A DNA stretch of 53,683 nt, taken from positions 5 through 53,687 of the IMG/VR virus record IMGVR_UViG_3300000117_004064; one strand, 5' to 3'. This DNA is from a virus. The notes below the pieces were generated by a model. That model searched no databases. It saw only the letters and a program-made list of their open reading frames with translations, and was not told the origin of the DNA. This document shows, one piece after another, positions 1 to 53,683 of the stretch; position 1 is the first letter of the stretch, and the number at the start of each line of letters is the position of its first letter. The translations under genes and the position numbers were made by a program.

Positions 1-456
1 GCAGCAAAGAACACAGGAAAGATTGTCAATGTCAAGAAGGGGCAGTTTCTTGCACCTTGGGATGTTGCTGGTATTATTAGTAAGGTAGGAGAAGAGAATG
101 TATGGATTACTGAAAGGGGTTCTTCTTTTGGTTATAATACCCTTGTCAATGACTTTACTGGTCTTCAGTATATGCATGAGAATTATCGTACTCCCATTAT
201 TTTTGATGCCACTCATTCTGTCCAGAAACCCGGTGGTGCTGGCACTGTTTCTGGTGGCAATCGGAATTATGTACCCGCTCTTGTTCGTGCCGCTGTTGCT
301 ACCGGGCATGTAGATGGTATCTTTATGGAAGTGCATCCAGACCCTGACAATGCACCTTCAGATGGTCCTAACAGTCTCACCTATGCAATGTATGAAAAAG
401 TGATTAAACAAATCCAAGTCATTCATGACATGGGTGTTATTATGGGAGTTAGATAA
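1..456 (+). CDS. kdsA: 3-deoxy-8-phosphooctulonate synthase (Kdo-8-P synthase), C-terminal part
   Basis: The first 151 codons visible belong to a gene that begins before the window. KdsA condenses phosphoenolpyruvate with arabinose-5-phosphate to make Kdo-8-phosphate, the precursor of the inner-core LPS sugar Kdo. The conserved blocks FDATHSVQKPGG, SGGNRNYVPALVRAAVA and the metal/phosphate-binding segment FMEVHPDPDNAPSDGPN are all present, followed by the normal C-terminus. The stop overlaps the ATG of kdsB by one base (TAATG), so the two are translationally coupled. Full-length KdsA is about 280 residues, so roughly half is seen here. Identification is by motif recognition. Confidence 0.93.
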   Translation, partial: AAKNTGKIVNVKKGQFLAPWDVAGIISKVGEENVWITERGSSFGYNTLVNDFTGLQYMHENYRTPIIFDATHSVQKPGGAGTVSGGNRNYVPALVRAAVATGHVDGIFMEVHPDPDNAPSDGPNSLTYAMYEKVIKQIQVIHDMGVIMGVR

Positions 457-1280
457 TGCGATTGAAACCAATTATTATTATTCCAGCACGGTATAACTCT
501 AGTCGTTTCCCCGGCAAGATGCTAGAGAAACTTGGTGATAAGACCGTACTGGAACAGACTATTGAAACAGGTAAACGCACTGGTCTGCCTGTCTATGTTG
601 CTACAGACAACCGTGAGATTGCTAATCTGTGTATTAAGATTGGTCAAGAATATGTTATGACTGACCCTGACCACAAGAACGGCACAGAACGTGTAGCAGA
701 AGCTATGGTCAAGTTGATTGATAAGCATGGTGAAGAGTTTACACAAGACTTTGATTATGTAATTAATCTACAAGGTGATTCACCACTCATTCCTAATTAT
801 GTTTTTAATCTAATGATGGAAGAGTATGAAACACTATCTGCATATGATAAACCATTTGATGTTATTACACCTACCTTCCGTATGCCTATGGAGACTGCTG
901 AGAGGTTCCTAGACTGCCGTGCTGAAGGTAAAGCTGGTGGCACTACTGTTGTTATGGATAAGACAGGACGTGCTGTCTACTTCTCTAAAGAAATGATTCC
1001 CTTTGGTGCTGACCTTACTAATGTTCGGTCATCATCTGAAAAGATTCCAATGTATTATCATATTGGAATGTATGCTTACAAACCATCTGCGCTCTTTGAG
1101 TATTCACAGATGGAAGAAACTGCACTAGAACGCACAGAAGGTCTGGAGCAACTGCGATTTGTAGAGAACGGATATCATATCCATTGTATGAAACTGCAAC
1201 CTCTACACTTTGACTTCTGGGAAGTGAATAATCCAGAAGATATTGAGATTGTCGAAAAAAGTTTGCATTTTGTGCGATAA
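456..1280 (+). CDS. kdsB: CMP-Kdo synthetase (3-deoxy-manno-octulosonate cytidylyltransferase)
   Basis: 274 residues, close to the usual 245-260 plus a short tail. It activates Kdo with CTP to CMP-Kdo for transfer to lipid A. The N-terminal nucleotide-binding signature IIIPARYNSSRFPGKML is at residues 6-22, and NLQGDSPLIP near 105 corresponds to the family's QGDEP metal/CTP motif, with Ser in place of Glu. HIGMYAYKPSAL and LEQLRFVENG are typical C-terminal blocks. It is coupled to kdsA. Together they would raise or replace host Kdo supply during infection. The glycan genes at the far end of the window suggest the phage remodels surface polysaccharide. Confidence 0.92.
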   Translation: MRLKPIIIIPARYNSSRFPGKMLEKLGDKTVLEQTIETGKRTGLPVYVATDNREIANLCIKIGQEYVMTDPDHKNGTERVAEAMVKLIDKHGEEFTQDFDYVINLQGDSPLIPNYVFNLMMEEYETLSAYDKPFDVITPTFRMPMETAERFLDCRAEGKAGGTTVVMDKTGRAVYFSKEMIPFGADLTNVRSSSEKIPMYYHIGMYAYKPSALFEYSQMEETALERTEGLEQLRFVENGYHIHCMKLQPLHFDFWEVNNPEDIEIVEKSLHFVR

Positions 1281-1285
1281 AAGGC

Positions 1286-1314
1286 TTGACAATCACTTGA
1301 GTATGATGTATACA
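1286..1314 (+). promoter_or_regulatory. sigma70-type promoter for the ParB/nuclease/methylase operon
   Basis: TTGACA at 1286-1291 and TATACA at 1309-1314, exactly 17 bases apart, lie directly after kdsB. They face the ParB-like gene, with about 87 bases of leader before the chosen ATG. Confidence 0.75.
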
Positions 1315-1401
1315 TAAGGGGTAACTTCAATTGACGCATTGAACTTAGTTCTTGTCATGGAGTTGCAGAAAAAACTTAGTTTTATTAATATGAGGCAAAA
1401 A

Positions 1402-2589
1402 ATGCTAAACACAATTTCTCATGTGTCTTCGGACATTACTTCTGCATGGGCCAAGCAGGCTCACAATGCAAACAATCCATTAGGAGTTTCTGAATCTCTA
1501 GTGGATAAAACTTTAGAACTTTGTCCACCTATTCATGAAAATGACGATCATCCTATATGGGAAGAGATGATGAGTTCTGGTGTCATTTATATGGGTCGTT
1601 ATATTATCCCTACTGCTTTTGTTGATTATAATAATGAATTGCAGACTCGGGCAAAGAGTAATGACCAGAAAAATCTTCAGGATCTTATAAATGACTTTAA
1701 ATCTAACGGTATCCTGTTAGATAAACAACCACCTATTGTTTCCTATAACGGTATCCCTACTTTGGAAGGATTGTCTGGTTATCACCGCTTTTCTGTTTTG
1801 AAGACAGAATTTGGTCAGGAAGTCTACTTCTATGATCTTTACAACTTTACTGCTTCTCCACGGGGAGAATACTATAAAGGAATTGTTCGTAACCTGTCAA
1901 ATGACCATAAGGGGGCTTTTGCTCTTCAAACTAAGCATGATTACTACAAGTCTGTTGTAAACTCTATTCAGCAAGGGTTAGTAGAAAATTCTGTAGAGGC
2001 GATTGACGAATATGTTGAGATTATTGCTAGACCACTTTCAGAAACACAAAAAAAGTGGATCAAGAAAGAAGCAATCGCAACTGAGAGTGCTGTCGCTAAC
2101 TTTAAGACCTATAGCACACAACGTGGTCAGGGTGTTAAAGGTAATATAAGTTCTGCTTTGAAAGAAATGGGATTGCCCGTAGCTGGTATTGAGAATCGCT
2201 CTCGTAAAGAGATTCAAGATCAAGGGTTTATTCTTTATTGTGCAGCAGATGGTGATAGTCAATCTGCTTGGATGCGATCTATTAGTAATTCTGTTAAGTA
2301 TGATGTTCCTGTTTATATTATTGGATATTCTGCTCATACTAAACCTTCCATAGCAGATTTACAATCTTTCCGTGAAGAGTGGATTGATGATTTTGAAATG
2401 CAGAAAAATGTCATGCAAGACTTTGTTTCAAAAGTGATAGGTGATGACTTTGAATTCAATGAAAGTAATTTTCCTGTTCGCATGGGAGGGTTTCTTCCAC
2501 AATATACGAAGCCAAATCCAAATGATAATGGTGCGCCAACTGAGTATACTCTGGTTGATGTTTCAGGTAAACCTTTCAACATCATTTAA
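1402..2589 (+). CDS. ParB/sulfiredoxin-fold domain protein
   Basis: 395 residues from the ATG at 1402, chosen because GAGG lies 6 bases upstream; the open frame extends further up but lacks a ribosome site. Residues about 100-140 carry the ParB N-domain signature: a 'LDKQPPIV' strand, then LEGLSGYHRFSVLK, equivalent to the GxxR/GxHR nucleotide-binding box of ParB and related ATPase/CTPase or nuclease proteins. The rest is helical with no recognised DNA-binding domain. It heads an operon with a nuclease-like and a methyltransferase gene. Phage ParB-like proteins near methylases are common, but their role is mostly unknown. It could be a DNA-modification or partition-related protein. Confidence 0.7.
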   Translation: MLNTISHVSSDITSAWAKQAHNANNPLGVSESLVDKTLELCPPIHENDDHPIWEEMMSSGVIYMGRYIIPTAFVDYNNELQTRAKSNDQKNLQDLINDFKSNGILLDKQPPIVSYNGIPTLEGLSGYHRFSVLKTEFGQEVYFYDLYNFTASPRGEYYKGIVRNLSNDHKGAFALQTKHDYYKSVVNSIQQGLVENSVEAIDEYVEIIARPLSETQKKWIKKEAIATESAVANFKTYSTQRGQGVKGNISSALKEMGLPVAGIENRSRKEIQDQGFILYCAADGDSQSAWMRSISNSVKYDVPVYIIGYSAHTKPSIADLQSFREEWIDDFEMQKNVMQDFVSKVIGDDFEFNESNFPVRMGGFLPQYTKPNPNDNGAPTEYTLVDVSGKPFNII

Positions 2590-2600
2590 TATAATAAGGG

Positions 2601-2626
2601 AGGGGGCTTGACTGCCCCCTTTTTTT
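2601..2626 (+). terminator. Rho-independent terminator with a -35 box in its loop
   Basis: AGGGGGC (2601-2607) pairs perfectly with GCCCCCT (2614-2620), followed by a T-tract to 2626. The six-base loop is TTGACT, which is also the -35 box of the next promoter. Confidence 0.85.
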
Positions 2627-2636
2627 GTGATATATT
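2608..2636 (+). promoter_or_regulatory. sigma70-type promoter overlapping the terminator
   Basis: TTGACT at 2608-2613 and TATATT at 2631-2636 are 17 bases apart. The spacer consists of the terminator's 3' arm and its T-tract. Downstream, the AACTATGTAAG leader resembles the other early promoters of this phage. Confidence 0.8.
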
Positions 2637-2672
2637 AACTATGTAAGTTAATTAAGAAAAGAGATTTTTGCC

Positions 2673-3164
2673 ATGAATCTTATCGATCTTATCGACCCCA
2701 ATTATCTAACCGAAGAAGTTGTCGATCCACGATACGAAAATAGCATTTTCTGCAATCTGAAGAAAATGTCACCTAAGACCAAAGGCGCACGGATGGAAAT
2801 GATTGTGCGTGACATTCTCACCAAGATGGGATATACAGTAGAGTCGCCCACTAGCACTGATCATGATGTCATTGCTAGTGGTCATAAGTATGAGATAAAG
2901 GGTTCTACTCTAGCTAAAAATACTATCAACTTCAGCTTTCTTCAGATTCGACCGGAGCAAGATTATGAAAGTCTTATCTTCACCATGTTCTATCCAGATG
3001 GGTTGGTTATGATGGTTATGGATAAGCCTACCATTATCAAAAATATTGAAAAAGGTATTTTCAAATCTCAGCACGGAGGTAAAAAGGGTAACAGTAAGAC
3101 ATACGCATACTACGGTAACAAAGAGACCTTACAGGAAATTGGAGCAACAATCTTTGGAAACTAA
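2673..3164 (+). CDS. PD-(D/E)XK nuclease, possible restriction endonuclease
   Basis: 163 residues. After KGARMEMIVRDIL (helix with Glu42) comes the catalytic hairpin: Asp65 in TDHDV and Glu74-Ile-Lys76 in YEIKGS, the D-(x8)-E-x-K spacing of the PD-(D/E)XK fold. It overlaps the next gene, an adenine-specific DNA methyltransferase, by 11 bases, which strongly suggests a restriction-modification pair. It has its own promoter (2608-2636). The family cannot be narrowed further from motifs. It might degrade host or rival-phage DNA while the methylase protects the phage. A non-restriction repair or packaging nuclease is the alternative. Confidence 0.72.
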   Translation: MNLIDLIDPNYLTEEVVDPRYENSIFCNLKKMSPKTKGARMEMIVRDILTKMGYTVESPTSTDHDVIASGHKYEIKGSTLAKNTINFSFLQIRPEQDYESLIFTMFYPDGLVMMVMDKPTIIKNIEKGIFKSQHGGKKGNSKTYAYYGNKETLQEIGATIFGN

Positions 3165-4206
3165 GCGACACCTGCTAACAACAGAAAAGCAATATCTTGG
3201 GCAATACTTTACTACAAATGCAGATAATATATTGCTTGGTTGGGAGCATCTTGTAAAAGATAAAGAGATAATCGATCCATTTGCTGGTGGTAAAGACCTG
3301 ATAAACTGGGCTATGCATAACGGTGCGCAAAAATATTATGCTTATGATATTGAGCCCAAGAGTTCAGATATTATTCAAAATGATAGTCTAATGACTCCGC
3401 CTTCTTATGAAGGTAAATTTGTCATTTCAAATCCACCATATCTAGCTTCTAATAAATGTAGAAATGGCAACAAGCGACCATATAAGAAATGGGATCAATC
3501 CGATTATTATAAGTGTCATATGGCTTCCTTGTATCCAACCTGCGAAGAAGGTATTCTTATTGTGCCTTCTAATTTTTTGAGTGAGTCGAATAGAAAAGCT
3601 AGAGAAATGTTTCTATTCAACTATAACATTATTGACTGTAAATATTGGAATGAACCTGTCTTTGATGATGCTACTACGGGTATTACAGCTTTTCATTTCA
3701 AAAAGAAAGATGTGCCATCACACTCTAAGCAGACTTTTTCTTGCGTTCTATTACCTGAGAATAAATCATTTCAGATGGAGCTAGAGAAGAAATATGGATA
3801 TCTTTTTGGTAAAGAATTTTTCGATCATATTGATGTGTCTATGTATAATATCAAGGCTGCCACAATTGGTGATGATTGTCCCAATACGAATATCATCATA
3901 GGATTTTTAGATAATGGTAAATATAAAACTGGATTTCATTATAATGATGGCGAATGTCTCTATGTAAAACCTACTGTCATCACAACATACCAAGTAAATG
4001 TTGAGGATGTATGTCTTAGCGTGAATGAGCAGAAAGAGGTCATTAGAGTTGCTAACGATATTCTAAAGCGATATAGAGCAAAATATCACAGCATGTTTCT
4101 ATCCAACTATTTGGGAGCCAATCAAAAAATCTTATCTCAGTCATATGCTAAAAAGATATTGAGCAAATCAATTGATATAGTTCTTGACAGAATATCAATA
4201 TTATGA
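3154..4206 (+). CDS. N6-adenine DNA methyltransferase
   Basis: 350 residues from TTG at 3154, preceded by GGAG at 3141-3144 and overlapping the nuclease stop; earlier in-frame codons lie deep in the nuclease gene. LGQYFTTN near the N-terminus matches the motif X region of GQYFT-type adenine methylases. DPFAGG (about 41-46) is the SAM-binding motif I and SNPPYL (about 92-97) is catalytic motif IV of the (D/N)PPY class. The C-terminal half would hold target recognition. It is predicted to methylate adenine at the site cut by the nuclease upstream, or to mask phage DNA from host restriction. Confidence 0.85.
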   Translation: METKRHLLTTEKQYLGQYFTTNADNILLGWEHLVKDKEIIDPFAGGKDLINWAMHNGAQKYYAYDIEPKSSDIIQNDSLMTPPSYEGKFVISNPPYLASNKCRNGNKRPYKKWDQSDYYKCHMASLYPTCEEGILIVPSNFLSESNRKAREMFLFNYNIIDCKYWNEPVFDDATTGITAFHFKKKDVPSHSKQTFSCVLLPENKSFQMELEKKYGYLFGKEFFDHIDVSMYNIKAATIGDDCPNTNIIIGFLDNGKYKTGFHYNDGECLYVKPTVITTYQVNVEDVCLSVNEQKEVIRVANDILKRYRAKYHSMFLSNYLGANQKILSQSYAKKILSKSIDIVLDRISIL

Positions 4207-4219
4207 TATAACTACATCT

Positions 4220-5149
4220 ATGAAATATTCTCTGACTATATTTAAAAACGTATTTGATAACAAAACGCACAGACGGATGGACTTTGACACTTGGCAAGGT
4301 CTAGAAGACTTGCTGTTTGAGTTATCTAAAAAGAAAGGAAAGAAAGGTGGAAGTGATTCTTCTCCTTTGCTTAGTCCTGCTATCTTCAAATCCACTACGA
4401 CTCGTGCTAACGATAATGTTATGGGTTGGGGCAGTTGGTGTTGTATTGATGTTGATGATTTTACTGGTAGCATTGATTCCGTTCTAGAACCACTAAAGCA
4501 ATACTACTATGTCTGCTACTCTACAGCATCATCTACAGAAGACAAACCAAAGTTTCGTGTAGTCTTTCCTTTGACTGATATGGTGCCAGCCTCTCGTATC
4601 AAAGAGTTTTGGCACTCTATCAACAATCTTGCTCTTGGTGTAGTTGATGCACAGACTAAAGATTTGTGTCGTATGTATTATGTCCCTGCTCAGTATCCAA
4701 ATGCTCATAACTTTATCTTTAAGAATGAAGGTGAACATATTAATCCATTTGAACTGATGAAGCAGTTCCCTTCTCATGTTGGTGGTCGCAAGAAGAAGTT
4801 TATTGATACTCTGCCTAAACCTTTGCAGGTAGAAGTGATTAACTATCGCAAGAATCAACTTGATAATATTGTTACATGGAAGTCATATAGAGATTGTAAG
4901 TTCTTTCCACAAGATATGGGTAAAGAGTATATTGCTAATGCTGGTGTAGAGAATGGTGGTAACTTCTTCCGTCTCTATCGCATTATGGTGTCTATTGCTG
5001 CTAGTGCTATCAAAGCAGAATATCCTATTACATCTTTTGAGATTGTAGAATTGTGTAGAGAACTAGACAACGATTGTGGTGCTATCTACAAGTCTCGCAA
5101 TATGGAATCAGAAGCAGAACATGCATTATCGTTTGCACTAAAAGGATAA
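4220..5149 (+). CDS. Archaeo-eukaryotic primase (AEP)-like protein
   Basis: 309 residues from ATG 4220; a TTG at 4184 would add 12 residues, and neither has a clear ribosome site. CCIDVDDF (about 74-81) resembles AEP motif I (DxD metal ligands). STASSTED followed by KPKFRVVFPL (about 101-118) resembles motif II, and VDAQTKDLCRMYYVPAQYPN resembles the motif III region with its conserved Arg and proline. No helicase or zinc domain is present. It could prime phage replication alongside the helicase at 17634 or work with the neighbouring nuclease/methylase genes. The assignment is from motif spacing only. Confidence 0.6.
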   Translation: MKYSLTIFKNVFDNKTHRRMDFDTWQGLEDLLFELSKKKGKKGGSDSSPLLSPAIFKSTTTRANDNVMGWGSWCCIDVDDFTGSIDSVLEPLKQYYYVCYSTASSTEDKPKFRVVFPLTDMVPASRIKEFWHSINNLALGVVDAQTKDLCRMYYVPAQYPNAHNFIFKNEGEHINPFELMKQFPSHVGGRKKKFIDTLPKPLQVEVINYRKNQLDNIVTWKSYRDCKFFPQDMGKEYIANAGVENGGNFFRLYRIMVSIAASAIKAEYPITSFEIVELCRELDNDCGAIYKSRNMESEAEHALSFALKG

Positions 5150-5174
5150 AATCCGAAACGATAGTTGAAAAAAA
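5148..5174 (+). repeat. 27-bp upstream promoter element, copy A
   Basis: A 27-base element beginning AAAATCCGAAACGATAGTTG and ending in seven A's. It is identical at 20051-20077 and has one mismatch at 43612-43638. It overlaps the stop of the preceding gene and ends three bases before a -35 box. The A-tract position is that of an UP element; binding of a regulator is also possible. Confidence 0.85.
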
Positions 5175-5177
5175 GAC

Positions 5178-5206
5178 TTGCAATCTCTTTCAAGGTATAT
5201 TATATT
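5178..5206 (+). promoter_or_regulatory. Early sigma70-type promoter
   Basis: TTGCAA at 5178-5183 and TATATT at 5201-5206, 17 bases apart, followed by the shared AAGTATGTAAGTTGAT leader and AAAGAGAG before the gene. Confidence 0.8.
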
Positions 5207-5240
5207 AAGTATGTAAGTTGATTTAAAGAGAGTTTTTCAG

Positions 5241-5588
5241 ATGCAAAAGTTCAAAATCATGCAGATTGTTATGACCGATGCTGAAGTTGATGCTATCAAC
5301 GAAGGTGTTGATGTGCCTCGGTATAATGTCTGGAAAGACGCAATGACCTATGGTGGTAACGCACTGAAGGCTGTCTATGATGGTCTGGTAGAAGGTTACT
5401 ATGAGCATGTAGCAACCATTACTGCTGACAATGTTGATGATGCCTACATGATTAGTAATGTTGGTCACAAAGAAGACCAGATTGAACGGCATGCAGCAAT
5501 GCACAGTCTGAGTGTTGGTGATATTATTGTCACTGAAGAAGGTGAGCAGATTCTGGTTGATACGTTTGGTTTCTGCACTGTTTGTTAA
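5241..5588 (+). CDS. Small early protein, function unknown
   Basis: 115 acidic residues, with no membrane segment and no known catalytic motif. The C-terminal stretch MHSLSVGDIIVTEEG resembles the 'HSLSVGDII' core of YodL-like domains, which occur in phage and mobile-element proteins of unknown function. It stands alone behind a strong early promoter with the 27-bp element, so it is probably made early and in quantity. A host-takeover role is plausible but unproven. Confidence 0.8.
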   Translation: MQKFKIMQIVMTDAEVDAINEGVDVPRYNVWKDAMTYGGNALKAVYDGLVEGYYEHVATITADNVDDAYMISNVGHKEDQIERHAAMHSLSVGDIIVTEEGEQILVDTFGFCTVC

Positions 5589-5606
5589 AAAAATGTGAAA
5601 TAGGGG

Positions 5607-5635
5607 TTGACAAACAGGTTGTTAGTCCCTATATT
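5607..5635 (+). promoter_or_regulatory. Early sigma70-type promoter
   Basis: TTGACA at 5607-5612 and TATATT at 5630-5635, 17 bases apart, followed by AAGTATGTAAGGAGA, where the conserved leader merges with the ribosome-binding site. Confidence 0.85.
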
Positions 5636-5656
5636 AAGTATGTAAGGAGATTTGTG

Positions 5657-5887
5657 ATGCAAAACGTTTGGATGGTATGGCAGACCGTTGATTTCGGTCA
5701 GGACTGGATGATGGGTGTGTTTGCCTCGGCTGATGCTGCTAATGCAGCTATGGATGATATGTTTGCTGATTGGTTGTCTGATCGGGGCATGACTGCTGCG
5801 CAGTTTGCGGCTAGTCAAGATGCTCAGCCTTGGTCTACTATGGATGACCCTTTCTTTGTTACTACTGAAGATGTTCAAGGAGGTTAA
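5657..5887 (+). CDS. Small early protein, function unknown
   Basis: 76 residues starting at ATG 5657, with AAGGAG 7 bases upstream. The open frame runs further 5', but that part is promoter. It is rich in Asp, Ala and Trp with no recognised domain. It has a very short leader behind its own promoter and is coupled to the next gene through an overlapping AAGGAGG. Confidence 0.75.
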   Translation: MQNVWMVWQTVDFGQDWMMGVFASADAANAAMDDMFADWLSDRGMTAAQFAASQDAQPWSTMDDPFFVTTEDVQGG

Positions 5888-5891
5888 GAAA

Positions 5892-6026
5892 GTGACTGAA
5901 GAAGATACTATTGCTAATTTGGAAGCAAAGCGGGAAGAACACCGTGCCAACGGAAACTTGGAATATGCTGAAGTCTGTACCAAGTTGATTGAATTGTTTA
6001 AGAGTGAAGGTGAAGATAATGACTGA
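5892..6026 (+). CDS. Small early protein (44 aa), function unknown
   Basis: It starts at GTG 5892, with AAGGAGG at 5877-5883 lying across the previous stop. The longer upstream reading would be out-of-frame overlap with the preceding gene. The product is a charged helical peptide (NLEAKREEHRANGNLEYAEV) of the kind common in phage early regions. It overlaps the next start by eight bases. Confidence 0.65.
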   Translation: MTEEDTIANLEAKREEHRANGNLEYAEVCTKLIELFKSEGEDND

Positions 6027-6243
6027 TGGACACACACTTGCCCGTCGTATCGTTCAAGATAATACCTGTGTGATTGAAGGGTATGAATCAGAACTCCAAG
6101 AAGCATGGGGTCTTATTTCTCAGTGGCGTATGTCTGAGGAATGTAAAGAACGTAATCTGGATTATGACTGGATTAATCAACTGAATTCTGCTGAACATGC
6201 TATTCGCAAACGTGTTGCAGAATTGAAAAAAACTTCATTTTAG
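6019..6243 (+). CDS. Small early protein, function unknown
   Basis: 74 residues from ATG 6019 with GAAGG upstream. It is mostly helical (ELQEAWGLISQWRMSEECKERN) and charged, with no known domain. It is the last gene of the transcription unit that begins at 5607; another promoter follows immediately. Confidence 0.7.
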   Translation: MTDGHTLARRIVQDNTCVIEGYESELQEAWGLISQWRMSEECKERNLDYDWINQLNSAEHAIRKRVAELKKTSF

Positions 6244-6246
6244 GGG

Positions 6247-6275
6247 TTGACATTTACTCCATTAATCACTATATT
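6247..6275 (+). promoter_or_regulatory. Early sigma70-type promoter
   Basis: TTGACA at 6247-6252 and TATATT at 6270-6275, 17 bases apart. The leader AAGTATGTAAGTTGATG plus AAAGAGAG is the same as at 20439-20468. Confidence 0.85.
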
Positions 6276-6306
6276 AAGTATGTAAGTTGATGAAAGAGAG
6301 AAATCT

Positions 6307-6600
6307 ATGACTGACATGACTATTGCAAAGACCATTCTTGCCCAAATCAAAACCATTGACCCTTGGGCAATGAATGCATGGGGTGCTAAAGACCTTGTAG
6401 CAAAAGAAAGTGGTCTTCAGTTTAAGTCTTCCGGTATGGTTAAGTGGAAAGGCATTGTAAGTGTTAATTACATTGCTGGTGCTGACCATTATGACCTTGA
6501 GTTTGGTAAGATTCGTAAGTATGAATATAAGGTCACCAAAAAGATTGAAGGTGTTTATGCCCCTCAATTGGTTGAGTTGATTGATGGGGTTGTGGGGTAA
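6307..6600 (+). CDS. Small early protein, function unknown
   Basis: 97 residues, soluble, with a regular alternation of beta-prone segments (MVKWKGIVSVNYIAG, HYDLEFGKIRKYEYKVTK). No family is recognised. It has its own early promoter and is followed after three bases by a tiny membrane-peptide gene. Confidence 0.75.
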   Translation: MTDMTIAKTILAQIKTIDPWAMNAWGAKDLVAKESGLQFKSSGMVKWKGIVSVNYIAGADHYDLEFGKIRKYEYKVTKKIEGVYAPQLVELIDGVVG

Positions 6601-6603
6601 AGC

Positions 6604-6681
6604 ATGTTAGTATTAGGTTTTGGTGCTTTACTGATTTTCGTTGCACTCTTTGTCTGGCTTCTAGTCAGTGAGTACATGTAA
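6604..6681 (+). CDS. Tiny membrane peptide (25 aa)
   Basis: ATG at 6604 directly after the preceding stop. The peptide is almost entirely a membrane helix (LVLGFGALLIFVALFVWLLV) with a short polar end. Its place at the end of an early unit and its composition suggest a real micro-protein, but there is no function to assign. Confidence 0.5.
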   Translation: MLVLGFGALLIFVALFVWLLVSEYM

Positions 6682-6692
6682 TCAATGACTTC

Positions 6693-7202
6693 TTATCTGG
6701 TAAAAAATTCTAGCATTACTTCATTATCAAAAGATTGTTTTGCTAGATTTACAGAATAACAAACAAATTGGACATTATCTTTTATATACCCAATAGATGA
6801 ATCAATTCTATCTAAAGATGCTGTATATGGTGTGTTTTTAGTTAATCTAGAATATATAGACATATCATAACTAGTGATGGCACATTTACCATTCTGTTTA
6901 TTCCATAATTCTTGTAAGTATTCTTCTGTTAAATCCGATTCATGTTTTCGGTTTCTTGCTTTATTTAAATACCAAGTAAAATTACCCCTTTTTCTATTAT
7001 CACATATAGACAGCAAATGATTTTTCCGAGATTCGGTTACATTATACTGAGTATTTTTATTGCGCCAAGATGTAGAACATGATCTAGAACAAGCAAAATC
7101 TGTGTTAATTCTACCTTTTTTAACTTGCCTATTGAATTCTTTTTGTGGATAATTAAATTCCACCCTACAATTTTTGCAAATCAGGTTTACATTTTTACTC
7201 AT
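6693..7202 (-). CDS. HNH homing endonuclease
   Basis: 169 residues on the opposite strand to its neighbours. An N-terminal zinc-ribbon part has Cys9/Cys12 and Cys38/Cys42. The C-terminal HNH region has Cys107 and the SLDRIDSSIGYIKDNVQFVC block (129-148) seen in phage free-standing HNH enzymes. Such enzymes cut DNA of related phages lacking the insertion and so spread themselves. It is inserted between the early genes and the tmRNA and is more AT-rich than the nearby adhesin. A minus-strand TATAAATA at 7303-7310 could drive it late. Confidence 0.88.
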   Translation of the reverse strand: MSKNVNLICKNCRVEFNYPQKEFNRQVKKGRINTDFACSRSCSTSWRNKNTQYNVTESRKNHLLSICDNRKRGNFTWYLNKARNRKHESDLTEEYLQELWNKQNGKCAITSYDMSIYSRLTKNTPYTASLDRIDSSIGYIKDNVQFVCYSVNLAKQSFDNEVMLEFFTR

Positions 7203-7224
7203 TTACATTCCCCGCATTTTATGG

Positions 7225-7232
7225 TATAAATA
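7225..7232 (+). promoter_or_regulatory. T4-type late promoter octamer before the tmRNA acceptor piece
   Basis: TATAAATA at 7225-7232. With T4 geometry (-13 to -6), transcription would start near G7238, about 25 bases before the predicted P2 strand. Several such octamers are expected by chance in this base composition, so context carries the argument. Confidence 0.55.
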
Positions 7233-7237
7233 TTGTT

Positions 7238-7301
7238 GTTAGTTGATGATAGATGGATTAATATGAACAAGACGGGGTTTCGAATACCCCCTGCTCCACC
7301 A
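7238..7301 (+). ncRNA. ssrA: Two-piece (permuted) tmRNA, acceptor piece
   Basis: The 3' end of the tRNA-like domain lies upstream of its 5' half. The T-arm is perfect: GGGGT (7274-7278), loop TTCGAAT, ACCCC (7286-7290). The acceptor strand CTGCTCC (7291-7297) is followed by A and an encoded CCA (7299-7301). It pairs with GGGGCAG at 7354-7360, giving the G3-U70 wobble that alanyl-tRNA synthetase recognises. ATGAACA (7263-7269) complements TGTTCAT (7385-7391) in the coding piece, forming P2. The order acceptor piece, spacer, coding piece is that of alphaproteobacterial split tmRNAs. The 5' end is a prediction. Confidence 0.88.
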
Positions 7302-7340
7302 TTATTTATACAAATCAATCCAACCGAATACACCGGATAG

Positions 7341-7348
7341 TATAAATA
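7341..7348 (+). promoter_or_regulatory. T4-type late promoter octamer before the tmRNA coding piece
   Basis: TATAAATA at 7341-7348 in the spacer between the two tmRNA pieces. T4 geometry puts +1 at position 7354, exactly the first G of the coding piece. Confidence 0.5.
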
Positions 7349-7353
7349 ATTAT

Positions 7354-7540
7354 GGGGCAGAACTGGGAATCGATTGGCATAAGATGTTCATCAGGAGACA
7401 AACCGGGTGGTCTCGTAAGGACCAAACTAAAGTAAGAGCAAACAACTATGTAGCTCCTAAGGCTTACGCTCTCGCAGCATAAGTTCTTTGGGTATATTTC
7501 GGGGTGCCTAGAAACAGAAGGGGAGCGATATGCTCCCCGC
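7354..7540 (+). ncRNA. ssrA: Two-piece (permuted) tmRNA, coding piece
   Basis: It starts GGGGCAG (acceptor strand), then GGGAATCGATTGG, which resembles the tmRNA D-loop region. The P2 strand TGTTCAT follows at 7385-7391, and a GAGAC/GTCTC hairpin (7395-7414) fits PK1. The tag frame begins at GCA 7438: ANNYVAPKAYALAA, then TAA at 7480-7482. It ends in the hydrophobic ALAA signature that ClpXP-type proteases recognise. A 7-bp hairpin (7520-7538) probably marks the 3' end. The RNA would rescue stalled ribosomes and tag the products with the help of host SmpB. No smpB gene is seen in this window. Confidence 0.9.
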
Positions 7541-7552
7541 CCGATTTAATTA

Positions 7553-7560
7553 TATAAATA
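7553..7560 (+). promoter_or_regulatory. T4-type late promoter octamer before the spike/adhesin genes
   Basis: TATAAATA at 7553-7560, 33 bases before the TTG start of the spike-base gene, in an intergenic gap just after the tmRNA end. Confidence 0.6.
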
Positions 7561-7592
7561 GTGTTATATAATTTACTTATAGGAGAATACCA

Positions 7593-7856
7593 TTGGGCGA
7601 CGTATACGATATCTTTAGAACTCACCTAGAATCCCCGGCAAAAGATGCTTTTGCAATCTCGGGAAGTGATAGCACCGACTTAGCAACTTTTACAAGATCA
7701 ATTTATGTTGGTGGTTCTGGTAATATCAAACTTACCACTATTGATGGTAGTACTGTTACTTTTAATGGTGTTATTGCAGGTTCTATTATTCCAATTAGAG
7801 CTAAAAGAATTTTCTCTACTGGAACAACCGCAACGAATCTTATTGGATTACTGTAA
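7593..7856 (+). CDS. Spike-base protein, RCAP_Rcc01079-like
   Basis: 87 residues from TTG 7593, with AGGAG seven bases upstream. The pattern ISGSDSTDLATFTRSIYVGGSG, then TVTFNGVIAGSIIPIRAKRI, then TGTTATNLIGLL matches the small spike-base proteins known from the Rhodobacter gene transfer agent and roseophages, which sit at the base of head or tail spikes. It lies three bases before the adhesin gene and probably forms its attachment point in the virion. The family call is by recognition of the conserved pattern. Confidence 0.75.
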   Translation: MGDVYDIFRTHLESPAKDAFAISGSDSTDLATFTRSIYVGGSGNIKLTTIDGSTVTFNGVIAGSIIPIRAKRIFSTGTTATNLIGLL

Positions 7857-7859
7857 AAA

Positions 7860-10800
7860 ATGTTATCATTGGGTTTAGGTGTTACGTCAAGTTTAACTTC
7901 TGTTGATGCTTTAGTTAGAGGGTTATACTCAGCAGGTGGAGTTTTACCGAGAGTAGCTCTAGACTTTGATGACAACAATTATGTTTTAGATTCTGGTCCT
8001 GCTTCTTTCAATAAAGCTTTTATGGGCACCAGCCCCAAGCTTACCTATGCGGCCACCAGCAACAGCACGATGGTCGACTCCTCGGGCAACCTCGTCTGGG
8101 CGCCGCACAATTTGTTGACAGACAGTGAAGATTTTGAGGCTTGGAGTAAGAGTAACGTAACCGTAACGGACAACGCTACAACTGCACCTGACGGCACATT
8201 GGCATACAAGATTGTCAACACGGGCGACACGGGCGGAAAACTTCTTTATCAAAATGGTTTAGCTTCGGGGCAAACAACTGTTGCGGTCTATGCTAAGGTA
8301 GCGGAATTTACACGTCTTAGGATTAACGAGTTAGGTGGAAACCGCTTCAGTGCAAACTTCGATCTTTCCACTGAAAATGCAACTCTCACCTCTGGCGTAT
8401 ATGGACTTGATGCTCGAATAAAAAGCGTTGGAGGTGGATGGTATCTCTGCGAGATTGACCACAACGCACCAAGCGCAACAAACAGTATTGTAGGTTATCC
8501 TGCAAGCGCAGAGACGACAGCGGGCAATCCTAATTATGACGCTGATGACACCTCTGGGATTTACCTCTGGGGCGCACACGTCTACCGCTCCGACCTCGGC
8601 GGCATGGCCCCAGTCCCCGGCGCTGACACTGGCTTCGAAACCTACGTGCCAACCAACGGCTCGGCGGTGTACCTGCCTCGGGTTGGTCATCACGTTTACA
8701 ATGGCAGCACTTGGGTCAACGAGGGGCTGCTGATTGAGAGTGAGCCAAGGACGAATTTGGTTACGCATTCTGTTCCAGACAACACCAACTGGACTGTCAC
8801 GGGCCTTACTCTTGATGACACGACGGGCTATTTAGCGCCCGATGGAACGCAGGGTGCCGTGAAGCTGACAAGCTCTGGAAGCGGCACAAATCGGATTAGG
8901 TTTTTGACATCATTATCAGGGGTCAATTCATACTCCTTCTATGCAAAAGCTGGCACTGGCAGCTACGTTCAAATTCTTGATGGTTCTAGCGGCAATTATT
9001 ACGCAAACTTTGACCTCTCACTTGGCTCTGAGGGGACAAAAGGAAATCTTGTTACATCGTTAATTGAGGATGTTGGGAGCAGTTGGTATAGATGCACGAT
9101 GGTAACGGATGGCTCTGTTGCTGGAGTTCATTTTAACGTTTACATTGTAGACAGTGCTTCTGCTTATTATGGTGCATCATCTACATCAGCGGATACAGTC
9201 TACATCTGGGGCTTCCAACTCGAAGCAGCCCCCACCCCGTCCAGTTACATCCCCACGTCCGGCTCGACGGTCACTCGGGGCGGTCAGTCGCTCACGGTGC
9301 CACCTGCGGAGTTCGGGTGGAACACTGATGCCGTCTCGATCCAGATGGATGGGCGGATGACTTATGCGGATGAAGACGTAGGCGCTTCGGCGACGTTTGT
9401 CACTGCTGGTAGCTTCGTCACTGGCACCACCTACGTGATTGAAACAGTCGGCACGACAAACTTCACTGCTATCGGCGCTGAAGCCAACACGGTCGGCACG
9501 GTGTTTACGGCTACTGGCGCAGGATCGGGTGACGGTACAGCACTTCCCATGACCGCACAGCTTGCCAAGTGGGGCGGCGTTGGCATGGCGTTGGACACAC
9601 ATGACACGGCTACAGGCGGCTTTGTCTTCACGACTGATGACGGCAACACAGAATACGTCGAGACGAGTGACACAGCCCTCGCCCCCGGCATCAACGTCCC
9701 GTTCAACATCAGTTCCCGCCACGGTTCCACCTTCGTCAACGGCGCAGTGGACGGTGTGGCACTGACTGCCAGCACAACCCCAACGGCACTGCCAGACCTC
9801 TCCAGCACGAACCTCCAGATCGCCTACAACTTCATGGGGACCGTCGGGAAGTTCAGGCAGTTCGCTGGTGATGTTGGGGATGCTGGACTGGAAGAGGCGT
9901 CTCTTACGCCATACGGCACAGACTTCGTAATGACCATTACGACGACAGGTGCTGACGAAACCTTCACAATCCCCTGTCAAAATGTGGGCACGTTTGATGC
10001 CAGCATTGATTGGGGTGACGGCTCGTTCAGTGGCATTACCGCATACAACGATGCTGGCCTTGCGCACACCTTTGCGTCGGCTGGGGACCACACCATCCGC
10101 ATTAGCGGCAGCTTCCCTAACATCTACTTTAACCACGGCGGCGACAGACTAAAAGTCACCAGAGTAGATAATCTCGGGGATGTCGGGTGGGAGCGGTTAA
10201 GTCGAGCCTTCTTCGGCTGTTCGAACATGACCAGCTTCGCTAGCGGCAGTACGGACACCTCGGCAGTGACGGGAATGGACTTTATGTTCCGTGACTGCTC
10301 AAGCCTGACATCTCTTGATGTCTCAGGGTTTGACACCTCGGCAGTGACGGGAATGGACTTTATGTTCCGTGACTGCTCAAGTCTGACATCTCTTGATGTC
10401 TCAGGGTTTGACACCTCTGCAGTGACGAATATGAGCTATATGTTCTATAACTGCCCAAGTCTGACATCTCTTGATGTCTCAGGGTTTGACACTTCGTCAG
10501 TGGCGGATATGGGCGAGATGTTCCGAGACTGCTCAAGCCTGACATCTCTTGATGTGTCAGGGTTTGACACCTCGGCAGTGACGAATATGAGCTTTATATT
10601 CGCTAACTGCTCAAGCCTAACATCTCTTGACGTGTCAGGGCTTTTTGACACTTCGGCAGTGACGAATATGAGCTATATGTTCTATAACTGCCCAAGTCTG
10701 ACATCTCTTGATGTCTCAGGGTTTGACACCTCTGCAGTGACGTCTATGTCCAATATGTTCCGTTTCTGCTCAAGCCTGACAGACGTTATCGGCGTCGAAA

Positions 10801-11039
10801 ACTTCGACATTGAAGGGCTAAACAGTCTAGGCGATCTGAACAACTTCATGACCGGCGTGACGTTGCCAACATCCCGCTACGACGCACTTCTTGTCAACTG
10901 GGACGCACAAGAACCGTTTGATGGTATGTCGCCAGACTTTGGTAACTCCCAATACACGGCAGGTGGTACAGCGGCTGCGGCCAGAGCCAACCTAATCTCG
11001 AACGACGGCTGGACAATCACTGACGGAGGCACAGCATGA
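7860..11039 (+). CDS. Chimeric virion adhesin with BspA/DUF285 leucine-rich repeats
   Basis: 1059 residues. The first about 55 (AT-rich, like neighbouring genes) look like an anchor: LGVTSSLTSVDALVRGLYS and ALDFDDNNYVLDSG. From about 8020 the DNA becomes strongly GC-rich. Two related jelly-roll or lectin-like domains follow (about 80-240 and 300-470; both contain 'FSFYAK/VAVYAK' and 'YLWGAHVY/YIWGFQLE' strands). A PKD-like segment with DWGDGSF lies near 717-725. Seven 26-residue DUF285-type repeats (DTSAVTGMDFMFRDCSSL) lie near 799-980. It is probably the host-recognition fibre or spike. The base composition and domain mix suggest the distal part was acquired by recombination. Confidence 0.82.
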   Translation: MLSLGLGVTSSLTSVDALVRGLYSAGGVLPRVALDFDDNNYVLDSGPASFNKAFMGTSPKLTYAATSNSTMVDSSGNLVWAPHNLLTDSEDFEAWSKSNVTVTDNATTAPDGTLAYKIVNTGDTGGKLLYQNGLASGQTTVAVYAKVAEFTRLRINELGGNRFSANFDLSTENATLTSGVYGLDARIKSVGGGWYLCEIDHNAPSATNSIVGYPASAETTAGNPNYDADDTSGIYLWGAHVYRSDLGGMAPVPGADTGFETYVPTNGSAVYLPRVGHHVYNGSTWVNEGLLIESEPRTNLVTHSVPDNTNWTVTGLTLDDTTGYLAPDGTQGAVKLTSSGSGTNRIRFLTSLSGVNSYSFYAKAGTGSYVQILDGSSGNYYANFDLSLGSEGTKGNLVTSLIEDVGSSWYRCTMVTDGSVAGVHFNVYIVDSASAYYGASSTSADTVYIWGFQLEAAPTPSSYIPTSGSTVTRGGQSLTVPPAEFGWNTDAVSIQMDGRMTYADEDVGASATFVTAGSFVTGTTYVIETVGTTNFTAIGAEANTVGTVFTATGAGSGDGTALPMTAQLAKWGGVGMALDTHDTATGGFVFTTDDGNTEYVETSDTALAPGINVPFNISSRHGSTFVNGAVDGVALTASTTPTALPDLSSTNLQIAYNFMGTVGKFRQFAGDVGDAGLEEASLTPYGTDFVMTITTTGADETFTIPCQNVGTFDASIDWGDGSFSGITAYNDAGLAHTFASAGDHTIRISGSFPNIYFNHGGDRLKVTRVDNLGDVGWERLSRAFFGCSNMTSFASGSTDTSAVTGMDFMFRDCSSLTSLDVSGFDTSAVTGMDFMFRDCSSLTSLDVSGFDTSAVTNMSYMFYNCPSLTSLDVSGFDTSSVADMGEMFRDCSSLTSLDVSGFDTSAVTNMSFIFANCSSLTSLDVSGLFDTSAVTNMSYMFYNCPSLTSLDVSGFDTSAVTSMSNMFRFCSSLTDVIGVENFDIEGLNSLGDLNNFMTGVTLPTSRYDALLVNWDAQEPFDGMSPDFGNSQYTAGGTAAAARANLISNDGWTITDGGTA
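10254..10802 (+). repeat. Seven tandem 78-bp DUF285/LRR-coding repeats
   Basis: Units begin at 10254, 10332, 10410, 10488, 10566, 10647 and 10725. The period is 78 bases except for one unit with an extra codon (81). Units 1 and 2 are nearly identical over 78 bases, so copy number can change by slippage or recombination. Each encodes one 26-residue repeat of the adhesin. Confidence 0.92.
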
Positions 11040-11221
11040 TTATTACGAAAACAGACGGTCACTTCATCATCAACTCCGCCGCAATCTCGCTCGATGGTAA
11101 TAATGTCGTGTCGTTCCGAGATGACGCTGTTGTGCAGGAGTTTGGCACCAAAGAGGAGATGCTTGCAGCGCACGAACAGCAGTTTCCAGATCAATATGTC
11201 GAGGAGGAAGCCATACAATGA
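11036..11221 (+). CDS. Small fibre-associated protein, function unknown
   Basis: 61 residues. ATG 11036 overlaps the adhesin stop (ATGA). It is GC-rich like the adhesin, so it probably travelled with it. MIITKTDGHFIIN then acidic helical sequence; no known motif. It may be a fibre chaperone or accessory. Confidence 0.7.
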   Translation: MIITKTDGHFIINSAAISLDGNNVVSFRDDAVVQEFGTKEEMLAAHEQQFPDQYVEEEAIQ

Positions 11222-11619
11222 CCGAAGAACCAATCATCGCAGAAGCTCCCAAAAAGCGGGACTTCTACTTTTCCTTCACCGACGAAGCAGCTGCTGCAAC
11301 TGCGCTTCAGCCGTTCTACTACCAGCCCGTCGTCACGTCCGTTGACGAGGAAACCGGGGAGACCGTCGAGACACCTGACGGCGATCCCTATCTGGTTATG
11401 CACAGCAAGGACCATGCGTTCGACACCATCGGCCTGATCCACAAGGCCACAGGTGTCATGCTGACCGACGACGAAGGCATGGAATACCCCGAGATGGCCC
11501 CGGTCGATGGCTGGCATATCAACCTGCGGATACGTGGGGACTACATGAGGGCAGAGGCTGAAGCTATTGACGATGAGTATGGTGTAGAACCTGCTACCCC
11601 TCACAGAACTTGGTTATAA
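11218..11619 (+). CDS. Putative tail-fibre accessory/chaperone protein
   Basis: 133 residues, starting four bases before the end of the previous gene. It is acidic, with a FYFSFTDEAAAATALQPFYY segment and WHINLRIRGDY near the C-terminus. Short acidic proteins of this kind commonly follow fibre genes in phages of Rhodobacterales and assist fibre assembly; that role is inferred from position. It is the last gene of the GC-rich segment. Confidence 0.6.
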   Translation: MTEEPIIAEAPKKRDFYFSFTDEAAAATALQPFYYQPVVTSVDEETGETVETPDGDPYLVMHSKDHAFDTIGLIHKATGVMLTDDEGMEYPEMAPVDGWHINLRIRGDYMRAEAEAIDDEYGVEPATPHRTWL

Positions 11620-11668
11620 AATACCGACAACAAAGAGGAAAGATTTGGTTACTCCCGGCCGATTTAAT

Positions 11669-12157
11669 TTAATTTGCTAATGGATTGTCAAGTGCTTCTT
11701 GAATCTTAGCAAATAATCTTTCTTCAAGTTGTTTTATTTCTCTATCTGTATCACGGTAGAGTTGGTCTCTTTTGTTATCAAAACGTTGATCAGCAATATC
11801 AATCATTTCTCTAACTTCCTTTTCACTTTCTCGCATATCATCTTCTAGTTGGTCTACAACATATTCAATACGACTAACATCATCTTTCAAATCATTTTTA
11901 ATTTGTCTAGCATAGTCAGTTGCTTGTAACACAGCCTCTTCTGTGCCTTGCATTTTCTGTTCAATTACAGAAAGTTGTTCTTGGAATCCGCTGAGATCAG
12001 GTGCGACATATTCTTGTATCATTTCTTTCATATCCATATAGTCTTTGTAGACTTCAAAGCCACCATAGAGACCACCTACTAATGTAGACAGACCCATAGC
12101 AACTGCTACCATCTTACCACCTTTAAATTTGATCCCAGCGAATTCAATTTCAGCCAT
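11669..12157 (-). CDS. Membrane-anchored coiled-coil protein
   Basis: 162 residues. A short N-terminus is followed by one membrane helix (KMVAVAMGLSTLVGGLYGGF, about 15-34) and then about 110 residues of charged heptad-like sequence (QLSVIEQKMQ, DDVSRIEYVVDQLEDDMRESEK), a long coiled coil. It is the last gene of the minus-strand operon and nearly abuts the preceding tiny membrane gene. The layout (TM anchor plus long coil) resembles inner-membrane lysis or envelope proteins, but no family is recognised. Confidence 0.8.
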   Translation of the reverse strand: MAEIEFAGIKFKGGKMVAVAMGLSTLVGGLYGGFEVYKDYMDMKEMIQEYVAPDLSGFQEQLSVIEQKMQGTEEAVLQATDYARQIKNDLKDDVSRIEYVVDQLEDDMRESEKEVREMIDIADQRFDNKRDQLYRDTDREIKQLEERLFAKIQEALDNPLAN

Positions 12158-12158
12158 T

Positions 12159-12269
12159 TTAGTCCTCGATAGCTTTCTTGTTTAACTGCCTTGCAGTAAT
12201 GAATCCTGCAACAAAGGCGATAGCCATGCTACCGACTAAGAGTGCAGAGTGCCAAAGAATAAACATCAT
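12159..12269 (-). CDS. Tiny membrane protein (36 aa)
   Basis: It begins ATGATG with its start overlapping the upstream gene's stop, and ends two bases before the next ATG. The sequence is a single membrane helix (LWHSALLVGSMAIAFVAGFI) followed by a basic tail (TARQLNKKAIED). It fills an otherwise empty gap in a coupled operon, which supports its being real. Confidence 0.65.
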   Translation of the reverse strand: MMFILWHSALLVGSMAIAFVAGFITARQLNKKAIED

Positions 12270-12595
12270 TCTTTTTTCATTCCTTCTATTCCTTCCTTTG
12301 CATAGAATGCAGCAACGATTGCTGCTACTGATACAAAGTATGTTGGTGCAATATCCTTGAGTAGACTAGAGGCAGTCTCTTGTCCAATGATAGATGCAAT
12401 AATAATAGCAAAAGGATAGAGAAGCATGCCACCTAGTGCAAACCATGCCATACCTCTTTGAGCATCCTGCTTCTTATCGTCATTCTCGATTTGAAGCATT
12501 CGTTCTGCTTTTGCCATTTCTTCGTCTGTTACAATGCCGTCACCGTCTTCATCAAATTGATTGTAGATAGAGTCTTTCTGTAACGTTTTAGCCAC
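12266..12595 (-). CDS. EF-hand membrane protein
   Basis: 109 residues. An N-terminal calcium-binding EF-hand loop DEDGDGIVTDEE (about 15-26) precedes two membrane helices (GMAWFALGGMLLYPFAIIIA and YFVSVAAIVAAFYA). It is coupled to its neighbours on both sides (overlaps of 8 and 4 bases). Calcium sensing with membrane location could fit a holin or envelope regulator in a seawater phage. No known family was recognised beyond the EF-hand. Confidence 0.75.
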   Translation of the reverse strand: MAKTLQKDSIYNQFDEDGDGIVTDEEMAKAERMLQIENDDKKQDAQRGMAWFALGGMLLYPFAIIIASIIGQETASSLLKDIAPTYFVSVAAIVAAFYAKEGIEGMKKE

Positions 12596-12833
12596 CTAAA
12601 CCTCCTACACCTTCAAATGCCGATGTAAGCGATGGACCGAATGATGCTGCTGCCCATAACATAAGTGCAATAGCACCTACGCCAATAACAACCCATTTCA
12701 TCTTCATGTCATCAACAGACATTTTAATTCCAATAAGTTCATTGCTTAATACACGAAGAGAAATCTCCATCTTGCCTTCTGGCATATCAATAGGTTGTTG
12801 TTGCACCTGATTTTGTTTTTGTTCTTCAGCCAT
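12588..12833 (-). CDS. Small single-pass membrane protein
   Basis: 81 residues. A Gln-rich soluble N-terminus (MAEEQKQNQVQQQ) and a short amphipathic part precede one membrane helix (WVVIGVGAIALMLWAAASFG), with a Gly-rich end. It shares an ATG/stop base with the nuclease gene upstream, so it is translationally coupled. Function unknown. Confidence 0.7.
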   Translation of the reverse strand: MAEEQKQNQVQQQPIDMPEGKMEISLRVLSNELIGIKMSVDDMKMKWVVIGVGAIALMLWAAASFGPSLTSAFEGVGGLGG

Positions 12834-13291
12834 TACTTTAATCCTTCATCTAAAATATCTTCTAAAATAACTACACCTTTTGCTACTAGTCTTTCTCTAT
12901 TTGCAAGATGCTGCTCTTGAATATCATCCTTACTTTGACCATGATATGGTACTGCATGGCCTTCATCAATCATAACTTCAGTCAGTAGTTTTCCTTCAGA
13001 CTCAATAAAGAAATCACCAAGAATTCTACCAAACTTACCCTTCATATCTTCACCGTCTTTAGCAGCAAATGTTTTAAGAACAACATTCTTTTCTAACATT
13101 TCTTTAACTCTATTCTTTGCTGCAAGACCGAATAACTTTTCAACCTTATCTCTGGTTCTAGATTCTGGTGTATCAATGCCCATAATACGAACACGTTCAT
13201 CACGCAGCCATACTCCAAATCCTAGATCAATATCAACATCTACTGTGTCTCCATCAACCACTTTAACTAAATTCGCTCTATACTCGTACAC
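12833..13291 (-). CDS. Staphylococcal-nuclease-like (SNase/thermonuclease) protein
   Basis: 152 residues. The SNase core is clear: VKVVDGDTVDVDIDLG (metal ligand Asp), RVRIMGIDTPESRTRD (catalytic Arg region), KGKFGRILGDFF, and LLTEVMIDEGHAVPY. No signal peptide is visible, so it would act in the cytoplasm unless exported otherwise. It lies in an operon of envelope proteins expressed late. It may degrade host DNA or process nucleic acid at the envelope. Confidence 0.9.
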   Translation of the reverse strand: MYEYRANLVKVVDGDTVDVDIDLGFGVWLRDERVRIMGIDTPESRTRDKVEKLFGLAAKNRVKEMLEKNVVLKTFAAKDGEDMKGKFGRILGDFFIESEGKLLTEVMIDEGHAVPYHGQSKDDIQEQHLANRERLVAKGVVILEDILDEGLK

Positions 13292-13301
13292 TTTACTTCT
13301 C

Positions 13302-13736
13302 CTACTGGAACGCTAATGCTCTCAGTTGTTGCAATTCTTGTTCTAATCGCATCACTTCCAACTGTTTCTTGCGCAGTTCGAGTTCATAAAGTCTGTTGCA
13401 GTCAATTCTTGACTTGGGTTTTTGACCTAAAGGAATAACAATACGGGCGAAGATACCAACATCTCCGACCCTTGAGTCTACATAACCACCAAGAGGATCA
13501 GTATATCCTCTGCCAATAATGCCAGTTACGCCAAATTCTAAATTTGTAGCGGAACCAATTGCATTAGAGCAATCTAGATCACCTGCTTTGAACCTATCAT
13601 TTTGATAACTTCCGGGTGCTGTAGGCAGGGACAAGTTTAGTGAACTTGATCCAGATTGGCCAAATGCAACAGTAGAATAAAGTAGCACCATTATAAGTGC
13701 AAATAAGAAAAGTCTAACATATCCATAATTAATCAT
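13302..13736 (-). CDS. Secreted protein with C-terminal coiled coil
   Basis: 144 residues. A signal peptide (VRLFLFALIMVLLYSTVAFG, cleavage near 26) is followed by a beta-rich middle containing two Cys (LDCSNAIG and RIDCNRLY), with IFARIVIPLGQKP between them. A helical tail (LRKKQLEVMRLEQELQQLRAL) follows. It is predicted to be periplasmic, with a possible disulfide. It is next to the putative pilin/chaperone pair. No family is recognised. Confidence 0.75.
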   Translation of the reverse strand: MINYGYVRLFLFALIMVLLYSTVAFGQSGSSSLNLSLPTAPGSYQNDRFKAGDLDCSNAIGSATNLEFGVTGIIGRGYTDPLGGYVDSRVGDVGIFARIVIPLGQKPKSRIDCNRLYELELRKKQLEVMRLEQELQQLRALAFQ

Positions 13737-13739
13737 TGA

Positions 13740-14114
13740 TTACACCCTTGAGCATATTCTAGAATCGACGCCAGAAGACGTAGCATCTCTTTCTAGTATC
13801 TTTGAAGTTGTGCAGATATATTCTACTCTATCACAGTCTACTTCTCTAAGGTAAATCTCTACATTCTGCCTTTCAAGGTATTCAACATTAATCAATTTTC
13901 TAGTAGAAGCAAACGGCACAGGGTTCCAGTCTTCATCCAGAACACTGACTTCATAATAGGATATATCTTTACGTCTATTGAAAATAGTCATAGTAGTCAC
14001 AGCAATCCCTTCCATAAAAGATGGTTTGAACTGTGGATAAGAAGGTGTCCATTCGTGACTAGAGGCGGCAGTAGCTGTAAGTAATGCTACTACCGCTGCG
14101 ATAAATGTTTTCAT
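13740..14114 (-). CDS. Secreted protein resembling a periplasmic pilus chaperone N-domain
   Basis: 124 residues from the ATG at 14114, which overlaps the upstream stop (TAATG). A signal peptide (MKTFIAAVVALLTATAASSH) is followed by beta-strands. Segments AVTTMTIFNRRKDISYYEVSV, then DEDWNPVPFAS, then NVEIYLREV recall the first immunoglobulin-like domain of PapD-type chaperones, which bind pilin subunits. The protein is too short for a second domain. The neighbour upstream looks pilin-like. The similarity is weak and needs a profile search. Confidence 0.55.
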   Translation of the reverse strand: MKTFIAAVVALLTATAASSHEWTPSYPQFKPSFMEGIAVTTMTIFNRRKDISYYEVSVLDEDWNPVPFASTRKLINVEYLERQNVEIYLREVDCDRVEYICTTSKILERDATSSGVDSRICSRV

Positions 14115-14614
14115 TATTTTGCAATACACTCCGCAACTACATTAGCAGAGTATTGACCACCGGGAAGTGCCTTACCGAAACCATATTCAACGGTAGACTC
14201 AACCTGAAACCAAGTTGATCCTGCAACAGTTAAATCATATTCTGTTACATTCTCATACTCAACCTTTGCTGCTTCATAACCTGACATACCAGCATCAGAT
14301 GTATTGGACACAGTAACTTCACCGTCCCATACTACTGAGTCTGTTAAGGAAGGTGCAGATGCAAAGGAATTGGGCCAAGATACTTTAGCAAGAAATTCGT
14401 CTGCTGAAGTTACTGCGTATCTTACAACAGGGTATACGCCACCATCAGAAGGAATTGTGCTAAGTGTATCAGGTGTAGGGTTGCCATAGACGCCAGAAAC
14501 GTCTGTGTATATTGAACATTTAGATGATACGTTACCTGTAATCGGAACGCTTTCTGCTTGAGATACAACTGCACCTAAACCGATGATAGCAGCTGCCGTA
14601 ATGATTCTGAACAT
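14114..14614 (-). CDS. Secreted pilin- or SCP-U-like protein
   Basis: 166 residues. A signal peptide (MFRIITAAAIIGLGAVVSQA) is followed by VPITGNVSSKCSIYTDVSG. A conserved-looking ending LPGGQYSANVVAECIAK places a second Cys near the C-terminus. A start with G-x-V-x-x-x-C and an end with LPxGxYSxxV is the pattern of spore-coat-U/chaperone-usher pilins. It is predicted to be exported and disulfide-bonded. It is followed by a possible chaperone in a coupled pair. Function in infection unknown. Confidence 0.55.
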   Translation of the reverse strand: MFRIITAAAIIGLGAVVSQAESVPITGNVSSKCSIYTDVSGVYGNPTPDTLSTIPSDGGVYPVVRYAVTSADEFLAKVSWPNSFASAPSLTDSVVWDGEVTVSNTSDAGMSGYEAAKVEYENVTEYDLTVAGSTWFQVESTVEYGFGKALPGGQYSANVVAECIAK

Positions 14615-14625
14615 TTTTTTCTCCG

Positions 14626-15534
14626 TTATTGTTCGTTATCATATTGTGAGCGCACCATTGTGTAGTGTTTGGCATCTCCTGCCAACTGTCTCAAAGCTCT
14701 GTTATTATCTGGCAATTGTATATCGTCTTGTATTACATGCTTATCAGGATATTCAGTCAGTCCCTGATTATACACCGTATTATAATATGGATTTAATAAA
14801 GGGACATTAGCAATTTGATCTAACCTACCTTTTTCTTGGTCTACATCAATCAGACCTTCCATACTCAAATCTGTTCTAAGACTTGCTTCTAATTCATCAT
14901 CTTCTTCAATGACAATTTCTTCAACTTCTACTACTACTGCTTTTTTAGATTCCTGTATTGCTAACCATTCTTCATAGTATTCATTGTCAGGGTCAAGAGT
15001 ATCTAACGTAGACAAATATTTATATAAATCAGTTATAAAATTGGGGCATAATGGATTTAAGAACGAATTTGTGCAGATAATGTCAGGCTCTGTAATATCC
15101 ATTCGGTAGTTGTAAATCATAGAAGGATCAGAGATAGTTCCGTTGCCTTCTACTTCCATACTACCATCACCCCATTGCTCTGATGGAATAGGAGTAAACC
15201 TAAAATACTTTTGAATTGAGTTTCCCGGCACTCCTGTCCAATCATCTACCTCTTCAAAGATATACCCACCATTAACAGGGTCTTCATTACGCACATAAAC
15301 TTTAGCAGCATCCTCTGGATTCTTAGACATAACATAATAGTATGTCAACCCATTGACTTGTAAAGAAACATTAGGAGCAGAACTATCAGGCAGAACTCCA
15401 GTCATAGACCAATTTAGTCCATTGACAGCTGCATTGTTAGTTACACCATATATACTATCCGCCCAAGAGTATTGCGAGAATACCGACAACGATAGCACCA
15501 CCGATAAGAGTGGTCCGTGTATCCGAGTCAACAT
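14626..15534 (-). CDS. Large secreted protein, function unknown
   Basis: 302 residues from ATG 15534, chosen because GAGG lies upstream and it gives a clean signal peptide (HGPLLSVVLSLSVFSQYSWA); the frame extends further but without these. The mature part is beta-rich at first (MTGVLPDSSAPNVSLQV). An acidic helical stretch (VVVEVEEIVIEEDDELEASL) and a polar C-terminus follow. There is no lipobox. It overlaps the preceding gene by 80 bases in another frame. Probably periplasmic or surface. Confidence 0.7.
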   Translation of the reverse strand: MLTRIHGPLLSVVLSLSVFSQYSWADSIYGVTNNAAVNGLNWSMTGVLPDSSAPNVSLQVNGLTYYYVMSKNPEDAAKVYVRNEDPVNGGYIFEEVDDWTGVPGNSIQKYFRFTPIPSEQWGDGSMEVEGNGTISDPSMIYNYRMDITEPDIICTNSFLNPLCPNFITDLYKYLSTLDTLDPDNEYYEEWLAIQESKKAVVVEVEEIVIEEDDELEASLRTDLSMEGLIDVDQEKGRLDQIANVPLLNPYYNTVYNQGLTEYPDKHVIQDDIQLPDNNRALRQLAGDAKHYTMVRSQYDNEQ

Positions 15535-16036
15535 TAAAACCTCTATTGCTTTGTACATCCGGTCTAACATACTGATTTGCAGGGTCATTCCAAGCATCTT
15601 TAGCTTGATCGCCAATCAATCCATCAATAGGGCAGGGAGTTCCTGCATCCATCATAGCCTGAAATACTCTAGGGTCTTGGCACATAACAGATACCGCAGC
15701 GACCTTCATTCCCATATTATACAACTGTGTAGCATTCTTAAGTTTCTCACAGTTCATGTCTCTTACTGTAGAACCAGCAGAGATACCAAGAATCTGTGTT
15801 TGAACTGCACCTGACACTCCAATAGTGCAAATGTCAGAGTTTGTTGTATTAATGGTAGGTGCAATAGCAGAGGGGGGAGCAGAGATTACTGTGTTAGTAG
15901 AGTCACTTGTACTGGTGACTGTGCTGGTAGTTGTATTCTCTGTAACGATTGGATCATTAGTGGAAGTTGTTTCTTCTGCATAAGCTGCTGTAGTCACGAA
16001 CAACATAATGAAAGCAGCAAACAATTTTTTCATCAT
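15455..16036 (-). CDS. Periplasmic protein with C-terminal membrane anchor
   Basis: 193 residues, first gene of the minus-strand operon. A signal peptide (KKLFAAFIMLFVTTAAYA) precedes a Thr/Ser-rich linker, then a compact region with several Cys (SDICTIG, MNCEKLKN, VMCQDPRVF, TPCPIDG), and a C-terminal helix (LIGGAIVVGILAILLGG). It is exported and membrane-held. The final 26 codons overlap the signal-peptide coding region of the next gene. Family not recognised. Confidence 0.75.
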   Translation of the reverse strand: MMKKLFAAFIMLFVTTAAYAEETTSTNDPIVTENTTTSTVTSTSDSTNTVISAPPSAIAPTINTTNSDICTIGVSGAVQTQILGISAGSTVRDMNCEKLKNATQLYNMGMKVAAVSVMCQDPRVFQAMMDAGTPCPIDGLIGDQAKDAWNDPANQYVRPDVQSNRGFNVDSDTRTTLIGGAIVVGILAILLGG

Positions 16037-16066
16037 CGTGTTTGCCTTGGGTTGGTGTTTGTCTTA

Positions 16067-16074
16067 TATTTATA
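16067..16074 (-). promoter_or_regulatory. T4-type late promoter octamer for the minus-strand envelope operon
   Basis: TATAAATA read on the minus strand (TATTTATA at 16067-16074), about 30 bases upstream of the first gene of the leftward operon. It is back to back with a rightward sigma70-type promoter. Confidence 0.65.
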
Positions 16075-16084
16075 CATTTAGTGA

Positions 16085-16113
16085 TTGACAAACAGAATCC
16101 AATGATATATAAT
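16085..16113 (+). promoter_or_regulatory. Consensus sigma70-type promoter for the uvsX/helicase operon
   Basis: TTGACA (16085-16090) and TATAAT (16108-16113), 17 bases apart, both perfect consensus. It drives the small basic protein, uvsX, helicase and thyX. Confidence 0.9.
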
Positions 16114-16144
16114 ACCCTTCTAAATGTAAAAGGAGTAACCATAC

Positions 16145-16276
16145 ATGTCCGTTCAAGTCAAGCAAGGCAATTCAAAACCACACACCCGCACTTCTATTGG
16201 CAAGTCAAATAACTCACGACCCAAGAACAAGTCTAAGCGTCGGCAGTGGAAAGCATACAACAAGCAAGGAAAATAA
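16145..16276 (+). CDS. Small highly basic protein (43 aa)
   Basis: It begins MSVQVKQGNSKPHTRTS, with AGGAG upstream, and is rich in Lys and Arg (NKSKRRQWKAYNKQGK). It resembles nucleic-acid-binding peptides or small ribosomal proteins, with no acidic residues at all. It is the first gene behind the strongest promoter in the window and ends five bases before uvsX, so it is probably abundant early. Function unknown. Confidence 0.65.
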   Translation: MSVQVKQGNSKPHTRTSIGKSNNSRPKNKSKRRQWKAYNKQGK

Positions 16277-16281
16277 TTACT

Positions 16282-17331
16282 ATGCCGTCTATTATGGATA
16301 AACTCAAAAAGAATTCAAAGTTGGATTCTGAGATTATTACCAAGTCAAAATACTATGGTAAGAAAGAAATGGCATCTACTGATGTGCCTATGATGAACGT
16401 GGCACTGTCAGGTTCTATTGATGGTGGTCTGTCACCCGGTGTTACTATTCTTGCTGGACCATCTAAACACTTTAAAACCAGTTTCTCTTTAAAGATTGCT
16501 TCTGCCTATATGCAGAAACACCCTGATGCAGTAATGCTGTTCTATGATTCCGAGTTTGGTTCACCACAATCATACTTTGATATGTTTGATATTGATATGG
16601 AACGTGTGTTGCACTGCCCTATTACTAACATTGAAGAACTGAAGTTTGACCTGACTAACCAACTTGAAAACATTACAAAAGGTGATAAGGTTATTATCGT
16701 TGTAGATTCGTTGGGTAACTTGGCTTCTAAGAAAGAAGTAGAAGATGCACTAAACGAAAAAGCAGTAGCAGATATGACCCGTGCCAAGCAACTCAAGTCT
16801 GTCTTCCGTATTGCTACACCACACCTGAGTATGAAAGATATTCCGTTCATTGGTATTGCTCATACATATGATACACAAGAAATGTTTTCTAAGAAAGTTG
16901 TATCAGGTGGCACTGGTCTTTATTACTCTGCTGATGATATCTGGATTCTGGGTCGCAGACAGAATAAAGAAGGAACATCTATCGTTGGATATGACTTTGT
17001 AATCAATGTGGAGAAATCTAGATATGTCCGTGAAAAATCAATCATTCCTATCTCGGTTACTTGGGAAGGCGGCGTCGATAACTATTCTGGTCTACTTGAT
17101 GTTGCTCTGGCGGGAGAGTTCGTTATCAAACCTTCTAACGGCTGGTATTCGAAAGTTGACCCGGAAACAGGTGAAGTCGAAGACAAAAAATACCGTGCAA
17201 AAGAGTTGACAAAAGACTTTTGGGATGGTATTATTAACACCACTCAATTTAAAGAGTTTACAGAAAACAACTATAAACAGGGTGGCAGTTCTAACATTGA
17301 AGTGGTAAGTAAAGATGAACTTGAAGAGTGA
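16282..17331 (+). CDS. uvsX: UvsX recombinase (RecA-like)
   Basis: 349 residues from ATG 16282. It forms filaments on single-stranded DNA and drives strand exchange for recombination-dependent replication and repair. Walker A is GPSKHFKT (about 59-66), with the unusual His-Phe seen in T4 UvsX-type proteins. Walker B is KVIIVVDSLGN, and SGGTGLYYSADDIWILGR follows. The acidic C-terminus is typical. It is the first large gene of a replication operon that continues with a small protein and the gp41-type helicase. Confidence 0.93.
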   Translation: MPSIMDKLKKNSKLDSEIITKSKYYGKKEMASTDVPMMNVALSGSIDGGLSPGVTILAGPSKHFKTSFSLKIASAYMQKHPDAVMLFYDSEFGSPQSYFDMFDIDMERVLHCPITNIEELKFDLTNQLENITKGDKVIIVVDSLGNLASKKEVEDALNEKAVADMTRAKQLKSVFRIATPHLSMKDIPFIGIAHTYDTQEMFSKKVVSGGTGLYYSADDIWILGRRQNKEGTSIVGYDFVINVEKSRYVREKSIIPISVTWEGGVDNYSGLLDVALAGEFVIKPSNGWYSKVDPETGEVEDKKYRAKELTKDFWDGIINTTQFKEFTENNYKQGGSSNIEVVSKDELEE

Positions 17332-17680
17332 TCTAAAAGAGTTTGAAGATTGGCGTCTTGTAGGCGTCAATGGTGCCTCGGTCAGCGATAAAATCGTTGA
17401 CTGGGGTGTTCAGATTCTCCTTGAAGGAAAGTATAAGGACACCATCTTGGTGTTTGGTGAAATGAGTTTTGATGAAGTTGAAGAAAATGAATCCGCTCAA
17501 ATGTCATTTGAATATAACATCTTTCATTCCCCTAATAATAACGTCACACAGGATGAAGAACTGAATGAAATGGCGGGTGACATTATGGTATCAGTTCTAG
17601 AGAAAGCGATTGACGAAGGAAAGGCAGTATTTAATGAGCGAGAACCTGAACAAGACAATCCTACGATCACTCTTGACTAA
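17315..17680 (+). CDS. Small conserved-looking protein between uvsX and the helicase
   Basis: 121 residues, starting 17 bases before the end of uvsX and overlapping the helicase start by 47 bases. It is acidic with an amphipathic middle (MAGDIMVSVLEKAIDEGKAV). No motif is recognised. The tight nesting between recombinase and helicase suggests a replication accessory such as a loader or regulator, but this is positional inference only. Confidence 0.7.
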   Translation: MNLKSDLKEFEDWRLVGVNGASVSDKIVDWGVQILLEGKYKDTILVFGEMSFDEVEENESAQMSFEYNIFHSPNNNVTQDEELNEMAGDIMVSVLEKAIDEGKAVFNEREPEQDNPTITLD

Positions 17681-19010
17681 TGAAGAGTATCTTAGGAAAG
17701 TTGTTCCTTTTCTGAAACCCAACTACTTTGAAGGTTCCCTTAAGGTTATCTTCAAGCAGGTTGCTGCATTTGTAGACAAGCACAATACACTACCTACTCT
17801 AGAAGCATTCCGCATTGACTTAGAACAGAATGAGAAGGTATCTGATGATATGTTCACTGAAGTCTCTGCTTTGCTTCCAGAGGTGTTTTCTTCTGTAGAT
17901 ATTGACCAAGACTTTCTGCTAGAGAAGACAGAGAACTGGTGTCAAGAACGTGCCTTGCATATTGCTATTATGGAATCTATTAATATCCTTGATGGTAAAA
18001 GTGAGACCATGACCAAGAATGCTATTCCAGAAATTCTTTCTGAAGCATTAGGAGTAGCATTTGATACTAACATTGGCCACGATTATATTGACAATGCAGA
18101 AGACCGTTTCGAGTTCTATAATCGTGTAGAAGACAAACTGCCGTTTGATATTGAACTACTCAATAAGATTACCAAGGGTGGTTTGCCTGATAAGACATTG
18201 AACATTGCTCTGGCTGGCACAGGTGTAGGTAAGTCCCTATTCATGTGTCATGTCGGTGCTAATGCTTTACTTCAGGGCAAGAATGTTCTGTATATTACAA
18301 TGGAAATGGCAGAAGAACGTATTGCAGAACGTATTGATGCTAACCTACTGGACATTCCTATTGATCAGTTAGATAAAATGCCTAAGACTATGTTTACTGA
18401 GAAGGTGAATAATCTTGCTAAGAAAACTGTAGGCAAGTTGATTGTAAAAGAATATCCTACTGGTTCTGCTCACGTTGGACACTTTAGAGCATTGCTTAAA
18501 GAGTTGAAACTAAAACGTTCTTTCATTCCTGACATTATTTTTATTGACTATTTGAACATCTGTTCTTCATCTCGTATGAAGTCTATGGGTGGAGCAATCA
18601 ACTCCTATACCTACATCAAAGCTATTGCTGAAGAACTTCGTGGTCTTGCTGTAGAGTTTGGTGTTCCTGTTCTCAGTGCTACACAGACTACCCGTTCTGG
18701 TTATGGAAACTCTGATCCGGGTCTAGAGGATACATCAGAATCATTTGGTCTTCCTGCTACAGCAGACTTGATGTTTGCTCTGGTATCTAATGAAGAACTT
18801 GATCAGTCTGGTCAGATTATGGTAAAGCAGTTAAAGAACCGATATAATGACCCTAACAAGAATAAACGTTTTGTAGTAGGCATAGATAGATCAAAGATGC
18901 GACTATATGACGTTGAACCATCAGACCAAACCTTAGTTGATGATGGTATTCCTGTATTTGATAAAACCCCTGCTGGTGCAGAAGATAAATTTAAAGGCTT
19001 TAAGATATGA
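17634..19010 (+). CDS. Replicative DNA helicase, gp41/DnaB family
   Basis: 458 residues from ATG 17634. It unwinds DNA 5'-3' at the fork as a hexamer and contacts primase. An N-terminal helical domain is followed by a RecA-like core: Walker A GTGVGKS (about 195-201), Walker B IPDIIFIDYLNICSS, the sensor segment VPVLSATQTTRSGY, and the arginine-finger region QLKNRYNDPNKNKRF. Length fits T4 gp41 (475). Its start lies inside the preceding gene and its stop overlaps thyX (ATGA). Confidence 0.92.
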   Translation: MSENLNKTILRSLLTNEEYLRKVVPFLKPNYFEGSLKVIFKQVAAFVDKHNTLPTLEAFRIDLEQNEKVSDDMFTEVSALLPEVFSSVDIDQDFLLEKTENWCQERALHIAIMESINILDGKSETMTKNAIPEILSEALGVAFDTNIGHDYIDNAEDRFEFYNRVEDKLPFDIELLNKITKGGLPDKTLNIALAGTGVGKSLFMCHVGANALLQGKNVLYITMEMAEERIAERIDANLLDIPIDQLDKMPKTMFTEKVNNLAKKTVGKLIVKEYPTGSAHVGHFRALLKELKLKRSFIPDIIFIDYLNICSSSRMKSMGGAINSYTYIKAIAEELRGLAVEFGVPVLSATQTTRSGYGNSDPGLEDTSESFGLPATADLMFALVSNEELDQSGQIMVKQLKNRYNDPNKNKRFVVGIDRSKMRLYDVEPSDQTLVDDGIPVFDKTPAGAEDKFKGFKI

Positions 19011-19699
19011 ACCAAACCGTACTACCCGTTGCCATTACCTCTTCTCTGGTCAATGCCTATCAAGATGGTAGTGGGAAGAAAATGTCCGCCCAAGACATTA
19101 TTAGTTACTGTGCTAGAATTTCTAATCCAGATAATCAAAGCAATCCTGATAATGGTAAACTACTGAAATACTTGATTGATAACAAGCACTGGTCTCCATT
19201 TGAAATGGTTGATATGGTTCTTGAAATTAATACAACACGGGATATTGCACGGCAGATTCTGCGACACCGTTCGTTTTCATTCCAAGAGTTTTCACAACGG
19301 TATGCTGATCCAACTAAAGACCTTGCTGTATATATGCGTGAAGCACGGTTGCAGGACACTAAGAACCGTCAAAACTCTGTAGAGACTGATGATGTTGGAC
19401 TACAAGCATGGTGGGATGCACAACAGAAGTTTCTAACAACTCACTCCCAACGTATCTACCGGGAAGCACTAAAAAAGGGTATTGCTAAAGAGCAAGCCCG
19501 TGCTGTTCTACCTGAAGGTAATATGCAATCCCGCATGTACATGAAAGGTAATGTGCGTTCTTGGATTCACTATTGTGAACTTCGTGCTGGTAATGGCACA
19601 CAGAAAGAGCATCGTGAGATTGCTGTAAAGTGTGCAGAGATTCTAAAGAACCATTTGCCGTTCCTGAAGCCTTGGTATAAGGAGTTGACTGGTGCCTAA
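19007..19699 (+). CDS. thyX: Flavin-dependent thymidylate synthase
   Basis: 230 residues. It makes dTMP from dUMP using methylene-tetrahydrofolate and FAD/NADPH. The ThyX signature RHRx7S is RHRSFSFQEFS at 86-96, followed by QRYA. ARAVLPEGNMQSRMYMKGNVRSWIHY is the second conserved block. It is coupled to the helicase by ATGA. Its role is to supply thymidine for phage DNA synthesis in a host that may also use ThyX. Confidence 0.95.
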   Translation: MNQTVLPVAITSSLVNAYQDGSGKKMSAQDIISYCARISNPDNQSNPDNGKLLKYLIDNKHWSPFEMVDMVLEINTTRDIARQILRHRSFSFQEFSQRYADPTKDLAVYMREARLQDTKNRQNSVETDDVGLQAWWDAQQKFLTTHSQRIYREALKKGIAKEQARAVLPEGNMQSRMYMKGNVRSWIHYCELRAGNGTQKEHREIAVKCAEILKNHLPFLKPWYKELTGA

Positions 19700-19880
19700 A
19701 GTATTAATCTCTGAGTATTGGATTCAGGATAATGGTGGAGTTGTTCGTGTATATAAGAACGGTTCTGCCTATGAACTGATTGCAGAAGAAGATGATGGCA
19801 CAGTCTTCCTCCATTCTAAAAATATTCCACGATTAGAAACAGCAGAGAACCGGGCAGAAGAAATTGCTCTCTTAGTATAA
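19692..19880 (+). CDS. Small protein, function unknown
   Basis: 62 residues from GTG 19692, overlapping thyX by eight bases. The sequence is beta-prone then helical (SEYWIQDNGGVVRVYKNG). It shares its last base with the next ATG. Probably a small accessory of the replication operon. Confidence 0.6.
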   Translation: MPKVLISEYWIQDNGGVVRVYKNGSAYELIAEEDDGTVFLHSKNIPRLETAENRAEEIALLV

Positions 19881-20071
19881 TGGATAGGAAGGAAGCTGCA
19901 CGTTTATTCTGGTCAGTCAAAGGGTATCTAATGCCTGATGACTGGTCAGATGAAACCATTAAAGGTATGGTGCGCAGTTACACTAAACGAGTCTGGTATA
20001 ATCATGAAGCAAATGATGTAGGTTTCGAAGAGGCATGGGCAGAGAAACATAAAATCCGAAACGATAGTTGA
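19880..20071 (+). CDS. Small protein, function unknown
   Basis: 63 residues, basic and aromatic (KEAARLFWSVKGYLMPDDW). Its last codons (KIRNDS and stop) are the start of the 27-bp promoter-upstream element, so part of its C-terminus may be set by the DNA element rather than by protein function. It is the last gene of the uvsX transcription unit. Confidence 0.6.
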   Translation: MDRKEAARLFWSVKGYLMPDDWSDETIKGMVRSYTKRVWYNHEANDVGFEEAWAEKHKIRNDS

Positions 20072-20077
20072 AAAAAA
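20051..20077 (+). repeat. 27-bp upstream promoter element, copy B
   Basis: Identical to the element at 5148-5174. It overlaps the last codons of the preceding gene and ends 13 bases before the next -35 box. Confidence 0.85.
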
Positions 20078-20090
20078 GTGAAAGAAGGTC

Positions 20091-20119
20091 TTGCAATCTT
20101 CCTCTATAGTGCTTATATT
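20091..20119 (+). promoter_or_regulatory. Early sigma70-type promoter
   Basis: TTGCAA at 20091-20096 and TATATT at 20114-20119, 17 bases apart, then AATAATGTAAGAG as leader, a variant of the shared one. Confidence 0.8.
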
Positions 20120-20153
20120 AATAATGTAAGAGAAAAAAGGAGAGGTTATCTCA

Positions 20154-20411
20154 ATGGCATATTGGATTCACACTGTTAAGCCTATCGGGCAGTTCACTGA
20201 GAAAGAAGTAGGAAACTACTTTGAGTATAGTGTCAACGATGATGACCTGCGGCTCTGTGAAGACTTTCCTCACAAGATTTGGGTTGCTGATGGGTATCGG
20301 TATGGTAATGTCAAAAAGACTGTAGCCATCATCTGTGTTGATGAAGATGAGTATGGTATGCCTGTGACTGAGAAGTGGTATTTGAAAAAAAATACAAAAT
20401 ATGCCATTTAG
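20154..20411 (+). CDS. Small early protein, function unknown
   Basis: 85 residues, with AAGGAGAGG upstream. It is aromatic and acidic (GNYFEYSVNDDDLRLCEDFP) with no known domain. It is a single-gene unit between two early promoters. Confidence 0.7.
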   Translation: MAYWIHTVKPIGQFTEKEVGNYFEYSVNDDDLRLCEDFPHKIWVADGYRYGNVKKTVAIICVDEDEYGMPVTEKWYLKKNTKYAI

Positions 20412-20415
20412 GGGG

Positions 20416-20444
20416 TTGACATTTGCCCTATCAGTCACTATATT
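20416..20444 (+). promoter_or_regulatory. Early sigma70-type promoter
   Basis: TTGACA at 20416-20421 and TATATT at 20439-20444, 17 bases apart. The leader is nearly identical to that of the promoter at 6247-6275 for over 30 bases. Confidence 0.85.
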
Positions 20445-20475
20445 AAGTATGTAAGTTGATGAAAGAGAGATTGAT

Positions 20476-20700
20476 ATGACCGAGAAAAAGTTCCAGTTCG
20501 CAGTTAACCTTCCTGCCATGAATGCAGAAGAGATTGGTATGCGTATCATGTGTGTAGATATGGCAGAAGTTGCCATGAACGTTAATCGACTCGTTGGTCG
20601 TAATGATGAAATCTTCTACACCATCGAAGAGCAGATGGACGGACCTTTTCTGACTCACGAAGATTTGGGTCGTGAAACTAATCCTTGGCAACACCTTTAA
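20476..20700 (+). CDS. Small early protein, function unknown
   Basis: 74 residues, mixed alpha/beta, Met-rich (MRIMCVDMAEVAMNVN). It is the first of a run of short genes each separated by a few bases. No family recognised. Confidence 0.7.
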   Translation: MTEKKFQFAVNLPAMNAEEIGMRIMCVDMAEVAMNVNRLVGRNDEIFYTIEEQMDGPFLTHEDLGRETNPWQHL

Positions 20701-20713
20701 AGGAGATTATACT

Positions 20714-20926
20714 ATGGGTATGATGAAAGATTATGTAATGGGCTTGGAAGAGCAAGTCTGGGATGAAGTTGCAGATGTTATTGCTGAAAGTGATGATATC
20801 GCAGAAGCCCTTGAGCAAGGCATGTATATTGCCAAGAATTTTGACCTTGACAATCTTGTCGGGGTGCAGTATATTACTGACACTATCCACGAAATGTGGA
20901 ATGAGTTTTGGTCTGCACAGGAGTAG
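20714..20926 (+). CDS. Small acidic helical protein, function unknown
   Basis: 70 residues from ATG 20714, with AAAGGAG at 20699-20705 just upstream; the longer frame would overlap the previous gene without a ribosome site. Acidic helices (EEQVWDEVADVIAESDDIAE). Many phage inhibitors of host enzymes are small and acidic like this, but nothing specific supports that here. Confidence 0.7.
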   Translation: MGMMKDYVMGLEEQVWDEVADVIAESDDIAEALEQGMYIAKNFDLDNLVGVQYITDTIHEMWNEFWSAQE

Positions 20927-20931
20927 AAAAT

Positions 20932-21150
20932 ATGAATCACTTTATCGTTGAACACTATCTTTCTTACAGTGACAAGTGGCTTGAGGTGAAAACTCTTTCC
21001 ACTTTATCTGAAGCAGAAGAGTATCTGATTGATCACTTTGACAACACTGCTGCTGCATTGGATGAATCTGATGCTGGTGATATGTCTGTTGAAATTATGA
21101 TGAAGTCTTTAAAAAAGAACTATCGCATCACAGAAATGGAGGTTGTGTAA
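20932..21150 (+). CDS. Small early protein, function unknown
   Basis: 72 residues from ATG 20932; preceded by AGGAG. HFIVEHYLSYSDKWLEVKTL then an acidic helix. The last base is shared with the next ATG (TAATG). Confidence 0.65.
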   Translation: MNHFIVEHYLSYSDKWLEVKTLSTLSEAEEYLIDHFDNTAAALDESDAGDMSVEIMMKSLKKNYRITEMEVV

Positions 21151-21251
21151 TGCTAGAACAAAAAGATAAGCATCCTTGGGTTCCAAAGACTATGTTTTTG
21201 CTGTGCATGGGTGTCGCAGCAATTTTTATTATTGTAGGAGCAAGTCTATGA
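21150..21251 (+). CDS. Tiny membrane protein (33 aa)
   Basis: It begins MLEQKDKHPWVPKT and ends in one membrane helix (MFLLCMGVAAIFIIVGASL). The start is coupled to the previous stop, and the stop overlaps the next start (ATGA). This perfect fit supports its reality despite the length. Confidence 0.65.
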   Translation: MLEQKDKHPWVPKTMFLLCMGVAAIFIIVGASL

Positions 21252-21415
21252 ATGATTTTAAGTTTATGAAAGATGACCTGACCAATCGTATTTGCGAGTT
21301 TGGGTCTAAGCATTTTGGTGTAGGTAGTGATAAGATTGCACTTGATGGCAAACTTTTTGAGGCATTTACTAAGTTGTTTTGGGATCATTACTTTGATAGT
21401 GAGGTAGAACTATGA
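21248..21415 (+). CDS. Small protein (55 aa), function unknown
   Basis: It starts at ATG 21248, which overlaps the preceding TGA, with TAGGAG upstream. Sequence NDFKFMKDDLTNRICEFGSK; mixed charge. It is coupled to the next gene by ATGA. Confidence 0.6.
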   Translation: MNDFKFMKDDLTNRICEFGSKHFGVGSDKIALDGKLFEAFTKLFWDHYFDSEVEL

Positions 21416-21627
21416 GCAATCAACGATCAGGCAACACCTACCGTGCTGCTGCTAACGATAACAGTGGTATGGGGACACTGCTGTTCTTCAAGTCTGCTGT
21501 AGAGGCATTGAACGGTGCAGGGTATGATGATGCAGCATTTTACTTTGAACAGGTTGTAGACCATCTGCGAGATGGTGGTAGTCTCCCTAAAGACAAACGA
21601 GAAGCAGAAAAAGTTCTAGGACTTTGA
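21412..21627 (+). CDS. Small protein, function unknown
   Basis: 71 residues, helical (LLFFKSAVEALNGAGYDDAA). It is the last gene of the early unit; a strong terminator follows within six bases. No family recognised. Confidence 0.65.
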   Translation: MSNQRSGNTYRAAANDNSGMGTLLFFKSAVEALNGAGYDDAAFYFEQVVDHLRDGGSLPKDKREAEKVLGL

Positions 21628-21632
21628 TAAAA

Positions 21633-21655
21633 GGGGGATTGTCCCCCTTTCCTTT
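21633..21655 (+). terminator. Rho-independent terminator ending the early block
   Basis: GGGGGA (21633-21638), loop TTG, TCCCCC (21642-21647), then TTTCCTTTT. It separates early genes from the late virion block. Confidence 0.85.
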
Positions 21656-21662
21656 TATATGA

Positions 21663-21670
21663 TATAAATA
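21663..21670 (+). promoter_or_regulatory. T4-type late promoter octamer for the virion block
   Basis: TATAAATA at 21663-21670, directly after the terminator and 22 bases before the ATG of the first virion-block gene. Confidence 0.7.
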
Positions 21671-21692
21671 ATATACCAACTGAGAGAAAACA

Positions 21693-23066
21693 ATGGCTGC
21701 ATTAACTTTTGCTGATTTACAAAAAAATCTACCGGGAGGTTCTACTCCTAGATGGACTGTGCTTGTATCCAAGATAAAAAATAAAGAACCATTTTCTTTG
21801 GATGGTTCTGGTAGTGAAGTTGTTTTGAATTACCTTGATGAGAATATTCAAAACCTATTTGAATCAGGAAGTATCACAAAAATTCAGTCACAGTACCGGG
21901 GCAAAAATCTTTTTAAGACAACAAAAGGAGGAAAGCAACTCAACTTGGGTAAGTTGTTCAAGTCTCCTGATTTTGGTGGTGGTAAAGGTTCTGGTGCAGG
22001 TGCTGCTGAGACAGAACGTAATGAATCTGCACAATGTCTTTATGCCTCTTTGGCTTTCTATGTCTTTAAAAAGCAAATCCCATTAGATGCACCTATCACT
22101 AAGCAGCAGTTCAAAGATGCTATGAAGTATTGTGATGTTTCTGAAAAGTTTGAAAAGATGTTGGACCTGCCTAAAGACTGGCATGAATCATCTATCCTTG
22201 GAGCAAACTATCTACATAAGAAGTATGCCTTGAAAGGTAAGTATGAATACCATAGAGGTTCTTCTTTAGTTGGTATGATTGAAAATATTGTCAGACGAAT
22301 GACCCGCCAAGAAGGTTTTAGAGTAAACCTTAACAAGTGGTCACCAGCTGACATGTATATGTTTACTCAAGCAGGTAAAGATGCTGTCAAGAATGAACTA
22401 GTTAAGGTAAAAACTTTACAGCAACTCAATACCTTAATGGTAAAATACTACAAGTCACATGACATTATTGGAGTGTCTTTGAAAAAGATTTCTGGCACTG
22501 TAAAGGCAACAGATAACAATATCAAAGATGATGATAAAGTTACAGTCGAATATCTTGGAGAGCAAGTAGTTGCTACTAACAAAAACTCTATCCTTGACAG
22601 TATGGATGTATACCTTGAACATTCTAATGGTAGAATACAGTTTAGAAGTTTTGGTTCTGGATCATTAACAGGCTGGCAGGGTGAAGGTAAAGGAACATAT
22701 GCTAACCAAGGTAAAGTATCTCTTGGACCTACCAACTATATTTTAGGTATTCATGGTGTGGATAAGTTACCAGAAAGTAGAGATTCTGCTCGATTAGCAA
22801 AGAACCCTGATACTAGATACTACAAAGATTTCTACGATGCAGCAAAAAGAGTTAAGACTAAGAACCTACCTGATACACAAGAAGAGTTTGTTAAACTATG
22901 GGAATCTGCTAATGAACAATGGCGATACTCTAAATACTTAGGAGTATTGTTGGTTGATCGCATGCTATCATTATCTAAAGAAAAGAGAAATGAAGTTATC
23001 ACCGACCTTTATTTGTATTCTGCATCAAAAGCATCTTTTGCAGGACCATTTCTAAAACTCGAATGA
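21693..23066 (+). CDS. Large late protein, function unknown
   Basis: 457 residues. A Gly-rich linker (FGGGKGSGAGAAETERNESA, about 94-113) divides an N-terminal lysine-rich domain from a mixed C-terminal domain. ERNESAQCLYASLAFYVFK recalls a helix often carrying catalytic or metal residues, but no fold is recognised with confidence. It opens the late block and is followed by a virion protein, so it is probably a virion or packaging-related protein. Confidence 0.75.
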   Translation: MAALTFADLQKNLPGGSTPRWTVLVSKIKNKEPFSLDGSGSEVVLNYLDENIQNLFESGSITKIQSQYRGKNLFKTTKGGKQLNLGKLFKSPDFGGGKGSGAGAAETERNESAQCLYASLAFYVFKKQIPLDAPITKQQFKDAMKYCDVSEKFEKMLDLPKDWHESSILGANYLHKKYALKGKYEYHRGSSLVGMIENIVRRMTRQEGFRVNLNKWSPADMYMFTQAGKDAVKNELVKVKTLQQLNTLMVKYYKSHDIIGVSLKKISGTVKATDNNIKDDDKVTVEYLGEQVVATNKNSILDSMDVYLEHSNGRIQFRSFGSGSLTGWQGEGKGTYANQGKVSLGPTNYILGIHGVDKLPESRDSARLAKNPDTRYYKDFYDAAKRVKTKNLPDTQEEFVKLWESANEQWRYSKYLGVLLVDRMLSLSKEKRNEVITDLYLYSASKASFAGPFLKLE

Positions 23067-23067
23067 T

Positions 23068-23075
23068 TATAAATA
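23068..23075 (+). promoter_or_regulatory. T4-type late promoter octamer
   Basis: TATAAATA at 23068-23075, in the short gap before the next virion gene. Confidence 0.65.
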
Positions 23076-23108
23076 TATCTAAACAAACTTAATCTCATGG
23101 GATAATTG

Positions 23109-23813
23109 ATGGCTAATAGATACTTTGACAATTCACAATTAGCAGAAGCAATCCATATTGCTAGTGGTGATACCAAAGGTGTTTCTCACATCAATAAGTT
23201 TGGATTTGGCGGAGCAACTACTAATTCGTATACTGTATGGGATGGTGATAGTAATTATTCCTACCCAACTTCAGCCGGAATTATTACAGTAACTACAGGT
23301 GCTGCTGACTCTGGTGCAATTGTAGAGTATCAAGGATTAGATGGTAATTATGAATTAATCACAGAGTCTATTACAGGCACACAAGCTGGTGGCACTGGCA
23401 CAGAGTCTTTTCTTAGAGTGTTTAGGGGTGTGGTTACCAATCATTCTGGAACCAACACAGCAGATATTACAGCAACAATTAATGGCAAAGAAGCTGCTAT
23501 TGTTACAGCAGGTGAAGGTCAAACACTTATGGCAGTTTATACAGTCCCTGCAAATAAAACTGCATATATGAAGCATTTGCATGCCGCACCAACTAAGAAA
23601 GATAATGATACAATTATCACTTTAAAAGCACGGCCGTTTGGTGGAACCTTTAACACTAAAGGTAAATTTGCTTCTACAGGTGATCCTGTCCATTATGACT
23701 ATCATGTCCCAATTAAATTTGAAGAGAAAACTGATATTGAAATCAAAGCAGAAAACCAATCCGCCTCTGGTTACATAAGTGCATTATTTGATTTGATTGT
23801 TTTGGACAACTAA
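23109..23813 (+). CDS. Probable virion structural protein
   Basis: 234 residues from ATG 23109 (a TTG lies just before it). It is almost all beta-strand, Thr/Gly-rich, with repeated 'TGTQAGGTGTESFL', 'GTNTADITATINGK' and 'YTVPANKTAYMKHLHAA' segments. This is the style of marine T4-like phage structural proteins with Ig-like or jelly-roll folds. It has its own late promoter and is coupled to the following internal-protein genes (TAATG). Surface decoration or neck protein are possibilities. Confidence 0.7.
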   Translation: MANRYFDNSQLAEAIHIASGDTKGVSHINKFGFGGATTNSYTVWDGDSNYSYPTSAGIITVTTGAADSGAIVEYQGLDGNYELITESITGTQAGGTGTESFLRVFRGVVTNHSGTNTADITATINGKEAAIVTAGEGQTLMAVYTVPANKTAYMKHLHAAPTKKDNDTIITLKARPFGGTFNTKGKFASTGDPVHYDYHVPIKFEEKTDIEIKAENQSASGYISALFDLIVLDN

Positions 23814-24124
23814 TGCAGACATTTAAATCTTTTTTCACAGAACAAAAGAAAAAGGGATTTTACCTTCAGTTTGTTAGAACTAAAGGATATGATGTGCTGC
23901 GTGTAAATCGCTCTGGTGACTTGCGCTGGGCTGAAGTTCGTGGTAAGAAGGGATATGAAGGTAATCAGTATGATGCTAAAGACCCACTACATAAAGCATT
24001 AGATGGATTAGGTAAAGCAGTAGACCTTGGCGCACTAACAGCTGGTGAGACTGTGACTATCAATCCTAGACACCCACATGCAAAGAATGCCTTTGCTACA
24101 GCAGAAAGAATAATGAAGTCATGA
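23813..24124 (+). CDS. Late protein with T4-type capsid-targeting N-terminus
   Basis: 103 basic residues. The first ten, MQTFKSFFTE, resemble the T4 capsid-targeting peptide (MKTYQEFIAE of internal protein III), which directs proteins into the prohead and is cut off by the prohead protease after [L/I]xE. Here the site would be FTE. The body is basic (AEVRGKKGYEGNQYDAKD) and ends in a helix. Predicted internal head protein, coupled to the next gene. Confidence 0.65.
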   Translation: MQTFKSFFTEQKKKGFYLQFVRTKGYDVLRVNRSGDLRWAEVRGKKGYEGNQYDAKDPLHKALDGLGKAVDLGALTAGETVTINPRHPHAKNAFATAERIMKS

Positions 24125-24561
24125 AGACATTTAGAATGCATCTTAATGAACTTTTTGATAAACCTTATCGCTGGAAGAAAGAATCTGGTATATTTTACTA
24201 TTCCTTTGTGTCGGCTGATGGTGGTAAATTTGATGTAGAGTTTTTTAAACTATACCAAGATGATATGGAATACAATCTACAATTTACTAAAGATGGTAGA
24301 TATGCTGCTACTGGTGAAGGTGATGCTCCTAAAGTATTTGCTACAATTTTTGATATTATTAAAGATTTTATGAAAAAGGCAGATTTTGAAGAACTTTCCT
24401 TTGAGGCTTCAAAGGGAGCAAGTGGTAAAGATAGTAAAGGCAGGGTGAGGTTATATAAGACAATGATACAACGATTTGCTAAAAAGTTTGGTCTTACTGC
24501 CAAAGTAGATGATTCTAATCCCAAAACAACCTTATTTACATTAAGAAAAGAAAATAAATGA
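24121..24561 (+). CDS. Late protein with capsid-targeting-like N-terminus
   Basis: 146 residues. It begins MKTFRMHLNE with LNE as possible prohead-protease site, then basic beta/alpha sequence (ESGIFYYSFVSADGGKFDVE). It overlaps both neighbours by four bases. No enzyme motif. Predicted internal head protein. Confidence 0.65.
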   Translation: MKTFRMHLNELFDKPYRWKKESGIFYYSFVSADGGKFDVEFFKLYQDDMEYNLQFTKDGRYAATGEGDAPKVFATIFDIIKDFMKKADFEELSFEASKGASGKDSKGRVRLYKTMIQRFAKKFGLTAKVDDSNPKTTLFTLRKENK

Positions 24562-25778
24562 TTTCGTTTAAACAGTTTATCAACGAACAGAAGAATACAC
24601 ACATGACCCATATTGAGGACAAGGTTCTCTATGGTGGTGTGAATGGTACACGGGATGCAATTAATGCACTGCGTTCTCTGCGTGATATGCTGTCTGGTGT
24701 TGATAAAGGTAATGTCAGTGTAAAGTGGGATGGCGCACCTGCTATCTTTGCAGGAACTGACCCTAGAGACGGAAAGTTCTTTGTAGCAAAGAAAGGTATC
24801 TTTAACAAGAACCCTAAAGTATACAAGACAGATGCTGAAGTTGATGCTGATACTTCTGGCGACCTTGCCAAGAAACTAAAGTTGTCACTCAAGCATTTTG
24901 CTAATATTGGCATTAAAGGAGTTATTCAAGGTGATTTACTTTTTACAAAATCTGATCTTAAATCCCAAAAGGTCGCTGGATTGGATTACCTCACGTTTCA
25001 TCCTAATACAATTGTCTATGCTATCGAAAAGGGCAGTAAGGATGCAGAAGAAATTAGAAAGGCAGAAATTGGCGTAGTCTGGCACACTACATACACAGGT
25101 GATGACTTCGAAAGCATGAAAGCAAACTATGGAGTAAACGTGAAGGCCTTGAAGAAGACACCTAAAGTATGGCAGCAGGACGCTATGCTGCGTGACTTGT
25201 CCAATACTGCTACTATGTCTTCAAAAGAAACTGATAGAGTAAATGCACACCTGTCCCGTGCTGGTAAACTCTTCACTGAAATTTCTGGTTCTACTCTGAG
25301 AACATTAGAGCAAAACCAGAAACTCGCACAATTGATTGAGCAATTCAATAATACATTTGTGCGTAGTAATACTGTCATTTCTGACACTGATCAACATGTT
25401 CGCAATCTTATTAATTGGATTGAAAACAAGTATCAGAAAGAGATTGACAAAAGAAAATCTGAAAAGGGAAAGCAGACTCAAAGAGATGCTTTGTCTAAAA
25501 CACTGGAATTCTTCTCAAAGGAGAATAAAAGAAGTCTTAAAAAGATGTTTGATCTACAAAAGGCTATTGTTTCTGCGAAACTTATCCTTATAAATAAAAT
25601 GAATAGTATTAAACGTGTTAAGACTTTTTTACAAACTACCAACGGGTTTAGGTCAACTGAACCTGAAGGTTATGTAGCTATTGACAAACTGGGAGACAAT
25701 GCTGTCAAACTAGTTAATCGCTATGAATTTTCAACAAACAACTTTGACCCAACGATACTCAAGGGTTGGAGTAAATAA
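24558..25778 (+). CDS. DUF6267-like protein with nucleotidyltransferase/ligase-type KxDG motif
   Basis: 406 residues. The N-terminus MISFKQFINEQ has the capsid-targeting pattern with INE as cleavage site. VSVKWDGAPAIFAG (about 53-66) resembles motif I (KxDG) of DNA/RNA ligases and capping enzymes, where the Lys is adenylated. KGVIQGDLLFT (about 120-130) could be the later metal/NTP-binding strand. The C-terminal third is a lysine-rich helical region. If the reading is right, it is a ligase-like enzyme packaged in the head and injected. The DUF name is from memory and should be confirmed. Confidence 0.65.
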   Translation: MISFKQFINEQKNTHMTHIEDKVLYGGVNGTRDAINALRSLRDMLSGVDKGNVSVKWDGAPAIFAGTDPRDGKFFVAKKGIFNKNPKVYKTDAEVDADTSGDLAKKLKLSLKHFANIGIKGVIQGDLLFTKSDLKSQKVAGLDYLTFHPNTIVYAIEKGSKDAEEIRKAEIGVVWHTTYTGDDFESMKANYGVNVKALKKTPKVWQQDAMLRDLSNTATMSSKETDRVNAHLSRAGKLFTEISGSTLRTLEQNQKLAQLIEQFNNTFVRSNTVISDTDQHVRNLINWIENKYQKEIDKRKSEKGKQTQRDALSKTLEFFSKENKRSLKKMFDLQKAIVSAKLILINKMNSIKRVKTFLQTTNGFRSTEPEGYVAIDKLGDNAVKLVNRYEFSTNNFDPTILKGWSK

Positions 25779-25794
25779 TAGAGGAACGTTATAG

Positions 25795-26427
25795 ATGAAA
25801 TATCTTATTTCTGCAATTATGGCTACAACTGTAGCTGCTACTGCGGTTGCACAAGATGCCAGTGAATCCCCGCTTATGTCCAACGCAACAGTAGGTGTAG
25901 AAACCGACCTGCAAGGTAATGCAGACTGGACAGTTGGGGCAGAATTGGGAATTGCTGGTTTCGGTGTAGACGCAGAATTCAAACTCATGGACCGTGGTGA
26001 CAATACTGCTGATGACTATTCCGTTGGAGTAGGCACAGGCATGGACCTTGGGTTGGCTGCACTTGATACCAGCATCAACTATGCATGGGGTGCAACTTCC
26101 GGTGCAGACCTTATTGGTCGTGGTGACGGCAACACTTGGGGTGACCTGACTGTTGATCCAGAACTGAAACTTACTCCCGGTATTATCGGTGGTGAGTATG
26201 CATGGGTAGGTGCTTCTATGGACCTTGCTTCCGCTGGTGAAATCGACCTTGGTTGGGCCGGTGCTTCCTACGGTGTAGGTTATGAACATGCTCTTAATGA
26301 TCGTGCTTCTGTAAGCATGAGTTATGGTTGGTCAGTAGACGTTGTTGACGACAATGACGATACTACTGTCAACGATTGGACTACTACTGCTGATGGTCTT
26401 AAAGTCGGTGTAGGCTTTAAGTTCTAA
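25795..26427 (+). CDS. Outer-membrane beta-barrel protein
   Basis: 210 residues. A signal peptide (MKYLISAIMATTVAATAVAQ) is followed by alternating amphipathic strands (VGVETDLQGNADWTVGAELG, GVGTGMDLGLAALDTSINYA) and a final strand ending GLKVGVGFKF. The C-terminal Phe is the BAM recognition signal. Acidic loops and no Cys. It is predicted to insert in the host outer membrane. It could block re-adsorption (superinfection exclusion, as Lom-type proteins are thought to), or alter permeability. It sits inside the internal-protein cassette. Confidence 0.82.
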   Translation: MKYLISAIMATTVAATAVAQDASESPLMSNATVGVETDLQGNADWTVGAELGIAGFGVDAEFKLMDRGDNTADDYSVGVGTGMDLGLAALDTSINYAWGATSGADLIGRGDGNTWGDLTVDPELKLTPGIIGGEYAWVGASMDLASAGEIDLGWAGASYGVGYEHALNDRASVSMSYGWSVDVVDDNDDTTVNDWTTTADGLKVGVGFKF

Positions 26428-26428
26428 A

Positions 26429-26815
26429 ATGATTGGGTTTAAAGACTTCCTCTCAATTACTGAGACTTCCTCTCCTAGTGAGGGGGAGTCTTTTCCCATT
26501 TCTGAAGCACTGTCTTTTGCTGCTAGACGTAAGAAGTCTATTGACTTTAGACGCCGCAAACAAAAACTACAAAGACAACGCAAGATTGCTCTTAAACGTC
26601 CAGCAACTCTTGATAGATTAAAAAAACGTGGACGTAAATCTGCTAGAGATATCTTGACAAAACGATACTATGGTGGTAAGACTAAGAGTAGTATGAGTAT
26701 ATCTCAAAAACAACGTGCAGAAAAAAGACTAGATAAAGCAAAGAGAGTAACAGGTATTATTTCTAAGAGACTGTTACCTAGCAAACGTAAACTAGATGTG
26801 CAGAGAAGGCGTTGA
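26429..26815 (+). CDS. Very basic internal head protein candidate
   Basis: 128 residues. The N-terminus MIGFKDFLSITE is capsid-targeting-like, followed by an acidic stretch up to FPISE|A, a good (I)xE cleavage site. The rest is extremely basic (ARRKKSIDFRRRKQKLQRQR, then KRLLPSKRKLDVQRRR), expected to bind DNA tightly. The design matches T4 internal proteins: an acidic propeptide removed in the prohead and a basic body that travels with the DNA. Confidence 0.72.
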   Translation: MIGFKDFLSITETSSPSEGESFPISEALSFAARRKKSIDFRRRKQKLQRQRKIALKRPATLDRLKKRGRKSARDILTKRYYGGKTKSSMSISQKQRAEKRLDKAKRVTGIISKRLLPSKRKLDVQRRR

Positions 26816-26819
26816 TTTT

Positions 26820-28568
26820 ATGCTTAGTGGATTTAAACAGTATCTAGAAGAAAAATCTTCTGTAGGATATTTTGCATTTGGAAGATTCAACCCGCCTACT
26901 ACTGGTCATGAAAAATTAATTACAAAAGTTGCTTCTCTTGCTAGAGGCAATGACTATAGAATTTTCGCATCCCAATCGGTTGATGCTAAGAAAAATCCTT
27001 TAGAATATAAAACTAAAGTAAAGTTCATGCGTAAGATGTTCCCCAAGTATGCCCGGAACATTGTCATGGACAACTCTGTTAAAAACTTCCTAGATGCTAC
27101 CATGTATATGTACAAGCAGGGTTACAAGAACCTTGTTATGGTTGCTGGTGATGACAGAGTACAAGAATTCCAAAAACTCCTTACCAAGTATAATGGTGTA
27201 GATTCCCGTCATGGTAAGTATGAGTTTGACTCCATCAAAGTTGTATCAGCTGGCGAACGTGACCCTGATGCAGATGATGTAACAGGTATGTCTGCTTCCA
27301 AGCAAAGAGCAAACGCACAGAACAATGACTTTGCAAAGTTTTCTCAAGGTCTTCCCAAAGGTGTATCTGATCAGTTAGCAAAAGAACTGTTCAATGCTGT
27401 AAGAAAAGGAATGAACCTAAATGAGAATAAAACATTTACTAGACATGTTATGCTGGAAGCAGTTTCAGAAAGACGTGAGGATTACGTTAACGGGAAACTA
27501 TTTTCTGTTGGTCAACAAGTTATCGTAAAAGAGTCTGATGAATTAGTTACGATTACTCACTGTGGTTCTAACTATGTTATCGTAGAGATGGACGGTAAGA
27601 ATAAACGCAAATGGTTGACTGATGTAGAACCACTAGAAGAAAAAGTTTCTCAGTCTCAGATTGATAGTCTAGAGAAGTTTGCTGATAAGTTACTTGCAAA
27701 GTATGATATTGATATTGAGTTTACTCGGCATTTTGTTGACCGTGTAAATGATGCCCGTAATAATCCTGAGATTAAAGTTGCTGAACTACAGAAGTTCTTT
27801 AAGAAGGTGCAGAAAGCAAAAGGTAATAAAATCAAAACGATTGGTGATTTCCAAGCTATTCTGAAAGATGTTACAACTGACTTGAATATTCCTGCTGTTA
27901 TTCGTAACAAAGGTGATGACTTTGAGGTTACTTTGAAAACGATTATGCGGAAGAAGAACTTCAAGACACCCAATAAGATTATCCAGTATGAGAACAAAGT
28001 TGCACAAGACCCTGATGTGAAAGATAAAAAGGGAACACAACCTAAGAAATACTACTCTGGTCTAGCAAAGTCTACTAAGTCTGCTAGGGATGCGCACTTT
28101 AAAAAGGGTGCTAAGATGGATGATGATAACCCTGCTGCATATGAACCAGCACCGGGTGATAAAGATGCTGAGACTAAAACCTCTAAATATACTAAGAAGT
28201 ATAAACAGATGTATGATGAAGGTGATGGTCTCTGGGCAAACATCCATAAAAAACGTCAATCTGGCAAACCTATGCGTAAACCCGGATCAAAAGGCGCACC
28301 TACCAAACAAGACTTTAAAAATGCAAGAAATGAAGAAGTGATGAACGAAGAGGAAAAGAAAGGGTTAGCTGCTAAGGCAGAGAAGTCTGGTATTTCCTTG
28401 GGTATTCTAAAGCAAGTTTATAATCGTGGCATGGCAGCATGGAGAACCGGACACAGACCCGGAACTACACCGCAGCAATGGGGATATGCGAGAGTAAATT
28501 CATTTATTACTGGTGGCAAAACTAGAAGAACAGCAGATAAAGATTTATGGGCAAAGGTAAAAAAATGA
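26820..28568 (+). CDS. Nucleotidyltransferase-fold protein with C-terminal DUF5824-like domain
   Basis: 582 residues from ATG 26820. It starts MLSGFKQYLEE (capsid-targeting-like), then FAFGRFNPPTTGHEKLI. The TxGH motif with the FNPPTxGH context is the nucleotide-binding signature of the cytidylyltransferase/NMN-adenylyltransferase superfamily. SASKQR near residue 155-163 fits its second (ISSTxIR-like) motif. A long lysine-rich helical middle follows, and a C-terminal block RPGTTPQQWGYARVNSFI, then GGKTRRTADKDLW, resembles DUF5824. Predicted to be packaged; may act on NAD, nucleotide or RNA ends after injection. Confidence 0.75.
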   Translation: MLSGFKQYLEEKSSVGYFAFGRFNPPTTGHEKLITKVASLARGNDYRIFASQSVDAKKNPLEYKTKVKFMRKMFPKYARNIVMDNSVKNFLDATMYMYKQGYKNLVMVAGDDRVQEFQKLLTKYNGVDSRHGKYEFDSIKVVSAGERDPDADDVTGMSASKQRANAQNNDFAKFSQGLPKGVSDQLAKELFNAVRKGMNLNENKTFTRHVMLEAVSERREDYVNGKLFSVGQQVIVKESDELVTITHCGSNYVIVEMDGKNKRKWLTDVEPLEEKVSQSQIDSLEKFADKLLAKYDIDIEFTRHFVDRVNDARNNPEIKVAELQKFFKKVQKAKGNKIKTIGDFQAILKDVTTDLNIPAVIRNKGDDFEVTLKTIMRKKNFKTPNKIIQYENKVAQDPDVKDKKGTQPKKYYSGLAKSTKSARDAHFKKGAKMDDDNPAAYEPAPGDKDAETKTSKYTKKYKQMYDEGDGLWANIHKKRQSGKPMRKPGSKGAPTKQDFKNARNEEVMNEEEKKGLAAKAEKSGISLGILKQVYNRGMAAWRTGHRPGTTPQQWGYARVNSFITGGKTRRTADKDLWAKVKK

Positions 28569-29452
28569 TCACTTTAAAAGAGTTCAAAGAAAAAGCTGTA
28601 TCTAAACAGCAACAGAAACTGATGGGTCTTGCACTCGCATATAAGCGTGGTGATGTTCCAGATTCTGAGGTGTCTGATACAGTCAAAGACTTGGCAAAGT
28701 CTATGTCAACCAAAGAGTTAGAAGACTTTGCTTCTACTAAACATAAAGGTCTTCCGCAAAAGGTAGATGAAGCAAAGTCTTCAACAGGATATGAACTTTA
28801 CCACAGAGACTTTTCTTCTGCTATGCAACATGCATATAAGCATGCTAAGGCAAAACTTGGTGTAGATGTTGACCCTGATGAGATTGACAGTAAAGTTGCA
28901 TCTGGTCCTAGAAAACCATCTAAAGGTAAGACCAACACCTATCGTCTTTTAGATAAAGGTGGTAAGAAAGCAATTCAAGTTCAAGTCTATGGTATGGACA
29001 ATGGCAAGTATGAACTGAACATGTATAAAGAGTCTATTAATGAAGAGATGGACCCAACAAAACATGTATCTAAGAAAGGTGATATGTATTGCGTCTATAA
29101 TAAAGACGGTGAAGAGGTTGCTAAGTTTGATAACAAAAAAGATGCTGATGCCTATGCTATCAAGAACCATGACAAACTGATGGAATATGTAGAAGTAGGC
29201 ACTAATGCTATTCGCAAGTCCTATGCCAAGGCAACACCGGGGCAGACTAATGAACTTACTGGCACAGACAAAGCAATCGCTGGTGCTGCTTTAGGTGCAT
29301 TAGGATACGGTGCTAAGAAAGCAGTTGATAGGTTTAACCCTACTAAAGTCCGTGATGCTCGTAAAAAGCGTATGGAACGTGAAAGAGAAAAAAGACAAGC
29401 TGAGCGTGACATTGCTCAAATGAAACGTAAAAAACTACAGGGAAGCAACTAA
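28565..29452 (+). CDS. Late protein with DUF3008-like region and capsid-targeting-like N-terminus
   Basis: 295 residues from ATG 28565 (MITLKEFKEKAV), overlapping the previous gene by four bases. Residues about 13-60, KQQQKLMGLALAYKRGDVP, then SKSM-type helices ending FASTKHKGLP, match the DUF3008 pattern found in small phage and bacterial proteins. A second alpha/beta region and a basic coiled-coil tail (RKKRMEREREKRQAERDIAQ) follow. Predicted nucleic-acid-binding internal protein. Confidence 0.68.
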   Translation: MITLKEFKEKAVSKQQQKLMGLALAYKRGDVPDSEVSDTVKDLAKSMSTKELEDFASTKHKGLPQKVDEAKSSTGYELYHRDFSSAMQHAYKHAKAKLGVDVDPDEIDSKVASGPRKPSKGKTNTYRLLDKGGKKAIQVQVYGMDNGKYELNMYKESINEEMDPTKHVSKKGDMYCVYNKDGEEVAKFDNKKDADAYAIKNHDKLMEYVEVGTNAIRKSYAKATPGQTNELTGTDKAIAGAALGALGYGAKKAVDRFNPTKVRDARKKRMEREREKRQAERDIAQMKRKKLQGSN

Positions 29453-30333
29453 TGAAATCCTTCAAGTTTTTCACAGAAGAAGCAATCGCAGAACAAGCAG
29501 AAATGTTAATGGAAAAACTTATCACCTTTGGTGGTAAGGCATATCCTAAATTCGGCAACGTGTTAATTATGGCTGGTGGTGCTGGTTCTGGTAAAGGTTT
29601 TATTCAGCAAAACCTGATTGGTCTTGAAGGTAAGTCCTTTGACCCCGATGAACTGAAAAAACTGGCAGGTAAATCTCCACTCATTAACAAAAGAGTTAAA
29701 GATGAGTTTGGTGTAGACCTGAAAGACTTAGGTTCTAAACTTAAAGTGCCTGAGAATGTTTCTAAGTTACATGAGATTATTGGTGATGCTTTGAACTTAC
29801 CAAACAGAAAGCAAGCAGCATTTTTTGCTTCTGTTATGTCTGCTGACTCTGAACGTAAGCCAAATATCATTTTTGATACAACACTCAAAGATGCTGGCAA
29901 GTTACAGAAACTTTCTAGGCAGGTTATGGAACTTGGTTACGAAAAAAAGAATATTCATATTGTTTGGGTTGTCAATGATATTGAAGTTGCTAAGAAGCAA
30001 AACCAAAAACGTTCTAGAGTAGTACCTACTGAAATTCTAGTGAACACTCATAGAGGTGCATCTAATACTATAGGTGATATTCTCAAAATGGGTGAAACAC
30101 TCCGCAAATATATGGATGGTGATCTTGTATTTGCATTTAATAAAATCGGCGTAGATTCTGAAGTTGTCACTAATAAGAAAACAGGTGGCATGTATGTCAA
30201 AGATGCAAACTATGTTTATATTAAACGTGCTGGCAAGTCACTTCCACCTTTGAACACACTCAATAAGCGGATGCTTGCTAAAGTGAAATCATATGTTCCT
30301 AAGAATATTGATTGGGAGAACTTAGAACTATGA
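29452..30333 (+). CDS. Zeta-toxin/polynucleotide-kinase-like P-loop protein with capsid-targeting-like N-terminus
   Basis: 293 residues. MKSFKFFTEEAIAEQAE at the start contains IAE as a prohead-protease-type site. VLIMAGGAGSGKGFIQQNL (about 38-56) is a Walker A P-loop. NIIFDTTLKD is the second acidic motif (substrate Asp), and a basic lid (KKQNQKRSRVVP) follows. Zeta toxins phosphorylate UDP-N-acetylglucosamine; related kinases act on RNA/DNA ends. A packaged kinase delivered with DNA would be unusual. It is coupled to neighbours on both sides. Confidence 0.72.
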   Translation: MKSFKFFTEEAIAEQAEMLMEKLITFGGKAYPKFGNVLIMAGGAGSGKGFIQQNLIGLEGKSFDPDELKKLAGKSPLINKRVKDEFGVDLKDLGSKLKVPENVSKLHEIIGDALNLPNRKQAAFFASVMSADSERKPNIIFDTTLKDAGKLQKLSRQVMELGYEKKNIHIVWVVNDIEVAKKQNQKRSRVVPTEILVNTHRGASNTIGDILKMGETLRKYMDGDLVFAFNKIGVDSEVVTNKKTGGMYVKDANYVYIKRAGKSLPPLNTLNKRMLAKVKSYVPKNIDWENLEL

Positions 30334-30644
30334 AGACATTCGGTTGTTACATAGACGAACCACCGCAGATTGTAGAGTCTGAGTATCAAGGTAAGAAGGT
30401 CAAACTTAACGACCCTTTCAGAACACCCGGTGGTCCTAAGAAGTTCTCTGTATATGTTAAGAATGAAAAGGGTAATGTGGTCAAGGTAAACTTTGGCGAC
30501 CCTAATATGGAAATCAAACGTGATGACCCTAATCGTCGTAAGAACTTTAGAGCAAGACACAACTGCGATAATCCCGGTCCTAAATGGAAGGCTCGGTATT
30601 GGAGTTGTTACCAATGGCGTTCAGGTGCGAAGGTAGATAACTAA
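30330..30644 (+). CDS. Small late protein with RARHxC...YWSC motif
   Basis: 104 residues from ATG 30330 (MKTFGCYIDEP, capsid-targeting-like with IDE). The C-terminal block FRARHNCDNPGPKWKARYW with SCYQW after it carries His and two Cys in a pattern seen repeatedly in marine T4-like phage head-region proteins; it could bind zinc. It is coupled to both neighbours. Function unknown. Confidence 0.7.
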   Translation: MKTFGCYIDEPPQIVESEYQGKKVKLNDPFRTPGGPKKFSVYVKNEKGNVVKVNFGDPNMEIKRDDPNRRKNFRARHNCDNPGPKWKARYWSCYQWRSGAKVDN

Positions 30645-30931
30645 TGGCAACTAACGCAGAACGGATGGACCGTATTGAATCTAAGATTGATAAACTTTCA
30701 GAAGTTCTTGTGCAGATGGCAAGAGTTGAGGAAAAACTTATCAATCAAGAAGAAGACCATAAAGTCCTAAGAAAAGATATTTACCACCTATATGAAAAAG
30801 TTGGTGAAATGGAGAAAGTGGTTCAAAAGAATCAGATAACTGTAAATATTATAAATAGAATTAGTTGGATAATCATTACAGGCGTGGTGGGTGGTTTTGG
30901 CACCTTAATCACCTACCTGTTCAATAAGTAA
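30644..30931 (+). CDS. Coiled-coil membrane protein, possible holin-like
   Basis: 95 residues. A long N-terminal coiled coil (RMDRIESKIDKLSEVLVQMA) is followed by a C-terminal membrane helix (IIITGVVGGFGTLITYLF) and a basic end. The layout resembles XhlA-type hemolysin/holin accessory proteins. It lies between internal head proteins and a scaffold-like gene. Confidence 0.65.
   Translation: MATNAERMDRIESKIDKLSEVLVQMARVEEKLINQEEDHKVLRKDIYHLYEKVGEMEKVVQKNQITVNIINRISWIIITGVVGGFGTLITYLFNK
30850..30857 (+). promoter_or_regulatory. T4-type late promoter octamer inside the preceding gene
   Basis: TATAAATA at 30850-30857, 86 bases before the next gene's ATG. It lies within coding sequence, so it may be chance. 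Confidence 0.35.
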
Positions 30932-30943
30932 GGAATAATAAAA

Positions 30944-31927
30944 ATGTCAATGAGAACTGCCTTGATGGAAATGGCGAACAATCAATTAGATGAAGTAAAG
31001 TCTGTTGATTATGGTAGTCGTATGACTGATGCTCAAAAGAAAAAGTTTCATGACCTGAAGAAGAAAATGACAGGTGGTCCAGAGTATCAAAAAATCATGC
31101 GCAAGAACCAAAGCCCTGTAAAGTCGGATGATGAGTTTCATAATCTTGTTTTGAAAAAGGTAATGTCTGAAGAACGTGCTGCATGGGTGCCAGAGTCTAT
31201 TGCTGATGAGCAAGTAGAAGCATTCATGGAAGCAACTGTTGCTGCTATTGCAGAAGGTGAAGATACTTTTGTATTTGAAGGTAAGCACTACAAAGCAAAG
31301 ACCAAGAAAGAAGACAAACTTGATCCTGTCGGTCAAGAAGACGATGATGTTGATAACGACGGTGATGTAGATTCTTCTGACAAGTATCTGAAGAACCGTC
31401 GTAAGACAATCAAGAAGTCTATGAAAGACGATGATGACGATGAAGTAAATGAGATTGATGGTGCAGCTTCTGGTATGCGAGCAGCAGATAAAGAACCTAC
31501 TGTTAATCTCAAGGCGCTTAAGAAACGCCGTGCTGCTGAAAAGGCAAGAAAGACTGCACGTCCTAGTCCTCTTCGTGGTAAGAAAGACATGAAGTTTGAG
31601 TCTACAGAGTCTGTGGATGAAGCAAAAGCACCGGGTGCTACTGCACAGCATGGTCCAGATGCTAATACACAGGATACATTTGAGAAGCAGTTGTCTACTC
31701 GTAAAGGTGAAAAAGACTTTGTAGACCAGCACTCTATGGAAGTTGGTATGGACATTGAAAAGATTACTGCTGAAAACAAAAAGAGTATTGAAGCAGGACT
31801 CAAAGCATCTCCTGCTAGAATGGGTGACAACTTGAAGAATGGCGACAACTCTTTTGTAAGTCCTATTCAGTCTAATATCATTGATGGTATTACTAAAGCA
31901 TTACAACAAATGAAAACGAATAACTAA
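30944..31927 (+). CDS. Highly charged, scaffold- or internal-head-type protein
   Basis: 327 residues. The N-terminal helix MSMRTALMEMANNQLDEV is followed by lysine-rich sequence and a run of alternating acidic and basic segments. VGQEDDDVDNDGDVDSSDKY (about 128-147) looks like one or two calcium-binding DxDxDG loops. Long disordered-looking stretches and (L/I)xE sites are typical of T4-like prohead core proteins that are processed and remain in the capsid. No catalytic motif. Confidence 0.65.
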   Translation: MSMRTALMEMANNQLDEVKSVDYGSRMTDAQKKKFHDLKKKMTGGPEYQKIMRKNQSPVKSDDEFHNLVLKKVMSEERAAWVPESIADEQVEAFMEATVAAIAEGEDTFVFEGKHYKAKTKKEDKLDPVGQEDDDVDNDGDVDSSDKYLKNRRKTIKKSMKDDDDDEVNEIDGAASGMRAADKEPTVNLKALKKRRAAEKARKTARPSPLRGKKDMKFESTESVDEAKAPGATAQHGPDANTQDTFEKQLSTRKGEKDFVDQHSMEVGMDIEKITAENKKSIEAGLKASPARMGDNLKNGDNSFVSPIQSNIIDGITKALQQMKTNN

Positions 31928-31939
31928 AGGATTAATAAT

Positions 31940-32308
31940 ATGTTGAAAGCTCCTGCATGGGCAAAAAATGCCATTCCTACAGAAAAAGGTTGGGTAAGTC
32001 CTAAAGGCGAACTTCTGGTTGCTAGAAAACTTTCTGATAGACAGTTGACAGAGTATTGGAATGCACAAAAGAACGATGTTCCTGCTCCTGCGCCTATCCA
32101 AGAACCAGCACCAATCATTGAAGCAGACCCTATTATTGAAGAGGCAGCACCTACTGCTGAACCTCTGATTGAAGCAGAACCAGATGTAGATCATTGGTCT
32201 TTGACTAAGGCACAACTGGTAGAGCATGCTGCTGATGTTCATGGAGTAGAACTTGATTCTACTATGACTAAAGCAAAAATGATTGAGGCACTTGAATCGC
32301 AAATCTAA
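31940..32308 (+). CDS. SAP/Rho-N-like domain protein
   Basis: 122 residues. An N-terminal basic part (WAKNAIPTEKGWVSPKGELL) precedes a proline/acidic linker (APAPIQEPAPIIEADPIIEE). A C-terminal helix-extended-helix follows (SLTKAQLVEHAADVHGVELD then MTKAKMIEALE), the size and pattern of SAP or Rho-N DNA/RNA-binding motifs. Probably a virion- or DNA-associated late protein. Confidence 0.65.
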   Translation: MLKAPAWAKNAIPTEKGWVSPKGELLVARKLSDRQLTEYWNAQKNDVPAPAPIQEPAPIIEADPIIEEAAPTAEPLIEAEPDVDHWSLTKAQLVEHAADVHGVELDSTMTKAKMIEALESQI

Positions 32309-32311
32309 ATC

Positions 32312-32689
32312 ATGAAAATCCTTAGTGAAAAAGTAGAGGTAACAGAAGAGAACTATCTTATTGTTGCTGCTAAACATTATAATAATCCTCAGTGTTCTAG
32401 TACTGACGAATTCTATGCTGACCTTGATCGTATCAAGTATATCAAAAGAATTATCAATCGGTATCTAGAAACTGGGGAATTATCTGAAAGATTACTGATT
32501 AACCATATTATTGTATTTTGTAATGTATTTGGTATTGAGATTGGTGTAAAGATGATGGCACTAAAATTAGATTACAAATACTGGCCTGTCATCAAATCAT
32601 TCTTAGTATTCCTAAAGTATATTGAACCAGTTGATCTAGTTGGTATTACGATGGACCCAAAAGTTATTAATATTTTAAGAGAGATTTAA
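32312..32689 (+). CDS. Conserved late phage protein, DUF7207-like
   Basis: 125 residues, helical. The core YIKRIINRYLETGELSERLL then NHIIVFCNVFGIE resembles a short family found near head genes in T4-like phages (DUF7207 by memory). It lies three bases after the SAP-like gene and is coupled to the next (TAATG). Function unknown. Confidence 0.65.
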   Translation: MKILSEKVEVTEENYLIVAAKHYNNPQCSSTDEFYADLDRIKYIKRIINRYLETGELSERLLINHIIVFCNVFGIEIGVKMMALKLDYKYWPVIKSFLVFLKYIEPVDLVGITMDPKVINILREI

Positions 32690-33186
32690 TGTCCCTTTCA
32701 ACAGTTACTGATACCATATACACCTATAGATTTTTGAAGTTGTTGGTAACTCCATTCAACAAGACAAAAGCCTATGAGTTTGGTATTGTAGATGAGAATG
32801 GTAAACGGACTGACAAAGAAATCACAAATTCTGCTGAGAGAGATTCGTTTAACCTCTTCCATAGACTAGCATTTAATATGAAAAGATTGCTTGGTGCATT
32901 CCCCGGTGGTAAGTCTCGTATTGCATCCTATGTAGCAGCATTAGCACTCCTTAGAGAGAGTTATGGGGTTGATACAGAGGTTGTAATAAACGAAATGAGT
33001 ATTGATGAGGGTGATAAAAAATCTATCTCTACACTCCTAGAAGACTACTCTGAAGCACACCATCCTAAGAAAAAGAAAAAGAAGACTATTGAAAACGAAG
33101 AGGCTGGCACAACTACTGCTGATGTTGCTATGCCTCCTACACACATGAAGTTTAAGGCATTCGTAAGACGTAAAAAGGTAGACTAA
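32689..33186 (+). CDS. Conserved late phage protein, function unknown
   Basis: 165 residues. TYRFLKLLVTPFNKTKAYEF and FNMKRLLGAFPGGKSRIASY are blocks I associate with head-region proteins of marine T4-like phages. It ends in a basic tail with a run of Lys (PKKKKKKTIE) and a low-complexity Thr/Ala part. Probably virion-associated. Confidence 0.65.
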   Translation: MSLSTVTDTIYTYRFLKLLVTPFNKTKAYEFGIVDENGKRTDKEITNSAERDSFNLFHRLAFNMKRLLGAFPGGKSRIASYVAALALLRESYGVDTEVVINEMSIDEGDKKSISTLLEDYSEAHHPKKKKKKTIENEEAGTTTADVAMPPTHMKFKAFVRRKKVD

Positions 33187-33187
33187 T

Positions 33188-33640
33188 ATGTTTGCACTTC
33201 TTGGTTCTGTTCTAGGTTTCGGCACTTCCTTTGCTCCAAAGATTTTGGAGACGATTAATAAAGGTCGTGAACAGAAGCATGAACTTGCTAAGATGAAAAT
33301 GTCTGCTGATATTAAGATGCAGATGCAAGATGCTGAGTTTGATCATCTACAAGACATGGCTCACCATGAAGAACATAAACGTCTAATCGAACATGATATT
33401 GCTATCTCTAAAGAGACAGGGTTCTTTGCAGGACTTAAAAAAGGTGTGCGACCAATCATCACATACTGTTTCTTTGGTTTCTTTTTGTTCTATAAAATAG
33501 TCCTTGTAATGGAAGCAATGCGGTCAGGACAGGACATGGCAGCAATATCTGATGTAATATGGGATCCTCAATCCCAATCTATCTTTGCAGCAATCATTTC
33601 ATTTTGGTTTGGTTCACGGGCAGTTGAAAAACTAAAATAA
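33188..33640 (+). CDS. Holin of the GTA 3TM type
   Basis: 150 residues. A small hydrophobic N-terminus (LLGSVLGFGTSFAPKIL), a long amphipathic His/Met-rich helix (about 30-75), then GLKKGVRPIITYCFFGFFLF and a last helix (SIFAAIISFWFGSRAVEKL). The 'RPxITY' turn before the central membrane helix and the ending W-F-G-S-R-x-x-E-K resemble the 3TM holins of gene transfer agents. It would permeabilise the inner membrane for lysis. No endolysin is seen in this window. Confidence 0.75.
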   Translation: MFALLGSVLGFGTSFAPKILETINKGREQKHELAKMKMSADIKMQMQDAEFDHLQDMAHHEEHKRLIEHDIAISKETGFFAGLKKGVRPIITYCFFGFFLFYKIVLVMEAMRSGQDMAAISDVIWDPQSQSIFAAIISFWFGSRAVEKLK

Positions 33641-33641
33641 C

Positions 33642-33670
33642 TTGACAATGTGTAAAAAATAAGATAGTAT
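33642..33670 (+). promoter_or_regulatory. sigma70-type promoter for ribonucleotide reductase
   Basis: TTGACA (33642-33647) and TAGTAT (33665-33670), 17 bases apart, starting one base after the holin stop and 50 bases before the RNR start. Confidence 0.8.
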
Positions 33671-33719
33671 AAGTAATACACTAATTACACAACTCCATAC
33701 AAAATAAGAGGTACGTTCT

Positions 33720-35936
33720 ATGACAAACGGTCTAGACATGAGGGATTTTTTGTCCCAAACTAAATTCTATGAAGGTTATTCACGGTATATTGACGACGAA
33801 AACAGATATGAAAGTTGGGATGAATCTGTTGACCGTGTAATGGCAATGCACAAAGGTTATTATAAAGATAAGATGTCTACTGCACTTGCAAATGAGATGG
33901 CAACTGCTAGTAGTGCATATAAAGAAAAACGTGTTCTAGGCGCACAACGTGCTTTACAGTTTGGTGGCGACCAGCTGCTTAAACATCAAATGAAAATGTA
34001 TAACTGCACATCCTCTTATGTAGATCGTGCATCGTTCTTTGGTGAATATTTCTATATTCTTTTGTGTGGTGCAGGTGCAGGTTTCTCTGTCCAGAACCAC
34101 CATGTTAATAAACTCCCTGCTATCCAAGAACGTAAGAAGCAAGCAAAAGGTTATATTGTAGAAGATAGTATTGAAGGTTGGGCTTCTGCTCTAGATGTTC
34201 TTATGTCATCTTACTTTGTTGGTGGTGGTAACTACCCTGAGTTTGAAGGTCGTAGAGTATTCTTTGATATGACTAACATTCGTCCCAAGGGCGCAAAGAT
34301 TTCTGGTGGATTTAAAGCACCGGGTCCAGATGGTCTGCGTCAGGCACTTGACCGTATTGAATACCTTATTCAAGGTGTTGTAATGGGTTCTAAGGAATCT
34401 GTGCAGTTACGTCCTATTCATGTCTATGATATTGCTATGCACTGTGCTGATGCTGTCCTGTCTGGTGGTGTGCGGCGGTCTGCTACTATTTGTCTGTTCT
34501 CTCCTGATGATACAGAGATGATGAATGCCAAGACAGGCAACTGGTTTACTGATAATCCACAACGTGCAAGGTCTAATAACTCTGCTGTTATTGTTCGTAA
34601 AGAAACTACCAAAGAACAGTTTATGGGTATCATGGACAGCATTAAGCAGTTTGGTGAACCCGGATTTGTATTTGTAGAATCTACTGAGCATACAACTAAC
34701 CCATGTGTAGAGATTGGTATGTTCCCACAGATTGATGGTGAGTCTGGTTGGCAGGGTTGTAACCTGACAGAGATTAACGGTGGACTGTGTGTTGATGAAG
34801 AGTCATTCTACAAGGCATGTGAAGCTGGTGCTATTCTTGGCACACTACAGGCAGGATATACAGATTTTACATATTTGCCTGATACAACAAAAGCAATCTT
34901 TGACCGTGAGGCACTTCTTGGTGTGTCTATCACTGGATGGATGAATAATCCTGATATTCTTTTTGATGGCAAGATTCTAGAAAAGGGTGCAGAGATTGTT
35001 AAAGAAACTAATAAAAGAGTTGCTGAGTTACTTGGTATTAATGCTGCTGCTCGGACTACTTGTGTTAAGCCTTCTGGCAATGCTTCTGTACTCCTTGGCA
35101 CTGCAAGCGGAATTCATGCTGAACACTCTGAGCAATACATTAGAAACATTCAACTGAACAAAGACTCTGAAGTTGCACAGTTGATTGCTAAGACTAACCC
35201 TAACATGGTAGAAGACTCTGTATGGTCTGCTAATGGAACTGACTTTGTTGTCTCGTTCCCTATTACACCCAAGCAAGGTTCTATTCTGAAAGATAAACTT
35301 ATTGGAACTGACCACCTTGACTTAGTTGCCAAGGCACAAAAGCATTGGGTAAACACTGGTAAGAATCCAGAACTATGCGCAGACCCTACAGTATCACATA
35401 ACGTTTCTAATACTATTCTAGTAGAGGATTGGGATGATGTTGCTGAATATGTTTATAGCAATAGGGATAACTTTGCTGGTATTTCTTTCTTGTCTACTTC
35501 TGGTGATAAAGATTTCAATCAAGCGCCAAACACTGAAGTACTCGACGCTGAAAAAATGGTTGAAAAGTATGGAGTGGCTGCTGTATTAGCATCTGGTCTA
35601 GTTGTAGATGGTCTACAGGCATTTGATGACCTTTGGATGGGTTGTATGACTGCACAGGGATATGGTGAAGATATCTCTGCTGAAAGTTCTAAGAACACAC
35701 TGAAGAAAGATTGGGTGCGTAGGTTTACTGCATTCGCACATAAATACCTTGAAGGTGATCTGAAGAAAACCGAATACTGTTTGAAGGATGCATATCTTAT
35801 TCACAAGTGGGAAAAGATTCAAAGGTCTTACACGCAGGTAGAATGGATTTCTGAATTGTCGGAAAAGAAGTTTACTGATGTTGATACTCTTGGTGCTGCT
35901 GCATGTGCAGGTGGTGCTTGCGAGATTGACTTTTAA
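33720..35936 (+). CDS. nrdJ: Adenosylcobalamin-dependent (class II, monomeric) ribonucleotide reductase
   Basis: 738 residues, the size of the Lactobacillus leichmannii-type monomeric enzyme. It reduces ribonucleoside triphosphates using a B12-derived radical. MYNCTSSYVDR carries one active-site Cys region. GGVRRSATICLF and NPCVEIGMF followed by GWQGCNLTEING hold the radical Cys and Glu; the C-terminal ACAGGACEIDF contains the redox Cys pair. It implies the host makes or imports cobalamin. It has its own promoter and supplies dNTPs with ThyX. Confidence 0.93.
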   Translation: MTNGLDMRDFLSQTKFYEGYSRYIDDENRYESWDESVDRVMAMHKGYYKDKMSTALANEMATASSAYKEKRVLGAQRALQFGGDQLLKHQMKMYNCTSSYVDRASFFGEYFYILLCGAGAGFSVQNHHVNKLPAIQERKKQAKGYIVEDSIEGWASALDVLMSSYFVGGGNYPEFEGRRVFFDMTNIRPKGAKISGGFKAPGPDGLRQALDRIEYLIQGVVMGSKESVQLRPIHVYDIAMHCADAVLSGGVRRSATICLFSPDDTEMMNAKTGNWFTDNPQRARSNNSAVIVRKETTKEQFMGIMDSIKQFGEPGFVFVESTEHTTNPCVEIGMFPQIDGESGWQGCNLTEINGGLCVDEESFYKACEAGAILGTLQAGYTDFTYLPDTTKAIFDREALLGVSITGWMNNPDILFDGKILEKGAEIVKETNKRVAELLGINAAARTTCVKPSGNASVLLGTASGIHAEHSEQYIRNIQLNKDSEVAQLIAKTNPNMVEDSVWSANGTDFVVSFPITPKQGSILKDKLIGTDHLDLVAKAQKHWVNTGKNPELCADPTVSHNVSNTILVEDWDDVAEYVYSNRDNFAGISFLSTSGDKDFNQAPNTEVLDAEKMVEKYGVAAVLASGLVVDGLQAFDDLWMGCMTAQGYGEDISAESSKNTLKKDWVRRFTAFAHKYLEGDLKKTEYCLKDAYLIHKWEKIQRSYTQVEWISELSEKKFTDVDTLGAAACAGGACEIDF

Positions 35937-35953
35937 GTAGAAAGGAAAAACCT

Positions 35954-36496
35954 ATGGATATGAATGAATCCAGTCTATCTAGGATTTGGAGACACACTCA
36001 AGATCATACTACGGGTGCTATTACTACATTCCGTGATGATAGGTCTAAACAAGAAAACAAAAAGAATAACCGAGAACTTAAAGGTTATTTAAGAAACAAA
36101 GGTTATGGCGTAACTTCTGTTGACGGAAACTATATTGAACAATATGGAACTGTCAATGCCAAAGAAGTTACAGAGCCATCATTCTTTGTAGTTGACCTAA
36201 AAGATACAGGCAATCTTGAAAAAGATTTGAAAATGCTTGGTGCAAAGTATGACCAAGACTCTGTTCTTATTGTTCCTAAAGGTGGTAAAGGAGCTTATCT
36301 AATTGGAACTTCTAATAGAGAAGATGCCTTTCCATCTAAGAACAAAAAGGAAGTTGTCGGTAATAGTAAGATGGGTAAAGTTGCTGGGCAGTTCTTGTCT
36401 CGTATTAGAGGCAGAGAGTTTGCCTTTGAAAATGCTATGTCCTATAATGAAAGATGGGCAGATGCTATTCTTGCATCGAAAGTAGAAGAACGATGA
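35954..36496 (+). CDS. Small phage protein, function unknown
   Basis: 180 residues. It opens MDMNESSLSRIWRHTQDHTT, then NRELKGYLRNKGYGVTSVDG and YIEQYGTVNAKEVTEPSFFV, a pattern I recognise from T4-like marine phages without a known role. Alpha/beta, soluble. Coupled to the next gene by ATGA. Confidence 0.7.
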   Translation: MDMNESSLSRIWRHTQDHTTGAITTFRDDRSKQENKKNNRELKGYLRNKGYGVTSVDGNYIEQYGTVNAKEVTEPSFFVVDLKDTGNLEKDLKMLGAKYDQDSVLIVPKGGKGAYLIGTSNREDAFPSKNKKEVVGNSKMGKVAGQFLSRIRGREFAFENAMSYNERWADAILASKVEER

Positions 36497-36642
36497 AATA
36501 CCGTATTATCTGTGATACCTGCGAAGTAGAGAGTGTGGTTCATCTAATCTATGATGAACCACCTAACCACTGCCCTTATTGTGGTTCTGAACTCACTGAT
36601 GATGAGATTTCAGAATATGACGCAGGATGTCTTTGTGACTAA
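36493..36642 (+). CDS. Small zinc-ribbon protein
   Basis: 49 residues from ATG 36493, which overlaps the preceding stop. CDTC (9-12) and CPYCGSEL (27-34) form a four-Cys zinc ribbon, with two more Cys at the acidic C-terminus. It could bind nucleic acid or a host polymerase. Confidence 0.75.
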   Translation: MKYRIICDTCEVESVVHLIYDEPPNHCPYCGSELTDDEISEYDAGCLCD

Positions 36643-36649
36643 TATAAGT

Positions 36650-36683
36650 AACCTCAGTTGAAACACACTGGGGTTATTCTTTT
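36650..36683 (+). terminator. Rho-independent terminator
   Basis: AACCTCAGT (36650-36658) pairs with ACTGGGGTT (36667-36675) with one G-U pair, loop of eight, then ATTCTTTT. The next ATG follows only a few bases later, so the following gene must be read from readthrough or another promoter. Confidence 0.7.
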
Positions 36684-36685
36684 AT

Positions 36686-37129
36686 ATGTCTGAGAAATAT
36701 TATGGTTGGTATTATGAATTTGGTGAGTATGATCCTGAACATGCTCCAGAAGAGTTTGTAGGGTTCGTCTACAGGATACAAAACCTAGACACTAACCAGA
36801 AGTACATTGGTAAAAAACTGTTCTGGAACCGCAGGAAAACGAAGGTAAAGACCAAGGCTGGTGGAACTAAAACTAAGTATGTTACCAAAGAGTCTGACTG
36901 GAAGAGTTATTATGGTTCAAACAAGCAACTTCAGGAGCAAGTCCAAGAAGTCGGTGGTGATAAATACTATAGAGAAATCTTAAGGTTCTGTAAAACTAAA
37001 GGTGACTGTTCTTACTATGAAGCAAAATATCAGTTTGAATATAATGTGCTACTAAGGGATGATTACTTTAATGAATATATCCAGTGCCGGATTAATGCGA
37101 AACATTTGAAAAGAGACGATGATGAATGA
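36686..37129 (+). CDS. GIY-YIG-like endonuclease
   Basis: 147 residues. GFVYRIQNLDTNQKYIGKKL (about 26-45) is a GIY-YIG-type pair of strands, and the conserved Arg may be in the following WNRRK. SDWKSYYGSNKQLQEQVQ and the later Glu-containing CSYYEAKYQFE fit the rest of the fold. Similar short proteins occur widely in T4-like phages. It may be a degenerate homing nuclease or a repair/degradation nuclease. Confidence 0.65.
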   Translation: MSEKYYGWYYEFGEYDPEHAPEEFVGFVYRIQNLDTNQKYIGKKLFWNRRKTKVKTKAGGTKTKYVTKESDWKSYYGSNKQLQEQVQEVGGDKYYREILRFCKTKGDCSYYEAKYQFEYNVLLRDDYFNEYIQCRINAKHLKRDDDE

Positions 37130-37547
37130 GATTAAATTGAATGTTTTTGAGGTTCTGCAAAAAGTAGCAGCAACCAAAAAGAAAGAAGAAAAGATTGCCC
37201 TTTTACGGAAGCACGATTCTTTTGCTCTTAAGTCAGTCATTCAAGGCTGCTATAATTCCAATATTAAACTACTGTTGCCAGAGGGTGATCCACCATATAC
37301 CGCCTGTGATCCCCATAACTGTCCCTCAAACCTTTTGAGGAAGGCAAGAGACTTTGCTTACTTTGTAGGACAGAAAGGTAAAAACATTCGTCCTATTAAG
37401 AGAGAAACTATTTTCATTAATCTTTTAGAAGGTATCCATCCAGAGGATGCTAAGATTGTATTGCAGATGAAAAACAAAAAACCCTTCAAAGGTCTTTCAG
37501 CTGCTTTAGTCAAGGAGGTTTACCCAAACTTGATGCCACCTGACTGA
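37119..37547 (+). CDS. DUF6433-like phage protein
   Basis: 142 residues, starting within the end of the preceding gene. Helical and basic, with EKIALLRKHDSFALKSVIQG and the C-terminal KPFKGLSAALVKEVYPNLMP; the pattern recalls the DUF6433 family of T4-like phages (from memory). Function unknown. Confidence 0.65.
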   Translation: MMNEIKLNVFEVLQKVAATKKKEEKIALLRKHDSFALKSVIQGCYNSNIKLLLPEGDPPYTACDPHNCPSNLLRKARDFAYFVGQKGKNIRPIKRETIFINLLEGIHPEDAKIVLQMKNKKPFKGLSAALVKEVYPNLMPPD

Positions 37548-37589
37548 TTTGTTATGTAAACATATCAACTAACCGAAGGAATGCATTAT

Positions 37590-37757
37590 ATGCTCGTTTC
37601 TCAAATCGACCGTTTGAAAAAAGATTATCGTGAACTTGAACATTATGAAAGAAAACTAATTAAACAAGGGAGAGATAAAGTGGTAAGAAATATGAAATTG
37701 AAACGAGAATATCTGGGTAAATCAATAAAAGATTTAGAGGATCAACTTTATACTTGA
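37590..37757 (+). CDS. Small coiled-coil protein (55 aa)
   Basis: ATG 37590 with AAGGA ten bases upstream. Sequence VSQIDRLKKDYRELEHYERK and KLKREYLGKSIKDLEDQL are heptad-like and basic. Its last four bases are part of the next promoter's -35 box. Real by ribosome site and composition; no function. Confidence 0.55.
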   Translation: MLVSQIDRLKKDYRELEHYERKLIKQGRDKVVRNMKLKREYLGKSIKDLEDQLYT

Positions 37758-37782
37758 CAAGTTCTAAATTATAGTCTATAAT
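37754..37782 (+). promoter_or_regulatory. Consensus sigma70-type promoter
   Basis: TTGACA (37754-37759) and TATAAT (37777-37782), 17 bases apart, perfect boxes. Transcription would start near 37789, only about eight bases before a strong hairpin. Confidence 0.85.
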
Positions 37783-37796
37783 AAGTTTACTTTTGG

Positions 37797-37834
37797 GGCC
37801 CGGGGAATATATACATTCTCTGGGTCTTTTTATT
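37797..37834 (+). terminator. Promoter-proximal terminator/attenuator hairpin
   Basis: GGCCCGGGGAAT (37797-37808) pairs with ATTCTCTGGGTC (37815-37826) over 12 pairs with three G-U, loop ATATAC, followed by TTTTTATT. With the promoter just upstream it would make an RNA of roughly 45 bases or attenuate the unit with tRNA-Leu. Confidence 0.75.
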
Positions 37835-37891
37835 CATGACATTCGTATCTATATAATGTATTATCCATCTATAAACTAAAGGAGAAGAAAT

Positions 37892-37981
37892 ATGTTAGCA
37901 AAAGTATTTTGGAGAATCTTTTCTCTTGACACCAGCACTCATAGGAAGTATACTCTTTTATATGATGATTTGTGTGAATAA
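37892..37981 (+). CDS. Tiny basic peptide (29 aa)
   Basis: ATG 37892, with a strong AAAGGAG seven bases upstream. MLAKVFWRIFSLDTSTHRKY then LLYDDLCE. Amphipathic N-terminus. It lies between the attenuator and tRNA-Leu. Short, so only moderately sure. Confidence 0.45.
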   Translation: MLAKVFWRIFSLDTSTHRKYTLLYDDLCE

Positions 37982-37989
37982 TCTTATAT

Positions 37990-38077
37990 GCGGACATGGC
38001 GGAACTAGGTATACGCAACGGCCTTAAAAGCCGTCGGCCAATTGGCCTTGTGGGTTCGAGTCCCACTGTCCGCACCA
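37990..38077 (+). tRNA. tRNA-Leu (anticodon UAA)
   Basis: An 88-base cloverleaf: acceptor GCGGACA with TGTCCGC, anticodon stem ACGGC/GCCGT with loop CTTAAAA (anticodon TAA), a long class II variable arm (CGGCCAATTGGCC), T-loop TTCGAGT, and encoded CCA. It reads UUA, common in this AT-rich genome. Confidence 0.95.
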
Positions 38078-38096
38078 AAAACTTAAGAGGAAGATA

Positions 38097-38627
38097 ATGA
38101 ATAGTTATGACAAAAGACTGATTGAACGTCTAAGAAACTGGGAAAAGGTATATTCAGAAGACGAAGACAAACCTGAAGGTAATCTTTATTTGGAAGCAGC
38201 AGAAAGAATTGTTGAGTTATTAAAAAATCAACCTGAAGAATTGGACTACACTTTAGACTATGATCAAGATGGCTTGTGGCTATTACAAGATGGTAAGCAA
38301 GTAAGTCATATTCCACAGTCTTTGTTTGACAACCGTATCAGGCAGATTATCAGACAGTCTAAGTCTTTAGATCAGTTAGCAAAGTATGATCAAGAGGATG
38401 ATTTGATTGAAAAGGAAACACCTTTGTACCGAACAGAAACAATCTCAACAGATGACCTAACTTTAAGAAGGCTAAAGTATAGCCTACAACTTTGTAAAGA
38501 AACTAGAGATGAGATGAACAAGAAAAGAGATATGAAAGGCTGGACAGTACGTAATCAATGGGATTGGGACGATATCGTTCAAGACATTCATGCTTTAGAA
38601 AGAATTATTGATTTTTATGGACATTGA
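38097..38627 (+). CDS. Phage protein, function unknown
   Basis: 176 residues, AAGAGGAAG upstream. Acidic and helical; LYLEAAERIVELLKNQPEEL, then DYDQDGLWLLQDGK, and an Arg/Glu-rich C-terminus. No family recognised. It follows tRNA-Leu and precedes a DUF1289-like gene. Confidence 0.7.
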   Translation: MNSYDKRLIERLRNWEKVYSEDEDKPEGNLYLEAAERIVELLKNQPEELDYTLDYDQDGLWLLQDGKQVSHIPQSLFDNRIRQIIRQSKSLDQLAKYDQEDDLIEKETPLYRTETISTDDLTLRRLKYSLQLCKETRDEMNKKRDMKGWTVRNQWDWDDIVQDIHALERIIDFYGH

Positions 38628-38633
38628 TGAATA

Positions 38634-38810
38634 ATGTATATCACACCTTGTGTATCAATCTGTAAAATAGTAGAAGGCAAATGCGCAGGGTGCGGCCGCA
38701 CTCTAGAAGAGATTGCTAAATGGCGTAGTTATTCTGATGAAGAAAGACTTGACATAATGAAAAGATTAGGTTATGGTATCAGAAGAACTAAACACAGGAA
38801 TAAATCATGA
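38634..38810 (+). CDS. DUF1289-like small Cys protein
   Basis: 58 residues. TPCVSICKIVEGKCAGCGRT carries four Cys in the C-x3-C-x6-C-x2-C pattern of DUF1289 proteins, and LEEIAKWRSYSDEERLDIM is the typical continuation. Such proteins are widespread in proteobacteria and likely bind a metal. It is coupled to the next gene by ATGA. Confidence 0.85.
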   Translation: MYITPCVSICKIVEGKCAGCGRTLEEIAKWRSYSDEERLDIMKRLGYGIRRTKHRNKS

Positions 38811-39391
38811 ATATCTTTTACCTTGATCCAAACCCTATCATAGCAGCACAGATGCATTGTGACCAACATGTCCATAAGATGCTGCTAGAGACTGCACAGA
38901 TGCTTTCTACTGCACATCGTATGTTAGATGGTGAGAAAACAAAACGACCATCTGTATCAGGTAAACGTATGGTAGACTACTATGTCCATCCTGACCCTGT
39001 TCTAGAACACACACTTTACAAAGCAGTTCACTTCAAGCATCCATCTAATGTATGGATTCGTGATTCTGTAGAGCATTATGGCTGGGCAAAAGATTTGATG
39101 AATGCTCTTGCCGATGAGTATGAGTATCGCTATGGTAAGCAGCATGGCACTGCTATTACTGTCCTACCTTACCTGCAACTTCCACCTAAGTCTATGAAGA
39201 TGACAGGTGGATGGACTCCACCCCCGCAATGTATGCCTGATGAAATCAAACGTCCTACTCCACAGACTATGCTTGCATACCGTGACTTTTATATCACAGA
39301 AAAATCTAAATTCGCAAAATGGAAAAAAACACGAAAAAGTCCGGATTGGTACTTGACAAAGCCTTCTGAAGATACTATATTAAGTATGTAA
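38807..39391 (+). CDS. Conserved phage protein, possible DNA-repair glycosylase-like
   Basis: 194 residues. It opens MNIFYLDPNPIIAAQMHCDQ, then HVHKMLLETAQMLSTAHRML and HPSNVWIRDSVEHYGWAKDL. This is a family common in phages; I recall occasional annotation as pyrimidine-dimer glycosylase-like, which I cannot verify. The His and Asp residues in DQHVHK could be catalytic. Its 3' end overlaps the next early promoter. Confidence 0.6.
   Translation: MNIFYLDPNPIIAAQMHCDQHVHKMLLETAQMLSTAHRMLDGEKTKRPSVSGKRMVDYYVHPDPVLEHTLYKAVHFKHPSNVWIRDSVEHYGWAKDLMNALADEYEYRYGKQHGTAITVLPYLQLPPKSMKMTGGWTPPPQCMPDEIKRPTPQTMLAYRDFYITEKSKFAKWKKTRKSPDWYLTKPSEDTILSM
39353..39381 (+). promoter_or_regulatory. Early sigma70-type promoter inside the end of a gene
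   Basis: TTGACA (39353-39358) and TATATT (39376-39381), 17 bases apart, with the shared AAGTATGTAAGA leader. It lies within the last codons of the preceding gene and drives the micro-ORF ladder. Confidence 0.85.
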
Positions 39392-39417
39392 GACAGAGAA
39401 AAGAGGGTTACCGAAAA

Positions 39418-39561
39418 ATGTGGACAGTTACTTACAAGTACTACAACTATCCTAACCACACCAAAACTTTTGATAACCACACTTCTGCCAAAAAGTTCTT
39501 CTACTACATTGGTAAGAAAAAGGGCGTGATCCGCACACAAATCAAAGGAGTTTCTGACTAA
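39418..39561 (+). CDS. Small basic protein (47 aa)
   Basis: MWTVTYKYYNYPNHTKTF then SAKKFFYYIGKKKGVIRTQI. Tyr/Lys-rich, first of a ladder of six coupled micro-ORFs. It shares its last base with the next ATG. Confidence 0.65.
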   Translation: MWTVTYKYYNYPNHTKTFDNHTSAKKFFYYIGKKKGVIRTQIKGVSD

Positions 39562-39707
39562 TGCTTGAACAGATTCAAAGTTACATTGCTGCTTGTGAAG
39601 CAAACCTTGCTAAGTATCAGCAGATTGAAGACCCTGTTGAACGTGACCGTGCTGTTGCTGCCTGTGAAGGTATGCTTGCAGACTTTAAAGCACTTATTGA
39701 GGAATAA
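39561..39707 (+). CDS. Small acidic helical protein (48 aa)
   Basis: MLEQIQSYIAACEANLAKYQ and DRAVAACEGMLADFKALIEE, almost purely helical, with AAAGGAG upstream. No known family. Confidence 0.65.
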   Translation: MLEQIQSYIAACEANLAKYQQIEDPVERDRAVAACEGMLADFKALIEE

Positions 39708-39712
39708 GACAG

Positions 39713-39859
39713 ATGACTGAGTTTTGGGTAATGAATATGACTGACATGAAACTTGTCAGTAAAGAAACCTGCCCCGGTAACGCTGCTGAACTGAAAATGG
39801 TTCTTGAAGAGATGAATCCTGACATTAAGTTTAGTATTGAAGAAGTAGAGGTTGACTAA
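39713..39859 (+). CDS. Small acidic protein (48 aa)
   Basis: MTEFWVMNMTDMKLVSKETC then ELKMVLEEMNPDIKFSIEEV. It has a beta-alpha-beta pattern like the next two micro-ORFs, suggesting the ladder arose partly by duplication. It ends TAATG, coupled. Confidence 0.65.
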   Translation: MTEFWVMNMTDMKLVSKETCPGNAAELKMVLEEMNPDIKFSIEEVEVD

Positions 39860-40029
39860 TGAAAAAGAAGTCTTTTGTAATTCGTGATGCAGTCAGTAAC
39901 GGTATTCGTTTTGGTCTGTTTGAGCCAATCACTTCTGAGCGTCAAGCCAAGAAGTTTATGCGTGACTTTGAAAAGCGCATGAAGGCATGCGGCATTGAAG
40001 TTCAGTGCAAGATTGTAGAGGTTGAGTAA
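39859..40029 (+). CDS. Small protein (56 aa)
   Basis: MKKKSFVIRDAVSNGIRFGL then ERQAKKFMRDFEKRMKACGI and a closing strand ending KIVEVE, like the IEEVEVD end of the preceding ORF. A ferredoxin-like half fold is possible. Coupled at both ends. Confidence 0.65.
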   Translation: MKKKSFVIRDAVSNGIRFGLFEPITSERQAKKFMRDFEKRMKACGIEVQCKIVEVE

Positions 40030-40169
40030 TGAAACGCTTTTGTATTGAATATTGGAATCCTAATGCATCCCAATACGTTTGGATATACCTTCGTGCTTAT
40101 TCGGAAGAGCAACTACGAGATATGTTCATTGAATATGAAATAATCAACATTCAAGAAGCGGAGTTGTAA
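40029..40169 (+). CDS. Small protein (46 aa)
   Basis: MKRFCIEYWNPNASQYVWIY then EEQLRDMFIEYEIINIQEAE. It has the same strand-helix-strand plan as its upstream neighbours. TAATG couples it to the next gene. Confidence 0.6.
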   Translation: MKRFCIEYWNPNASQYVWIYLRAYSEEQLRDMFIEYEIINIQEAEL

Positions 40170-40273
40170 TGATTGAACTATTGGGCTTGATTGCTTTCAA
40201 CGTAGCATTTTTTGGAATTATTCTCTGGTTCCATTTTAATCCTGTGTACGAACTCGACGAAGGCGATCTTTAA
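40169..40273 (+). CDS. Tiny membrane protein (34 aa)
   Basis: MIELLGLIAFNVAFFGIILW is one membrane helix, followed by a short acidic tail (YELDEGDL). Last of the ladder; the Toprim insertion follows. Confidence 0.6.
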   Translation: MIELLGLIAFNVAFFGIILWFHFNPVYELDEGDL

Positions 40274-40277
40274 CGAA

Positions 40278-40315
40278 AGGAGTAAATAATGATTTACCAC
40301 ATGAAAGGGCATACT
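40278..40315 (+). repeat. Left direct repeat flanking the Toprim gene
   Basis: 38 bases, 33 of which match 40859-40896. It contains a ribosome site and the first nine codons of a gene (MIYHMKGHT). Confidence 0.85.
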
Positions 40316-40336
40316 AGTGACCAAGCCTCTAATTGA
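40289..40336 (+). pseudogene. Truncated 5' copy of the MIYH-KGHT gene
   Basis: ATG at 40289 reads MIYHMKGHTSDQASN and stops. The first nine residues match the intact protein at 40870 (MIYHLKGHT) with mainly synonymous changes. After that it runs into the Toprim gene in another frame. Probably the remnant of a gene copy interrupted or left by a duplication. Confidence 0.65.
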
Positions 40337-40907
40337 TCACATGATCCTTGAACGTAAGTTCACTGTACAAGAACTTATCGACTGCGGCTGTAAAGCCGAT
40401 GAAGAAGAAAGAGTTATAACCTTTCCTCTTTACAATGCTTCAGGCAAGATGACTGGTTATCAAGAGTACCGGCCAGACGCAAGTAAAGAAAAGAACAACG
40501 TGCGAGGCGAATCACGCTACTGGACTTACGTTACTAAGGGCGAGTTAGGCTACTGGGGGCATCATTCTTTAAAAGAAGATGTTTCTGCTTTGTTTATTAC
40601 TGAAGGAGTAATGGACGCTGCTCGATTAACTTCTTTGGGTTGTCAGGCTATTGCTACTCTCTCTAATAATCCCAAACACATGAAGAGACTGATTGACATT
40701 TGGAAATCCAAATACTTTGTTGTTACTCTTCTTGACAATGACGCTGCTGGACAAAAGCTGGCAAATTTCGGTCATGCTGCTTATATAATGGACGATGATG
40801 TAAGCAGTGCCTCTGATCAAGAACTAGACAAAATGTTTAAAGATGTTAAAGATATGCTAGGAGTAAATAATGATATATCATCTGAAAGGGCATACCAAGA
40901 AAGGTAA
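40317..40907 (+). CDS. Toprim-domain primase-like protein
   Basis: 196 residues from GTG 40317 (ATG 40342 is an alternative). An N-terminal part with FTVQELIDCGCKADEEERVI and TFPLYNASGKMTGYQEYRP is like the RNA-polymerase-adjacent region of phage primases. The Toprim core has LFITEGVMDAARL (catalytic Glu, about 91-103) and VVTLLDNDAAGQKLA (DxD, about 135-149). There is no zinc finger or helicase domain. It could be the primase catalytic subunit acting with the gp41-type helicase. Its end reads into the right repeat. Confidence 0.75.
   Translation: MTKPLIDHMILERKFTVQELIDCGCKADEEERVITFPLYNASGKMTGYQEYRPDASKEKNNVRGESRYWTYVTKGELGYWGHHSLKEDVSALFITEGVMDAARLTSLGCQAIATLSNNPKHMKRLIDIWKSKYFVVTLLDNDAAGQKLANFGHAAYIMDDDVSSASDQELDKMFKDVKDMLGVNNDISSERAYQER
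40859..40896 (+). repeat. Right direct repeat flanking the Toprim gene
   Basis: It matches 40278-40315 at 33 of 38 bases. It holds the ribosome site and first codons of the intact 60-residue gene and also the last codons of the Toprim gene. Confidence 0.85.
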
Positions 40908-41052
40908 GCAACGTATTCAAGAGCATGGTTCCGTATGGGAAGTTCTTGAGAAGCGTCCCGGAACTTTTGAGGGACTGCTGTTAGGTTCTCCTAAAACTGG
41001 TGATATTCGTTGGTTGACTGAAGACTTTTTTGTAGAAAGGATTGAAGGATGA
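40870..41052 (+). CDS. Small protein, function unknown (intact copy)
   Basis: 60 residues: MIYHLKGHTKKGKQRIQEHG then VWEVLEKRPGTFEGLLLGSP. Its N-terminus is duplicated upstream of the Toprim gene. Basic start and mixed rest. Coupled to the next gene by ATGA. Confidence 0.7.
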   Translation: MIYHLKGHTKKGKQRIQEHGSVWEVLEKRPGTFEGLLLGSPKTGDIRWLTEDFFVERIEG

Positions 41053-41342
41053 TGAGTTTTTTGTTTGTTTTGTCTCTTGTTTGGCCTGTATCCATGATTG
41101 CACTTGTATTTTATATTGATGAACATATCAGGGAATGGATTAAAGACCGGAATCGCATCGCACAGTTAAGGTGGGAATCAGAACAGGTTCAAGGTATTTT
41201 GAATAATATGTCTGAGGAAGGTGTTCTACAAAAAATGACTTCTATCGAACGAATAGAACTGCATGAACTACTTGCCAAAGAGTATCCTTTGTGGTATAGT
41301 ATATACGGTAAAGAAATGACCTACATTCCGAGGAACGTCTAA
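41049..41342 (+). CDS. Membrane-anchored small protein
   Basis: 97 residues. An N-terminal membrane helix (SFLFVLSLVWPVSMIALVFY) is followed by a charged cytoplasmic helix (DEHIREWIKDRNRIAQLRWE). It shares its last base with the next ATG. Function unknown. Confidence 0.7.
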   Translation: MMSFLFVLSLVWPVSMIALVFYIDEHIREWIKDRNRIAQLRWESEQVQGILNNMSEEGVLQKMTSIERIELHELLAKEYPLWYSIYGKEMTYIPRNV

Positions 41343-41590
41343 TGTTTAAAGTTACTGAATCTGTGGATTATCTTGACCCTAATCCTGCTGTAAAAGTTTT
41401 TGATACTCGTTGGGAAGCTGATGAGTATCTATCAGAACGCATACATAGTCGGGTTGAGTTTGAGGTGCAGCATTCACCTTATATGGTAAGTGAAAAGAAC
41501 TATAATGATTTGGTTCAATATGAATCAACATTTTTTAACGTTACAGAAGTAGATGAATACGCTGTAGATATTGATGGAGCAACTGACTAA
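41342..41590 (+). CDS. Small acidic protein, function unknown
   Basis: 82 residues, soluble, beta/alpha, with a short repeated theme of acidic residues (WEADEYLSERIHSRVEFEVQ). TAATG couplings on both sides. No family recognised. Confidence 0.65.
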   Translation: MFKVTESVDYLDPNPAVKVFDTRWEADEYLSERIHSRVEFEVQHSPYMVSEKNYNDLVQYESTFFNVTEVDEYAVDIDGATD

Positions 41591-42180
41591 TGAAAAGTAA
41601 CCTTGCTGATAAGGTAATTCTAACTGACTGTGACGGTGTTCTGCTGGACTGGCTCTTTGGTTTTAAAGAGTTTATGGCAGACCGTGGTTACACTGAACAA
41701 GACGATACCGGATATGCTATCTGGAAACGTTATGGTTTTATTAACAAAGAAGCAGGTGAAGGTCTGGTTCGTGAGTTTAACAACTCTGCTGCTATGGCAT
41801 ATCTCACCCCACATTTAGATGCAGTCAAGTATGTAAAGAAGTTGCACGAAGAATGTGGATATGTTCTGCGTGTTATTACTTCTATGTCCTTGAACAAGTA
41901 TGCCTACAAAGCACGTCTACAGAACCTTCATGCTCTGTTTGGTGAAACTGTAATTGATGAACTTGTCTGCCTAGATACTGGTGCAGATAAAGATGATGCA
42001 CTTGAGCAATACCGTGACACAGGTTGTGTTTGGGTAGAAGATAAGTATAAAAATGCTGTGTTGGGTAAAGAACTTGGTCTTGATTCGTTCATGATTGATT
42101 TGCCCCATAATCGGCAGTTCGACTTTGACCAGCGTGTAACGGGCTGGGAAGACATTTACCATACCTTAGTAGGAGTATAA
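41590..42180 (+). CDS. HAD-superfamily phosphatase, 5'-nucleotidase-like
   Basis: 196 residues. The N-terminal HAD motif I is ILTDCDGVLLDWLFGF (nucleophile Asp in DxDGV). VLRVITSMSLN corresponds to motif II (Ser/Thr), and VWVEDKYKNAVLGKELGLDS to motif IV acidic residues. It may dephosphorylate nucleotides or sugar phosphates. In phages, similar enzymes are linked to nucleotide turnover. Confidence 0.8.
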   Translation: MKSNLADKVILTDCDGVLLDWLFGFKEFMADRGYTEQDDTGYAIWKRYGFINKEAGEGLVREFNNSAAMAYLTPHLDAVKYVKKLHEECGYVLRVITSMSLNKYAYKARLQNLHALFGETVIDELVCLDTGADKDDALEQYRDTGCVWVEDKYKNAVLGKELGLDSFMIDLPHNRQFDFDQRVTGWEDIYHTLVGV

Positions 42181-42186
42181 AATAAA

Positions 42187-42522
42187 ATGAAAGCAGTTAT
42201 TATTGGTGGAGTGTCAATGCTGGCACTTTCGGGTTGCGCAGTAAACACATACCCACAACTTAATCAATGTGCAGATGTAGTATACTATGCACCAGAAGTT
42301 CCAGCTTATGCTACTCTTGGTGCTATTGTCGGCAGTGTTGGTTTAGCAGTATTGTCTGATGGTGATGTTGCAATGTCTATGATCGGTGCTGGTGTTGGTG
42401 CAGCAGTTGGTTCTGGTGCAGCAGGTGGTCTACATACGCATCAGGTGTGTCCTACTTCTATGGCAGAGGTTGTAGTTCCGGGACCAATCTATACTGAATC
42501 GGAATATGTCTATGAAAAATAA
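42187..42522 (+). CDS. Glycine-zipper lipoprotein
   Basis: 111 residues. The signal peptide ends in the lipobox LSGC (MKAVIIGGVSMLALSGCAVN), so it should be acylated and sent to the outer membrane. LGAIVGSVGLAVL and MIGAGVGAAVGSGAAGGL are GxxxG glycine-zipper segments. It overlaps the following glycine-zipper gene, suggesting a pair that acts together in the envelope. Confidence 0.8.
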   Translation: MKAVIIGGVSMLALSGCAVNTYPQLNQCADVVYYAPEVPAYATLGAIVGSVGLAVLSDGDVAMSMIGAGVGAAVGSGAAGGLHTHQVCPTSMAEVVVPGPIYTESEYVYEK

Positions 42523-43042
42523 TATTCTCGTAGGTTTGGTTGGGGCAGTTCTTGCCCTGACTATTCCTGTCAAAGCAGCAGCAGATGATACTGTCTATGC
42601 AACTATTACATCTGTCACACCTAACTATATTGAACTGGTAACTCCTGTTCGTAAAAACATTTGTAGTTTTGTAGATGTTCCTATCTATGATACAGTACAG
42701 GGTCAAGGTGCTACAGGACTAGAAGTTCTGGGTGGTGCTATCATCGGTGGTCTGTTTGGTAAAGCAATCACAGATAAAGATGAAGGTGCAGCAGCCGGTG
42801 CAGTTATTGGTGGTGTAGTTGCAGCAGAAGCAGGACGTGCTGATAAAACTCGTATTATCGGTTATGAGAAACAGAAACAATGTTCTATTCAGTCTGTTGA
42901 CCGTGTAGAATCTATAGTAGATAACTATACGATTTACTATCAATGGAAAGGTCAGTATGGTAGCACTGTTGTAGATAAACGTTATCGTATTGGTGATCGA
43001 GTGAAGGTAATGGTTATTATCACAATGTTGTCAGGTCAATAG
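42512..43042 (+). CDS. Exported glycine-zipper (17 kDa antigen/SlyB-like) protein
   Basis: 176 residues from ATG 42512 (42506 would add two). A signal peptide (ILVGLVGAVLALTIPVKAAA) is followed by a short beta region and then LEVLGGAIIGGLFGKAITDK, a classic glycine-zipper 2TM domain, and GAAAGAVIGGVVAAEAG. The C-terminus is a beta domain (YTIYYQWKGQYGSTVVDKRY). Bacterial relatives stabilise the outer membrane. Phage-encoded, it may counter envelope stress or alter surface access. Confidence 0.8.
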   Translation: MKNNILVGLVGAVLALTIPVKAAADDTVYATITSVTPNYIELVTPVRKNICSFVDVPIYDTVQGQGATGLEVLGGAIIGGLFGKAITDKDEGAAAGAVIGGVVAAEAGRADKTRIIGYEKQKQCSIQSVDRVESIVDNYTIYYQWKGQYGSTVVDKRYRIGDRVKVMVIITMLSGQ

Positions 43043-43053
43043 ATACAGTGTAT

Positions 43054-43155
43054 TAGAGCAGTTTTGCGGACCCGTAGCTCAGCTGGAATAGAGCATCGGA
43101 TTTCTAATCCGACGGCCGCAGGTTCGAGTCCTGCCGGGTTCGCAAAACTGCTCTA
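43054..43155 (+). repeat. 15-bp perfect inverted repeat enclosing tRNA-Arg
   Basis: TAGAGCAGTTTTGCG (43054-43068) and CGCAAAACTGCTCTA (43141-43155) extend the tRNA acceptor stem by about 14 pairs outward. Confidence 0.9.
43068..43142 (+). tRNA. tRNA-Arg (anticodon UCU)
   Basis: Acceptor GGACCCG with CGGGTTC, anticodon stem TCGGA/TCCGA, loop TTTCTAA (anticodon TCT), T-loop TTCGAGT, discriminator G. CCA is not encoded, unlike the other two tRNAs here. Reads AGA. Confidence 0.94.
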
Positions 43156-43178
43156 ACAATATAATATAGGAGAATATA

Positions 43179-43613
43179 ATGCTATTTTTAGGATTAGGTG
43201 CAGTTGGTCTTACACTCACTGCTATTGTCGGTGGATGGATTGTCTATAACGAATTCTTTGCTGGTGATAAAGAAGATACAGTAGAGAATGAAGTTCCGTT
43301 GATGACATACTTTCATGACAATGAAGTTTTGATAGAACCGCAAGCTGGTATTAAATATATTGTAGAAGATGATGAAGGTATTGATGCACAACTTACCTTG
43401 AATGCTGTAATGAATTGGGTAGAAGAAGATGACCCTAATATCTTTACAGGTGATTGGAATGTAAAAGTATCTACATGGAATGATGCTGCACTAGTAGAAA
43501 TTCGTGGTGATGCATCTACTCTACTGAAAGATCGTTATGATGATGTAGAACTGCCATTCTTTGATGGTGAAGGTATGATTGACTTTGTAACAGTAGATTT
43601 AGAATTTGCATAA
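43179..43613 (+). CDS. Membrane-anchored acidic protein
   Basis: 144 residues. An N-terminal membrane helix (LFLGLGAVGLTLTAIVGGWI) is followed by a strongly acidic soluble domain (EDDEGIDAQLTLNAVMNWVE). TAGGAG upstream. Its end overlaps the third copy of the 27-bp element. Function unknown. Confidence 0.72.
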   Translation: MLFLGLGAVGLTLTAIVGGWIVYNEFFAGDKEDTVENEVPLMTYFHDNEVLIEPQAGIKYIVEDDEGIDAQLTLNAVMNWVEEDDPNIFTGDWNVKVSTWNDAALVEIRGDASTLLKDRYDDVELPFFDGEGMIDFVTVDLEFA

Positions 43614-43638
43614 AATTCGAAACGATAGTTGAAAAAAA
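43612..43638 (+). repeat. 27-bp upstream promoter element, copy C
   Basis: It differs by one base from copies at 5148-5174 and 20051-20077 (TTCG for TCCG). It overlaps the preceding stop and ends three bases before the -35 box. Confidence 0.85.
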
Positions 43639-43641
43639 CTA

Positions 43642-43670
43642 TTGACTTTTTGCTCTAAGCACACTATATT
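43642..43670 (+). promoter_or_regulatory. Early sigma70-type promoter
   Basis: TTGACT (43642-43647) and TATATT (43665-43670), 17 bases apart, directly after the 27-bp element. Confidence 0.8.
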
Positions 43671-43704
43671 ATATACATAACCAAACAACAACAGGTGACC
43701 TGAA

Positions 43705-43938
43705 ATGTTTAAAGTTAACTTTCACTATGAAGTCGGCGGCATCTCCAAGCAACATGTTTCTGCTACGTTCATGACTTTTGAAGAAGCTCGTGATTACATT
43801 CTTGATGCGTTTGACCGTAATGTTGAGCGTGACAATGAGCATGAAGAAGAGTGCACTCTTGGTGAAGGTCACATAGCTGAAATCCATCGTGAAGTCATCC
43901 AGAATCACTATGAAATTGAATATGTTGCGAAGGTATAA
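43705..43938 (+). CDS. Small early protein, function unknown
   Basis: 77 acidic residues (MFKVNFHYEVGGISKQHVSA, then FEEARDYILDAFDRNVERDN). Strand-helix pattern. It stands alone behind an early promoter with the 27-bp element. Confidence 0.7.
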   Translation: MFKVNFHYEVGGISKQHVSATFMTFEEARDYILDAFDRNVERDNEHEEECTLGEGHIAEIHREVIQNHYEIEYVAKV

Positions 43939-43954
43939 GAATAAAAAAGCTTAT

Positions 43955-44080
43955 TAGCGCACTGGTCCACTCTGATGATATGCTGTGGTCCAAACAATGC
44001 TGTGTGGTGTTAACCGGCAAACCACATAGAGTATGCAGTGACGACTCCGATAGTCGGATGGTGGGATCGTGGCATACATT
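43955..44080 (+). ncRNA. Structured non-coding stretch before tRNA-Thr
   Basis: No reading frame of note. Several helices can be drawn: CACTG (43960) with CAGTG (44036), ACTC (43969) with GAGT (44029), TGTGGT (44003) with ACCACA (44021), CGACT/AGTCG (44042-44056), and GTATGC (44031) with GCATAC (44072). GGTCCAC (43964) could instead pair with GTGGTCC (43985) with one mismatch, so two folds compete. It could be a small RNA, a leader for the tRNA-Thr/guaC unit, or a decayed RNA gene. Confidence 0.45.
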
Positions 44081-44089
44081 TTATATTAT

Positions 44090-44165
44090 GCCGCAATAGC
44101 TCAACTGGTAGAGCAATTGATTTGTAATCAATAGGTTGTGGGTTCAAGTCCTACTTGCGGCACCA
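44090..44165 (+). tRNA. tRNA-Thr (anticodon UGU)
   Basis: Acceptor GCCGCAA with TTGCGGC, anticodon stem ATTGA/TCAAT, loop TTTGTAA (anticodon TGT), T-loop TTCAAGT, encoded CCA. Reads ACA. Confidence 0.95.
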
Positions 44166-44188
44166 TTATTTTTTAGGAGTAAACAAAA

Positions 44189-45298
44189 ATGCATATTGAG
44201 AGTGATACTAAGTTAGATTATTCAGACGTTCTTTTAAGACCTAAACGTTCTACACTAGAATCTCGTAAAGAAGTGAAACTTACTCGTTCATTCAAGTTTC
44301 CACACTCTCAAAGAGTTATTGATGTTCTCCCTATTATTGCTGCTAACATGGATGGTGTTGGCACTTTTGAAATGGCAAAGGTTCTTGCCAAAGACAATAT
44401 GATGGTAGCTCTAAACAAGAGTTACACTGTAGATGAACTGACTAATCTCCACCTACATGCAGATATTGACGACAAATACCGCATGAAAGAAAGTCTGTGT
44501 TTGACTGTAGGTATGCAAGATGCAGACTATGAGAAGGTACGTCTACTCAAACACAAGTATCCAATTATTTGTATTGATACTCCAAATGGTTACATGGAAA
44601 AGTATGTCCAGTTTGTGAAGTCTATCCGTGAACTTTGTGGTGTAAATAATATTATTATTGCAGGAAATGTAGTTACTGCTGACCAGACACAGGAGTTGAT
44701 TCTAAATGGAGCTGACGTGGTTAAAGTGGGTATTGGGCCTGGAAGTGTTTGCACAACTCGTATTGTTACTGGTGTTGGCTATCCGCAACTATCAACGGTT
44801 ATGGAGTGTGCGGATGCTGCTCATGGCCTTGGTGGTCACATTGTCGCTGACGGTGGTTGCGTTTCTCCGGGCGATGTAGCAAAAGCATTTGCAGCAGGAG
44901 CAGACTTTGTAATGCTAGGTGGTATGCTGGCAGGACATGATGAAGGTGGTGGTGAACCTGTCTACAAGTATGTCCACAAAAATGAATACTACTTTATCAG
45001 AGATGACGAAAGTTATAAACCTGTTATTGATAGGGTAGAGTATCGGCAGTTCTATGGAATGTCCTCTGACAAGGCAAATAAGAAGCACTCAGGGGGGTTA
45101 AAAAACTATCGTGCATCTGAGGGTAGAGATATATTAGTTCCTTACCGTGGTCCTGTAGCAGACACTATTCAATACATTCTTGGTGGTATTCGTTCTACCT
45201 GCACCTATATTGGTGCTAGACAAATTAAAGACTTGACAAAGTGTGCTACATTTGTTAAGGTAAACAATCAATATAATCGGGTATATGAAAATGCTTAA
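44189..45298 (+). CDS. guaC: GMP reductase (IMPDH/GMPR family)
   Basis: 369 residues. It converts GMP to IMP with NADPH and so moves guanine nucleotides toward adenine. [16 protein letters not shown] is the N-terminal start; [17 protein letters not shown] follows. The signature [20 protein letters not shown] carries the catalytic Cys, followed by [20 protein letters not shown]. There are no CBS domains and the length fits GuaC rather than IMP dehydrogenase (about 490). It would favour dATP supply in an AT-rich phage. The heme oxygenase gene starts inside its end. Confidence 0.88.
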
Positions 45299-45869
45299 AC
45301 TGCGTGAATTAACTATGCACCATCACAAGACAGCAGAACGTTCTGAGTTTGCTAAGAAGCTTGTTTCGGGTAAAGTTAATGCATTAGAATATTCTGCATA
45401 TCTCTATAACATGGGATTTGTATATGGTGCCTTAGAGAACACTGCAAAGAGTATGGGGTGTCTTGACGGTATTGAATCTGTTTGTCGCACAGATAATATC
45501 TGGGAAGACTACAGAAGGTTAAACTATACAACTCCACCTATTCTTTTCTTTACTAAAGAGTATATGAACTATCTTTTGCATATCAGGGCAGATAGAGAAA
45601 AGTTGTTGGCACATGTCTATGTCCGACATATGGGAGACTTGTCAGGTGGACAGATTATCTCTAAACGACTTGGTGATAAGTTTCCTGTAAACTTCTACCA
45701 GTTTGACGAAGATCAAGATATGTTGAAAGAAAAGTTAAAAGAAAAACTAAATAATGATATGGCAGATGAGGCTATGGTTGCCTTTGATTATGCCCATAAG
45801 ATTTTTTTAGAACTGGACATGTTATCAAATGATTTGGGACAAACTAGTAGAGATTCAGAAGAATATTGA
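45285..45869 (+). CDS. ho1: Heme oxygenase (biliverdin-forming)
   Basis: 194 residues. It opens heme to biliverdin, CO and Fe(II) using reduced ferredoxin. MHHHKTAERSEFAKKLVSGK holds the proximal heme ligand His, and HVYVRHMGDLSGGQIISKRL is the distal helix signature with its flexible Gly-Gly. It is shorter than cyanobacterial HO1 (about 240) at the C-terminus. It overlaps guaC by 14 bases and the bilin reductase by 41, so heme breakdown and bilin reduction are coupled. Confidence 0.9.
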   Translation: MKMLKLRELTMHHHKTAERSEFAKKLVSGKVNALEYSAYLYNMGFVYGALENTAKSMGCLDGIESVCRTDNIWEDYRRLNYTTPPILFFTKEYMNYLLHIRADREKLLAHVYVRHMGDLSGGQIISKRLGDKFPVNFYQFDEDQDMLKEKLKEKLNNDMADEAMVAFDYAHKIFLELDMLSNDLGQTSRDSEEY

Positions 45870-46509
45870 GTCTGAGTTAGATGCAACAGGAAAAGAAATC
45901 CAAGAAGACGGGATGGATCAGTTTAACCGTCCCGGCTGGGTTAATCGTATTTGGACTTCTAATGATTATCGCAGAGCGCATGTAGATGTAGTTGATGCTA
46001 GAGAAACCAAGAAACTTTGGATGATGCATGTTTGTATCTTTCCACACTTAAAAAGTGATGGTCCTGTCTTTGGGTTTGATGTGATTGCAGGACAGAAAAA
46101 GATTACAGGTGCATTCTTTGATTTTAGTCCAACTACTGATAAAAGTCATAGAATGATAAACTGGTTTGGTAACACTATGTCTAAGTATGGTTACAATAAG
46201 ACCAGAGAACTTCCTGATTGGGCAAAGCAAATCTTTAGTCGGCATATGGTAGCAGCAGGTAATGTCTCAGAAGAATCTGAGATGGATATGATTTCACAGA
46301 TGGCAAATGAAGGTTTATCATATTACCTAAATCATATTGGTAGTTACAATGATGCCTATGTCCAAGACACTGTAGGTAAAGAAGCACAGAACCGATATGC
46401 ACATTATCAGAAACAAAATCCTCACACTCCTAGAACTATGACTTCTTTAGGATTAGGTGAAGATGATGTAAGACTTTTTATTGACAAATGTTTATTTCCA
46501 GAGGTTTAG
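45829..46509 (+). CDS. pcyX: Ferredoxin-dependent bilin reductase, PcyX/PebS-like
   Basis: 226 residues. FDBR enzymes reduce biliverdin with electrons from ferredoxin. LWMMHVCIFPHLKSDGPVFG then FDVIAGQKKITGAFFDFSPT matches the central strand region of the family, including the Asp before V-I that donates protons. NWFGNTMSKYGYNKTRELPD fits the C-terminal helical part. The length and its pairing with heme oxygenase fit the viral PebS/PcyX group; PcyX was described from marine viral metagenomes as forming phycoerythrobilin. I cannot separate PcyX from PebS without an alignment. Confidence 0.75.
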   Translation: MIWDKLVEIQKNIESELDATGKEIQEDGMDQFNRPGWVNRIWTSNDYRRAHVDVVDARETKKLWMMHVCIFPHLKSDGPVFGFDVIAGQKKITGAFFDFSPTTDKSHRMINWFGNTMSKYGYNKTRELPDWAKQIFSRHMVAAGNVSEESEMDMISQMANEGLSYYLNHIGSYNDAYVQDTVGKEAQNRYAHYQKQNPHTPRTMTSLGLGEDDVRLFIDKCLFPEV

Positions 46510-46513
46510 GAAA

Positions 46514-46747
46514 ATGCCAGTCTACACAGTAAAAAATGCTAAGACAGAAGAATACATGAATATGAACTGTCCATACTCTGAACTTAAAAACTTTCTTCAG
46601 GAAAATGAAGAATGGTCTCAGGTATTTAAAATGCCAGCAACTGTAACAGGTCGTATGTCTACACATCGTATGGCTGGTGAAGGGTGGCAGGATATTCTTA
46701 AAAAGGTTAAGAAATCTTCAGGTAGAGATAACAAAATCAATGTCTAA
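46514..46747 (+). CDS. Small phage protein, FmdB-like N-terminus
   Basis: 77 residues from ATG 46514. MPVYTVKNAKTEEYMNMNCP starts like FmdB-type zinc-ribbon proteins but lacks the second Cys pair. The closing GWQDILKKVKKSSGRDNKI is a pattern I associate with marine T4-like phages. It overlaps PhoH by eight bases. Confidence 0.65.
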   Translation: MPVYTVKNAKTEEYMNMNCPYSELKNFLQENEEWSQVFKMPATVTGRMSTHRMAGEGWQDILKKVKKSSGRDNKINV

Positions 46748-47423
46748 TAACAAACTTCGTTTTCGTTTAGAAGACCTTCCTGATATTGAACCTATTACCA
46801 AAAATCAAGAGAAAGTATTTGAAGCATTTGAAAAGGGCGATAACCTAGTTCTGTCAGGTTCTGCTGGAACAGGCAAGACTTTTGTTGCACTCTTTTTAGC
46901 ACTAGAAGAAGTTCTTGATAAAGAAACACCTTATGATCAGATTGTGATTATTAGGTCTGTAGTTCCTAGTCGTGAGTCAGGTTTTCTTCCCGGCACTAAA
47001 GAAGAGAAGGAAGACCCATTCACTAAACCCTATCGTGGTATCTGCGCAGAGATATTCGGTCAAGGTGACAGCTGGGAGAAGTTGGTGCAATCTGGAACTA
47101 TCCATTTTGAATCTACTTCGCATCTGCGTGGCACTTCATTTAATAATACTATTTTGATTATTGATGAAATGCAAAACCTCAACTTCCATGAACTAGATTC
47201 TGTTATTACCCGTGTCGGTCGTGAATGTAAGTTTATGATGTGCGGGGATTATTATCAGTCTGACTTTGAGAAAGAGAAAGACAAAAATGGTATTCTAATG
47301 TTTATGAATATTATTGAGCAGTTGAAGCACTTTACAACTGTTGAGTTTGGTTGGGAAGACATTGTTCGTTCTGACTTTGTAAGAGACTATATAATGACCA
47401 AAGAAATGCTAGGCATTAAGTAA
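46740..47423 (+). CDS. phoH: PhoH-like ATPase
   Basis: 227 residues from ATG 46740. VLSGSAGTGKTFVALFLALE holds Walker A, and TILIIDEMQNLNFHELDSVI holds Walker B (DEMQN, typical of PhoH). CKFMMCGDYYQSDFEKEKD follows. RNA-binding helicase/nuclease-like role is suspected for PhoH; it is a common marker gene in marine phages. It is followed by small genes in the same direction. Confidence 0.92.
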   Translation: MSNNKLRFRLEDLPDIEPITKNQEKVFEAFEKGDNLVLSGSAGTGKTFVALFLALEEVLDKETPYDQIVIIRSVVPSRESGFLPGTKEEKEDPFTKPYRGICAEIFGQGDSWEKLVQSGTIHFESTSHLRGTSFNNTILIIDEMQNLNFHELDSVITRVGRECKFMMCGDYYQSDFEKEKDKNGILMFMNIIEQLKHFTTVEFGWEDIVRSDFVRDYIMTKEMLGIK

Positions 47424-47442
47424 AAGGAGATAATAGAATATA

Positions 47443-47652
47443 ATGGCTAAGTTTTCTCGTTTTGACCCAAGGAACAAGAAGAATGGGCGGAACAAAAAGA
47501 TTACCCTTGGTGAGTTACCAAAAGGCAGCAAGCGTAATATTGTTAGTGAAGACGATGATAAGTATCTTCGCAAATATAAAAAGATTGAATATGATGACGA
47601 TCCAGTACTAAATGATGAAGCAGATGAAGAACTAGGATGGGCAGTTCGGTGA
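47443..47652 (+). CDS. Small charged protein, function unknown
   Basis: 69 residues: a basic N-terminal half (MAKFSRFDPRNKKNGRNKKI) and an acidic C-terminal half (EYDDDPVLNDEADEELGW). AAGGAG upstream. The TGA overlaps the next GTG start. Confidence 0.7.
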   Translation: MAKFSRFDPRNKKNGRNKKITLGELPKGSKRNIVSEDDDKYLRKYKKIEYDDDPVLNDEADEELGWAVR

Positions 47653-47747
47653 TTATTGCATTAGCAGGTATCGGCACATTCGTAGTAGTGTGTCTGCTCG
47701 GTATTGGTTTGATTACTATGATTAAAGAATTGATGGATAGAAAATAA
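47649..47747 (+). CDS. Tiny membrane protein (32 aa)
   Basis: It starts at GTG 47649, overlapping the previous stop, and ends on the A of the next ATG. IIALAGIGTFVVVCLLGIGL is one membrane helix, with a basic tail (KELMDRK). The double coupling supports it. Confidence 0.6.
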   Translation: MIIALAGIGTFVVVCLLGIGLITMIKELMDRK

Positions 47748-48094
47748 TGACTATTGCTGGAAAAATTTGGGGACAAACAGAACTGATTGAAGCAAATGGT
47801 GCATTAGAGTTCCATCGTATTGCAACCCGTAAAGGTGGAGTATGTTCCAAGCATAAACATGAATTTAAATGGAATGGTTTCTATGTAGAGTCTGGCACTC
47901 TTCTTATTCGTGTATGGCAGAATGACTATGATCTAGTTGATGAAACTGTGCTACATACTGGAGACTGGACAAAGGTTAAACCCGGTGTCATGCATCAGTT
48001 TGAATGCCTAGAAGACTGTATTGCCTTTGAGGTATATTGGGCTGAGTTTAATCATAATGATATTGTCCGAGAAACTGTAGGATATACACAATAA
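47747..48094 (+). CDS. Cupin-fold protein
   Basis: 115 residues. LEFHRIATRKGGVCSKHKHE begins the cupin barrel (His-x-His metal ligands in KHKHE), then FYVESGTLLIRVW, TGDWTKVKPGVMHQFECLED (second His) and IAFEVYW. Similar small cupins act on sugars (mannose-6-phosphate isomerase type) or as sensors. It may link to the surface-glycan genes downstream. A terminator follows. Confidence 0.82.
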   Translation: MTIAGKIWGQTELIEANGALEFHRIATRKGGVCSKHKHEFKWNGFYVESGTLLIRVWQNDYDLVDETVLHTGDWTKVKPGVMHQFECLEDCIAFEVYWAEFNHNDIVRETVGYTQ

Positions 48095-48098
48095 AATT

Positions 48099-48123
48099 AG
48101 GGGGTTGACAGACCCCCTTTTTT
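48099..48123 (+). terminator. Rho-independent terminator with a -35 box in its loop
   Basis: GGGGGT (48100-48105) pairs with ACCCCC (48112-48117), loop TGACAG, then a run of six T. The -35 box TTGACA spans the last stem base and the loop, the same arrangement as at 2601-2626. Confidence 0.85.
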
Positions 48124-48133
48124 GTGATACATT
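48105..48133 (+). promoter_or_regulatory. sigma70-type promoter overlapping the terminator
   Basis: TTGACA (48105-48110) and TACATT (48128-48133), 17 bases apart, the spacer being the terminator's 3' arm and T-tract. Confidence 0.78.
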
Positions 48134-48157
48134 GATAATGAAACTATTGAAAGTAAT

Positions 48158-48859
48158 ATGATGACTGACCGTCGAACATTTGAACATGTTAAAGTTCACT
48201 TTGATTATGATGACCTTCTCTCTGAAGATACAGATAGTGGTCGTAAGTATGTAACAGAAGACAAGAAGAAACTTCCTTCTATTACCACAGTCCTGTCTAT
48301 TCTATCCCGTGCTGGTATTGCTGCATGGCGTAAACGTGTAGGCGACAAAGAAGCAGACCGTATTTCTCATATTGCTTCTACCCGTGGTTCTGCTGTTCAC
48401 CAGATTGTTGAAGATTATATTGACAACAAAGAAGACTTTGATGCAGGATACTTTCCACATATCCTTGAGAGTTTCCAACAGATTAAGCCTATCATTGATA
48501 AACGTATTGGTAAAGTCTATGCTCAAGAGCAACCTTTGTATTCAAATCATTTAGGTGTTGCAGGTCGTGTTGATTGTGTAGCAGAGTTTGATGGTAAGTT
48601 GTCTATTATTGACTTCAAGACTTCCAAGAAACGAAAGACCCGTAGCAACTGTTATAACTACTTCATGCAAGAGTCAGGATATGCTATCATGTGGGAAGAA
48701 CGCACTAAGATGCCTATTACCCAACTAGTAACTATTATGTCTGTAGATAACGATGATCCTCTTGTGTTTGTAGAACAACGTGACGACTGGACGGAGAAAC
48801 TTCGTGAAACAATCAAACAATATGAAGCAGAACAAAAACAACGTAAACCTGAAGGGTGA
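48158..48859 (+). CDS. PD-(D/E)XK exonuclease (RecB/Cas4-like)
   Basis: 233 residues. TRGSAVHQIVEDYI is the helix with the conserved His and Glu; GRVDCVAEFDGKLSIIDFKT carries Asp, then the D-x-K catalytic core in IIDFKTSKK; and QESGYAIMWEE (QxxxY-type motif) follows. This order is that of RecB-family 5'-3' exonucleases found in phages. It probably processes DNA ends for recombination with UvsX. It is the first gene behind the composite terminator/promoter. Confidence 0.88.
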   Translation: MMTDRRTFEHVKVHFDYDDLLSEDTDSGRKYVTEDKKKLPSITTVLSILSRAGIAAWRKRVGDKEADRISHIASTRGSAVHQIVEDYIDNKEDFDAGYFPHILESFQQIKPIIDKRIGKVYAQEQPLYSNHLGVAGRVDCVAEFDGKLSIIDFKTSKKRKTRSNCYNYFMQESGYAIMWEERTKMPITQLVTIMSVDNDDPLVFVEQRDDWTEKLRETIKQYEAEQKQRKPEG

Positions 48860-49154
48860 AACTAAGACTGGTAAAGAACTAGCACCACAGAAACTGACTA
48901 CAGTAAAAGATGATGTTAAGTTCTATAAGCCAGATGGAACATACTGCACTCTAAATGAATGTATAGATAAGTTTGATAGTGTTATTCAAGTAGTAGAAAA
49001 GACTGTCAAACGTAATCAGCACTATGCCTACTATCATGTCTGTAATGAGTGTGGTAGAAAACGAATGTCATCTAGAAACAAAACCGATACAGCACAATCT
49101 AAACGTCGTGCTGATCTTGGTTATATTGAAGTGGAAAAAGAAGATAATGAATAA
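48822..49154 (+). CDS. Small protein with zinc-finger-like Cys motif
   Basis: 110 residues from ATG 48822, inside the end of the exonuclease gene. A basic N-terminus; CNECGRKRMSSRNK near residue 77 is one Cys pair, and CTLNEC earlier could be the partner. It overlaps the ClpP-like gene by eight bases. Function unknown. Confidence 0.6.
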   Translation: MKQNKNNVNLKGETKTGKELAPQKLTTVKDDVKFYKPDGTYCTLNECIDKFDSVIQVVEKTVKRNQHYAYYHVCNECGRKRMSSRNKTDTAQSKRRADLGYIEVEKEDNE

Positions 49155-49788
49155 CATGGACCCTCTAGGACTTGATGAAATACTTGGTATGGGACAGAAG
49201 AATAAGACAATCTTTTCTAACAAGTCTCTTGTTCAGCAGCATGACCTTTATCTAACAGGTGAGATTGGTCCTGCTGACCAATATACAGACTGGTTTGAAC
49301 TTCTGCGTAATGCCAGTAAGTCTGATATTATTAGGATTCATATTAACTCCTATGGTGGTGACTTGTTTACTGCTGTTCAGCTGATGCGTTGTATTACTGA
49401 GTCTGAAGGTAATATTATTGCATCTGTTGAAGGTGCCTGTATGTCTGCTGCTACTATGGTATTCCTACAAGCTGATACCTTTGAAGTGTCTGAACACTCT
49501 GCCTTTATGTTCCACAACTATTCTGGTATCTCTATTGGTAAGGGTGGAGAAATGTTTGCTCAAGTATCTTTTGAGAAAAAACTGTTTGACAAACTGATGA
49601 ATAAGGTGTATAGTGAATTCCTGAGTGAGAATGAAATCAAAGATATCCTAGAAGGTCGTGACCTTTGGTTGGATGGTGATGAAGTTATTACTCGCTTGAA
49701 GTCTATGAAAAAAGATGCTGAACAGTTAGAACTTAAACTTGGTGATGATGATGACGACAAAGACGCAGGAAATAATGTGGGATGTTGA
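49147..49788 (+). CDS. ClpP-like serine protease
   Basis: 213 residues from ATG 49147. DIIRIHINSYGGDLFTAVQL is the ClpP oxyanion-hole strand (SYGGD), EGACMSAATMVFLQA carries the catalytic Ser, and EHSAFMFHNYSGISIGKGGE carries the catalytic His. The C-terminus is acidic. ClpP-type enzymes occur in many marine phages and may work with host ClpX/ClpA. With the phage tmRNA in the same genome it could help degrade tagged proteins, which is speculative. Confidence 0.88.
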   Translation: MNNMDPLGLDEILGMGQKNKTIFSNKSLVQQHDLYLTGEIGPADQYTDWFELLRNASKSDIIRIHINSYGGDLFTAVQLMRCITESEGNIIASVEGACMSAATMVFLQADTFEVSEHSAFMFHNYSGISIGKGGEMFAQVSFEKKLFDKLMNKVYSEFLSENEIKDILEGRDLWLDGDEVITRLKSMKKDAEQLELKLGDDDDDKDAGNNVGC

Positions 49789-49921
49789 GCAGAACAACTT
49801 CCTTAAAGAGTATGCAGACTCAGCAGCTGGATACGACACAACACTAGAAGAAGCAAAAGAGTTTATTCAGGGTCTTATTGACTCTGAACTTGCTTTCATT
49901 GATGATTTGAAAATGATGTAA
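49775..49921 (+). CDS. Small acidic protein (48 aa)
   Basis: It starts at ATG 49775 inside the end of the protease gene, with AGGA upstream. Acidic, helical (YDTTLEEAKEFIQGLIDSEL). It shares its last base with the next ATG. No family recognised. Confidence 0.6.
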   Translation: MWDVEQNNFLKEYADSAAGYDTTLEEAKEFIQGLIDSELAFIDDLKMM

Positions 49922-50130
49922 TGCTAATGAACTTTATTGAGTATCTAAATTACCGGAGCAGGTATGAAACACTTGTCTCCGGTTTCGTCTTACCAGAAGA
50001 CAAATATCAAGGCACTATAGATAGTATGCAGTGGTTTTTAGAGAAAGGTCATACTGCAAATAGATTTCGTAAAGGTTTTGATGATGTAACTGAGTTGTGT
50101 CATCATGTTTTGAAGGAAAGAATTAAATGA
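49921..50130 (+). CDS. Small protein, function unknown
   Basis: 69 residues, aromatic and basic (MNFIEYLNYRSRYETLVSGF, then QWFLEKGHTANRFRKGF). It overlaps the sugar dehydrogenase gene by four bases (ATGA). The N-terminus vaguely recalls the capsid-targeting pattern but the position is not in the virion block. Confidence 0.6.
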   Translation: MLMNFIEYLNYRSRYETLVSGFVLPEDKYQGTIDSMQWFLEKGHTANRFRKGFDDVTELCHHVLKERIK

Positions 50131-50912
50131 AGATTTGTGTAGTTGGTTATGGCTTTGTTGGCAAAGCAATGGTTGCCGCATTTGATCAGGGTGAGAATAT
50201 TGATTATGATATTGTAGACCCTGCCTATGAAGAGTATAATAATCCTCTAGGTGATGTTGCCCAACCCTGTGATGCTGTTGTAGTCTGTGTTCCTACACCA
50301 CAAGGCGAAGATGGTCAGTGTGATGATTCTATTGTCCTTGATGTTGTAGAGACTATTGGTCTTGATAAACCTATTTTGGTTAAGTCTACTACTGATATTG
50401 ATACACTACAATTCTTCAAAGAAAACTATCCTAATGTTTGTTTCTCACCAGAGTTTCTGCGTGGACGTAGTTCTGTAGAAGACTTCCTTGCTGAAACTAA
50501 AATGATTATTGGTGGTGATCCTAGTCAAGCAGAAGGCTGGGCAAATGTCTTTGCTGAGTGTATTGATATTAAAGAAGAAGCATTCCTTGATATTGTAGAA
50601 GCAGGTTATGTCAAGTATGCAGAAAACTCTTTTCTTGCCATGCGTGTAACTTTCTTTAATGATCTTTATAACCTGATGCAGAAAGCACATCCAGAACTTG
50701 ACTATGACTCTACTGTCTATGCTCTTGGTATTGATAACCGTATTGGACATTCACATAATCAGGTTCCGGGATATGATGATAAGTTTGGTTGGGGTGGCCA
50801 TTGTTTACCTAAAGACATTGTTGCATTTGTAAACTTTGCAGAACGTCAAGGTGGTGACTTGCCTCTAATTCGTTCTGTCCGTAAAATTAATGAGGTACAT
50901 CGTAAACAATGA
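50127..50912 (+). CDS. UDP-glucose/GDP-mannose dehydrogenase family protein, short form
   Basis: 261 residues, far shorter than typical UDP-glucose 6-dehydrogenases (about 390-450). The Rossmann start KICVVGYGFVGKAMVAAF is present, with VVVCVPTPQGEDGQ and the substrate region CFSPEFLRGRSSVEDFLAET. AENSFLAMRVTFFNDLYNLM is the central helix, and WGGHCLPKDI holds the catalytic Cys. The C-terminal UDP-binding domain is absent. It may be a minimal enzyme or use a different sugar. It opens the glycan cluster. Confidence 0.82.
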   Translation: MKICVVGYGFVGKAMVAAFDQGENIDYDIVDPAYEEYNNPLGDVAQPCDAVVVCVPTPQGEDGQCDDSIVLDVVETIGLDKPILVKSTTDIDTLQFFKENYPNVCFSPEFLRGRSSVEDFLAETKMIIGGDPSQAEGWANVFAECIDIKEEAFLDIVEAGYVKYAENSFLAMRVTFFNDLYNLMQKAHPELDYDSTVYALGIDNRIGHSHNQVPGYDDKFGWGGHCLPKDIVAFVNFAERQGGDLPLIRSVRKINEVHRKQ

Positions 50913-51691
50913 AACGTCTCATCTATCAGGTCTCAGTAGGTAAACCATCTAAACTCTACAAGCACTGTATCAACTCAGTTTCAGAGTATTGTGACAAGCA
51001 TGATATTGAACACTATGTTTTGACTAAACCAAAACTGCGTATCAATCCCAATCCCTTTACATCTAATCGAAGTGAAGGTGCATCTCGTTTAGGTTATCTA
51101 CCTATCTTTGAGAAAGAGAATGCCTTTGATCTACTGCCTGAGTATGACCAGATTGCTATTGTAGATTCTGATATTTACATTAGACCGAATAGTCCTAGTA
51201 TCTTTGAAGACTTTGGCACTGATAAACCATTTGGTGCAGTCTGTGAACGTGAGATGGCAATCAATCAGAAGTATGCACAGAAGATTCAAAACTATTCTCG
51301 TATGCAGTATCAACCTTTGCATGGTAAACGTGGACTAGATTTTAAACCAAACAGTCTTGGATATGAATTCTTTAATATGGGACTGATGTTGATGAACCAG
51401 TCTTTTCATGACTATATTAAAATGCCAGCTAAAGAATGGGTATCACAGAATGAGTTTCAGCAGTTTGTAGATGGTGTAGGAACATGGAAGTGGTCTACAG
51501 ACCAGACACTGCTTAACTACTTCATGAAGTCTCGTAAGGTGCCTGTGAAGCATATGGACTGGAAATGGAATGGTTTGTATAGTGCAAACAAAAAGATTGA
51601 CGAATGCCACTTTGTGCATTTCTTTTTGAAAGACTTACTGCCAGAACGGGGTGAGAATGTAGAGCAATTGATGAAGGATATACTACTATGA
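50909..51691 (+). CDS. GT-A type glycosyltransferase
   Basis: 260 residues. YDQIAIVDSDIYIRPNSPSI contains the DxD metal motif of GT-A enzymes, here VDSDIY, in a GT8-like setting. EFFNMGLMLMNQSF and STDQTLLNYFM are typical acceptor-side blocks, and HFVHFF near the end carries a His ligand. Expected to add a sugar to a surface glycan or to phage DNA. Overlaps both neighbours by four bases. Confidence 0.78.
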   Translation: MKRLIYQVSVGKPSKLYKHCINSVSEYCDKHDIEHYVLTKPKLRINPNPFTSNRSEGASRLGYLPIFEKENAFDLLPEYDQIAIVDSDIYIRPNSPSIFEDFGTDKPFGAVCEREMAINQKYAQKIQNYSRMQYQPLHGKRGLDFKPNSLGYEFFNMGLMLMNQSFHDYIKMPAKEWVSQNEFQQFVDGVGTWKWSTDQTLLNYFMKSRKVPVKHMDWKWNGLYSANKKIDECHFVHFFLKDLLPERGENVEQLMKDILL

Positions 51692-52392
51692 GTCTTTGGG
51701 ATAATTTTTTAAAAGATATAGATACAGAATTTAAAAATAAAGAAAATTTCTTAAAGGGAAATAGAATCAGACGTTGCCTTCATCCCGGAATGGATACAGT
51801 AACTGCAATAAAATATCTTGGTGCGGTCAATCATTTAGATTTTTTAAAACCAGACCCACAAACCGGAAATCCAACATATTGCATAGATAAATTCAGCCTA
51901 GTGACTTTACAATCATCATTGTATCTAAAGACTATGCTGAAGAAATTAGAATTAGATAGTATTGATGAAATACACGATATTGGTGGTGGATATGGTAATA
52001 TGGCCTGGACACTAAGAAACTATGGGTATGATAAAAAATATGTAATATACGACTTTCCGATCATGCACGACATACAAAAATATTGGTTAGGGGAGCAAAA
52101 TATTAAAGTTGAATATAGATCACTGGATGAATTAGACCCCGGAGAAAACTCACATCTCATAGGTACACATAGCATAAATGAAATGGACTTACCCGATAGA
52201 GACAAAATACCATTTGATAAATTTAAATCGTTTTTTATTGCACATAATAAAATATTTAATGAAATAGATAATATTAAATATTTCAAAAATTTAGCAAAAA
52301 AATTACAGCATAATACCGAACATTTGTTTTGTGGAGATAATGACGGGCCTTTACAGTCGCAACATTATTGGTTGACAGGGATTAGACCATGA
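51688..52392 (+). CDS. Putative sugar O-methyltransferase
   Basis: 234 residues. SIDEIHDIGGGYGNMAWTLR is SAM-binding motif I, and YVIYDFPIMHDIQKYWLGEQ is the following acidic turn. SHLIGTHSINEMD fits motif II of the putative sugar O-methyltransferase family. More AT-rich than its neighbours. It lies between two glycosyltransferases and probably caps a glycan. Confidence 0.72.
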   Translation: MSLWDNFLKDIDTEFKNKENFLKGNRIRRCLHPGMDTVTAIKYLGAVNHLDFLKPDPQTGNPTYCIDKFSLVTLQSSLYLKTMLKKLELDSIDEIHDIGGGYGNMAWTLRNYGYDKKYVIYDFPIMHDIQKYWLGEQNIKVEYRSLDELDPGENSHLIGTHSINEMDLPDRDKIPFDKFKSFFIAHNKIFNEIDNIKYFKNLAKKLQHNTEHLFCGDNDGPLQSQHYWLTGIRP

Positions 52393-53066
52393 AAAACTTA
52401 ATTATGCAACACTTTGATGGTGAACTTCGGCCTCTTGATGAACTTTCTATTACAAATATCCAAGAGTATGCTAAAATGGTTGGTGCTGAATATCAACTTA
52501 TTAGAGGTAAACCTTTTAGAAAACATCTTACGTCGCCTTGTCAGAAAGTTCATATGATTGATGAAAAGTGGGATGATTATGATCAAGTTTTAATGCTAGA
52601 TATTGATATGTTTGCTCCTAGAGACATGACAACAGATGTATTTAAAGAATATGGAGTAGGTCTCTATGCTGAAGTTCAACAAAGACTTCATAGAAACATT
52701 GTAAATACGTATCCTCTAATCTCTAGTTCGGCAAGTCCATATTGGGGAGGGGCGATTTACAAAATGGATAGATCATTACGCAAGAAATTACGAGAACAAC
52801 TTGGTGGTAATGAATCTTGGATGAACAACTACAATAAACCATACCATTTTGAAGATGAAGGAATTTTTCACACACTGGCACATAAGTCTAATCTTCAAAT
52901 GAATCGCAAAGATGCATATATGGATAGAAAGTGGTGTCAGTGTTCATTTTTACCCAATCCCGAAAATGCTGGATTTATTCATATTAGAACTAAAGTTACA
53001 CCACAAGGACCAAAAAGAGAAAAAATTGAAAACTATAAAGCATTAGTAGAAAAAGGTATTATATAA
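52389..53066 (+). CDS. Glycosyltransferase, GT-A type
   Basis: 225 residues. QVLMLDIDMFAPRDMTTDV contains the DxD metal motif; YWGGAIYKMDRSLRKKLREQ and FEDEGIFHTLAHKS are the acceptor-binding segments with the likely catalytic acidic residues. Related in plan to the GT at 50909. It is coupled to the methyltransferase by ATGA. Confidence 0.75.
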   Translation: MKNLIMQHFDGELRPLDELSITNIQEYAKMVGAEYQLIRGKPFRKHLTSPCQKVHMIDEKWDDYDQVLMLDIDMFAPRDMTTDVFKEYGVGLYAEVQQRLHRNIVNTYPLISSSASPYWGGAIYKMDRSLRKKLREQLGGNESWMNNYNKPYHFEDEGIFHTLAHKSNLQMNRKDAYMDRKWCQCSFLPNPENAGFIHIRTKVTPQGPKREKIENYKALVEKGII

Positions 53067-53081
53067 AAAAGGATATATGTT

Positions 53082-53683
53082 TTGGAAACTAGAGACCCAA
53101 ATGATTTATTGACACATAAACGATTTGATGTTGCTATTAAGCATATGTATGCGTCGGATTTATCAAGCAATTATTATAAAAATGCATACAAAGAGCATCT
53201 TAAAGTTTGGAATAATTTTCATGAAGGAACACCAAGAAAACAAGGTTTCGAGGATTTTGATAATGCATTTAAATCCATAATTAATAATACTGTTGATGAA
53301 CCAGTTCCAGTAAATCCTGACGGACATGTTGCAAATGGTGGGCATAGATTAGCAGCAGCACTATATCATCAGAGACCTATTAATGTTAGAAACACAAATC
53401 CAAATGAAAATTATCATATCGAGTGTGATTATGAATTCTTTATTAAAAGGGGATTATCACAATCTGTTATGAAAAGAGCAGCATTAGAATATGCAAAGCT
53501 TAAATCTAATACACATATTGTTTGTTTATTTCCTATTGCGCACACTCGTATGCAGGAAGTAATGAATATAATTAATGAATATTGTAATGTTGTCTACCAT
53601 TCTTCTGAAGTGTTAAATACTGAAGGGCAACTTGGTTTGATGAAAGAAATATATCTTTCTGATGGTTGGGCGAGTGAAGAAGG
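53082..53683 (+). CDS. Glycan-cluster protein, 5' part, function unknown
   Basis: It begins at TTG 53082, with AAAAGGA about ten bases upstream; the nearby ATG at 53077 leads to a stop within 12 codons. It stays open to the window end (200 codons). VPVNPDGHVANGGHRLAAAL resembles the ParB/sulfiredoxin-fold GGHR box. The later VVYHSSEVLNTEGQLGLMKE is a block I associate with glycan-locus proteins. The gene runs off the window. Confidence 0.6.
   Translation, partial: METRDPNDLLTHKRFDVAIKHMYASDLSSNYYKNAYKEHLKVWNNFHEGTPRKQGFEDFDNAFKSIINNTVDEPVPVNPDGHVANGGHRLAAALYHQRPINVRNTNPNENYHIECDYEFFIKRGLSQSVMKRAALEYAKLKSNTHIVCLFPIAHTRMQEVMNIINEYCNVVYHSSEVLNTEGQLGLMKEIYLSDGWASEE

Follow-up and report, generated by a model that had tools for sequence, protein, structure and literature searches.

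The window, i.e. the entire stretch of viral DNA analysed here (53,683 nucleotides), harbours a circularly permuted tmRNA gene at positions 7238-7544 of the plus strand, which confirms the observation made in the initial annotation. The acceptor 3' strand together with the CCA (7291-7301) precedes the acceptor 5' strand (7354-7360), i.e. the order of the parts is permuted. The acceptor stem with its G3-U70 pair, the T-arm, the CCA and the tag lie where this annotation had placed them, both according to our reading of the sequence and to Rfam. The features of the locus are as follows.

7225-7232, plus strand: T4-type late-promoter box TATAAATA, exact match
7238-7301, plus strand: acceptor (tRNA-like 3') piece, from sequence reading, Rfam and covariation
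7263-7265 and 7268-7270, plus strand: 5' strands of P2, in the acceptor piece
7274-7290, plus strand: T-arm, with T-stem GGGGT (7274-7278) / ACCCC (7286-7290) and loop TTCGAAT
7291-7297, plus strand: acceptor 3' strand, CTGCTCC
7298-7301, plus strand: encoded ACCA, directly after the acceptor 3' strand
7302-7353, plus strand: intervening sequence, expected to be excised, from folding and related phage genes
7302-7311 and 7340-7349, plus strand: arms of the spacer hairpin, TTATTTATAC and GTATAAATAA, from folding
7341-7348, plus strand: second perfect TATAAATA, within a hairpin arm, its predicted +1 being the acceptor G1 (7354)
7354-7544, plus strand: message-like piece, from sequence reading, Rfam, covariation and relatives
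7354-7360, plus strand: acceptor 5' strand, GGGGCAG, in the message-like piece
7361-7373, plus strand: D-like region, in the message-like piece
7374-7376 and 7378-7380, plus strand: 3' strands of P2, in the message-like piece
7408-7412/7420-7424, plus strand: hairpin of the message-like piece, from sequence reading and relatives
7438-7482, plus strand: tag reading frame ANNYVAPKAYALAA followed by TAA (GCA...TAA), read from the sequence
7499-7544, plus strand: 3' domain of the message-like piece, outer helix 7499-7503/7540-7544
7507-7519, plus strand: conserved CCTAGAAACAGAA, inside the 3' domain
7520-7526/7532-7538, plus strand: inner hairpin of the 3' domain, complementary in relatives though the sequence differs

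In an Rfam search of the window, run at gathering thresholds, the model RF04321 (tmRNA_permuted) matches positions 7238-7482 of the plus strand with 82.3 bits (E 2.7e-14; cut-off 47 bits), while RF01849 (alpha_tmRNA) matches positions 7198-7529 of the same strand with 51.5 bits. Although the latter score exceeds its cut-off of 50 bits by a small margin, RF01849 is still the top match within its clan and better than the models of other lineages; L203, a relative carrying the same tag, reaches 91.2 bits with this model. The best clan match and the score of L203 support the assignment of the gene to the alphaproteobacterial type. Hence, both models for split tmRNAs, a search proposed in the initial annotation, score above their cut-offs. 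Together with the order of the parts and the T4 core replication genes present in the window (UvsX, a DnaB-type helicase 60-64% identical to those of Kyanoviridae, and thymidylate synthase), these matches bear out the claim that a T4-like phage carries a permuted two-piece tmRNA. The alphaproteobacterial origin also put forward holds for the type of the gene but does not extend to the host, since the phage Melnitz possesses an alphaproteobacterial-type tmRNA and yet infects a gammaproteobacterium (PMC9004378). A scan of bacterial genomes for host tmRNA candidates with a D-region pattern gave six matches, all of which look like coding sequence. ARAGORN called three tRNAs in the window and not the permuted tmRNA gene; among the loci tested it also misses L062, L213, L214 and L216 while detecting L203, L212 and nine others. 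Some phage two-piece tmRNA genes thus escape surveys based on this program.

A pattern scan of viral contigs yielded 110 stretches, many of which were judged on inspection to be permuted tmRNAs, and covariation was evaluated in 30 distinct phage permuted tmRNA sequences by comparison with shuffles. In the window, all seven pairs between 7354-7360 and 7291-7297 are formed, G3-U70 among them. Of the 210 acceptor-stem cells in the 30 sequences, 209 are paired (shuffle mean 186, maximum 196), as are all 150 T-stem cells (shuffle mean 99, maximum 113); these counts are partly built in because the collection of the sequences relied on those pairings. Compensatory changes preserve both stems. Position 3 of the acceptor stem is G-U in all 30 sequences, and in L213 pair 4 is flipped from G-C to C-G.

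P2 pairing, on the other hand, played no part in collecting these sequences. The standard P2 helix, consisting of 7263-7265/7378-7380 and 7268-7270/7374-7376 and located directly beside GAC and TCGAY, has its inner three pairs formed in 87 of 90 cells (shuffle mean 52, maximum 65) with many compensatory changes, and pairing falls to 40 of 90 if the partner is shifted by one column. The window shares this layout with L035, with compensatory changes in both halves (AUG-AA-CAA/UUG-G-CAU versus CUG-AA-CAG/CUG-G-CAG). In the window P2 amounts to 3 + 3 base pairs flanking an internal loop. It is not part of the minimum-energy structure obtained by simple folding: for the window sequence alone, the unconstrained fold is more stable by about 2 kcal/mol than one with the standard P2 imposed, and by about 1 than one with the helix drawn in the initial annotation. 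The latter, a 7-bp P2 (7263-7269/7385-7391), is perfectly complementary in the window and L062 and not complementary in L213, L214, L215 and L035. Covariance across related phages, suggested there as a check, therefore upholds the acceptor stem and not the drawn P2 which, lacking complementarity in these four relatives, would be an alternative arising by chance or else a peculiarity of the window and L062.

The tag reading frame follows the resume codon and ends in a hydrophobic -AA (ALAA). A tag scan returned six viral stretches, and ANNYVAPKAYALAA is also encoded by L062, L203/L215 (one and the same contig), L212 and L213, while L214 and L216 bear a one-codon variant with GTA for GCA just before the last alanine codon. 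Hence, at least seven contigs, the window counted, bear this tag or its one-codon variant. Among the relatives with the same tag it is kept despite nucleotide differences, which are synonymous. Similarly, the inner hairpin of the 3' domain is changed but still complementary in L215 (GGGGAC/GTCCCC) and L213 (GAGAGTC/GACTCTC). Phage two-piece tmRNAs thereby gain a well-supported family whose members have a tag in common.

The syntenic relative L062 is about 75-94% identical to the window across larger neighbouring stretches. Within the tmRNA gene, 152 of the 156 bases at 7238-7393 are common to the two, as against 31 of 44 at 7394-7437; L214, conversely, agrees with the window in 88 of 89 bases over 7394-7482 and in 88 of 156 over 7238-7393. 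Judged from these identities, the gene is a mosaic whose tRNA-like part and spacer are L062-like and whose pre-tag and tag region is L214-like, with a junction near 7394-7407; the tRNA-like and message-like halves thus recombine between phages. As the high identity to L062 in the tRNA-like part may stem from recent exchange rather than from selection alone, covariation is the better evidence of function. In a DNA comparison with named phages no tmRNA match was found except a weak one of the L062 gene to a Streptomyces phage tmRNA.

Several further genes of the window are worth recording. Directly upstream of the tmRNA gene, on the opposite strand, lies an Endonuclease VII / HNH-type gene (6693-7202, minus strand); L062 has no DNA matching this stretch beside its tmRNA. 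At 7860-11039 (plus strand) a tail protein of 1059 aa is encoded whose C-terminal part contains leucine-rich repeats of the DUF285/BspA type; the neighbouring small tail-fibre gene has a late box to itself, at 7553. The ribonucleotide reductase (33720-35936, plus strand) is 61% identical to that of Rhizobium phage RHph_I1_18, other named phages being far lower bar one (56%). A ClpP-like serine protease gene is found at 49024-49788 (plus strand; PHROG 1827, PF00574 31.8 bits), the protein having candidate catalytic Ser and His residues in MSAA and FHN contexts. It could degrade tmRNA-tagged proteins or equally play a role elsewhere; we claim no association of ClpP with tmRNA since it is present in just four of 31 tmRNA-bearing records, most of which are fragments.

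The intervening sequence folds into a hairpin separated by four nucleotides (TTAT) from the acceptor G1. Most related phage genes possess a spacer hairpin as well, of about 8-13 bp and unrelated sequence, mostly with the same 4-nt gap to G1; in L214 and L216 it encloses a T-arm-like CACGGTTCGATTCCGTG, possibly a tRNA remnant. The TATAAATA at 7341 is common, among the phage tmRNAs found, to the window and L062 only; when viral contigs were scanned for TATAAATA-N5-GGGG, the sole matches were L062 and two non-tmRNA stretches (L217, L218). We considered this box as a conserved promoter and rejected it in that capacity, the hairpins of other phages being unrelated in sequence at that place. Being shared with L062 only, the box is probably a coincidence, with a minority chance of promoter function. 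As its predicted start is G1, the message piece would then need no RNase P cut; that the two pieces are made as separate late transcripts, the permuted gene having turned into a truly split one, we regard as unlikely.

A different situation is encountered upstream of the gene. In T4, late genes carry an 8-bp TATA box starting at -13 (PMC2988020), and the predicted +1 of the box at 7225 is 7238, the first base of the RF04321 match. The arrangement (T/G)ATAAATA, five nucleotides and GTT(C/A)G recurs in the window, L062, L214 and L215 and, by eye, in L213. Exact copies of TATAAATA around the locus lie at 7225, 7341 and 7553 (plus strand) and 7310 (minus strand), so that four of the ten copies on both strands of the whole window fall within 7225-7560. 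At most 110 nt upstream of phage permuted tmRNAs, NATAAATA is present in 21 of 36 genes and exact TATAAATA in 13 of 36, where the chance expectation for the exact box is about 0-0.08 per 110 nt; the 36 are not independent of each other, some being related. Most of these boxes lie at a near-constant distance of 46-51 nt ahead of the T-stem. This conserved box, found in relatives as well, makes expression late in infection, as proposed in the initial annotation, likely.

We assign a probability of about 0.85 to the reading that the locus encodes a functional alphaproteobacterial-type two-piece tmRNA used together with host SmpB. Gene anatomy, covariation, the conserved tag and the conserved late box on which it builds are shown by the analysis; transcription timing, processing, charging and tagging are deduced. 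A precursor would start near 7238 from the T4-type late promoter and, by analogy with bacterial permuted tmRNAs, would be cut by host enzymes to give the 3' end at the CCA (7301) and, via RNase P, the 5' end at G7354, the spacer being discarded. The two pieces would be held together by the acceptor stem and P2, and G3-U70 would be recognised by the host alanyl-tRNA synthetase. Where a ribosome has stalled because its mRNA is broken or lacks a stop codon, host SmpB and EF-Tu would then deliver the tmRNA to it; this ribosome would switch to the tag and be released, and the tagged fragment would be passed to Clp-type proteolysis. No SmpB gene was found in the window, which represents a 53.7-kb fragment, so SmpB would be supplied by the host or by a portion of the genome outside this fragment. 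The most likely benefit to the phage would be to keep ribosomes free late in infection.

The recurrent late box bears on the question of whether such tmRNAs serve early, in recycling host proteins, or late, in freeing ribosomes. An early-acting tmRNA tagging host proteins for breakdown and thereby feeding phage protein synthesis was proposed by the authors of the Melnitz study on the basis of a predicted early promoter (PMC9004378). For the window we deem this improbable given the consensus late box directly upstream of the gene, a box which the relatives sharing the tag, Melnitz itself and many further phage genes possess too. Still less probable is a decoy which binds SmpB, AlaRS or ribosomes and so blocks host trans-translation. 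A precedent is provided by the tmRNA of phage DS6A, which comprises little beyond the tRNA-like domain, a similar molecule strongly inhibiting tmRNA (PMC4131195; PMC11915505); yet a decoy would have no need of what is present here, namely a complete message part whose conserved tag is open and ends in ALAA and in which the resume region and the 3' domain are conserved. That the gene is recently captured, non-functional host baggage, as its evident recombination into a mosaic of two relatives' versions might suggest, is highly improbable in view of base pairs and a tag maintained across strongly diverged phages and, for the tag or its variant, on all the contigs counted above.

The functional two-piece tmRNA favoured here is not new in kind, although the initial annotation had implied novelty, since such a molecule was described in 2022 in the T4-like phage Melnitz and reported too for Pelagibacter phage Mosig; database phages comprise 53 two-piece tmRNAs, 50 of them marine or aquatic (PMC9004378). 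New details are the late box upstream of many genes, the spacer hairpins in most, the mosaic gene and the late box in the hairpin at G1. The gene of the isolated Methylophilales phage Melnitz EXVC044M (MZ577097, 45984-46436; annotated SsrA, RF04321 113.4 bits) resembles that of the window in belonging to a T4-like phage (Kyanoviridae), in being permuted with an encoded CCA and in its upstream TATAAATA and spacer hairpin, with TGAT preceding the acceptor G1. Its tag, read from the sequence as ANDNYVPVDYALAA, is similar yet different; the T-loop differs, the spacer is far longer and no TATAAATA is located at -13 of G1. Moreover, the Melnitz tmRNA is described with a glutamine riboswitch (PMC9004378), whereas Rfam detects none in the window.

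Rhizobium phage RHph_I1_18, an isolated phage of an alphaproteobacterium, likewise carries a permuted tmRNA (MN988519, 15520-15713, complement; alpha_tmRNA 60.3 bits), a deposited note on the adjoining tRNA mentioning SsrA. In contrast to the window, its spacer measures about 6 nt, its tag is ANDNSVQVRLAA and the gene lies within a tRNA cluster. The tmRNAs of Bxz1, Cali, Wildcat and phage G are one-piece molecules; they are phage-encoded like that of the window but, unlike it, not permuted. These mycobacteriophages (Bxz1, Cali, Wildcat) and Bacillus phage G are listed as phages with ssrA (PMC4131195). With the alphaproteobacterial permuted tmRNA (RF01849/RF04321), finally, the window gene shares the order of the parts, the tRNA-like domain, a tag and the 3' AACAGAA region, while differing from it in a shorter 3' domain, a weaker P2 and a late phage promoter.
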